DNA of 36,072 nt, from the NCBI GenBank assembly GCA_017458265.1, contig JAFTFV010000004.1, forward strand, positions 1 through 36,072. Direction: 5' to 3'. The translations under genes were made by a program, and so were the position numbers. Numbering within the stretch: position 1 is the first letter of the stretch; the number at the start of each line of letters is the position of its first letter. Under the pieces are notes generated by a model, which was not told the origin of the DNA, ran no database searches, and saw nothing but the letters and a program-made list of their open reading frames with translations. Below are positions 1 to 36,072 of this stretch, piece by piece. This stretch comes from Bacteroidales bacterium (GTDB lineage Bacteria > Bacteroidota > Bacteroidia > Bacteroidales > UBA932).

Positions 1-117
1 AAGTGGAAAAACAACGCGAAATCCGGGCGATGGAGCCCGGACTCGGCGACCAAACAGTATAAAACGACGAGTTTGATGCGTCAGCAACAAGGGATGGCTC
101 CCGCACGACTCAAATAA
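1..117 (+). CDS. possible 3' end of a truncated gene
   Basis: Frame 1 is open from the window edge to a TAA at 115-117 (38 codons), rich in Lys, Arg, Gln and Ser. It would stop 6 nt before the stop of the converging WbqC gene, which fits the tight packing here. No family is recognisable. A second frame is also open for 25 codons, and a hairpin (TCCGGGC at 22-28, GCCCGGA at 35-41) lies inside, so this could instead be non-coding or repeat DNA. The upstream flank is needed to decide. Confidence 0.25.
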   Translation, partial: KWKNNAKSGRWSPDSATKQYKTTSLMRQQQGMAPARLK

Positions 118-123
118 AAAACA

Positions 124-759
124 TTAAACGACAATCCCTAAGTAAGTGAGGCTTGCGGGGCCTTCGTTGAAGAGGAGGTCGAGGATGGAGAGGTGGGGGG
201 TGAAGCCGTGGTGGCGGTCCCGGAAGACCTGGTACCAGGGCTTGACCGGGATTTCCGGGATTGGTTGTTTGGGATGGATGGAGTAGCGGAAGTCATCGGC
301 AATGGCGCCCGGGACGATGAAATCGGCAGTGGGGGAGAGTACGGTCTGGATTCCGGCCTTGGCGGCGCACCATTTTGTGAGGCTTAGGTTGAAGTCCCAG
401 AGTAAGGGCTCTCCTGATTCCAGGAGGGAGAAGAGCTCGTCCCGGTAATACTCGAAGAAGGCCGATGTGTCGTAGGCCGTGGAGAGTGCGCGTTCAGTGC
501 GCAGCACCCAGGGTGTGCTGTAGTCGATGCGGACTTCGCGGATTGGGATGGTCCCGGAGTGTAGAACTGGTACCTGGAGCATCTGCGGCCCGTCTCCGGC
601 AAGGATGTAGCAGCGGTTGCGGTAGCTCTGCTTCTGATAGTTCTCACATGCTTCAATGAGTACCTGTGACGGCAAAACCCTGTCCGGGGACAGGGTCATG
701 TCGCGTGCAAGGAGTGCAAAGTACTCTGCCGGCGGGAAATATGCCGTTGAAAGAAGCAC
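124..759 (-). CDS. WbqC-like family protein
   Basis: A 211-residue protein matching the WbqC-like family: the N-terminus contains the family-typical stretch STAYFPPAEYFALL, followed by conserved segments around CENYQKQSYRNR and the aromatic-rich IDYSTPWVLRTERALSTAYDTSAFFEYYRDE. The biochemical role of the family is not established; members occur in O-antigen clusters and widely in Bacteroidota. There is no signal peptide or membrane segment, so it is probably cytoplasmic. The gene is last in the gpmI-lpxD-lpxC-lpxA-wbqC operon, starting 1 nt after the lpxA stop, which ties it loosely to envelope glycolipid synthesis. Family assignment is confident; function is not. Confidence 0.85.
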   Translation of the reverse strand: MLLSTAYFPPAEYFALLARDMTLSPDRVLPSQVLIEACENYQKQSYRNRCYILAGDGPQMLQVPVLHSGTIPIREVRIDYSTPWVLRTERALSTAYDTSAFFEYYRDELFSLLESGEPLLWDFNLSLTKWCAAKAGIQTVLSPTADFIVPGAIADDFRYSIHPKQPIPEIPVKPWYQVFRDRHHGFTPHLSILDLLFNEGPASLTYLGIVV

Positions 760-760
760 T

Positions 761-1558
761 CTATCTTCCGGGCTTGGGCTTGGGAACTATTCCGCGGCTG
801 GACTTGCGGATGAAACCAAGGATGTTGTCCCTGATTTCGGTTGCTGGGAAGTTGGCCTCGATGTATTCTACGGCCTGGGAAACATTCATTCCCTGGAAGT
901 AGATGGCATCGTAGATGCTCTTGATCTCGTTTACCTGTTCTTCGGTGAATCCACGCCTGAGTAGTCCGGTACGGTTCACTCCTTCGAAGCAGATGGGCTC
1001 GCGGCCTGCGAGAACATACGGAGGTACGTCCTTCATGATTTTGGTGACGGCGGCAACGAAGGCGTGTGTTCCCACCCTGGAGAACTGGTGCGAACCGCAC
1101 TTTCCTCCTACAATGCCCCAGTCTTCCACGTCTGTCTCACCGGCAAGGCCGACGAAACTTACTATGATGCAGTGGTTGCCGATGCAGCAGTCATGGGCGA
1201 TATGTGCATAGGACATGATAAGAGTGTCGCTTCCCACCTTTGTGGTACCTTTGCCGCTGGCTTTGGTGCCGCGGTTGATGGTGGCGCATTCGCGGATGTT
1301 CACTCTGTCACCAATCTCCACCCAGCTTTCCTCTCCTTCGAATTTGAGGTCCTGGGGAATGGCGCCCACGACGGCGCCGGGAAATACGGTGCAGTCCTTT
1401 CCCATTCTGACATGATTGTAAACGGTGGCTCCGTTGAGGATTTTGCAGCCGTCGCCGATTTCCACGTTGTCATCGACAAAGGCGAAGGGGCCGATTTCCA
1501 CATTATCTCCCAGCTTTGCTCCGGGATTTACACAGGCTAAGGGGTGAATTTTGTTCAT
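761..1558 (-). CDS. lpxA: UDP-N-acetylglucosamine O-acyltransferase LpxA
   Basis: This 265-residue enzyme catalyses the first lipid A step: transfer of 3-hydroxyacyl from ACP to the 3-OH of UDP-GlcNAc in the cytoplasm. The N-terminal two thirds are hexapeptide repeats (I-G-D-N-V, V-E-I-G-D type) forming a left-handed beta helix. His122 in IAHDC corresponds to the catalytic His125 of E. coli, and MKDVPPYVLAGREP is the conserved C-terminal motif. Length fits the family (about 255-265). The ATG overlaps the lpxC stop as ATGA (1555-1558), indicating translational coupling. It lies between lpxC and wbqC in one leftward operon. Confidence 0.97.
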   Translation of the reverse strand: MNKIHPLACVNPGAKLGDNVEIGPFAFVDDNVEIGDGCKILNGATVYNHVRMGKDCTVFPGAVVGAIPQDLKFEGEESWVEIGDRVNIRECATINRGTKASGKGTTKVGSDTLIMSYAHIAHDCCIGNHCIIVSFVGLAGETDVEDWGIVGGKCGSHQFSRVGTHAFVAAVTKIMKDVPPYVLAGREPICFEGVNRTGLLRRGFTEEQVNEIKSIYDAIYFQGMNVSQAVEYIEANFPATEIRDNILGFIRKSSRGIVPKPKPGR

Positions 1559-2478
1559 TTGGTCAGGTCTTTAAGCAGGGCCCTGAGGGCCTTTGCGGCT
1601 TTTGTGTTAATGGAATGGCCAGGTTTGTACGCGCTTATATGGGCGTTGAGATAGCCTCCGGCAAGACGGAGGTCTCCCAACAGGTCCAGCAATTTGTGGC
1701 GGCCGCACTCATCGGGGAAGTGCAGCTGCAGGTTGTTCAGGTATCCCTCTGAGGTGATGCTTATGTCGGGACGGTTGAACAGACGTGCGATGGTGCCGAT
1801 CTGTTCGGGGGTCACTGCCTTCTCAACGACGACGATGGCGTTATCCACGTCACCGCCCTTTATGAGGTTGTTTCTGAAGAGGTGCTCTATTTCATGGAAG
1901 AAGCAGAATGTACGGCATACACCTATTTCTCCGGCGTAGTCCACGGTGGGGTCCCAGTGAGCGCTCTGCACGCCAAGTACGCGGGAGCCGAAATCTACGG
2001 TAATATCGGCAGAAGGACCGGAGGCGGGCTCGATCTTTACCCAGCTGCCGGTGTTTTCGTCCTTGATCTCTACGGTTTCAGGAATGTCGATATACTTCCT
2101 TGGAACGCCCTGGTTTTTGAGACCGTCCTTCATGATGGCCTCAATGTAGAGCCTTGCACTGCCGTCCAGGATGGGAACTTCGATGTTGTCCAGCTCAACA
2201 GTTGCATTGTCTACGCCAAGGCCGGTAAGGGCGCTCATGATATGTTCTATCGTTACGGCAATAGCCTCGTTCTTGGAGATAGTGGTGCTTCTTGCCGTAT
2301 TTGAGACGTTCTCTGCAAAGGCTTCGATGACAGGACGGTCCTTCAAGTCTGTCCTGATGAACCTGATGCCCTGGTCTGCCGGAGCCGGCATTACTTTCAT
2401 GTGGGCATAAGTACCCGTGTGGAGTCCCTTGCCTTCGAAATAATAAGCTTTCTTGAGTGTATGCTGGTTCTTCTGCAT
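1555..2478 (-). CDS. lpxC: UDP-3-O-acyl-N-acetylglucosamine deacetylase LpxC (no FabZ domain)
   Basis: LpxC is the zinc-dependent deacetylase that commits UDP-acyl-GlcNAc to lipid A. This 307-residue protein has the expected metal and catalytic residues: His79 (TIEHIMSALTGLG), His261 and Asp265 (DECGRHKLLDLLGDL) and His288 (PGHSINTK). The 27-residue spacing between the last two His matches E. coli His238/His265. Many Bacteroidota encode an LpxC-FabZ fusion of about 460 residues. Here the protein stops right after the LpxC domain and lpxA follows at once, so FabZ must be encoded elsewhere. The start overlaps the lpxD stop by 1 nt (TGATG), implying coupled translation. Confidence 0.97.
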   Translation of the reverse strand: MQKNQHTLKKAYYFEGKGLHTGTYAHMKVMPAPADQGIRFIRTDLKDRPVIEAFAENVSNTARSTTISKNEAIAVTIEHIMSALTGLGVDNATVELDNIEVPILDGSARLYIEAIMKDGLKNQGVPRKYIDIPETVEIKDENTGSWVKIEPASGPSADITVDFGSRVLGVQSAHWDPTVDYAGEIGVCRTFCFFHEIEHLFRNNLIKGGDVDNAIVVVEKAVTPEQIGTIARLFNRPDISITSEGYLNNLQLHFPDECGRHKLLDLLGDLRLAGGYLNAHISAYKPGHSINTKAAKALRALLKDLTK

Positions 2479-3470
2479 CAGTCGTTTGCCGATTGTTTAA
2501 ACTTGGCGTATGCCTTCATGTATTGCTTCACGGGGATGGTAGGGGAGCCCACAAGCACTTCACCTTCCTTGCGGATGTTGCCGATGACGCCGCCCTGCGC
2601 ACAGATTGTAGTGTGGTCGGCAATTTTGAGATGTCCGGCAATGCCCACCTGACCTGCCAGGATGCAGTACTTTCCAATCTGGGTGGAACCGGCGATTCCG
2701 GTCTGAGCCGCCATTACCGTATGGTCTCCCACTATGACGTTGTGCGCAATCTGGCAGAGGTTGTCTATCCTTACACCGTTGCCGATGATGGTAGACTCCA
2801 TCTGTGCTCTGTCTACAGTAGTATTGGAGCCAATCTCCACATCATTGCCGATAATGACATTTCCAAGGTGCTCGATCTTTTCCCAGCTGCCGTCCGGCCT
2901 TGGCGCATTTCCGAAGCCGTCTGAGCCAATGATGCAGCCGGCGTGAAGAATTACATTGTCACCGATAACCGTTCCGGGGTAAATCACGACTCCTGGATAG
3001 ATGATGCAGTTTTTGCCGATGGTCACATCCTCGCCGATGTTGTTGTGTCCGTGAATGACCGTATTGTCACCGATTCTGGTTCGTTTCCCGATGAATACGA
3101 ACGGCCCCACCCATACTTTCCTGCCAAGCTTCGCGCTGAATGGAGAGCACCAGGAGAGGCAGCTGCGGTGCCTCTTTGCCTTCTTGCTCAGTTTTGATGT
3201 GTATTTCAGAAGGTCTGCAATGGCGCTGTATGCGTTCTCTACCCTTACCATAGTGGGTGAAACAGGCTCCTTGGGCTCGAAGTTCTTGTCCACGATGAGG
3301 ATTGAAGCCTTGCTCGTATAGACGTAAGGCTCGTATTTGGGATTTGCAAAGAAACTCAGCGTGCCCGGCTTCCCATGCTCAATCTTGGAAAACTTGGTGG
3401 CACGGGCGTTTTCATCGCCCTCTACAGTGCCGTTAAGCAGCTGTGCAAGAAACTTGGCAGTATATTCCAT
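2478..3470 (-). CDS. lpxD: UDP-3-O-(3-hydroxyacyl)glucosamine N-acyltransferase LpxD
   Basis: This 330-residue enzyme adds the N-linked hydroxyacyl chain in lipid A synthesis. An N-terminal uridine-binding domain (about residues 1-100) is followed by hexapeptide repeats forming a beta helix. Catalytic His243 sits in [12 protein letters not shown] (His239 in E. coli), and the motif GSDGFGNAP near residue 183 is typical of the family. A short C-terminal helix ([13 protein letters not shown]) ends the protein. The gene begins 1 nt after the gpmI stop and its own stop overlaps lpxC. Length and motifs are normal. Confidence 0.97.
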
Positions 3471-3471
3471 A

Positions 3472-4992
3472 TCAGATCAGCGGCTCTGCCGTCATTGCGG
3501 CGGGTTGAGGAATGCCCATCAGCTTGAGGATGGTAGGAGCGACGTTGCACAGGGCACCGTCCTTTACGGTCTTTACCTCTTTTCCTGCGTTGATTACCAC
3601 AAACTGTACGGTGTTGAGGGAGTGTGCAGTATTGGGGGTGCCGTCTGCATTCACTGCAAAGTCGGCATTGCCGTGGTCTGCGGTGAGAAGAACCACATAA
3701 TCCTTTGCGATGGCCTCGTCGACAACCTTCTTTACAAGATTGTCGATGCAGGTGACGGCCTGGGTGATGGAGTTGTAAACTCCGGTGTGGCCCACCATGT
3801 CTCCGTTTGCGAAGTTGAGGATGATCATGTCCTGCTTTCCGGTGCGGATTTCAGCGATGAGCTTTTCTGCAACCTCGGGGGCGCTCATCTGGGGAAGAAG
3901 GTCGTATGTGGGAACCTTGGGAGAGTTCACCAGGATGCGGTCTTCGTTTTCGAAGACGGTTTCGCGTCCGCCGTTGAAGAAGAAGGTTACGTGTGCGTAT
4001 TTCTCAGTCTCTGCTATGCGGAGCTGGTGCTTCCCGGCCTTGGAAACCGTTTCACCAAGGGTGTCCTGTACGAGTTCCTTGTCAAAGAGGATATGTACTC
4101 CTGTGAAGGAGGCATCGTAGGGAGTGAGGCAGCAGTAGTAGAGTGGAATGGTGTGCATTCCTTCCTCGGGCATGTCCTTCTGGGTGAGGACAGAGGTGAG
4201 TTCGCGGGCGCGGTCGTTGCGGAAGTTGTAGAAGATGATGGCATCGCCTTCTTCAATCTTTGCAACCGGCTTGCCGTTTTCGGTGACCACGATGGGCTTG
4301 ATGAACTCGTCGGTAACGTCGGCATCGTAGCTGGCCTGGATGCCGGCCTGGGCGCTTTCGAATGCTGCACCCTTGCCTTCTACAAGAAGGTCATAGGCTT
4401 CCTTTACCCGGTTCCATCTCTTGTCACGGTCCATGGCGTAGAAACGGCCGCATACTGATGCAACCTTACCGGTGGTTTCAGCCATTTTCTCCTCGAGTTC
4501 CTTTACGAAGCCCAGTCCGCTGCGGGGATCTGTGTCACGGCCGTCCATGAATGCGTGGACATAGACCTTGTCAAGGCCTTCTTCCTTTGCAACTCGGAGG
4601 AATTCGTATACATGGTCAAGGGAACTGTGAACGCCGCCATGGGATGTAAGGCCCATGAGGTGGAGCTTCTTTCCGGATTTCTTTACATAATCGTATGCTG
4701 CCTTGATTTCGGCATTCTCAAGAAGTTTGTGTTCACGGCAGGCAATATTGATTTTCACGAGGTCCTGATATACCACGCGGCCTGCACCAAGGTTCATGTG
4801 ACCAACCTCGGAGTTGCCCATCTGGCCGTCGGGGAGACCTACGTACTCTCCGCAGGCCTGGAGATGGCCGTAAGGATATTTTTCGCGGAGGGCGTCAATG
4901 TTGGGTGTTCCCTTGGTCCATATTGCGTTGGAGTAGTCGTGGCGTCCTTCGCCCCAACCATCCAGAATCATAAGCAGTACTTTTCTGTTCAT
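3472..4992 (-). CDS. gpmI: 2,3-bisphosphoglycerate-independent phosphoglycerate mutase
   Basis: Interconverts 3- and 2-phosphoglycerate in glycolysis using two Mn ions and a phosphoserine intermediate. With ATG at 4990-4992 it is 506 residues, the normal size. The metal ligand Asp11 is in MILDGWGEG and catalytic Ser61 in [15 protein letters not shown]; the second metal cluster is [10 protein letters not shown]. An in-frame TTG at 5014-5016 would add 8 residues, but it lies inside the -7 promoter element (5014-5021), so the ATG is preferred. It leads the operon that continues into lpxD, lpxC, lpxA and wbqC. Confidence 0.96.
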
Positions 4993-5013
4993 ATATATAG
5001 GTCTAAAATCATA

Positions 5014-5021
5014 CAAATTTA
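5014..5021 (-). promoter_or_regulatory. -7 element of the gpmI-lpx operon promoter
   Basis: TAAATTTG on the minus strand matches the Bacteroidota -7 consensus TAnnTTTG. Transcription would begin near 5007, giving a leader of about 15 nt before the gpmI ATG. No good -33 TTTG is seen at the expected distance. The element sits at the 3' end of tilS. Confidence 0.55.
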
Positions 5022-6125
5022 ATCATTTTTTATGGAAATCCGAAGTATGCGTTCCGTGGCTGCCGTAACGCGTACCGAATGGTCTATGCAGAAGCCGGCT
5101 ACAGCAAGGACGTGGCTTGGGTCTTTCTTGCTCTTTATGAGAAGTATAGCGTGTTTATCCTCAATGTTGAAGTGATGGTCCGTGAACCAGTCCTGGAGCT
5201 TTTTCTTTCCCGGGGCGCCAAGCGGCCTTATCCAGTCTCCCTGCTCCCAGTGTCCTTCAATATACTCGCCGGCTTTGTCTGCGTCCATGATGAGCATACC
5301 CTTTGGCTGGATGACTGGACTTGAACCATCCCATTCTTCTTCTTGAACGGTGTAGGAGTTTGTGGAGGCATACCCTCCTGAAACCTTCGGACCTTCGGTC
5401 CTCGTCCCTCCCACTGCCTCCGGCAGCGGGCCCCTCCCGTTCATGAAGCCACGGGCGGCTACAGTTTCCGGAGGGTATGCCTCCACAAACTCTGAGAACC
5501 TTTTCATGTCGCCGTTAAAAGTCTGGATGAAGGAGGGATTGATTTCCTTGAAGACAGGGAAGACCAGGTTGCGGATTTTGTTCCTTTTGTACTCGTTTTC
5601 CGCATTGGTGTGGTCTTCTCTCCACTGAAGCCCGTGCTCTTTCGCAAAGGCTTCGATATCCTCCCTTGTCATATCCAGAAGGGGACGGCGGAGGGGGATA
5701 TCGGCATAGTCGGGGTCCGGGATGAAGCCTTCTTTTTTCATGCCAATGATGCCTTTGAGCCCTGTTCCCCTCAGGAGGTTGAGGATGAGGGTTTCGGCGT
5801 TGTCGTTGGCGTTGTGGGCTACTGCAACCGCTTCATAGCCGTGCTCTTTGCAGAGTTCTCCGAACCAGCGGTAGCGGAGCTGGCGGGCGGCCATTTCAGT
5901 GCTGATCTTTTCAGAAGCGGCATGCCCGAGCGTGTCAAAATGCCGTACGTGGCACTCTATGCCGTATTTTGAGGCCCATCCGCGGACGAAGGCTTCATCG
6001 GCATCGGATTCTTCGCCCCTGAGATGGAAGTTGCAGTGTGCAATTGCGAAAGGCCCGCCCTCGAGGCGGACCTTTTCTACGAGGCACATGGAGTCTATGC
6101 CTCCGCTTACTGCAACCAGTAGCAT
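5019..6125 (-). CDS. tilS: tRNA(Ile)-lysidine synthase TilS, with an inserted palindromic element
   Basis: TilS converts C34 of tRNA-Ile(CAU) to lysidine using ATP and lysine, so it is normally essential. The PP-loop SGGIDS is at residues 7-12, followed by [15 protein letters not shown] and [20 protein letters not shown]. The C-terminal TilS domain includes [10 protein letters not shown] and [12 protein letters not shown]. The N-terminus is short: the ATG is directly ahead of the first beta strand and an in-frame TAG at 6129-6131, which is also the stop of the upstream gene, blocks extension. Residues 212 to about 257 come from a 137-bp inverted-repeat element placed in the linker between the two domains. 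It follows DUF3078 with a 3-nt gap in the same frame. Confidence 0.93.
5356..5492. repeat. palindromic element inserted in frame in tilS
   Basis: A 29-bp left arm (5356-5384) and a 29-bp right arm (5464-5492) are inverted copies with a single mismatch, enclosing 79 bp. The interior holds smaller hairpins: GGACC/GGTCC around 5389-5401 and CTGCC/GGCAG around 5414-5426. Read in the tilS frame the right arm gives [10 protein letters not shown] and the left arm [10 protein letters not shown], with no stop between. This resembles protein-embedded palindromic elements such as the Rickettsia palindromic elements. No second copy of the arms was seen in this window. Confidence 0.9.
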
Positions 6126-6128
6126 AAA

Positions 6129-7166
6129 CTACCTTTTGTGTGAAATCGTATAGGTGAAGCCGAACTCCAGGAATTCCTTGAACTGGATGCCCTTTGCGTC
6201 CGGTGTCCCGTCCTTGTCAGTATCCTTTACTTTCACGAGCGGGTCGTAAATCATATTGGTGGATACGGTGAGGGCAAAGAACTTGGCAAGCTTCCAGAAT
6301 ACCTTGTTGTCCCAGGTGACACGGGGCTCAACCTTGGGTGTAAGGTAGTTGTAGAACAGGGCGAGCTGGGTGGTGTATGTGAAGTTGTCGTTGATCACCC
6401 ATGAGGCGTCGGCCTTTACCTGGGCACCGAACTCGAAACGTGCGGGTTTCCATGCGGTTGCTTTGCCGTCTGAGTCGGTGTCTGTTACTTCCATGCCGTA
6501 TTTGTCACGAAGGGTTTCGTTGGACACGATGACGACACCGCCGGTGAGAGGGGCAACGTTCAGTGAGAACCAAGGCTTGGGTGTCCACAGGAGACCGAGA
6601 CCCAGGTTGATGTATGCCGGGGAGAAGAGGCCGGACTGTATGGTCCTGGCGTTGAGCCAGTCCTGAACAGTGGGCTCTGTTTCACCGTCGGATGAAGGGG
6701 TGCCATACTTGAAGTTGTCGCCGAACTGGGTTTTGAAGTCGAAGTTGGCGGAATAAGACAGGTGGCGGATAGGAGTCTCATAGCCCCACTTTGACTCGAA
6801 GTAGATGCGGTCCTTGTTCTTTTGGTAGATGGGCTTGTCGGCAGAGTAGAGGGTGCCGTAGTCAAGCTGGAGACGGTTGTTCCATATCATCTTGTCCTTG
6901 GCGTAGTTGGCGCTTGCGTCAATATTGCCTGCAAGGGTAATGGTGTTGTAACCGCCGGCTGCCCACTGGGAGAGGTAGGTCTGGCCGAAGTTGATGTTGG
7001 TCTGGATGGTGTTTGTCCAGTATGTGGGCTTGGGTGCCGCTACCGGCACTTCTTCTGCCTGGCTCAGGGCTGCGGCGGCCTCGGCCGCTGCGCTCTGTGC
7101 GTCCTGTGCGTATGCTGCGAATGCGCCCGCAAGGGCAATTGCTATGAATGTGAATGCTTTTTTCAT
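6129..7166 (-). CDS. DUF3078 family exported protein
   Basis: Starting at the ATG ending at 7166, the 345-residue product begins MKKAFTFIAIALAGAFAAYAQ, a clear signal peptide. The mature part carries the DUF3078 signature (TYWTNTIQTNINFGQTYLSQWAAGG) and then alternating aromatic strands such as NNRLQLDYGTLY and WGYETPIRHLSYSANFDF. It ends EFGFTYTISHKR, consistent with an outer-membrane beta-barrel-like fold. The function of the family is unknown. It lies 2 nt after the proS stop and 3 nt before tilS, so the three are probably cotranscribed. A 20-residue upstream extension reaching into proS is unlikely because the signal peptide would be internal. Confidence 0.88.
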   Translation of the reverse strand: MKKAFTFIAIALAGAFAAYAQDAQSAAAEAAAALSQAEEVPVAAPKPTYWTNTIQTNINFGQTYLSQWAAGGYNTITLAGNIDASANYAKDKMIWNNRLQLDYGTLYSADKPIYQKNKDRIYFESKWGYETPIRHLSYSANFDFKTQFGDNFKYGTPSSDGETEPTVQDWLNARTIQSGLFSPAYINLGLGLLWTPKPWFSLNVAPLTGGVVIVSNETLRDKYGMEVTDTDSDGKATAWKPARFEFGAQVKADASWVINDNFTYTTQLALFYNYLTPKVEPRVTWDNKVFWKLAKFFALTVSTNMIYDPLVKVKDTDKDGTPDAKGIQFKEFLEFGFTYTISHKR

Positions 7167-7168
7167 GA

Positions 7169-8647
7169 TTAATATGATCTTGCAAATAATACTCTCTGGT
7201 GTGAAGGCCTGCCGGTGTAGATGCATTTGCCTTCTTCAATGCAAACTGCGCTGTCTACGGGAATGCAGCGGATTGTGGCCTTGGTCTCTTCCTGGATCTT
7301 TGCCTCAGTTTCTGCGGTGCCGTCCCAGTGGCAGAGGAGGAAGCCGCCCTTCTCGATTTCTTCCTTGAACTCTTCCCATGTGTCAACCTTGCGGATGGAG
7401 GCGTCACGGAATGCGAGGGCCTTGTTGTAGATGGTCTTCTGGATGTCGTCAAGAAGGTCGATGATGCGGTCTTCAAGGCCTTCGAGGGGCTCGGAAATCT
7501 TTTCGAGGGTATCCCTGCGGGCAACCTCTACGGTGCCGTTCTGGAGATCGCGGGGTCCCATTGCAAGACGCACCGGAACGCCCTTGAGTTCCCATTCGGC
7601 GAACTTGAAACCGGGGCGGAGGGTGTCCCTGTCGTCGATTTCAACGCTGTGTCCCTTTGCCTCGAGGGCTTTCTTGAGCTCGTACATCTTGTCAAGTACG
7701 GCGTTATGCTCTTCATCGCTCTTGTAGATGGGGACCATGACAACCTGTATAGGGGCCAGTGCGGGAGGGAGGACCAGGCCGTTGTCGTCTCCGTGTGCCA
7801 TTATGAGTGCGCCCATCAGGCGGGTGGAAACGCCCCAAGAAGTTGCCCAGACGTATTCGTCCTTGCCTTCCTTGTTGGTGAAGGTGACGTCGAAGCTCTT
7901 TGCGAAGTTCTGTCCGAGGAAGTGGGAAGTACCGGCCTGGAGGGCTTTGCCGTCCTGCATCATGGCCTCGATGGTCATGGTGTCAAGGGCGCCGGCGAAA
8001 CGTTCGCCCGGGCTCTTGTGGCCCACCACCACAGGAAGTGCCATGACTTCACGGGCAAAACGGGCATAGACGTCTACCATGCGCTGCTTCTCCTCTTCTG
8101 CCTCCTGTGCCGTAGCATGTGCTGTATGGCCTTCCTGCCAGAGGAATTCAGCGGTGCGGAGGAAGAGGCGGGTCCTCATTTCCCAGCGAACCACGTTGCA
8201 CCACTGGTTGCAGAGTACGGGAAGGTCTCTCCAGGAGTGAATCCAGTTCTTGTATGTGTTCCAAATGATGGTTTCCGATGTGGGGCGTACGATAAGTTCT
8301 TCCTCGAGCTTTGCGGAAGGGTCCACGACGATGCCGTTGCCGTTGGGATCGTTCATGAGCCTGTGGTGGGTGACCACGGCGCATTCTTTTGCAAAACCGG
8401 CAACATGTTCTGCCTCACGGGAGAAGAAGCTCTTGGGGATGAAGAGGGGGAAATATGCGTTTTTGACTCCTGTCTCCTTGAACATTCCGTCAAGGATGCT
8501 CTGCATCTTTTCCCAAATTGCATATCCGTAAGGCTTTATGACCATGCAGCCGCGCACTGCAGACTGCTCGGCCAAATCGGCCTTTACAACCAGGTCATTG
8601 TACCACTGGGAGTAGTTGTCTGACCTCTTGGTTACCTCTTTTGCCAT
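7169..8647 (-). CDS. proS: prolyl-tRNA synthetase, archaeal/eukaryotic type
   Basis: Charges tRNA-Pro. The ATG at 8645-8647 gives 492 residues, the size of the short archaeal/eukaryotic ProRS found in Bacteroidota, without the bacterial editing insertion. Class II synthetase motifs are visible: [17 protein letters not shown], then [20 protein letters not shown] (motif 2), and the C-terminal half of the core around [19 protein letters not shown]. The protein ends FARSY; a C-terminal Tyr is typical of this ProRS type. A longer in-frame ORF exists upstream but lies in the AT-rich leader. It heads the proS-DUF3078-tilS unit. Confidence 0.97.
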
Positions 8648-8749
8648 ATTCTGTTTGCTTTTTTTTTGAATTTGCGTTAATATTGTATCCCGAAAAATGA
8701 AATGCAGGTACAGAACTTGCATAAATGTTTATGCCGGGATTTTCCGGCA

Positions 8750-8757
8750 CAAATATA
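8750..8757 (-). promoter_or_regulatory. -7 element of the proS promoter
   Basis: TATATTTG on the minus strand matches the TAnnTTTG consensus and would start transcription near 8743, about 100 nt before the proS ATG. A small hairpin (TGCCGG 8732-8737, CCGGCA 8744-8749) overlaps the predicted start of the transcript. No clear -33 element was found. Confidence 0.5.
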
Positions 8758-8775
8758 CGGATTTTATTGCAATTT

Positions 8776-8782
8776 AAGGAGG
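8776..8782 (+). promoter_or_regulatory. strong Shine-Dalgarno site of the aromatic-rich lipoprotein gene
   Basis: AAGGAGG lies 8 nt before the ATG at 8791. A full Shine-Dalgarno match is unusual among the genes here, which mostly have none, and it fixes the start at 8791 rather than an upstream ATG at 8725. Confidence 0.7.
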
Positions 8783-8790
8783 ATCTGACA

Positions 8791-10020
8791 ATGAAAATAA
8801 GAATCTTGGCGTACCTTGGGGCCATCATTGCCGCCTTGTCGTGCTCGTCCCTAAGCCAACTGCAGACCCAGACCTTTGATGACGGTCTCTACGTCCGCTC
8901 TAAAGCAGACGTAGTACAGACCGTACGTCCGGAGGTTCCCGAAAGCGAAATAGACAATCTCCTGGCAGACACCAGGGAAACCACAACCCTGCTTCTGAGC
9001 AGCGGGGACACACTTCTTGTGCGTCCCGGACAGACAGTCAAATTCGCCCCTTCAGAAATAACGGTGCTCAGCACCACCCCTTCATGGTATTACAGCCCCT
9101 GGTACTACAATTCATGGTATTGGGACTATGATTACTGGTACAGGCCGTACCGCTATTACAGCTGGTATTATGACCCTTGGTATCACTGGGATCCCTGGTA
9201 TTATGACTATTACTGGCACAGGCCCTACCGCCACTATTACAGCTGGTACTATGATCCCTGGTATTATGACTCATGGTATTACGGTCCGCACTACTATCAC
9301 GGCTACTACGGATACTATCATCACGGCTATGGCTGGTATGATAACTACTGGTATGGCGGAGGCCGCCATCACTGGGGCCCTTCCAGGGCTGCCTATCTTG
9401 GCCACAGGGACGGTAACTTCACCACCCGCGGCGGTGTGAACCGCACTTCCGGCATCGGCGCGGCACGTACTTCCGTCGCAATGAACAGGGCAGGTTCGGC
9501 TTCGCCTTCCCGTTACAGCCCCGGTACTTCCAGGGCCACACGCTCTTCATCAACAGCCGTAAGAAGCGTAGCCCGTACAAGTGCAAGTTCCGGTGCAGTG
9601 CGCTCGGGTGCAACCGCGTCACGCAGCAGCTCTTCTGCATCAAGGAGTGCCGGTGCATCGGCAGGCAGGAGCACGTCTTCCCGCTCGTCATCGGTGGGCG
9701 GCAGTTCTCATTCCGGTTCAACGAGAAGCAGTTCTTCGGCAACCAGGTCTTCCGGCAGCAGCGGCAGCTACCGTTCATCCGGCTCCTCATCGACCTACCG
9801 TTCTTCCGGAAGTTCGTCATCATCTTCCCGTTCTTCCCGCAGTTCATCATACGGCGGCGGCAGCTACCGTTCTTCCGGCAGCAGCTCGAGTTCCGGCAGT
9901 TATTCAAGGAGCAGTTCCTCCTCCTCTTCCTCTTCAAGGGGATCTTACGGCGGCGGATCTTCCCATTCATCCGGCAGTTCTTCATCTTCGCACTCCAGCG
10001 GCGGTGGCGGACGCAGATAA
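8791..10020 (+). CDS. lipoprotein with Tyr/Trp-rich and Ser-rich low-complexity regions
   Basis: A 409-residue protein of no recognised family. It starts MKIRILAYLGAIIAALSC, a lipoprotein signal with the acylated Cys at 18. Residues about 20-93 look folded. Residues about 94-195 are dominated by Tyr and Trp with Asp, His, Pro and Arg, including two copies of a unit containing RPYR-YYSWYYDPWY. From about residue 200 to the end it is Ser/Arg/Gly-rich, becoming almost pure Ser with SYRSSGSSS-like repeats. It lies 12 nt upstream of the FadL-like gene, so probably cotranscribed and envelope-located. Aromatic-rich low-complexity segments could be structural or adhesive, but that is inference. Confidence 0.85.
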   Translation: MKIRILAYLGAIIAALSCSSLSQLQTQTFDDGLYVRSKADVVQTVRPEVPESEIDNLLADTRETTTLLLSSGDTLLVRPGQTVKFAPSEITVLSTTPSWYYSPWYYNSWYWDYDYWYRPYRYYSWYYDPWYHWDPWYYDYYWHRPYRHYYSWYYDPWYYDSWYYGPHYYHGYYGYYHHGYGWYDNYWYGGGRHHWGPSRAAYLGHRDGNFTTRGGVNRTSGIGAARTSVAMNRAGSASPSRYSPGTSRATRSSSTAVRSVARTSASSGAVRSGATASRSSSSASRSAGASAGRSTSSRSSSVGGSSHSGSTRSSSSATRSSGSSGSYRSSGSSSTYRSSGSSSSSSRSSRSSSYGGGSYRSSGSSSSSGSYSRSSSSSSSSSRGSYGGGSSHSSGSSSSSHSSGGGGRR

Positions 10021-10032
10021 ACTATCAGAATC

Positions 10033-11685
10033 ATGAAAAAGACTATCGGCATAATTCTTCTGCTTGGGATTTCACTGGGTCTGAGGGCCCAGGACTGGCA
10101 GGATGCATATCTCTTCTCTGAGAACAATTACATCGGCACGGCCCGCAGTGCTGCAATGGGTAACGCCATGACAGCGCTGGGCGGAGATCCCGGCTCTCTC
10201 ACGATGAACCCTGCAGGCTCTTCGGTGGCGTCTTATTCACAGTTCTATATCAGTTCCGGCCTCAGCATCAGTTCGGCTTTCGCTACGGGGACAATACCTT
10301 CCGGCAGCACCAGCCCCATCGGCTTCGGCGATGAGATTTCATCGAAAAGGACCCGTTTCAAAATGCCCAGCCTTGGCTATGTGATGAACTTTGACACGGG
10401 TCGCCGCAGCGGGCTCAAGCGCATGTCGCTTGGATTCGTGTTCAACACTACGAATGACTATACGCACAGGTTCAATGCCGGCGGCGTTAACTCCCATGAT
10501 TCATTCGGCGCTTCCATTGCTTCATCGGCAGACGGTTACCTTACCGATGTCATGGCAAATGCAGACTGGTATGCTACCGGAGACGCCTCCCAGATGCCCG
10601 CATGGATTGACATGACAGGCTACAGGGCCGGCCTCATCAGCGGTGTAACGGGTCAGGACGGCGCTTATATCGCCCTGTCAGAGGTTATCGACGAGAACGG
10701 CCAGTTCCGTATCGCCGCTCCTCTTTACCAGGAATACGGCCGCCAGACAAGAGGCTACAAGGGAGACCTTATCATGAACTGGTCTGCCAACTGGTCCGAC
10801 AAGTTCTACCTGGGTGTGAATATCGGCATCGTGAACTCTGTTTACGGTATGGTAGAGTATTGGAAGGAGCAGCCCAACAACCCTTCAGACTTCGCCCCCA
10901 TCGAATTCTCTGACGGCACAACCGGCCGCTTTGAAGCCATGACGATGAAAAGGGATTATTCAATGGAAGGCAACGGCATCTATGCTAAGCTCGGCGTCAT
11001 CTGGCTGCCTGTTCCCACCCTGCGTCTCGGCGCTGCAATCCAGACACCTACTGCATTTACCATTATTGAAAGGTATTCGTATACCGGCCAGTCAGAGATT
11101 ACCGGCCAGTACCGTGGCGCTGTCTCCAGTCCGGAAGACACCTGGGGCTACGGCCTTACCCAGCCGTTCCGCTATAATCTTGGCGCAGCTTTCGCCCTTG
11201 GCAAAATCGCCCTTGTCAGTGCCGATTTTGAAAGTGTGAACTATGCCGGTGCACGGTTCCGCAATTATCGCGGCGACGAATACGATTTCGGCTATTACGA
11301 TTTCTCCTCGAATAACGAGAATATCCGAAACTACCTTGGCAAATCCCGTTCGGTAAGGCTGGGCCTTGAACTGAAACCGCTTCCTGCCATTGCCGTGCGC
11401 ACGGGTTACATCTGGCAGGGCTCCGGCATTGCCGACGGTTCAGAAGCCTCAAAGAAAACCGTATCATTCGGCCTTGGCTATTCATCCTCAGGCTCTTTCT
11501 ATGCCGATTTCGCCCTTCGCTTCCGCTTCATGCCAACGGAGTTCATAGTACCTTACAGCTACTATTACGCTCCCGACTCTTCCGACCCTTACTACAAGGT
11601 GATCGATGACGAAATCCTCACCCCTGAAATTGCAGTCGATTCCACCATTGCCGATGCCTTCGTAACAGTTGGCTGGCGGTTCTGA
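10033..11685 (+). CDS. OmpP1/FadL/TodX-family outer-membrane transport protein
   Basis: A 550-residue predicted beta-barrel. The signal peptide MKKTIGIILLLGISLGLRAQ is followed by the N-terminal segment NNYIGTARSAAMGNAMTALGGD, then NPAG, typical of the Bacteroidota branch of the FadL family. Later segments alternate polar and aromatic residues as barrel strands do, and it ends in FVTVGWRF with a terminal Phe as in many outer-membrane proteins. Family members move hydrophobic compounds across the outer membrane; the substrate here is unknown. The start codon is 12 nt after the preceding lipoprotein gene, suggesting a two-gene operon. Confidence 0.9.
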   Translation: MKKTIGIILLLGISLGLRAQDWQDAYLFSENNYIGTARSAAMGNAMTALGGDPGSLTMNPAGSSVASYSQFYISSGLSISSAFATGTIPSGSTSPIGFGDEISSKRTRFKMPSLGYVMNFDTGRRSGLKRMSLGFVFNTTNDYTHRFNAGGVNSHDSFGASIASSADGYLTDVMANADWYATGDASQMPAWIDMTGYRAGLISGVTGQDGAYIALSEVIDENGQFRIAAPLYQEYGRQTRGYKGDLIMNWSANWSDKFYLGVNIGIVNSVYGMVEYWKEQPNNPSDFAPIEFSDGTTGRFEAMTMKRDYSMEGNGIYAKLGVIWLPVPTLRLGAAIQTPTAFTIIERYSYTGQSEITGQYRGAVSSPEDTWGYGLTQPFRYNLGAAFALGKIALVSADFESVNYAGARFRNYRGDEYDFGYYDFSSNNENIRNYLGKSRSVRLGLELKPLPAIAVRTGYIWQGSGIADGSEASKKTVSFGLGYSSSGSFYADFALRFRFMPTEFIVPYSYYYAPDSSDPYYKVIDDEILTPEIAVDSTIADAFVTVGWRF

Positions 11686-11696
11686 CAAGTATTTTC

Positions 11697-11711
11697 CTGC
11701 CATTTTGTCAG
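11697..11711. promoter_or_regulatory. palindromic operator upstream of dnaK
   Basis: CTGCCATTTTGTCAG has the symmetric form CTGnCAnnnTGnCAG and lies 11 nt upstream of the sigma54-like promoter of dnaK. A related half (CTGACAA at 11682-11688) sits just before it and overlaps the stop codon of the FadL gene. It is a likely activator or stress-regulator site. Confidence 0.5.
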
Positions 11712-11722
11712 AGTATGACCGG

Positions 11723-11738
11723 TGGCACGAAGTTCGAT
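11723..11738 (+). promoter_or_regulatory. sigma54-like promoter of dnaK
   Basis: TGGCAC, 5 nt, then TCGAT approximates the sigma54 pattern TGGCAC-N5-TTGCA, keeping the -24 GG and the -12 G at the correct 11-nt spacing. Transcription would begin near 11748. No TAnnTTTG box lies between here and dnaK. Confidence 0.5.
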
Positions 11739-11746
11739 AAAACTAT

Positions 11747-11775
11747 GGCGTCGTCCGAAAGGGCGGCGCCTTTTT
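11747..11775 (+). terminator. GNRA-loop hairpin plus T tract in the dnaK leader
   Basis: Bases 11747-11756 pair with 11761-11770 over 10 bp (including two G-T wobbles), closing a GAAA tetraloop, and five T follow at 11771-11775. In form it is an intrinsic terminator for the FadL gene 60 nt upstream. However, it lies downstream of the putative dnaK promoter and would begin almost exactly at the predicted transcript start, so it may be an attenuator or a 5' stabilising structure. Confidence 0.6.
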
Positions 11776-11806
11776 GATTAGCAAAAACAATAAAACAAAG
11801 AATACT

Positions 11807-13705
11807 ATGGGTAAAATTATCGGTATCGACCTCGGAACAACAAATTCCTGCGTCGCAGTGATGGAAGGCAACCAGCCTACTGTCATCATCAACAATGAAG
11901 GCCAGCGTACAACTCCTTCCGTGGTAGCTTTCACGGACGGTGGAGAGCGTAAGATCGGCTCCCCTGCAAAGCGTCAGGCCATTACCAATCCTAACAACAC
12001 CGTGTTCTCCATCAAGCGTTTCATGGGTGAGACTTATGATCAGGTGAACACAGAGGTGAACCGCGTTCCCTACAAGGTGGTCCGCGGAGAAAACAACACC
12101 CCCAGGGTAGACATCAACGGCAAACTCTATACTCCTCAGGAAATCTCTGCAATGATTCTCCAGAAGATGAAAAAGACTGCAGAAGAGTATCTCCGTCAGG
12201 ATGTTACAGAAGCTGTCATCACCGTTCCTGCTTACTTCTCCGACTCCCAGCGCCAGGCAACCAAGGAGGCCGGCCGCATCGCAGGCCTTGACGTGAAGCG
12301 TATCATCAATGAGCCTACTGCAGCTGCGCTTGCATACGGCCTTGACAAGAAGGACAAGGATATGAAGGTTGCAGTCTATGACCTTGGCGGCGGCACCTTC
12401 GATATCTCCATTCTTCAGCTTGGAGACGGCGTTTTCGAGGTTCTCTCCACCAACGGTGACACCCACCTGGGCGGTGACGACTTCGACCAGGTCATCATCG
12501 ACTGGCTTGCATCCGAATTCGCAGCCGAAAACGGCGGCATCGACCTCAAGAAGGATCCTATGGCCCTCCAGAGACTCAAGGAAGCTGCCGAAAAGGCAAA
12601 GATCGAGCTCTCCAGCCAGACCTCCACAGAGATCAACCTCCCTTACATCATGCCTGTGGACGGTGTTCCCAAGCACCTTGCAAAGACACTTACCCGCGCA
12701 AAGTTCGAGCAGCTTTCCGACGCCCTTTTCCAGCGTTCTATCGCACCTTGCCGCCAGGCTCTGAGCGACGCTCATCTCCAGCCTTCCGACATTGACGAGG
12801 TCCTCCTCGTGGGCGGTTCAACCCGTATCCCTTACGTTCAGGAGCTTGTGAAGAACTTCTTCGGCAAGGAGCCTAACAAGAGCGTGAACCCTGACGAGGT
12901 CGTTGCTATCGGCGCATCCATCCAGGGCGGTGTCCTCGCGGGCGATGTGAAGGATGTCCTCCTCCTCGATGTCACTCCGCTTTCCCTGGGTATCGAAACC
13001 CTCGGCGGCGTCATGACAAAGCTCATCGAAAGCAACACCACCATCCCTGCAAAGAAGTCCCAGATCTTCTCCACCGCTGCCGACAACCAGCCCGGCGTGC
13101 AGATTGTAGTCCTCCAGGGCGAACGTCCCATGGCAAAGGACAACAAGCAGATTGGCATATTCCATCTGGACGGTATCGCACCCGCACCCCGCGGAGTACC
13201 CCAGATCGAGGTAACCTTCGACATTGACGCCAACGGTATCCTCAATGTCTCTGCAACTGACAAGGCTACCGGCAAGGAGCAGCACATCCGCATCGAGGCT
13301 TCCAGTGGCCTTTCCGACGCCGAAATCCAGCGCATGCGTGACGAAGCCAAGGCCAACGAGGCCGCCGACAAGGCAGAGAAGGAGCGCATCGACAAGATCA
13401 ACAATGCCGACGCCCTCACCTTCCAGGCCGAAAAGTTCCTCAAGGAGAACGGAGACAAGGTCCCTGCCGATGTAAAGGCCGAGGTAGAGCAGAACTGTAA
13501 CCTCCTCAAGGAGGCAGTCAAGGCCCAGAACATTGCCGATATCGACCGCTACTCCGAAGCCCTCAACAAGGCCTTCGAGAAGATGTACCAGGCAGGCCAG
13601 CAGGGCCAGGCAGGTCCTCAGGGCCCGTTCCAGGGCGGCCCCCAGGGTCCTTTCCAGGGCGGTCCCCAGCCCGGACCTCAGGACCAGGGTCCCGACGAGC
13701 AGTAA
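11807..13705 (+). CDS. dnaK: Hsp70 chaperone DnaK
   Basis: A 632-residue ATP-dependent chaperone working with DnaJ and GrpE. The ATPase domain starts [14 protein letters not shown], with [14 protein letters not shown] and [16 protein letters not shown]; the interdomain linker [13 protein letters not shown] precedes the substrate-binding domain and the helical lid. ATG at 11807 is chosen because an 11-residue upstream extension would not match DnaK proteins. The C-terminal tail is odd: about 30 residues of Gly, Pro and Gln with a repeated GPFQGGPQ unit, ending GPDEQ, instead of the usual acidic EEV-type tail. A terminator follows at 13721. Confidence 0.98.
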
Positions 13706-13720
13706 TACCCTTTGATATAG

Positions 13721-13743
13721 TCCCCTCCCAGCCCGGGAGGGGA
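13721..13743 (+). terminator. intrinsic-type terminator after dnaK
   Basis: TCCCCTCCC (13721-13729) and GGGAGGGGA (13735-13743) form a perfect 9-bp stem with a 5-nt loop, 15 nt after the dnaK stop. The following TTATTGT is only moderately T-rich. Confidence 0.7.
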
Positions 13744-13746
13744 TTA

Positions 13747-13777
13747 TTGTATAATAAATGAAAATTTATTATTTTTG
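13747..13777 (+). promoter_or_regulatory. promoter of the coiled-coil protein gene
   Basis: The -7 element TATTTTTG (13770-13777) matches TAnnTTTG, and TTG at 13747-13749 lies 20 nt upstream in the -33 position. Transcription would start near 13784, about 30 nt before the ATG, and would continue through trpS and the P-type ATPase gene. Confidence 0.65.
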
Positions 13778-13815
13778 TCGTCTGGAAAAGTAGTGAACAA
13801 ATAAATATCAAAACA

Positions 13816-14727
13816 ATGAAAAAGCTTATTCTCAGCGCTATCGCAGTACTGGCAGTTGTATTCTCTGCACAGGCTCAGACCAACAAGGAAGCAATCGAAG
13901 CTGCAAAGCAGAAGGTAGACGAGCATCAGGCTGCCCTCGCAGAGGCAGTGCGTGCTGCAGACCAGCAGGCTATCGACAGCCAGAAGGAGATTGACATTCT
14001 CCGTCAGCAGTCAGAGCAGGCACAGGCCCAGTACAACCAGGGCAAGAAGTCCCTCTCTGTCATGAAGGAATCCCTCAAGGCAAAGCAGAATGTCATCAAG
14101 GCCAAGAAGCAGGCCCTCAAACTCGAAAAGAAGACCCGCAAGGTTGACGACGGCACCCTCGACGCTGCTGACAAGATGGCCATCCAGCAGTCTGAGCAGG
14201 ACATCAAGGACCTCCAGGCAGACCTCGTTCTCGCAAAGCGCGACTACAAGGAAGCAGAGGCCAAGGTAAAGCTCTCCAAGAAGGCCGTTACCGATGCCAA
14301 GAAGCAGATTGACGCTGCAAAGAAGAACGTGGCTGCCGCCAACAAGGAAGTTAGCGCCGCAAAGAAGCAGGTCGCTGCTGCAAAGCAGGAAGTGAAGAAG
14401 CAGGAAGACATCGCCGCAAAGCAGGAAGAACTCATCAAGGCCCAGAAGGCTGCTGAGGAAGCTGCTGCAAAGGCAGAGGTCGCCGCTGCAAAGGCAGACT
14501 ACGCTGCAACCCAGGTCCAGGAACAGGCAGAAACCGTCGAACGCGTTGTGAACGAGACCGAAAAGGCCCTTGCAATCCAGAAGGCAGAAGCCGCCGGTGT
14601 TGCAGTTGAGAAGGCTGTGGAAGAGACTGCCAAGGAAACCGTCAAGGAAGTTGCCGAGGAAGTGAAGGAAGCTGTTGAGGAAGTTGCTGCTCCCGCCGCT
14701 CCCGAGGTGGTCCCCACTGCAGAGTAA
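13816..14727 (+). CDS. exported Ala/Lys-rich coiled-coil protein
   Basis: A 303-residue protein of unknown function. The signal peptide MKKLILSAIAVLAVVFSAQA is followed by nearly continuous alpha-helical coiled coil rich in Ala, Lys, Gln and Glu. Heptad-like repeats such as DAKKQIDAAKKN, SAAKKQVAAAKQEV and AAKAEVAAAKADYAA run to about residue 235, and an acidic Val/Glu-rich tail ends APAAPEVVPTAE. There is no lipobox and no second membrane segment, so it is probably periplasmic. The composition resembles the TolA stalk, but no TolA or TonB end domain is present. It has its own promoter after the dnaK terminator, and trpS starts 3 nt after its stop. Confidence 0.85.
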   Translation: MKKLILSAIAVLAVVFSAQAQTNKEAIEAAKQKVDEHQAALAEAVRAADQQAIDSQKEIDILRQQSEQAQAQYNQGKKSLSVMKESLKAKQNVIKAKKQALKLEKKTRKVDDGTLDAADKMAIQQSEQDIKDLQADLVLAKRDYKEAEAKVKLSKKAVTDAKKQIDAAKKNVAAANKEVSAAKKQVAAAKQEVKKQEDIAAKQEELIKAQKAAEEAAAKAEVAAAKADYAATQVQEQAETVERVVNETEKALAIQKAEAAGVAVEKAVEETAKETVKEVAEEVKEAVEEVAAPAAPEVVPTAE

Positions 14728-15842
<1,115 letters not shown>

Positions 15843-15843
<1 letters not shown>

Positions 15844-17660
15844 TGGCAAACACAAAGAGAACTTTTCCCGTTCAGGGCATGGGCTGCGCAGCATGCGTGG
15901 CAAGAGTTGAAGGTGCCCTGAAAAACGCACGCGGTGTAAATTCCTGCCAGGTGAGCCTGGCGTCGAATACCGCCCTCGTGGATTATGACAACGCCGTCAC
16001 CAGTCCAGGTGAACTGCGCAAAGCCGTTCAGGATGCAGGATATGACATGATTGTTGACGGTACGGACGACGAAGCTCACTCGCGCGCAGAAGCAGAAGCG
16101 GAAGAGTCTCTCAGAGCACTCAGGAAAGATACCATCATCGCCGTGGCCCTGGCCGCGCTGGTGATGGTAATTTCTATGGGGTTCAGGGACTTCTCATTCA
16201 AGGGATATCTGCTGTGGGCGCTTGCCACTCCTGTGGTATTCTGGTGCGGAAGACGCTTCTTCAAGGCGGGGATCCTGTCACTGAGACATGGCTCTGCCAA
16301 CATGGACACGCTTGTGGCGCTGTCTGTGTCCATTTCATATCTGTTCAGCATTTTCAACCTGCTTTTCCCCTCCGTCTGGACTTCGAGGGGCCTGGAGCCG
16401 CATCTGTACTTTGAATCGAGTACTATGATAGTGGCCTTCATCCTTCTTGGAAGGCTGCTGGAAGAAAGGGCCAAGCACAGTACAACCAAGGCCATACGCG
16501 GCCTTATGGAACTGCAGCCGCCGAAGGATCCTGTCCTTCCCGGTGAGGTGGTGGTAGTAAAACCGGGAGAGAGGCTTCCCGTAGACGGACTGGTCATCGA
16601 CGGAAGTTCGTATGTGGACGAAAGCATGCTCACCGGAGAATCGGCACACGTGCTCAAGAAAGCCGGAGACCGCGTTTATTCCGGGACGATGAATCAGAGG
16701 GGATTCCTCAATGTGAAGGCAGAAAAGGTGGGGGAGGAGACGATGCTTTCCTCCATCATCCGCATGGTGAGGGACGCCCAGGGCACGAAAGCGCCCGTGC
16801 AGAAGCTCGTGGACAGGATTGCGGCAGTATTCGTGCCGGTGATTATCGGAATTTCGGTCCTGACGCTTATCGCCTGGATCATCTTCGGTGGCGGGGACGG
16901 TGTTACACTGGGGTTACTCTCAATGGTGGCCGTCCTGGTTGTCGCCTGTCCGTGCTCCCTTGGCCTTGCTACTCCTACGGCCATCATTGCCGGCATTGGC
17001 AACGGTGCTTCAAAGGGTATACTTATTAAGGATGCAGAGAGCCTGCAGACTGCAGCCAAGGTTCAGGTTGTGGTAATGGACAAGACCGGAACACTTACAG
17101 ACGGCACTCCCGAGGATAACCTGAGGGAGAGTTCAGTTCAGGCTGTGAAGGACCTTCAGAAGATGGGGCTTGAGGTGCACGTTGTGAGTGGTGACAAGGA
17201 AGATCGCGTACGTCGCATCGCAGATGCCACGGGAATCACACATGTCACGTTTGGAGTACTTCCGGACGGCAAAGCCGGGTATGTTTCCCGCCTTCAGGAA
17301 TCCGGAAAGAAAGTGGCGATGATAGGGGATGGCATCAACGACAGTGCCGCCCTTGCCCTTGCCGACCTTAGCATCGCCATGGGAACCGGCACGGACATCG
17401 CCATGGATGCCGCGCAGGTGACCATAGTGTCGTCGGACCTCACAAAGGTGTCAGATCTTGTGAAACTTTCAAAGCAGGCTGTAAAGATAATCCGCGAGAA
17501 TCTCTTCTGGGCGTTCTTCTACAATGTGGCGGCCGTTCCCATTGCCGCGGGACTTTTGTATCCCTTCACAGGATGGCTCATGAGCCCCATGCTGGCCGCA
17601 GCCTGCATGGCACTTTCAAGCATCTGTGTCGTAAGCAATTCCCTCAGGCTGCTACATTAG
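15843..17660 (+). CDS. CopA-like heavy-metal P-type ATPase lacking the N-domain
   Basis: A 605-residue P1B-type ATPase. The N-terminal metal-binding domain has GMGCAAC (Cys15, Cys18), the A-domain loop TGES is at 264-267, and the membrane Cu(I) motif CPC is at 369-371. The phosphorylated Asp413 is in DKTGTLT and the hinge GDGIND is at 495-500. The usual nucleotide-binding domain of over 100 residues between DKTGT and the (T/S)GD motif is missing: Asp413 to Asp451 of SGDKEDR is only 38 residues, with no HP or GxG motif. The A-domain also looks about 15 residues short before PGERLPVDG. The reading frame is intact. Cu(I) is the likely substrate; whether it can hydrolyse ATP is open. Its end overlaps nadD by 9 nt, tail to tail. 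Confidence 0.9.
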
Positions 17661-18209
17661 CCAGGAAGACATATCAATTCCAGCTGCAAGGCCTTCCCGT
17701 ATTTCCGTCGAGGAAATGTTTACGAGGGGGGCCTTGAGCAGTTCAATGCGGTAGCGGGAATCTTCCCTGAGAAGGCGGGCCTTGAGGTGTCCTCTGTGAT
17801 AGCCCTTTCGCGGAAAAACTACTACACCATATTCCAGAAGAATGCGGCTGTAGTACTTCCAGCGGGGGAATGCTTCCAGATTGTCAGCTCCAATGACAAG
17901 GGTGAAATCGTTCTCCGGCTCCTTTGCCTGAAGTGTATCCAGTGTGCGCACAGTGTACTGTGGCGGAGTCATGTGAAGTTCTGTATCCTTTACCGTGACT
18001 TTAAGATCCGGATGGCGGGCTACAGCTGCCACGGCGGCATCGAAACGCTCTTCTCCTGCAGGAAGCGAATGCTTTACCTTGAAGGGGTTTAGCGGTGTTA
18101 CCACCAGATACACCATGTCAAAACCCGCTTTCTCCGTGAGGAAGCGGATTATTGCCTCGTGGCCTTTGTGAAGGGGATTGAAACTCCCGGAGTAAACAGC
18201 TATTCGCAT
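17652..18209 (-). CDS. nadD: nicotinate-nucleotide adenylyltransferase
   Basis: A 185-residue enzyme that adenylates nicotinate mononucleotide in NAD synthesis. The nucleotidyltransferase motif is SGSFNPLHKGHEAII (from residue 8), with NDFTLVIGADNLEAFPRWKYY in the middle and the ISSTEIR motif near the C-terminus. Length is typical of the family. It overlaps gmk by 10 nt in the same direction, the common Bacteroidota gmk-nadD pairing, and its 3' end overlaps the converging ATPase gene. Confidence 0.96.
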   Translation of the reverse strand: MRIAVYSGSFNPLHKGHEAIIRFLTEKAGFDMVYLVVTPLNPFKVKHSLPAGEERFDAAVAAVARHPDLKVTVKDTELHMTPPQYTVRTLDTLQAKEPENDFTLVIGADNLEAFPRWKYYSRILLEYGVVVFPRKGYHRGHLKARLLREDSRYRIELLKAPLVNISSTEIREGLAAGIDMSSWLM

Positions 18210-18766
18210 AAGAAGGTGTCAACCATGGCCTCGGCTTCTGCAAATGCCGTGGCAAGATCATCGTTTATGAGGACCTTGTCGAACTTTGGTGCATAGGTCA
18301 TTTCTTCAGCGGCTTTGGCAACGCGCTGTTCGATGGCTTCGGGTGTGTCCGTCGCACGGGCAACGAGGCGGCGGCGCAGCTCTTCGACGGAAGGAGCCTG
18401 GATGAAAACGGACAGTGCGGCATCACCGAAATACTTCTTCAGTGACACACCACCCTTGACGTCTACGTCGAAGATTATGACATGTCCCTTTGCCCAGATG
18501 CGGTTCACCTCGCTCTTGAGGGTGCCGTAGAAGCGGTCCGGGTATACTTCCTCATGCTCTACGAACTTGTCGTCAGCCACAAGGGCGCGGAAAACGTCGG
18601 CAGAGTAGAAAAGATACTCGACGCCGTCCTGCTCTGTGCCGCGCGGCGGGCGTGAAGTTGCCGACACGGAGAACTCCACCTCCGGATGCAGTCCAAGTAT
18701 GTGGTTTACTATAGTGCTCTTGCCGCTCCCCGAAGGAGCCGAAAAAATCAAAACTTTACCGTTCAT
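18200..18766 (-). CDS. gmk: guanylate kinase
   Basis: A 188-residue enzyme phosphorylating GMP to GDP. It starts MNGKVLIFSAPSGSGKST with the P-loop at residues 9-18, followed by SVSATSRPPRGTEQDGVEYLF (GMP binding) and FYGTLKSEV. ATG at 18764-18766 is preferred over a TTG further upstream because the P-loop then sits at the usual distance from the N-terminus. It starts 16 nt after the S41 protease stop and overlaps nadD at its end. Confidence 0.96.
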   Translation of the reverse strand: MNGKVLIFSAPSGSGKSTIVNHILGLHPEVEFSVSATSRPPRGTEQDGVEYLFYSADVFRALVADDKFVEHEEVYPDRFYGTLKSEVNRIWAKGHVIIFDVDVKGGVSLKKYFGDAALSVFIQAPSVEELRRRLVARATDTPEAIEQRVAKAAEEMTYAPKFDKVLINDDLATAFAEAEAMVDTFLCE

Positions 18767-18782
18767 ATATGATGATTGTGTA

Positions 18783-21700
18783 TTACCAGGTCTCAGGAAG
18801 TCCAAGATCCATGAATGTTCTGGGTTCAGGGATGCCGGGAAGGGCTTTGCGGTCCTTGAGCTGTGAAAGGGCCACCTCTACGGCCTTTTCGAGCTGCTGG
18901 TCCGTACCTTCGAATTCCTTGACGGGGTCGTTGTCCAGGAGAATGTCAGGGTCTACGCCGTGGTTCTCCACTATCCACTGTCCGGTCTTGGCGTCATAGT
19001 TGGTGAAGAAGGGAACGCGGACGTCGGTGCCGTCAACGTATGGCAGGGGGCCGCTGATGCCAACGATGCCGCCCCATGTGCGCGTGCCGATCACGGTTCC
19101 AAGCCCGTTAGCCTTGAAGCTCCAGGGGAACAGGTCTCCGTCGGATGCGGAGTACTTGTTGATGAGGAGCACCTTGGGCCCGGTGTGAGTGCCTTCGGGC
19201 GTGGTTCCGGTTTGGGTTGAACCGCGGCGCATGGTCATGCGGTATGCTTTCCTCTGGAGGCGTTCGATAATCATAGGGGAGATGTTTCCGCCGCCGTTGG
19301 CGCGGTCGTCGATGATGAGCGCTTCCTTGTCCAGCTGGGGATAATAGTAACGAGCCCATTCGCTGAGTCCCTCAGGGCCCATGTCCGGGATATAAATGTA
19401 GCCCACGCGGCCGCCGGAGAGCTTTTCTACCGTGCGGATGTTGTTAAGTACCCAGGCGTAATGCTCGAGCGGGCCTTCGTCGGCAATGGGCTTCACCACA
19501 ACCTTTTTCCCGCCGATTGTGAGCTCTGTGAGGACATCTGCCTTGCCGATGAGAAGTTTGTAGATATTGTCAACGTCGGCAAGGGAAACGCCGTCGATGG
19601 CGGTGATGATATCTCCTTCCTTCACGCCCAGGCCGGGTTCCTGGAGAGGGGAGCGGAGTTCGGGCCGATATGTTGCGCCCTCCATGATCCTGTCTATGCG
19701 GAAGCCGCCGTCGGTCTTGGAAAGGCGTGCGCCGAGAAGACCCATCGGAATGCGCTCAGGCCTGGGATACTCTCCCGGGGTAACGTAGCAGTGGCCGGTT
19801 CCCACTTCGCTTATCATGCCACCGAGGATGTAGTTCACGTCAAGGCGTGTGCGGGCGTAGGGGAGAAGGGCTGCGTATTTGTCCTTTATGGCGTTCCAGT
19901 CGCGTCCGTGCATGTTTTCAAGGTAGAAGCCGTCGCGGAAAGCGCGCCAGACCTCGTCATAGAGCTGGGCCCATTCATCGGCATAGTTCACCGTAGTTAT
20001 GAGCCCGCCAAGGTCAATCCTGTCCTTGGGCCTCACGTCCATCTTGGGGCCGATTTTTCCGGCATAGAGGTCCCCGTCCTTGAAAAGGAGGGCCTTGGAG
20101 GAGCCGGGGGTGACATCCATGCGGGCGTCGCTGCAGGATTCGTCCTCTGCGGTTTCGAAGGTGAATACCCTGGTGCCGCCGCGTCCGCCGTACCAGAGGC
20201 TCTTGCCGTCGCAGTAGAAGCCGCGTCCCTTGACCGGAAGCTTGACGATGCGCTCTGCGATGCCTTCAGGGTCTACCTTTGCCGATGGTTTAGCCTCGGG
20301 CTTGGGATCGGCCTTCTTTTTCTTGCTGTCCTTCTTTGCGGGTTCAGCCGACGGCTTTTCCTCTTCGGGCTTCACTTCGGGATCCTTGCCGATGAGAGGT
20401 GAAGGGGTGTCTTTCGCGAGCATTGCCATGTATACGCCGCTCATGTCCTGGAAGGAATAATTCCATTCTATGCGGCTGTACTGGGGGTTGAGATCCCTGT
20501 CGGAAGTGAAGATGAGATATTTGCCGTCAGTGGAGAAGGTGGGACTTCCGCTGTTGTACCAGCGGTCTGTGACCGGATACTCCTTGCCGTCTGCAAGGCT
20601 GCGGATGTAGACGATGTCCATCTCGTTCTCTGCCGGACGGGTGTATGCAATCCACTTGCTGTCAGGAGAGATGTCAACGGAGTAGAATTCCCTCACGGGG
20701 TCTTCCATTACGGTGCGCCTGCTGCCGGAAACGGGGTCTACTTCCACGAAGCGGTTCTTGCGGTCTGTGTAGTAGATGTGCTTGCTGTCCGGTGCCCACA
20801 TCAGGCGGCGGATATAGGTGTCGGAGCCGCTTGTGAGCTGTTTTACGCTGCCTTTTGCAACGTCGTAGAGATAGAGTTCGGTCTCTCCGGTGGCGTCTCC
20901 GATCCATGCTACGGACTTTCCGTCGGGGCTCCATGCGGCGCCGCGGTCATTGGAATTGGAACTGCGGGTAAGATTGCGGGTGACGCCCTTTCCCACGGGT
21001 ACGTCAAAGACTTCTCCGCGGGCGGTTACAACAACCCTGGAGCCGTCCGGGGCGAGGCTTGCGCCGCTCACCCTGTCGCTCACGTCCTTGCGCGCGGTGC
21101 GGCCGTAGACTGCATCAGAAGCGAGGGTGATGCTCACCTTGGTGCATTTGCCGTCGGCAGGGGTGTAGCGGTAGATCCAGCCGCCGTTTTCGAAAACGAT
21201 GCTCTTACCGTCCGTTGAAGGGAATTTGACGTCGTATTCCTTGAAGTCGGTGACCTTGGTGGTGAGACCTGTCCTTGTGTTGTAGCGGAACAGGTTCATG
21301 GTCATGTCACGGTCGCTGGCATAGAAGATATCGTCTCCAATCCACATGGGGAAGATGTCCTGTGCGATGTTGTCCGTGACGTTTTTCACGGTCTTTGCCT
21401 GGGGGTCCCAGATCCAGATGTCGTCGGCCATACCGCCCCTGTAGTACTTCCAGGTACGGAATTCACGCATTACGCGGTTGTACGCCATTCTGCTGCCGTC
21501 CGGGCTCCAGGAGCACCAGCCGCCTTCCGGGAGGGGAAGTTCAGTGGGCATGCCGCCTTCCGGAGACACCTTCCAGAGCTTTCCGGAGAAGCCGTCTTCG
21601 GTGCGGTTGCGGAAGTAGATGCCGTCGGCAGCCCAGGTCATGACTATGTTGTTGGGGCCCATGCGGTCTCCAAGGTCGTCACGGGGATTGGTGGCGGTAT

Positions 21701-22007
21701 AGGTAAGGCGCTCGGGTTCTCCGCCGCGGGCGGGAATCAGATAGACCTCGCGGTTGCCGTCGTATTCGCCTGTAAACGCTATTGTCTTGCCGTCCGGTGA
21801 GTACTTTGCGAACATTTCGTAGCCGATATGGGAGGTAAGGCGGTGTGCCTCGCCGCCCTGCACGGGCACCGTCCAGAGGTCTCCGGCATAGCTGAATACT
21901 ATGTCTGTTCCGTTGGTCGCAGGAAAGCGGAGAAGCCTTGCTTCGTCCTTTCCGTAGGCTGCCATGCCGATGGCCGCCATAATGCAAAGAGTCAGAATCC
22001 GTTTCAT
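18783..22007 (-). CDS. tricorn-type S41 protease homolog
   Basis: A 1074-residue exported protease. The signal peptide is MKRILTLCIMAAIGMAAYG. About residues 25-330 and 350-560 hold two WD40/TolB-like beta-propellers (repeated SPDGK, WSPDGS and APDSKH motifs). A Lys/Glu/Pro-rich linker near residue 550-590 is followed by the tricorn C1 domain, a PDZ domain (LGVKEGDIITAIDGVSL) and the S41 catalytic core. The nucleophile is probably Ser955 in YSASDGD, where Ser-Asp matches Ser965-Asp966 of archaeal tricorn. LIIDDRANGGGN near residue 896 is also typical. An in-frame TTG two codons upstream is a weaker start. Probable role: periplasmic peptide degradation. Confidence 0.93.
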   Translation of the reverse strand: MKRILTLCIMAAIGMAAYGKDEARLLRFPATNGTDIVFSYAGDLWTVPVQGGEAHRLTSHIGYEMFAKYSPDGKTIAFTGEYDGNREVYLIPARGGEPERLTYTATNPRDDLGDRMGPNNIVMTWAADGIYFRNRTEDGFSGKLWKVSPEGGMPTELPLPEGGWCSWSPDGSRMAYNRVMREFRTWKYYRGGMADDIWIWDPQAKTVKNVTDNIAQDIFPMWIGDDIFYASDRDMTMNLFRYNTRTGLTTKVTDFKEYDVKFPSTDGKSIVFENGGWIYRYTPADGKCTKVSITLASDAVYGRTARKDVSDRVSGASLAPDGSRVVVTARGEVFDVPVGKGVTRNLTRSSNSNDRGAAWSPDGKSVAWIGDATGETELYLYDVAKGSVKQLTSGSDTYIRRLMWAPDSKHIYYTDRKNRFVEVDPVSGSRRTVMEDPVREFYSVDISPDSKWIAYTRPAENEMDIVYIRSLADGKEYPVTDRWYNSGSPTFSTDGKYLIFTSDRDLNPQYSRIEWNYSFQDMSGVYMAMLAKDTPSPLIGKDPEVKPEEEKPSAEPAKKDSKKKKADPKPEAKPSAKVDPEGIAERIVKLPVKGRGFYCDGKSLWYGGRGGTRVFTFETAEDESCSDARMDVTPGSSKALLFKDGDLYAGKIGPKMDVRPKDRIDLGGLITTVNYADEWAQLYDEVWRAFRDGFYLENMHGRDWNAIKDKYAALLPYARTRLDVNYILGGMISEVGTGHCYVTPGEYPRPERIPMGLLGARLSKTDGGFRIDRIMEGATYRPELRSPLQEPGLGVKEGDIITAIDGVSLADVDNIYKLLIGKADVLTELTIGGKKVVVKPIADEGPLEHYAWVLNNIRTVEKLSGGRVGYIYIPDMGPEGLSEWARYYYPQLDKEALIIDDRANGGGNISPMIIERLQRKAYRMTMRRGSTQTGTTPEGTHTGPKVLLINKYSASDGDLFPWSFKANGLGTVIGTRTWGGIVGISGPLPYVDGTDVRVPFFTNYDAKTGQWIVENHGVDPDILLDNDPVKEFEGTDQQLEKAVEVALSQLKDRKALPGIPEPRTFMDLGLPETW

Positions 22008-22092
22008 GGGCAAAAACTGTTTTCAGTAAAGGTACAGATTTTTTTTCACTTTATAAACAATATAAAAATTTTTAATATTGCCGGAAAAGTAG

Positions 22093-22100
22093 TATATTTG
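22093..22100 (+). promoter_or_regulatory. -7 element of the fba promoter
   Basis: TATATTTG matches TAnnTTTG and lies 37 nt before the ATG; a TTTT at 22069-22072 sits 20 nt upstream in the -33 position. The surrounding 60 bp are very AT-rich. Confidence 0.65.
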
Positions 22101-22137
22101 TGGACTACTGGAAAGTACAACAAACTTATATACAATT

Positions 22138-23139
22138 ATGGTTTCTTATAAAGAACTTGGCCTTGTCAATACACGCGAAATGTTCGCCAAGGCCGTTGCC
22201 GGCGGTTACGCCATCCCCGCATTCAATTTCAACAACATGGAGCAGCTCCAGGCCATCATCCAGGCCGCAGCAGAGACAAAGTCTCCTGTTATCCTTCAGG
22301 TTTCCAAGGGTGCCCGCAACTATGCAAACCAGACCCTTCTCCGCTACATGGCAGAAGGCGCAGTTGCATATGCAAAGGAACTTGGCTGGGAGCATCCCCA
22401 GATTGTCCTTCACCTTGATCACGGTGACAGTTTCGAGCTTTGCAAGAGCTGCGTTGACATGGGCTTCAGCTCTGTCATGATCGACGCTTCATCCCTCCCT
22501 TATGAGGACAACATCGCCCTCACCAAGAAGGTGGTTGACTATGCACATCAGTACGATGTTACCGTTGAGGCAGAACTCGGCGTTCTTGCCGGCGTAGAAG
22601 ATGAGGTCTCTGCAGAGGAGTCCCACTACACCCGTCCCGAAGAGGTTATCGACTTCGCTACCCGCACCGGCTGTGACAGCCTCGCCATCTCCATCGGCAC
22701 CAGCCACGGCGCATACAAGTTCAAGCCCGAGCAGTGCACCCGCGACCCCAAGACCGGCCGTCTGGTTCCCCCGCCGCTCGCATTCGACGTGCTTCATGAG
22801 ATTGAGAAGAAGCTTCCCGGCTTCCCTATCTTTCTTCACGGTTCCAGCTCAGTCCCTCAGGAGTATGTTGACATCATCAACGCCAACGGTGGCAAGCTTC
22901 CGGATGCAGTAGGTATTCCCGAGGAGCAGCTCCGTGAGGCCGCAAAGAGCGCAGTCTGCAAGATCAACATCGACTCCGACAGCCGTCTTGCAATGACAGC
23001 CGCCGTGCGTAAAGTATTCAACGAGAAGCCCGGTGAGTTCGATCCCCGTAAGTATCTCGGCCCCGCCCGTGATGAGATGAAGAAACTCTACATTCACAAG
23101 ATCGTGAACGTTCTTGGCTCAGACGGAAAGGCAGAGTAA
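22138..23139 (+). CDS. fba: class II fructose-bisphosphate aldolase
   Basis: A 333-residue zinc-dependent aldolase of glycolysis and gluconeogenesis. HLDHGDS gives the catalytic Asp94 and zinc ligand His95; the other zinc ligands are His190 in GTSHGAYKFK and His234 in FLHGSSSVP. EAELGVLAGVEDEV is the conserved central motif, and NIDSDSRLAMTAAVR the substrate-binding segment. The gene is monocistronic, with its own promoter. It ends 3 nt from the converging btuG stop without an obvious terminator. Confidence 0.97.
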   Translation: MVSYKELGLVNTREMFAKAVAGGYAIPAFNFNNMEQLQAIIQAAAETKSPVILQVSKGARNYANQTLLRYMAEGAVAYAKELGWEHPQIVLHLDHGDSFELCKSCVDMGFSSVMIDASSLPYEDNIALTKKVVDYAHQYDVTVEAELGVLAGVEDEVSAEESHYTRPEEVIDFATRTGCDSLAISIGTSHGAYKFKPEQCTRDPKTGRLVPPPLAFDVLHEIEKKLPGFPIFLHGSSSVPQEYVDIINANGGKLPDAVGIPEEQLREAAKSAVCKINIDSDSRLAMTAAVRKVFNEKPGEFDPRKYLGPARDEMKKLYIHKIVNVLGSDGKAE

Positions 23140-23142
23140 TTA

Positions 23143-24306
23143 TTACATCCTGTACATTAGCAGATGGCCCGTACCTACTCCGGTGGTTACGGACCATTTG
23201 TATTTGTAGTCCTTGGTGAAGCACCAGAGGGTGCTGTCCCCCTTGAAGTTGGCGTCGGCAATGATGATTTCGCCGTTGTCGGGATTCACGAGAATGCAGT
23301 AGGGATAGCCCACGCGGGCAAGGTCAGTGCCTGAGAAATGGACGGTTTCGACCTTGGATGTTGCGCTGTCAACCTTGTAGAGACAGGTGTCATAGCCGCC
23401 GGTCATTTCCTTGTCGTTGCCGATTGCGTAGATGATGCCGTTGTTTGCAGTTATTTTGTCTGCATGGACGCCGGGTATTACGTTGGATGTGCCGTCAGGA
23501 GATACTGAAACAAGTGCCATGGGGGCGCTTACGCTCTGGATCCAGGTGTCTCCGTCCTGTGTCCAGGTGGATTCGCCGTAAGTGGAGACCCAGACTTTTC
23601 CGGAGGCGGCCCTCATCATGTTCAGGTTTGTGACCGGAAGCACTATGTCCTTGTCCCACTGGAATGATTCAAGGTTGATGACGCTCACTCTGTTGTCGTG
23701 AATGGCATTGAATCCGCCGCTGTTGGCGACATACAGTTTGCCGTCAAGGATGGCAAGGCCATCAGGCTGGAAGCCAACCTGGACCTGAGTGAAAGTATAG
23801 TCGCTTGTGTTTATCCTGTAGAGCATGCCGAGGACCGGAGTGGAACCTCCGTAAACGGCGCCGGAGTATGAAGTGACGTAAGCGTATTTACCGTCAGTTA
23901 TGATGCTTCTGGGGCTGTCGATGCTTATGGATGCGATGAGCTTGTAATTGAAAGCGTTCAGAACTATGATCTCATCGGATGCGTTCATGGTGAGCCAGAT
24001 TGTGTTGCCGATGATTTCAAGGTCGTTGCCGGTGTTGCCAAGGCCCTGTTTCTCTGACGGGTTTGCCTGTTTGAAAATGTCGGCATAGAGTTTCCCGTCG
24101 CTGAAATTCAGGACGTCGAGCGTGGATGCATTGGGATATGCTCCCTCGTTGAGAATAAGAAGTTTGGTGCCGGCTGGGGCAGAGTCACCTGCTTCCGTTT
24201 GGATGCCCGTGAAACCTTCCATTCCAGAGGCGTTTTCCACCTTTGAGCAGCTTGCTGCAGCGATGATTATCGTGAGGGAGAAAACCAGCAGTGATAGTTT
24301 TTTCAT
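23143..24306 (-). CDS. btuG: BtuG-like surface lipoprotein (YncE/DUF5074 beta-propeller), B12 binding
   Basis: A 387-residue lipoprotein: MKKLSLLVFSLTIIIAAASC with acylated Cys20. The mature protein shows repeated propeller blades of the YncE/DUF5074 type (GNDLEIIGNTIWLTMN, IITDGKYAYVTSYSG, GLAILDGKLYVANSG, ADKITANNGIIYAIG). Known BtuG proteins are surface-exposed B12 binders that cap BtuB and hand cobalamin over. This gene directly follows the BtuB-like receptor gene (39-nt gap), next to a BtuF-type gene, which is the basis for the assignment. Without that context it would only be a YncE-like lipoprotein. Confidence 0.8.
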   Translation of the reverse strand: MKKLSLLVFSLTIIIAAASCSKVENASGMEGFTGIQTEAGDSAPAGTKLLILNEGAYPNASTLDVLNFSDGKLYADIFKQANPSEKQGLGNTGNDLEIIGNTIWLTMNASDEIIVLNAFNYKLIASISIDSPRSIITDGKYAYVTSYSGAVYGGSTPVLGMLYRINTSDYTFTQVQVGFQPDGLAILDGKLYVANSGGFNAIHDNRVSVINLESFQWDKDIVLPVTNLNMMRAASGKVWVSTYGESTWTQDGDTWIQSVSAPMALVSVSPDGTSNVIPGVHADKITANNGIIYAIGNDKEMTGGYDTCLYKVDSATSKVETVHFSGTDLARVGYPYCILVNPDNGEIIIADANFKGDSTLWCFTKDYKYKWSVTTGVGTGHLLMYRM

Positions 24307-24345
24307 GACATTTTAATTAATTGGTTATCTGCAAAGATAAGATTT

Positions 24346-26181
24346 TCAAATCTCAATAACAATACCTGCAAGGAAGTTGATTCCGGGCATCGGGTATTGC
24401 CGGACAATCTCATACTGTTCATTCAGGATGTTCCGTACGTCCAGAGTAAGCCTCGTCCGTTCTGACACAGTCCATCCAAGTGAGGCGTCCCAGGTTGTCC
24501 ATGGGGCAATATGATACTCCGGCCTGGAACTGGCTGCGGTTACCCTGGAGCCTGTAAGAAAACCTCTGATATCAAGGCGCAGGGAGTCCCATCGGCCAAA
24601 AATGTTGAAGCTGGCGCTGTGAAGGGGAATGTACGGAATCTGCATTGAGGAGCCGTCCTCTCTCGCCCACTGGAATGAGTATCTGGCAGTGATTCCTGCC
24701 GCCAGAGGACCTGAGAACCAGGATGCCTGGGCCGATATCTCGTCTCCCCAGACGGATACGTCGGCAAGGTTGTACATGCTCCAGCGGAAGAGGCTGCCGC
24801 TGGGAACGGCGATGAGTTTGTCCTTGACGCGGTTGTGATACAGCTCCTCACGGCAGCGGAAGTGCCAGTTTTCGTATGTTCTGTCCCAGCACCAGCGGGC
24901 GGTGAACTGCCACACCTGCTCCGGCCTGAGGTTCCTTGCGGTGACATTTGTATAATAGAGGTCGTTGAAGGAAGGAAGCCTGCAGGAGCGTTTGATGATT
25001 CCGCCGAATTCCCAGTCTTCCCGGGGGTGCCAGTCCAAAATAAGGGAAGGGGAGAGGAAGCGGTAGCCGTCGCTTGTAACCTGGCCCTGCAGTGCTGCCG
25101 ATACCCTCCAGGGATCTTTCAGAACCGCGGCGGACAAGGCTGTGAAGAGACTTCTTCGGGAGGCGGGAACGTCGTACGCCAGTTTTTCTGCCTGGGCGTC
25201 AACAGCGGCGCCAAGATGCAGCCAGTCCTTAGCCTGCCAGCCGAGTGAAGTGGAAAGATAGGCACTCTGAAGTTCATATTTCCAGAGTGCGCTCACGGAG
25301 GGCGCCAGTTCGGATACGTCCACATATTCCAGCACGTCCCGGGAATATCTGGCGCGGGCAAGGAGTCTCAGCGATGGCGATAACTGCTGCTCTCCGGAGG
25401 CCTGGACGGAGAGATTCCTGTCGGCCTGGCGGTCAAGGGACAGAGGATGGTCTGCCGATTTCTTGATGACGGGTCCAGGAATGCCACGCTCAGAATCGTA
25501 ATATCGGAGGGAAAGCTCGTATCTGCCGTTATCCGGTGTGTACCACATCCCTGCCGATGCCCTGAAGGCCCTGATGTCGGAGTTCTCCCGCCGCATGAGG
25601 GAATCCTTGTATCGGAAGGGGTAGGTGCCGTCGGCAATGTCGGCCCCAAGCCTGCCGCGTGCGGTGATTCGCCTGCCGATGCGCCCCTCGTGGCTCACGG
25701 AGGGCGAGAATGTGCCGAAGGAGCCCCCGCGGAGCCGGAAAGCTGTTTTCCTGCCCTTCGGGACGGCGGTTTTCATGTGCAGGGAACTTGCGCTGCCGTA
25801 TTCCCTTGCGCTTTGGAGGAGTTCGGATTTCTGCCCCGCATATAGCTCTACGGCCTCAAGGTCATCGGCATCGATGCGGCCAAGGTCCGGCTGGAGGTTC
25901 TGCGCATTGTCGATGGGGACGCCGTCAAGGAAAATGGCCGTATGGGCGCTTCCAAGGCTTCTTACGTTCACGGTCTTAAGCCCGCCGGCGCCGCCGTAGT
26001 CTCTGAGCTGGACGCCGGAAAAGTCCCGGATGGCATCGGCAAGGGAGGGGCTTCGCCTTATCGTTTCCCTGGAGGCCGATTCGGTAGGGGGAGAAATATG
26101 TCGTGCTGCGCTCACCACCGATGCATCCAGGGTGTCAGGGACCTGGGAAGCGAGAAATATGGCGACTAAGGCAGCCAGCAT
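24346..26181 (-). CDS. btuB: BtuB-like TonB-dependent outer-membrane receptor
   Basis: With the ATG at 26179-26181 this is a 611-residue TonB-dependent receptor starting MLAALVAIFLASQVPDTLDASVVSA (signal peptide, then TonB-box region). The plug domain spans about residues 30-140 (IRRSPSLADAIRDFSGVQLRDYGG, AIFLDGVPIDNAQ), followed by barrel strands to the terminal GINFLAGIVIEI. A longer in-frame ORF to 26307 overlaps btuF and is rejected. It lacks the N-terminal carboxypeptidase-regulatory domain of SusC proteins, as expected for the BtuB type. Neighbours btuG and btuF support cobalamin as substrate. Confidence 0.87.
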   Translation of the reverse strand: MLAALVAIFLASQVPDTLDASVVSAARHISPPTESASRETIRRSPSLADAIRDFSGVQLRDYGGAGGLKTVNVRSLGSAHTAIFLDGVPIDNAQNLQPDLGRIDADDLEAVELYAGQKSELLQSAREYGSASSLHMKTAVPKGRKTAFRLRGGSFGTFSPSVSHEGRIGRRITARGRLGADIADGTYPFRYKDSLMRRENSDIRAFRASAGMWYTPDNGRYELSLRYYDSERGIPGPVIKKSADHPLSLDRQADRNLSVQASGEQQLSPSLRLLARARYSRDVLEYVDVSELAPSVSALWKYELQSAYLSTSLGWQAKDWLHLGAAVDAQAEKLAYDVPASRRSLFTALSAAVLKDPWRVSAALQGQVTSDGYRFLSPSLILDWHPREDWEFGGIIKRSCRLPSFNDLYYTNVTARNLRPEQVWQFTARWCWDRTYENWHFRCREELYHNRVKDKLIAVPSGSLFRWSMYNLADVSVWGDEISAQASWFSGPLAAGITARYSFQWAREDGSSMQIPYIPLHSASFNIFGRWDSLRLDIRGFLTGSRVTAASSRPEYHIAPWTTWDASLGWTVSERTRLTLDVRNILNEQYEIVRQYPMPGINFLAGIVIEI

Positions 26182-26195
26182 CGGATTTTTTTGAC

Positions 26196-26217
26196 TATAT
26201 TTGAATGTGCAAAAATA
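26196..26217. promoter_or_regulatory. two facing -7 elements between btuB and btuF
   Basis: TATATTTG on the plus strand (26196-26203) and TATTTTTG on the minus strand (26210-26217) both match TAnnTTTG and point at each other with 6 bp between. The minus element would start the btuB transcript near 26203 (22-nt leader). The plus element would start btuF almost at its first codons. No convincing -33 elements accompany them. Confidence 0.4.
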
Positions 26218-27214
26218 CAAAATATTTCTCCTCTCCGTTCTCGTTGCAGCCTGTTCTTCTCCCAAACCCGTGGAAGGAGACATGGAATATGCCCGCTGGT
26301 TCAGCATTCTTGACAGTACTTCCGTGGTGGTGTTTTCACCGTCCGGCGGGGCGGATACTCTCCGCGGTCCGGTTCAGAGTCTCGTGTGCATGTCCACTTC
26401 CTATGTGGGTTTTCTGGATGCGATAGGGGAGGCCTCTGTGGTAAAGGGCGTTTCCGGATTGAAGTTTGCAGGAACCCCCGGCCTTGATGCCATTGAGGTG
26501 GGATACGATGCAAACCTTGACTATGAGGCAGTACTCAAAACACGTCCTGACTACCTTCTGACTTATGCCGTGGGCTCTGTGGAGCCTGCATATCTGGCAA
26601 AGCTTCGTGAACTGGGCATAAAGGCTGTGGTGCTTAGCGAACATCTTGAGAACCATCCGCTTGCAAGGGCGGAGTATGTCAAGCTCTTCGGCGCTCTTAC
26701 GGGGCGGCTCCACCAGGCCGATTCCGTCTTTTCCGATGTCCGTGACAGGTATCTTTCGCTTGTGCAACCTTCCGTCACATGCAAGGTCCTCGTCAATGTG
26801 CCATATGCCGATTCATGGTACATCCCCGGCGGAGAGAACTACATGACCCGCCTGATCTCTGACGCCGGCGGAGAAGTCCTCGGAGCAGTCCCCGGCCGTG
26901 ACAATTCCTCCGTAATTTCTCTCGAAAAGGCGTATTCCTTTGCGCAGGAGGCCGATTTCTGGCTCAATACCGGCTGGTGTTCCTCCCTGAAGGACATGTC
27001 CCTTATCCACCCCGTCTTCAAGGATTTCAACTTCCCGGAGGTCTGGAACAACACCCTTCTTACAACCCCCGGCGGCGGCAACATGTTCTGGGAAACCGGC
27101 CCCGTCCGTCCCGACCTCATCCTCCATGACCTCGTCCGCATATTCTCTCCTACCTCTGTCATTTCGAGCGAAGTCGAGAAATCTCCCTTCAATTATTATT
27201 TCAAACTTAAATAA
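26201..27214 (+). CDS. btuF: BtuF-like substrate-binding lipoprotein
   Basis: A 337-residue periplasmic binding protein of the BtuF/FepB (PF01497) type. The lipoprotein signal ends LVAAC (Cys18). Two lobes follow: SLVCMSTSYVGFLDAIGEAS in the first, then LKTRPDYLLTYAVG and LRELGIKAVVLSEHLENHPLARAEYVKLFGALTGR leading across the helical bridge, and YIPGGENYMTRLISDAGGEVLG in the second lobe. No ATG fits: TTG at 26201 or GTG at 26207 must initiate. The last 18 residues (VISSEVEKS onward) are encoded by and after an interspersed repeat at 27157-27185, so the native C-terminus has been replaced or extended. Partner permease and ATPase genes are not adjacent. Confidence 0.82.
   Translation: MNVQKYKIFLLSVLVAACSSPKPVEGDMEYARWFSILDSTSVVVFSPSGGADTLRGPVQSLVCMSTSYVGFLDAIGEASVVKGVSGLKFAGTPGLDAIEVGYDANLDYEAVLKTRPDYLLTYAVGSVEPAYLAKLRELGIKAVVLSEHLENHPLARAEYVKLFGALTGRLHQADSVFSDVRDRYLSLVQPSVTCKVLVNVPYADSWYIPGGENYMTRLISDAGGEVLGAVPGRDNSSVISLEKAYSFAQEADFWLNTGWCSSLKDMSLIHPVFKDFNFPEVWNNTLLTTPGGGNMFWETGPVRPDLILHDLVRIFSPTSVISSEVEKSPFNYYFKLK
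27157..27185. repeat. REP-like interspersed repeat at the btuF 3' end
   Basis: The imperfect palindrome TGTCATTTCGAGCGAAGT plus CGAGAAATCTC is, from memory, of the kind scattered in many genomes, including Bacteroidota, where it is often wrongly read as peptide. Here it is truly inside the btuF frame (VISSEVEKS), 30 nt before its stop. Confidence 0.7.
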
Positions 27215-27229
27215 TATTTACTATTTTTG
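27199..27229 (+). promoter_or_regulatory. promoter of the TonB-domain lipoprotein gene
   Basis: The -7 element TATTTTTG (27222-27229) is preceded at 19 nt by TTTC (27199-27202), close to the TTTG-N19-21-TAnnTTTG consensus. It overlaps the btuF stop. Transcription would start near 27236. Confidence 0.6.
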
Positions 27230-27266
27230 CGAGGTTATTCGGCAATAATTCAAAACCCAAATAATT

Positions 27267-27860
27267 ATGCGTAAAGTTTATCTTCTCATGGCAGCCGCAG
27301 CCATTCTCATGGTAGGTTGCAAGAACAATGGTTCAAAGAAGGCTGCCGCAGCCGCAGCAGCTCAGGAAGAGGAAGCCGCAGCAGCAGCTGCCCAGGCTTA
27401 CAATGACGCCATCGACGCTTTCGAGGCACAGGAAGGCGAGGAAATCAACATCCGCGAGGCCGTTGAGAAGCTCTCCGCAGCACAGCCCGGTGCAGCAGTC
27501 GAGTCTGTTGCCGAAACCCTCGAAAAGAACCCCGATGCAGTCCTTCCTTTCCAGGCAGTTGAGGTAAAGCCCACCTTCGAAGGTGGCGATGCCAACGACT
27601 TCTCCAAGTGGGTCAACAGCCACCTCGAGTATCCTCAGGAAGCAGTTGACAAGAACATCGCAGGCAAGGTCGTCCTCCAGTTCACCGTAAACAAACTCGG
27701 TGAGGTTAAGGATGTCAAGGTTGTCCGCGGAGTCAACGAACTCCTCGACAACGAAGCTGTGCGTGTAGTTGCTTCTTCACCCAAGTGGGAGCCTGCTACC
27801 CAGAACGGTGTTCCCGTGTCTGTGAACTACACCTTCCCTGTTATCTTCAAGATCAACTAA
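27267..27860 (+). CDS. lipoprotein with TonB C-terminal domain
   Basis: A 197-residue protein with a lipoprotein signal (MRKVYLLMAAAAILMVGC, Cys18). An Ala/Lys/Glu-rich helical segment follows (about residues 24-60, with runs of Ala), then a TonB C-terminal domain (about 105-197): FQAVEVKPTFEGGDANDFSKWV, LEYPQEAVDKNIAGKVVLQFTVN and LGEVKDVKVVRG. TonB normally has an inner-membrane helix and a proline-rich spanner; this one is lipid-anchored with no Pro-rich region, so it may not energise receptors in the classic way. It is adjacent to the B12 locus but has its own promoter. Confidence 0.85.
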   Translation: MRKVYLLMAAAAILMVGCKNNGSKKAAAAAAAQEEEAAAAAAQAYNDAIDAFEAQEGEEINIREAVEKLSAAQPGAAVESVAETLEKNPDAVLPFQAVEVKPTFEGGDANDFSKWVNSHLEYPQEAVDKNIAGKVVLQFTVNKLGEVKDVKVVRGVNELLDNEAVRVVASSPKWEPATQNGVPVSVNYTFPVIFKIN

Positions 27861-27862
27861 GG

Positions 27863-28756
27863 TCAGAAGAGTTTTCCTGTAGAAAACTTATCCCTGAGGC
27901 CCTGAAGTTCGTCCGATGTTGCAGGACGGTTCAGGGCTTCTTTGCGTTCTTTCTGGAACTGGGCCTTGAGGCGTGCGAACTGCCTCTTGGTGTCAAGGGT
28001 GAAGTCTCCGCCTTCAATCCAGGCGTAGTATGAAGGTTCGGTGTTCCAGACCTCACGGGCAGTCTTGCCCTTGTGCTTTCCGAAACTTACCACCGCTTCA
28101 CCTTCTTCATTCAGGTACAGGCGTCCTGCATAGTCGACGGTGCGGGGACGGCCGGCTACTCCAGCGAGGAAGTTCACGTCATTCTTGAGCTTGTCCTGAT
28201 ACATGTCCAGCTGGCCTTTGAGCACCTTGTAGGTGGCTACGGTGTCGGCCTCGGCGGTGTGGGCGTTTTCGAAGTCCTCGCCGCCGCAGTAGAAGCGGTA
28301 TGCAGCCTTCAGGTTGCGGGGCTCCATGTAATGATATATGTTCTGGACGTCCACCATGAGCTTGGAGTGTAGGTCGATGTCGAAGTCCATGTGCATGTAG
28401 AGCCTTACGCGTTCGATTTCCTCTGCAAGCATGGGAAGGTCGAACTTGGCGGAGTTGAAGCCTGCAAGGTCTGCATCCTGGAGCCAGTCAAGGACCTCCT
28501 GGACGCAGTCGCAGAAACGCGGCTCGCCTGCAAGGTCTTCATCTTTGAGACCGTTCACTGCCGACGCCTGCGGTGAAATGGGATACTGGCACTGGTTAAC
28601 GTAATCCCAGGGCTTGAAACGCCACGTCTTGATGCGGGTTTCGCCGCCGGGAAACACTTTTACGAAAGATAGCTCTGCAATGCAGTCAGAGGCAATATTA
28701 AGGCCGGTGCTCTCAATGTCGAAAAATAGAAGAGGCCTTTGTAGGTTCAGTTCCAT
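27863..28756 (-). CDS. DEDDh 3'-5' exonuclease (DnaQ-like)
   Basis: A 297-residue protein with an RNase T/DnaQ exonuclease domain: Asp13 and Glu15 in FFDIESTG, Asp106 in FNSAKFDLP, His166 and Asp171 in NAHTAEADT complete the DEDDh set. Residues about 205-265 form a small extra domain with FGKHKGKTAREVW, PSYYAWIEGGDF, seen C-terminal to such exonucleases in Bacteroidota. The gene follows dnaN by 18 nt, so it may be cotranscribed with the sliding clamp and act in proofreading or repair. Its exact relation to the replicative epsilon subunit is not clear. Confidence 0.9.
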   Translation of the reverse strand: MELNLQRPLLFFDIESTGLNIASDCIAELSFVKVFPGGETRIKTWRFKPWDYVNQCQYPISPQASAVNGLKDEDLAGEPRFCDCVQEVLDWLQDADLAGFNSAKFDLPMLAEEIERVRLYMHMDFDIDLHSKLMVDVQNIYHYMEPRNLKAAYRFYCGGEDFENAHTAEADTVATYKVLKGQLDMYQDKLKNDVNFLAGVAGRPRTVDYAGRLYLNEEGEAVVSFGKHKGKTAREVWNTEPSYYAWIEGGDFTLDTKRQFARLKAQFQKERKEALNRPATSDELQGLRDKFSTGKLF

Positions 28757-28774
28757 ACTGTGCGCGGGCCCGAG

Positions 28775-29896
28775 CTATTGTATCATTATAGGCATGAGGA
28801 TACCGCAGACCTTTTCGGTGTCGGCTTCTTCCTCTGAAGGGAGGATGAGGGCGGCGCGGCGGGCATCGGCAAACTTGATCACCAGGGTGTTGCAGGCCAT
28901 GTTGGCGAGAATTTCGGTGAGGAAGGTGGATTTGAAGCCGATGGTGAGGTCTTCGCCGTGGTAGTCGCAGATAATCTTCTCATAGGCAGCAAGGGCGAAG
29001 CCGAGGTCCTGTGCCGATATTTCCAGCTGTCCTTCCTTGAGGGTGAGCTTGATGTGGTTGGATGCCTTGTTGGAGCACACGGCAACGCGTTTTACGGTAT
29101 TCAGGAGAAGCTGACGGTCGATGGAAAGGACGTTGGAGTTGGAGGTGGGGATTACGTCCCTGTACTTGGGGTACTTGCCAACTACCAGACGGCATACCAT
29201 TGTGGTGGCGCCGAAGGTGAACTGTGCGGTTGCGCTGTCAAATGCAATCTCTACGTCTTCCACATCCTTGCCAATGATGGAACGCAGCACGGATGCCGGT
29301 TTCTTGTGGAGGATGAATGAAGCCTTCTCCGTGGCCTTTACGTCCTTGGTGGTGTAGCAGATGAGCTTGTGGGAATCGGATGCGACAAGGGTTGTGGAGT
29401 CAAGGTCGATGTCGAAGAAGATACCGTTCATTGCGGGACGGATTTCATCGTCGGCAGTGGCGTAAACCGTGCTCTGGATGCCTTCGACGAGGCTTTCGGC
29501 AGGGAAGGAGACCTTGAGGGCGTCGTCACCGGTGGTCTTGATTTCCGGATAGTCGTCTGCAGGGAAGTAGGGAAGGACGGAGTTTCCGCTTGCCCAGCCG
29601 CATTCGAAGGAACTTTCGGAAACGGTGCGGATGCGGATGGGCTGGTCCGGCAGTTCCTTGAGAAGGTCTGTCATATGACGGGCGGGAACGGCGATGGAGC
29701 CGTCTTCTTCACCGGATTCGACCTCTACGGTGGTGCGGAGGGTAAGTTCGGAGTCCGATGCGGTAATCTCCAGCAGGTTGCCCTTCAGTACAAAGAGGAA
29801 GTTCTCCAGGATAGCGAGGGGAGACTTGGAAGGGATGGCCTTGGAAACGTCCATGAGGGCCTTGAGGAGATTGGTGCTGGAAATAGTCAGTTTCAT
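28775..29896 (-). CDS. dnaN: DNA polymerase III beta subunit (sliding clamp)
   Basis: A 373-residue clamp protein, normal length, three domains of about 120 residues: MKLTISSTNLLKALMDVSKAIPSKS at the start, RHMTDLLKELPDQPIRI, FILHKKPASVLRSIIGKD and RVAVCSNKASNHIKLTL, ending ILMPIMIQ as clamps do. It dimerises on DNA and tethers polymerase. It is not next to dnaA in this window. The promoter lies in the 91-bp gap shared with htrA, and an exonuclease gene follows. Confidence 0.97.
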   Translation of the reverse strand: MKLTISSTNLLKALMDVSKAIPSKSPLAILENFLFVLKGNLLEITASDSELTLRTTVEVESGEEDGSIAVPARHMTDLLKELPDQPIRIRTVSESSFECGWASGNSVLPYFPADDYPEIKTTGDDALKVSFPAESLVEGIQSTVYATADDEIRPAMNGIFFDIDLDSTTLVASDSHKLICYTTKDVKATEKASFILHKKPASVLRSIIGKDVEDVEIAFDSATAQFTFGATTMVCRLVVGKYPKYRDVIPTSNSNVLSIDRQLLLNTVKRVAVCSNKASNHIKLTLKEGQLEISAQDLGFALAAYEKIICDYHGEDLTIGFKSTFLTEILANMACNTLVIKFADARRAALILPSEEEADTEKVCGILMPIMIQ

Positions 29897-29932
29897 ATCT
29901 TGTTCTTCTTATAGTCAGTTCACAAATATAAT

Positions 29933-29940
29933 CATTTTCC
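29933..29940 (-). promoter_or_regulatory. -7 element of the dnaN promoter
   Basis: TATATTTG on the minus strand matches TAnnTTTG, giving a transcript start near 29926 and a leader of about 30 nt. It is back to back with the htrA promoter at 29947. Confidence 0.55.
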
Positions 29941-29946
29941 TTGAAA

Positions 29947-29962
29947 TGGCATAAGTTTTGAG
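29947..29962 (+). promoter_or_regulatory. sigma54-like promoter of htrA
   Basis: TGGCAT, 5 nt, TTGAG matches TGGCAC-N5-TTGCA in 8 of 10 key positions with GG and G at the -24/-12 spacing. The predicted start is near 29973, upstream of both candidate start codons. dnaK carries a similar element in this window. Confidence 0.5.
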
Positions 29963-29987
29963 AAATATTGCGCCGGAAAATACTTAA

Positions 29988-31454
29988 ATGATTCAAGATA
30001 TGAAAAGAGGATTTTTGACTGTACTGCTTTCAGTCCTTGCAGGTGGCATAACAGCCTATGCAGTGGTAAAAGCAACCCAACCTGAACCCACAACCCCCGG
30101 CGCAGTTACGACAGATGAAAACGGCAAGGCCGTAGAATACCGTACTGTCAATTTGGCAGAAACTGACTATCCGGACTTCACATATGCCGCCGAATCGGCA
30201 GTGGAGGCCGTCGTCTATGTAGAGGTAACGGTGCAGCGCCGCCAGCAATACCAGAATATCGACCCGTTCTTCCGCTTCTTCTTCGGAGACGAGTATGCAA
30301 TGCCTCAGCAGCGTGAAGCCAAGGGCAGCGGCAGCGGTGTCATCATCCGCCCTGACGGCTATATCGTCACCAACAATCATGTGGTTGACGGTGCAACCAA
30401 GATACAGATAACCCTGAACAACAACCAGCAGTATGACGCAACGGTCATCGGCACTGACCCTGCGACGGATGTTGCAATCATCAAGGTAGACGCTACCGGC
30501 CTTCCCACCATTCCTCTCGGAGACTCTGACAAGCTCCGTCTCGGAGAGTGGGTGCTGGCTATCGGTTCACCTCTTGGCGTGCAGCTGCGTTCCACGATCA
30601 CTGCCGGTATCGTATCGGCAAAGGGCCGTTCCATGCCTGACGGCAGCGGTGAATTCAAGATCGAATCCTTCATCCAGACCGATGCAGCCGTTAATCCCGG
30701 CAACTCCGGCGGCGCCCTTGTGAACAAGAAAGGCGAACTGGTGGGCATCAACACCGCCATCGTTTCCCAGACCGGCTCCTACAGCGGATATTCCTTCGCA
30801 GTCCCTGTGAATATCGTCAAGAGGGTGGTCGATGACCTTATCGACTTCGGCTCCGTAAAGCGCGCAGTCCTTGGTATTTCCATGGGCACTGTGGACAAGA
30901 AAATTGCCGACGAAATGAAACTTTCCTCCGTGTCGGGCGTATATATTAACGAGGTTTCCAAGGGAAGCGCCGCCGACAAGGCCGGCCTTCGCAAGGATGA
31001 CGTCATCATAGCCATTGACGGACAGAAGATTACGGATGCTTCATCGGTTCAGGCAAAGGTTGCCGGGTATCATCCCGGAGACAGTGCCGACATCGCCTAC
31101 ATCCGTGACGGCAAGACCGCCCACGTAACAGTAGTCTTCCAGGCCGCCGCTGCAACTAACGGAGAAGTTGCCCTTGACGGCACCACCGAATTCTACGGTG
31201 CAAAACTCCGCGCCGCCGATTCAGAGACCTTGAAGGCACTGAATCTCAAGAGCGGAGTGGAGATTGTCTCCCTTGGCAGCGGGAAGATGGCCGATGCCGG
31301 AGCCCGCGAAGGAAGTATCATCGTCTATGTCAACGACAAGCCCGTCTCGAAACCCGAGGAAGTAGTGGCCCAGGCCAAGAAGGCAGCCCGCGCAGTATAT
31401 GTAGAGGGTGTTGACAGAAACGGCAGGGCGTTCTACTTCGGTTTTGGAAAGTAG
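29988..31454 (+). CDS. htrA: periplasmic serine protease of the HtrA/DegP-Do family
   Basis: A 488-residue envelope-stress protease and chaperone. A signal or anchor segment (GFLTVLLSVLAGGITAYAVV, about residues 8-27) precedes the trypsin-like domain with His131 (TNNHVVDG), Asp161 (ATDVAIIKVD) and Ser240 (NPGNSGGAL). A first PDZ domain follows (YINEVSKGSAADKAGLRKDDVIIAIDG), then a second, more degenerate PDZ with VEIVSLGSGKMADAGAREGSIIVYVND. ATG at 29988 gives MIQDMKRG; ATG at 30000 (MKRG) is equally plausible. rpoD starts 14 nt after its stop. Confidence 0.96.
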   Translation: MIQDMKRGFLTVLLSVLAGGITAYAVVKATQPEPTTPGAVTTDENGKAVEYRTVNLAETDYPDFTYAAESAVEAVVYVEVTVQRRQQYQNIDPFFRFFFGDEYAMPQQREAKGSGSGVIIRPDGYIVTNNHVVDGATKIQITLNNNQQYDATVIGTDPATDVAIIKVDATGLPTIPLGDSDKLRLGEWVLAIGSPLGVQLRSTITAGIVSAKGRSMPDGSGEFKIESFIQTDAAVNPGNSGGALVNKKGELVGINTAIVSQTGSYSGYSFAVPVNIVKRVVDDLIDFGSVKRAVLGISMGTVDKKIADEMKLSSVSGVYINEVSKGSAADKAGLRKDDVIIAIDGQKITDASSVQAKVAGYHPGDSADIAYIRDGKTAHVTVVFQAAAATNGEVALDGTTEFYGAKLRAADSETLKALNLKSGVEIVSLGSGKMADAGAREGSIIVYVNDKPVSKPEEVVAQAKKAARAVYVEGVDRNGRAFYFGFGK

Positions 31455-31468
31455 ACTAAACTGTAGAA

Positions 31469-32329
31469 ATGAGGCAACTTAAAATTACCAAGTCCATCAC
31501 CAACCGCGAAAGCGCGTCTTTGGACAAGTACCTGCAGGAGATCGGCCGTGAAGAGCTTGTAACTCCTGATGAAGAAGTGGAACTGGCACAGCGTATCCGC
31601 AAAGGAGACCAGGAAGCCCTTGAAAAACTCACCCGCGCAAACCTCAGGTTCGTGGTGTCTGTGGCAAAGCAGTACCAGAACCAGGGTCTGAGCCTTCCTG
31701 ACCTTATCAACGAAGGCAACCTGGGTCTTATCAAGGCTGCCGAAAAATTCGACGAAACCCGTGGCTTCAAGTTCATCTCCTACGCCGTATGGTGGATCCG
31801 CCAGAGCATCCTTCAGGCACTTGCAGAGCAGAGCCGTATCGTACGTCTCCCTCTGAACCAGGTGGGCTCACTCAACAAGATAAACAAGGCTCTCTCAAAG
31901 TTTGAGCAGGAGAACGAACGTCAGCCTTCGAACGAGGAACTCTCAGAGATGATCGACGTCCCCAAGGACAAGATCTCCGACACCCTCCGCGTTTCCGGCC
32001 GCCACGTATCAGTTGATGCACCTTTCGTGGAAGGAGAGGACAACTCCCTTCTTGACGTGCTCCCCAACGACGATTCTCCCTCCGCCGACAAGGGCCTCGT
32101 CAACGAAAGCCTCAACACAGAGATTGAACGTGCTCTTTCCACCCTCACTGACCGTGAGAGGGAAATCATCAAGAGTTTCTTCGGAATCGGCTGTCAGGAA
32201 ATGACTCTCGAAGAGATTGGCGAACGCTTCGGCCTTACCCGTGAAAGGGTGCGCCAGATCAAGGAAAAGGCCATTCGCCGCCTCAAGAGTCCTTCACGCA
32301 GCAAACTCCTTAAAAGTTACCTGGGATGA
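31469..32329 (+). CDS. rpoD: primary sigma factor RpoD/SigA, Bacteroidota type
   Basis: A 286-residue sigma70 without a long region 1.1, the size of the Bacteroidota housekeeping sigma. It starts [22 protein letters not shown] (region 1.2), with [11 protein letters not shown] and [18 protein letters not shown] (2.1-2.2), [15 protein letters not shown] (2.3-2.4), VSVDAPF (region 3) and [23 protein letters not shown] (4.2 helix-turn-helix). It would read the TTTG / TAnnTTTG promoters seen throughout the window. The stop overlaps the argS start as ATGA, so translation is coupled. Confidence 0.97.
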
Positions 32330-34053
32330 GTCCGGAAAAATTCATTCAGACAAAGGCCGCAGAGGCCATCAAAGCAATCTATGGAACTGAAGTGGCGGAA
32401 ACGTCACTTCAGGTTTCTGTTACCCGCAAGGAGTTCGAGGGAGACTACACCCTGGTAACCTTCCCGCTCCTCAAAATAACCCGCCAGGCGCCTGATGTCA
32501 CGGGCAATGCAATTGGTGAGTATCTGATGGCAAACTGCCCTGAGATAAGCGCGTTCAACAGCGTGAAGGGCTTTTTGAACCTGTCATTCTCTCCTCTGTA
32601 CTGGAACGAGACTCTCCGTGACATCGCAGCTGATGCAGCTTATGGTCAGCTGCCTTCTACAGGAAAGCGCATCATGGTGGAGTTCTCCTCTCCCAATACA
32701 AACAAGCCGCTGCATCTTGGCCATATCCGCAACAACCTTCTCGGAGACAGCGTTTCCCGCATCCTCAAGGCCTGTGGCAATGACGTTATCAAAGCTACGC
32801 TTGTGAATGACCGCGGCGTACATATCTGCAAGTCCATGTATGCCTGGGAGAAGCTTTTCAACGGGGCCACTCCTGAAAGCACCGGCAAGAAGGGAGACCA
32901 CCTTGTGGGAGACTGCTATGTGGCTTATGCCAAGCTTGAGAAGGAGCATCCGGAGGTACTGGACGACGTTCACAAGATGCTTGTGAAGTGGGAAGAGGGA
33001 GACCCTCACGTGAGGAAACTCTGGACCATGATGAACGGCTGGGTGTTCAAGGGCTTCGACGAGACTTACAAGTCTCTTGGCATTTCCTTCGACAAGGTAG
33101 ACCACGAGTCCGACACATATCTGCTTGGAAAGGAACTGGTCCAGGAAGGCCTCAGGAAAGGAGTCTTCGAAACCGAACCGGACGGCAGCGTGTGGTGCGA
33201 CCTCACCGCCGACGGCCTTGACCGTAAGCTTGTCCTCCGCGGAGACGGCACCTCCGTCTACATCACTCAGGACTTGGGAACTGCCGAGCGCCGTTTCGCT
33301 CAGTACAACCTTGACTCTCATGTGTACGTTGTCGGCAATGAGCAGGACTATCATTTCCAGGTGCTCAAACTCATCCTTGGAAAGCTTGGCTTTGACTGGG
33401 CATCCCGCATTTACCATCTCTCTTATGGTATGGTAGAACTCCCGGAAGGCAAGATGAAATCCCGCGAAGGTACCGTTGTCGACGCCGACGACCTCATCGC
33501 CAGCATGGAGGAGGAAGCCCGCCGCACCTCAGAGGAAAGCGGCAAGCTCACAGACCTCTCAGAAGATGAAAAGGCCAGCCTGTACCATACAATCGGCCTT
33601 GGTGCCCTGAAGTACTTCATCATCAAGGTTGACCCCAAGAAGACAATGCTCTTCAACCCCAAGGAGTCCATCGATTTCAATGGCAATACAGGCCCCTTCA
33701 TCCAGTACACTCACGCGCGCATTTCCTCCATCCTCCGCAAGGCCTCAGCAGATTTCTCCTCTGCCGATGTCATGTCTGCCGAGCCTTCTGCCAAGGAAAT
33801 CCGCCTTGTGAAGCTTCTTGGTCTGTTCCCCGGCAAGGTTGCCGAGGCCGGCGCCGCCCTCAGCCCCGCCGTCATCGCCAACTATGCCTATGACCTGGCT
33901 AAGGAGTTCAACCAGTACTATCACGACACCCCCATCCTGAAGGAGTCCGATGAGGCTATCCTGCGTTACCGCCTGGTCCTCATCGACGCCGTAGCCCGCG
34001 TCCTCCGCTCCGCCATGGGCCTCCTGGGCATCGACCTTCCGGAAAGGATGTAG
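32326..34053 (+). CDS. argS: arginyl-tRNA synthetase
   Basis: A 575-residue class I synthetase. The N-terminal Add-1 domain covers about 1-110, the HIGH motif is HLGH (130-133) in [17 protein letters not shown], and [21 protein letters not shown] contains the KMSKS-like loop. The anticodon-binding domain ends [19 protein letters not shown]. Normal length for the family. It starts 4 nt inside rpoD and is the last housekeeping gene before the accessory region. Confidence 0.97.
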
Positions 34054-34055
34054 AG

Positions 34056-34092
34056 GTGTGCTTCGGCTTGGTTTTTCAAGGCCGCGATACAC
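34056..34092. terminator. hairpin after argS
   Basis: GTGT and CGGCTTG pair with CAAGGCCG and ACAC (one bulge) around a T-rich loop, 3 nt after the argS stop. No T tract follows on the plus strand, so an intrinsic terminator is uncertain. Confidence 0.3.
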
Positions 34093-34094
34093 GC

Positions 34095-34148
34095 AAACCA
34101 CCGTTTTCTGCCCCCTGTGAGCATAAACGGTGGTTTGACTGTATCTGG
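34095..34148. repeat. palindromic repeat copy 1, left of the TA module
   Basis: Perfect 12-bp inverted arms AAACCACCGTTT (34095-34106) and AAACGGTGGTTT (34125-34136), followed by TGTATCTGG (34140-34148). Copy 3 at 35118 shares the arms, a similar loop (TGAGC) and TGTATCTGG. It could end the TA transcript. Confidence 0.85.
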
Positions 34149-34184
34149 CAGGATCACCTCTATGCCAGAGATTCCGCTTTATTA

Positions 34185-34652
34185 TTATCGAATGTCTGTC
34201 AACTCGCTTATTATTTTATCGGGCAATCCGAAACGTGCGAGTTTGTCACGAATCTTATCAATAGCATCATTCTGACCTGATCGAAAGGCAAGATTCCATA
34301 AGTGGCTTTCTTCTTCATTCGGCTCAGCAAGAGCATAAGTTCTTGTTTGTTGTGGCGTATATCCATCAACGACATCAGACGCCTTGAGTGTGTCCAGGTT
34401 GTAATTTGCCTGCAGATTCAGCCATACATGTGCAGGTATCTGCAATGCGTTTTCCAACCTTGCCGCCAATTGCGGAGAGATATTCCTTGCACCATGGAGG
34501 AGCGCACTCAGGTGTGAGGGCTGAAGACCGATGGTTTGAGCGAACACCTTTTGCTTAATGCCCCTAGATTTCAACTCTTCTTGCAGAATTGTGCCGGGGT
34601 GTTGCGGCCTGAAAGGCCTGGTCTCATTTTTTGTTCCCATAGTGAGTATCAT
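34185..34652 (-). CDS. higA: HigA-type antitoxin with helix-turn-helix
   Basis: A 155-residue protein (151 if the second ATG at 34640 is used) with an XRE-type domain typical of HigA/VapI antitoxins: PQHPGTILQEELKSRGIKQKVFA, then QTIGLQPSHLSALLHGARNISPQLAARLENAL and PAHVWLNLQANYNLD. The C-terminal 65 residues are an uncharacterised extension. It follows the toxin gene with a 29-nt overlap, the toxin-first order usual for higBA. It neutralises the toxin and probably represses the shared promoter through the palindrome at 34976. Confidence 0.85.
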   Translation of the reverse strand: MILTMGTKNETRPFRPQHPGTILQEELKSRGIKQKVFAQTIGLQPSHLSALLHGARNISPQLAARLENALQIPAHVWLNLQANYNLDTLKASDVVDGYTPQQTRTYALAEPNEEESHLWNLAFRSGQNDAIDKIRDKLARFGLPDKIISELTDIR

Positions 34653-34944
34653 CTATTTCGATTAACTTTAATGTGAGGAGGTCTTCTTTTTCCTCGAATA
34701 TGAGGCGGTGTACATATCGGTTATGCAATCTTACAGAAGAGAGCCCCGAGTATTCATGTCTTAGCTTTTCATAATGTAAGAAGCTGAACATTTTCAGTTC
34801 ATCAGTATTATTCACAGCTTCCATTATTTGGTATGCTCGCATCAAACCCAAAAGCAGTGTTTCGTTTTTGGATATTAGTCTGTACTTCCTGTTCTGCCCA
34901 GACTCAATCAGTTCTCTCAAGTCTTCATCCATCTCTACTCTCAT
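34624..34944 (-). CDS. higB: HigB/RelE-like toxin
   Basis: From ATG at 34942-34944 the product is 106 residues: MRVEMDEDLRELIESGQN at the start, central helices, then SSVRLHNRYVHRLIFEEKED and a final LIEIDDTHYGNKK strand, the pattern of RelE-superfamily killer proteins (mRNA interferases). An in-frame extension to 35046 would run through the operator and promoter, so it is rejected. Toxin first, antitoxin overlapping downstream. Codon use and the AT-rich surroundings differ from the housekeeping genes, consistent with horizontal gain. Confidence 0.75.
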   Translation of the reverse strand: MRVEMDEDLRELIESGQNRKYRLISKNETLLLGLMRAYQIMEAVNNTDELKMFSFLHYEKLRHEYSGLSSVRLHNRYVHRLIFEEKEDLLTLKLIEIDDTHYGNKK

Positions 34945-34960
34945 GTGCAATAACTTTTTG

Positions 34961-34968
34961 CAAATATA
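34961..34968 (-). promoter_or_regulatory. -7 element of the TA promoter
   Basis: TATATTTG on the minus strand matches TAnnTTTG, 17 nt before the toxin ATG; transcription would begin near 34954. Confidence 0.65.
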
Positions 34969-34975
34969 TAAATAA

Positions 34976-34992
34976 TTACCAAGATTTGGTAA
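34976..34992. promoter_or_regulatory. palindromic operator of the TA module
   Basis: TTACCAA, GAT, TTGGTAA is a perfect 7-bp inverted repeat starting 8 bp upstream of the -7 element and covering the -33 region. It is well placed for autorepression by the antitoxin. Confidence 0.7.
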
Positions 34993-35056
34993 CTTTTCGG
35001 CGGGGATTGTTGAAGAATTATGATGCAGCGAAGGGACTAAGCTCATTGATACATTC

Positions 35057-35099
35057 AGACCACCACTTTAGGCCTGTAATGGCGGCGAAGTGGTGGTTT
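35057..35099. repeat. palindromic repeat copy 2, diverged
   Basis: Arms AGACCACCACTT (35057-35068) and AAGTGGTGGTTT (35088-35099). Relative to copies 1 and 3, two adjacent bases of the left arm (GT to AC) changed together with the matching bases of the right arm (AC to GT), so pairing is kept. Confidence 0.75.
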
Positions 35100-35117
35100 G
35101 ACGTAGTTTAAACAATG

Positions 35118-35173
35118 CCAAACCACCGTTTTCGGCCTCTGGTGAGCTGAAACGGTGGTTTGGATGTATCTGG
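35118..35173. repeat. palindromic repeat copy 3, right of the TA module
   Basis: Perfect 14-bp arms CCAAACCACCGTTT (35118-35131) and AAACGGTGGTTTGG (35150-35163), followed by TGTATCTGG (35165-35173). Same orientation and layout as copy 1 on the other side of the TA genes. Confidence 0.85.
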
Positions 35174-35213
35174 AGGAACTGCCTATAGCATTATCATATG
35201 TCAGGGAGGGGTA

Positions 35214-35564
35214 TTAGGTGAAATAGGGTTTGGGGGCAAGTTGGAGGCCCATTTGGTGGAGTTTGGTTTCGATTTCGTCAATGGTCTTTTGGCCGCACCG
35301 TCTTGTGATGAGAAGGTCTTCCCTTGAGTGGGTGATAAGTTCAAGGACCGTGTGGATGTCCCTTTCCTGGAACAAGTAATTTGCACGTTTCGAGAGTCCG
35401 AGGGATTCGACGGGGATAAGCTCTACGGGCATGACTATCCGGGCACGCGCTATAACAGCCCGGCGCTCCTCTTCATAAGTCTCATGATGGTGCTCCGGGA
35501 TATAGCGGCTTCGCCGCTCTTCAATTTGCTTGATGGCAAGCTCGCTTGCGGACAGTTGCTTCAT
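35214..35564 (-). CDS. stand-alone RNA polymerase alpha-CTD-like protein
   Basis: A 116-residue protein with an N-terminal charged helical part (about 1-45, Glu/Arg/His-rich) and a C-terminal domain (about 48-116) like the C-terminal domain of RNA polymerase alpha: VESLGLSKRANYLFQERDIHTV, then LITHSREDLLITRRCGQKTI and DEIETKLHQMGLQL. The helix-hairpin-helix Gly-x-Lys of alpha-CTD is kept (GQK), and the Arg equivalent to E. coli R265 is present, but the N268 position is Tyr. It lacks the alpha N-terminal assembly domain. It may act at promoters as a small regulator, which is inference. A possible 270-nt structured leader lies upstream. Confidence 0.75.
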   Translation of the reverse strand: MKQLSASELAIKQIEERRSRYIPEHHHETYEEERRAVIARARIVMPVELIPVESLGLSKRANYLFQERDIHTVLELITHSREDLLITRRCGQKTIDEIETKLHQMGLQLAPKPYFT

Positions 35565-35832
35565 CTTTCTTAACTATGTATACTGTCCGGAAACAATCTG
35601 GGCGTCTATATACGGGTAAAATGGAACGCCAAGTACCAAAAAAAGGTGGGCAACGACTTGTCCACATTCATGGTACTTGGCGGGAAACCATTCCTACGGA
35701 GAAGTCGCGCCCACGCAAAAGCGAGGACGTTTACTGACTTATCCGGAGTAGGAAAATCTATAACCGCCAAGTTTTAGAATGTTCCGAATAAATAGCAAAC
35801 GCTATAATAATATGTATTTTGCAATTATTATT
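35565..35832 (-). ncRNA. structured leader or small RNA upstream of the alpha-CTD gene
   Basis: The region between the predicted promoter (35839-35870) and the alpha-CTD gene holds two consecutive nested hairpins. Hairpin A (35691-35754) pairs TTCCTACGGAGAAGTC with GACTTATCCGGAGTAGGAA and encloses CGC-AAAA-GCG at 35714-35723. Hairpin B (35627-35682) pairs CGCCAAGTACC with GGTACTTGGCG over 11 bp and encloses a second 8-bp stem (one mismatch) around 35647-35665. No known riboswitch or RNA family is recognised. It could equally be a MITE-like DNA element. Confidence 0.45.
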
Positions 35833-35838
35833 GCTTCG

Positions 35839-35870
35839 CAAACATACAAATATTTACTCAAAAACACAAA
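35839..35870 (-). promoter_or_regulatory. consensus Bacteroidota promoter reading toward the alpha-CTD gene
   Basis: On the minus strand, TTTG (35867-35870), 20 nt, then TATGTTTG (35839-35846) is a full match to TTTG-N19-21-TAnnTTTG, the best in the window. Transcription would start near 35832. Confidence 0.7.
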
Positions 35871-36072
35871 TAGGTGAATGCCCCGCAGAATTCTTCCGAC
35901 AATTATGGAACCATGTCCAAAATATTAATACCTATTCTTATGGATTTTCCAAATGATTTGGAAAGAAGTTGGATAGTAGGTTGTCACTTCGATTCAGCGG
36001 TGTAGTTTGTGGATATATATTGCGCTCATAGGGGCGTCCCGCCCCTGGCCGCGCGGCTACCCCTGGGAAGTA
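35847..36072. other. gene-poor right end with palindromes
   Basis: No ORF here is credible; the longest plus-strand candidate from ATG 35913 is about 30 codons. Two structures stand out: an 8-bp perfect inverted repeat TTTCCAAA-TGA-TTTGGAAA (35946-35964), and a GC-rich stretch at 36030-36064. The latter has outer arms AGGGG/CCCCT around GGGGC/GCCCC and the palindrome GCCGCGCGGC. The abrupt GC rise at the very end may mark the edge of another repeat or gene. Confidence 0.5.

Follow-up and report, generated by a model that had tools for sequence, protein, structure and literature searches.

A dispersed small mobile element within tilS and other genes of Bacteroidales, with a copy-specific stem that appears to be made of host DNA

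Why a gene for tRNA-Ile lysidine synthetase should carry a long and nearly perfect palindrome inside its reading frame is the question raised by this locus, which lies in a window of 36,072 nucleotides (the whole stretch of DNA analysed, contig JAFTFV010000004.1 of the Bacteroidales assembly GCA_017458265.1). The tilS open reading frame (5019-6125, minus strand, 368 codons) contains a complete 137-bp element (5356-5492) at about residues 212-257. On the plus strand, the element consists of two 29-nt inverted arms (arm 1, 5356-5384; arm 2, 5464-5492) that are 97% complementary, with a single mismatch, and of 79 nt between them; the arms, their extent and their position in the frame are as an earlier reading of the letters alone (the sequence-only reading) had described them. 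The chance expectation of such an arm pair is roughly 2e-9 for 36 kb of uniform random sequence. Matches to PF01171 (PP-loop, residues 2-186) and TIGR02432 (lysidine_TilS_N, residues 2-190) identify the protein as TilS, of which the minus strand of arm 2 codes the residues EFVEAYPPE(T). The element had been placed between the PP-loop domain and the C-terminal TilS domain; the former stands, whereas the latter finds no Pfam match at E<=0.001 in the window's TilS, although a conserved C-terminal block is visible in an alignment with relatives. Likewise, the arms and the interior are indeed free of stop codons in this frame, but there is nothing special about this openness, as composition alone predicts it: over 85 core copies, a mean of 4.06 of the six frames is open, against 3.98 in dinucleotide shuffles. 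The idea that the core is adapted to be stop-free in all six frames was therefore rejected.

What is repeated is the core of the element, while the arms differ from copy to copy, each pair being nearly self-complementary. The sequence-only reading had taken the arm for the repeated unit and had held that an arm found nowhere else in the genome would speak against a mobile family. When the arm was searched against the host genome, no second occurrence was found at the sensitivity used, but this expectation was aimed at the wrong part of the element, and copies of the core were found instead. The core (5385-5463, plus strand, 79 nt here) was delimited by a profile and by an alignment of 74 of the 78 reference copies, and it comprises the conserved blocks TCCCTCCC, GGGCCCCTCCC and ACGGGCGGC together with variable hairpins. 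The covariance-model match at the tilS core spans 5373-5476 and scores 105.6 bits. Hairpin P2 (GGACC-TTC-GGTCC, 5389-5401), placed by fold and alignment, varies among copies; hairpin P3 (5410-5430) has a near-invariant CCC/GGG closing and inner pairs that covary; the stretch GGGCCCCTCCCGTTCA (5428-5443) is conserved in the 74-copy alignment; and hairpin P4 (TG.AGCC...GGCT.CA, 5444-5463) covaries across copies, the minimum-energy fold of the single sequence favouring an alternative pairing in this region. As RNA, the 137-bp element is predicted to form a long stem that closes a three-hairpin core, and its folding relative to dinucleotide shuffles gives z scores of -9.2 and -10.1 on the two strands. 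The length inside the arms has a median of 76 nt, the middle 90% of 194 copies falling between 66 and 92. In a 12-pair consensus, 97.9% of the cells are paired and 119 cells change on both sides, where shuffles give 30.8; covariation is scored at 0.380, against 0.128 when shuffled and at most 0.074 with slid partners. Since template switching can give rise to double changes in stems (as set out in excerpts of PMC8794818), this covariation indicates a maintained structure and not by itself selection.

The tilS segment is one copy of a dispersed small non-coding mobile element. The window's genome (G000) holds at least four core copies by covariance model (13 of 584 candidates scored), those besides tilS being found on contigs C24 and C53 by sequence search and on C14 by covariance model. 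These three sit in a YggS-type gene, in truB and in ribF; the first two families are confirmed by domain match, and the ribF call follows from likeness to ribF of the sister genome G057. Within the genus, 43 of 61 genomes, the window's own included, match a 171-bp query, and order-wide five of 295 genomes, from four families, match under strict filters. A pattern scan of named genomes returned at least 120 stretches with the core. Among the matches listed, 119 are named Bacteroidales, Bacteroidia, Bacteroidaceae or Candidatus Cryptobacteroides (the last with three contigs), and where a source is given the listed matches come mostly from ruminant or horse guts. One core copy (L243, CADAXZ010000113.1) lies on a contig labelled Elusimicrobium, which is probably a mis-binned Bacteroidales contig. 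Carriage of the element by phage was considered and rejected, as no stretch in viral contigs matches the core pattern. In total, 261 core hits correspond to 213 non-redundant copies, of which 194 reach an arm score of 12 or more, 191 were used in the arm profile and 175 have enough flank for gene context. Copy numbers are lower bounds, because a limited number of candidates was scored per genome, and the data are draft assemblies without reads, many of them metagenome-assembled, in which assembly errors at hairpins are possible.

The element enters a variety of conserved proteins. A frame of at least 150 aa spans 45 of 92 copies, a few such frames being due to chance (for example, the antisense one at L022), and the interrupted proteins belong to nine families: TilS, alanine-racemase-N (YggS-type), TruB, MurB, RibF, an RsmE-type RNA methyltransferase, TrmB, DnaX and YgiQ. 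Of 30 TilS loci retrieved, nine contain a core match, and in G047 and G023 the element occupies a second place within TilS. The proposal of a dispersed palindromic repeat family that is tolerated by proteins of this lineage is thus supported by in-frame copies in tilS and in other conserved genes. A divergent type of core, translated as ADPSQS(K/R)LWAPPSY.AEGGH, is seen in RibF of G000 (L157, C14) and in TilS of G180 (L038).

How can a family defined by its core have a stem that is specific to each copy? With no preselection on arm score, the two arms of a copy score higher than the 99th percentile of 883 mismatched arm pairs in 87 of 92 copies. In the 191 copies preselected for their arm score (12 or more), the complementarity of the two arms of one copy amounts to 0.69-0.83 at arm positions 6-20 and drops off by about position 30; between copies, arm identity at positions 6-20 is 0.24-0.34, near background. 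The innermost arm nucleotides (AAAC/GTTT) look element-derived in the genus. Rickettsia palindromic elements, with which the tilS segment had been compared, have palindromic ends that are conserved between copies, so that the parallel holds for behaviour, that is for insertion in frame, and fails for the ends, given the near-background identity between arms here. The comparison within genome G007 is the most telling. Eight copies fetched of 12 matches have an inside-arm identity of 0.96 and arms of 22-35 bp, and once the inner 6 nt are left aside, these arms are 0.98 alike within a copy, 0.40 between copies and 0.31 when shuffled, with two of the eight copies sharing an arm stretch. Within-genome comparisons of this kind used a strict core pattern by which some fetched copies were dropped (in G011, one of five loci was kept). 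Since drift hardly scrambles arms while sparing the core, the arms in G007 seem to have been acquired with each insertion.

The same data bear on a more conventional explanation, according to which this is an ordinary non-autonomous element whose own terminal inverted repeats drift fast while template switching or selection preserves their complementarity, with no contribution from host sequence. This would fit G377, a genome from another Bacteroidales family, in which copies share 22-bp arms and have flanks that, apart from a shared 12-nt right edge, are mostly dissimilar, and it would also fit the arms that are loosely alike within G040 and within G011, as well as the concerted arm changes in TruB and rnfC orthologues. 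However, drift can hardly produce the pattern in G007, and one arm appears to be native coding sequence at rnfC, MurB and TilS (see below), so that we consider this explanation improbable for the family. Element-owned ends may nevertheless explain the copies in G377, and we retain their shared arms as evidence against a stem that is purely target-made. Two core types with shared arms are close neighbours at the G377 loci L369 and L365, where a CCACTTATGG-like palindrome adjoins the outer side of the right arm.

Filled and unfilled sites can be compared between rnfC and rnfD and within MurB and TilS; one of the two arms there reads as native coding sequence, and its partner as an inverted copy. 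Five of 30 fetched rnfC-rnfD loci are filled (G032, G026, G066, G024 and G021; the locus comparison has rows for 28 of the 30), and the pattern scan added three further filled copies (L279, L271 and L214). In the filled loci, the left arm corresponds to the last codons of rnfC (IIRGR), which are present too in the unfilled G059, and the right arm is an extra, inverted copy. Arms of rnfC orthologues change partly in step and partly drift apart. In MurB, the filled gene of G057 is longer by 105 nt than that of its unfilled sister G000, with the frame kept; the gene of G000 contains a single occurrence of the 21-bp right arm and neither the left arm nor the core. Similarly, the right arm in MurB of G037 codes the conserved (T/S)PxL region, which the unfilled sister G005 has once. 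At the second TilS site (G047, G023), the residues encoded by the left arm are AAGFL, in agreement with the GF(I/L)P motif native to other TilS proteins. At the G007 site L105, neither arm is present in unfilled relatives. The unfilled MurB genes of G000, G005 and especially G003 could be deletion scars rather than virgin sites; their spacer lengths are within the normal range, and they are treated here, with caution, as clean ancestral states. At the tilS site of the window, the direction of change, from a filled or an empty ancestor, cannot be polarised, because the linker holding the element is hypervariable across the genus in the TilS alignment.

It is conceivable that the stems were there before the core, which would then have inserted into the loop of pre-existing hairpins such as intrinsic terminators or palindromes, the arms being the old stem and native on both sides. 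In line with this, 46 of 98 between-gene copies lie within 20 nt of a stop codon, compared with 93 of 600 random between-gene positions, and many intergenic arms, judged by eye, carry A/T tracts like bidirectional terminators. Moreover, where MurB of G064 carries the element, the unfilled MurB of G003 shows a 15-nt palindrome, GGATAGAGTCTATCC. A LytTR junction, an intergenic site that suits this explanation well, carries the element in G007 but a plain hairpin resembling a terminator in the relative G056, and relatives there have plain hairpins or other cores. Yet 77 of the 175 copies with gene context lie inside gene calls (made with a home-made gene caller), where terminators are not expected. 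In unfilled relatives whose rnfC-rnfD gap is resolved, this gap measures 2-34 nt and contains neither a core nor such a hairpin; the exceptions are G007 and G055, whose gaps hold other inserts (in G055, L349, the gap is 168 nt long, has a 14-bp perfect inverted repeat at its bounds and lacks the element core). Unfilled MurB of G000 and of G005 holds only one arm of the two. We therefore find insertion into ready-made hairpins rather unlikely as the general route, while it may account for some intergenic copies. At the LytTR junction of G024, G039 and G026 (L402, L403 and L404) there are long hairpins with other cores, for example CCCCGCCCTCTGCGAGGGCACCCCCTAGCCGGGGGTGGCAT, which are possibly further core families of the same build.

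A further peculiarity is that the core can lie either way round at the same place. In tilS, the elements of G000 and of its sister G057 are identical over 137 of 137 positions as exact reverse complements, at the same place and with the frame open in both, amid flanks that are 80-90% identical (about 14% diverged). That the element is identical within diverged flanks points to constraint, to recent exchange or to repair. In 81 pairs of filled orthologous sites, the two elements point the same way 46 times and in opposite directions 35 times; the pairs are interdependent, however, and combine insertions that are shared with others that arose separately, including hot spots that were hit more than once. 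Arms that are recognisably shared around opposite cores are found in TilS and TruB (G000/G057), RsmE (L071/L109) and MurB (G064/G069), the opposite cores in TruB being of different type. To take every opposite pair for an inversion in place proved unsafe, as several are hot spots whose arms differ (MurB, TilS) and as the inversion at L253/L275 seems to extend past the arms.

Such flipping also bears on the notion that the element is a functional RNA (a terminator or an mRNA stability or processing element) that is kept for its structure and is not mobile. The covariation of the core, folding z scores of about -9 to -10 in the two copies folded and the closeness to stop codons would suit such a role. 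Against it, the element is found in both orientations at orthologous sites and within many coding regions that are unrelated. At gathering score, Rfam gave no match in window stretch 5200-5650 and no element match in nine loci (one neighbouring tRNA aside), and for one copy searched at E<=10 it returned weak microRNA-precursor models alone, the best with an E-value of 0.0017 and 24.4 bits against a gathering score of 52. We give this notion very little credence.

The reading that we prefer, with a probability of roughly 0.6, is that of a mobile core with a stem of host DNA, template switching during replication being the process that forms the stem, keeps its arms matched and flips the core. 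The core would be inserted as, or copied through, a folded single strand. At its short complementary ends (GAAAC/GTTTC), a DNA polymerase could switch template and make, across the core, a reversed copy of the neighbouring host DNA, and the stem would arise in this way. Later switches would keep the arms matched and turn the core round, and insertions that keep the frame in linkers of host proteins would be tolerated, hence the presence in tilS. There is published precedent: template switching between inverted repeats homogenises the arms and inverts the spacer, also within coding sequence (excerpts of PMC8604942), and it can create perfect hairpin stems in a single event (excerpts of PMC8794818). 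Template switching would thus account for host-derived arms, near-perfect complementarity, concerted change and flips, but not for the spread of the core.

For this spread, our best available guess is a Y1 (HuH) transposase acting in trans. Y1 matches occur in 46 of the 61 genus genomes; 38 genomes have both the element and Y1, five the element only, eight Y1 only and ten neither (Fisher p 0.0007, uncorrected for kinship). The possibility that a Y1 gene, the sole type of mobilising gene sought, accompanies the element was rejected, as 24 Y1 loci (112 kb) contain no core match at E<=0.01. More tentatively, and with less than even odds in our judgement, insertion itself may build the terminal inverted repeats: a folded core would be joined to a host 3' end, snap-back synthesis would copy the adjacent host DNA, and the core would flip in place later. 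As part of the same tentative proposal, this would leave an inverted rather than a direct target duplication.

Several known systems resemble the element in part. A MITE review (excerpts of PMC10969869) describes the Rickettsia palindromic elements as palindromic repeats some 150 bp in length, of which many lie in frame within protein genes that are unrelated to one another. This in-frame insertion into protein genes is a likeness of behaviour; our element belongs to another bacterial lineage, and it is the core that repeats, the arms appear host-derived where checked, and orthologous copies flip. The manner of entry into proteins may be called Rickettsia-palindromic-element-like, while a stem of host DNA would set the element apart. 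REP/BIME sequences mobilised with RAYT (TnpAREP, Y1 HuH) are likewise dispersed, small and non-autonomous hairpins, but the core here is larger and multi-hairpin and the stem is copy-specific. Bacterial MITEs are also short and non-coding and have inverted ends, and the copies in G377 do share their ends; in contrast, the window's genus lacks ends common to copies, and no direct target duplication was noticed by eye at the few filled and unfilled pairs compared. Hairpins from template switching (quasi-palindrome mutation) show the same arm homogenisation, spacer inversion and one-step stems (excerpts of PMC8604942 and PMC8794818), yet in the yeast cases shown the spacers are a few bases long and immobile, whereas here the spacer is a conserved and dispersed core. 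Finally, the coding palindromes of Nematomorpha mitochondria, as outlined in excerpts of PMC6649704, are long perfect inverted repeats within protein genes, as here.

If the stem is truly made from the target, the element would represent a mode of insertion with inverted target duplication. The literature searched holds no description of this element or of such an insertion, and we know of no bacterial element for which this mode is established. Its hundreds of copies, which record arm capture, arm repair and core flips, offer a natural test bed for template-switch mutation, and also for the tolerance of some 30-45 foreign residues by TilS, MurB, TruB and DnaX.

Other repeats are present in the window. 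A second in-frame repeat lies at 27159, at the end of a plus-strand ORF (26201-27214); it is REP-like (GTCATTTCGAGCGAAGTCGAGAAATC) and reads SVISSEVEKSP. Forms like it occur as CHSELVEES and CHSERSEES in MurB of G051 and RibF of G000, and as VISSEVEKSP in MurB of G057. Two hairpin repeats that resemble each other (CAAACCACCGTTTTC...AAACGGTGGTTTG), at 34086-34148 and 35119-35173, are separated by about 1 kb and enclose two small ORFs, one with a putative HigA/XRE-like sequence.
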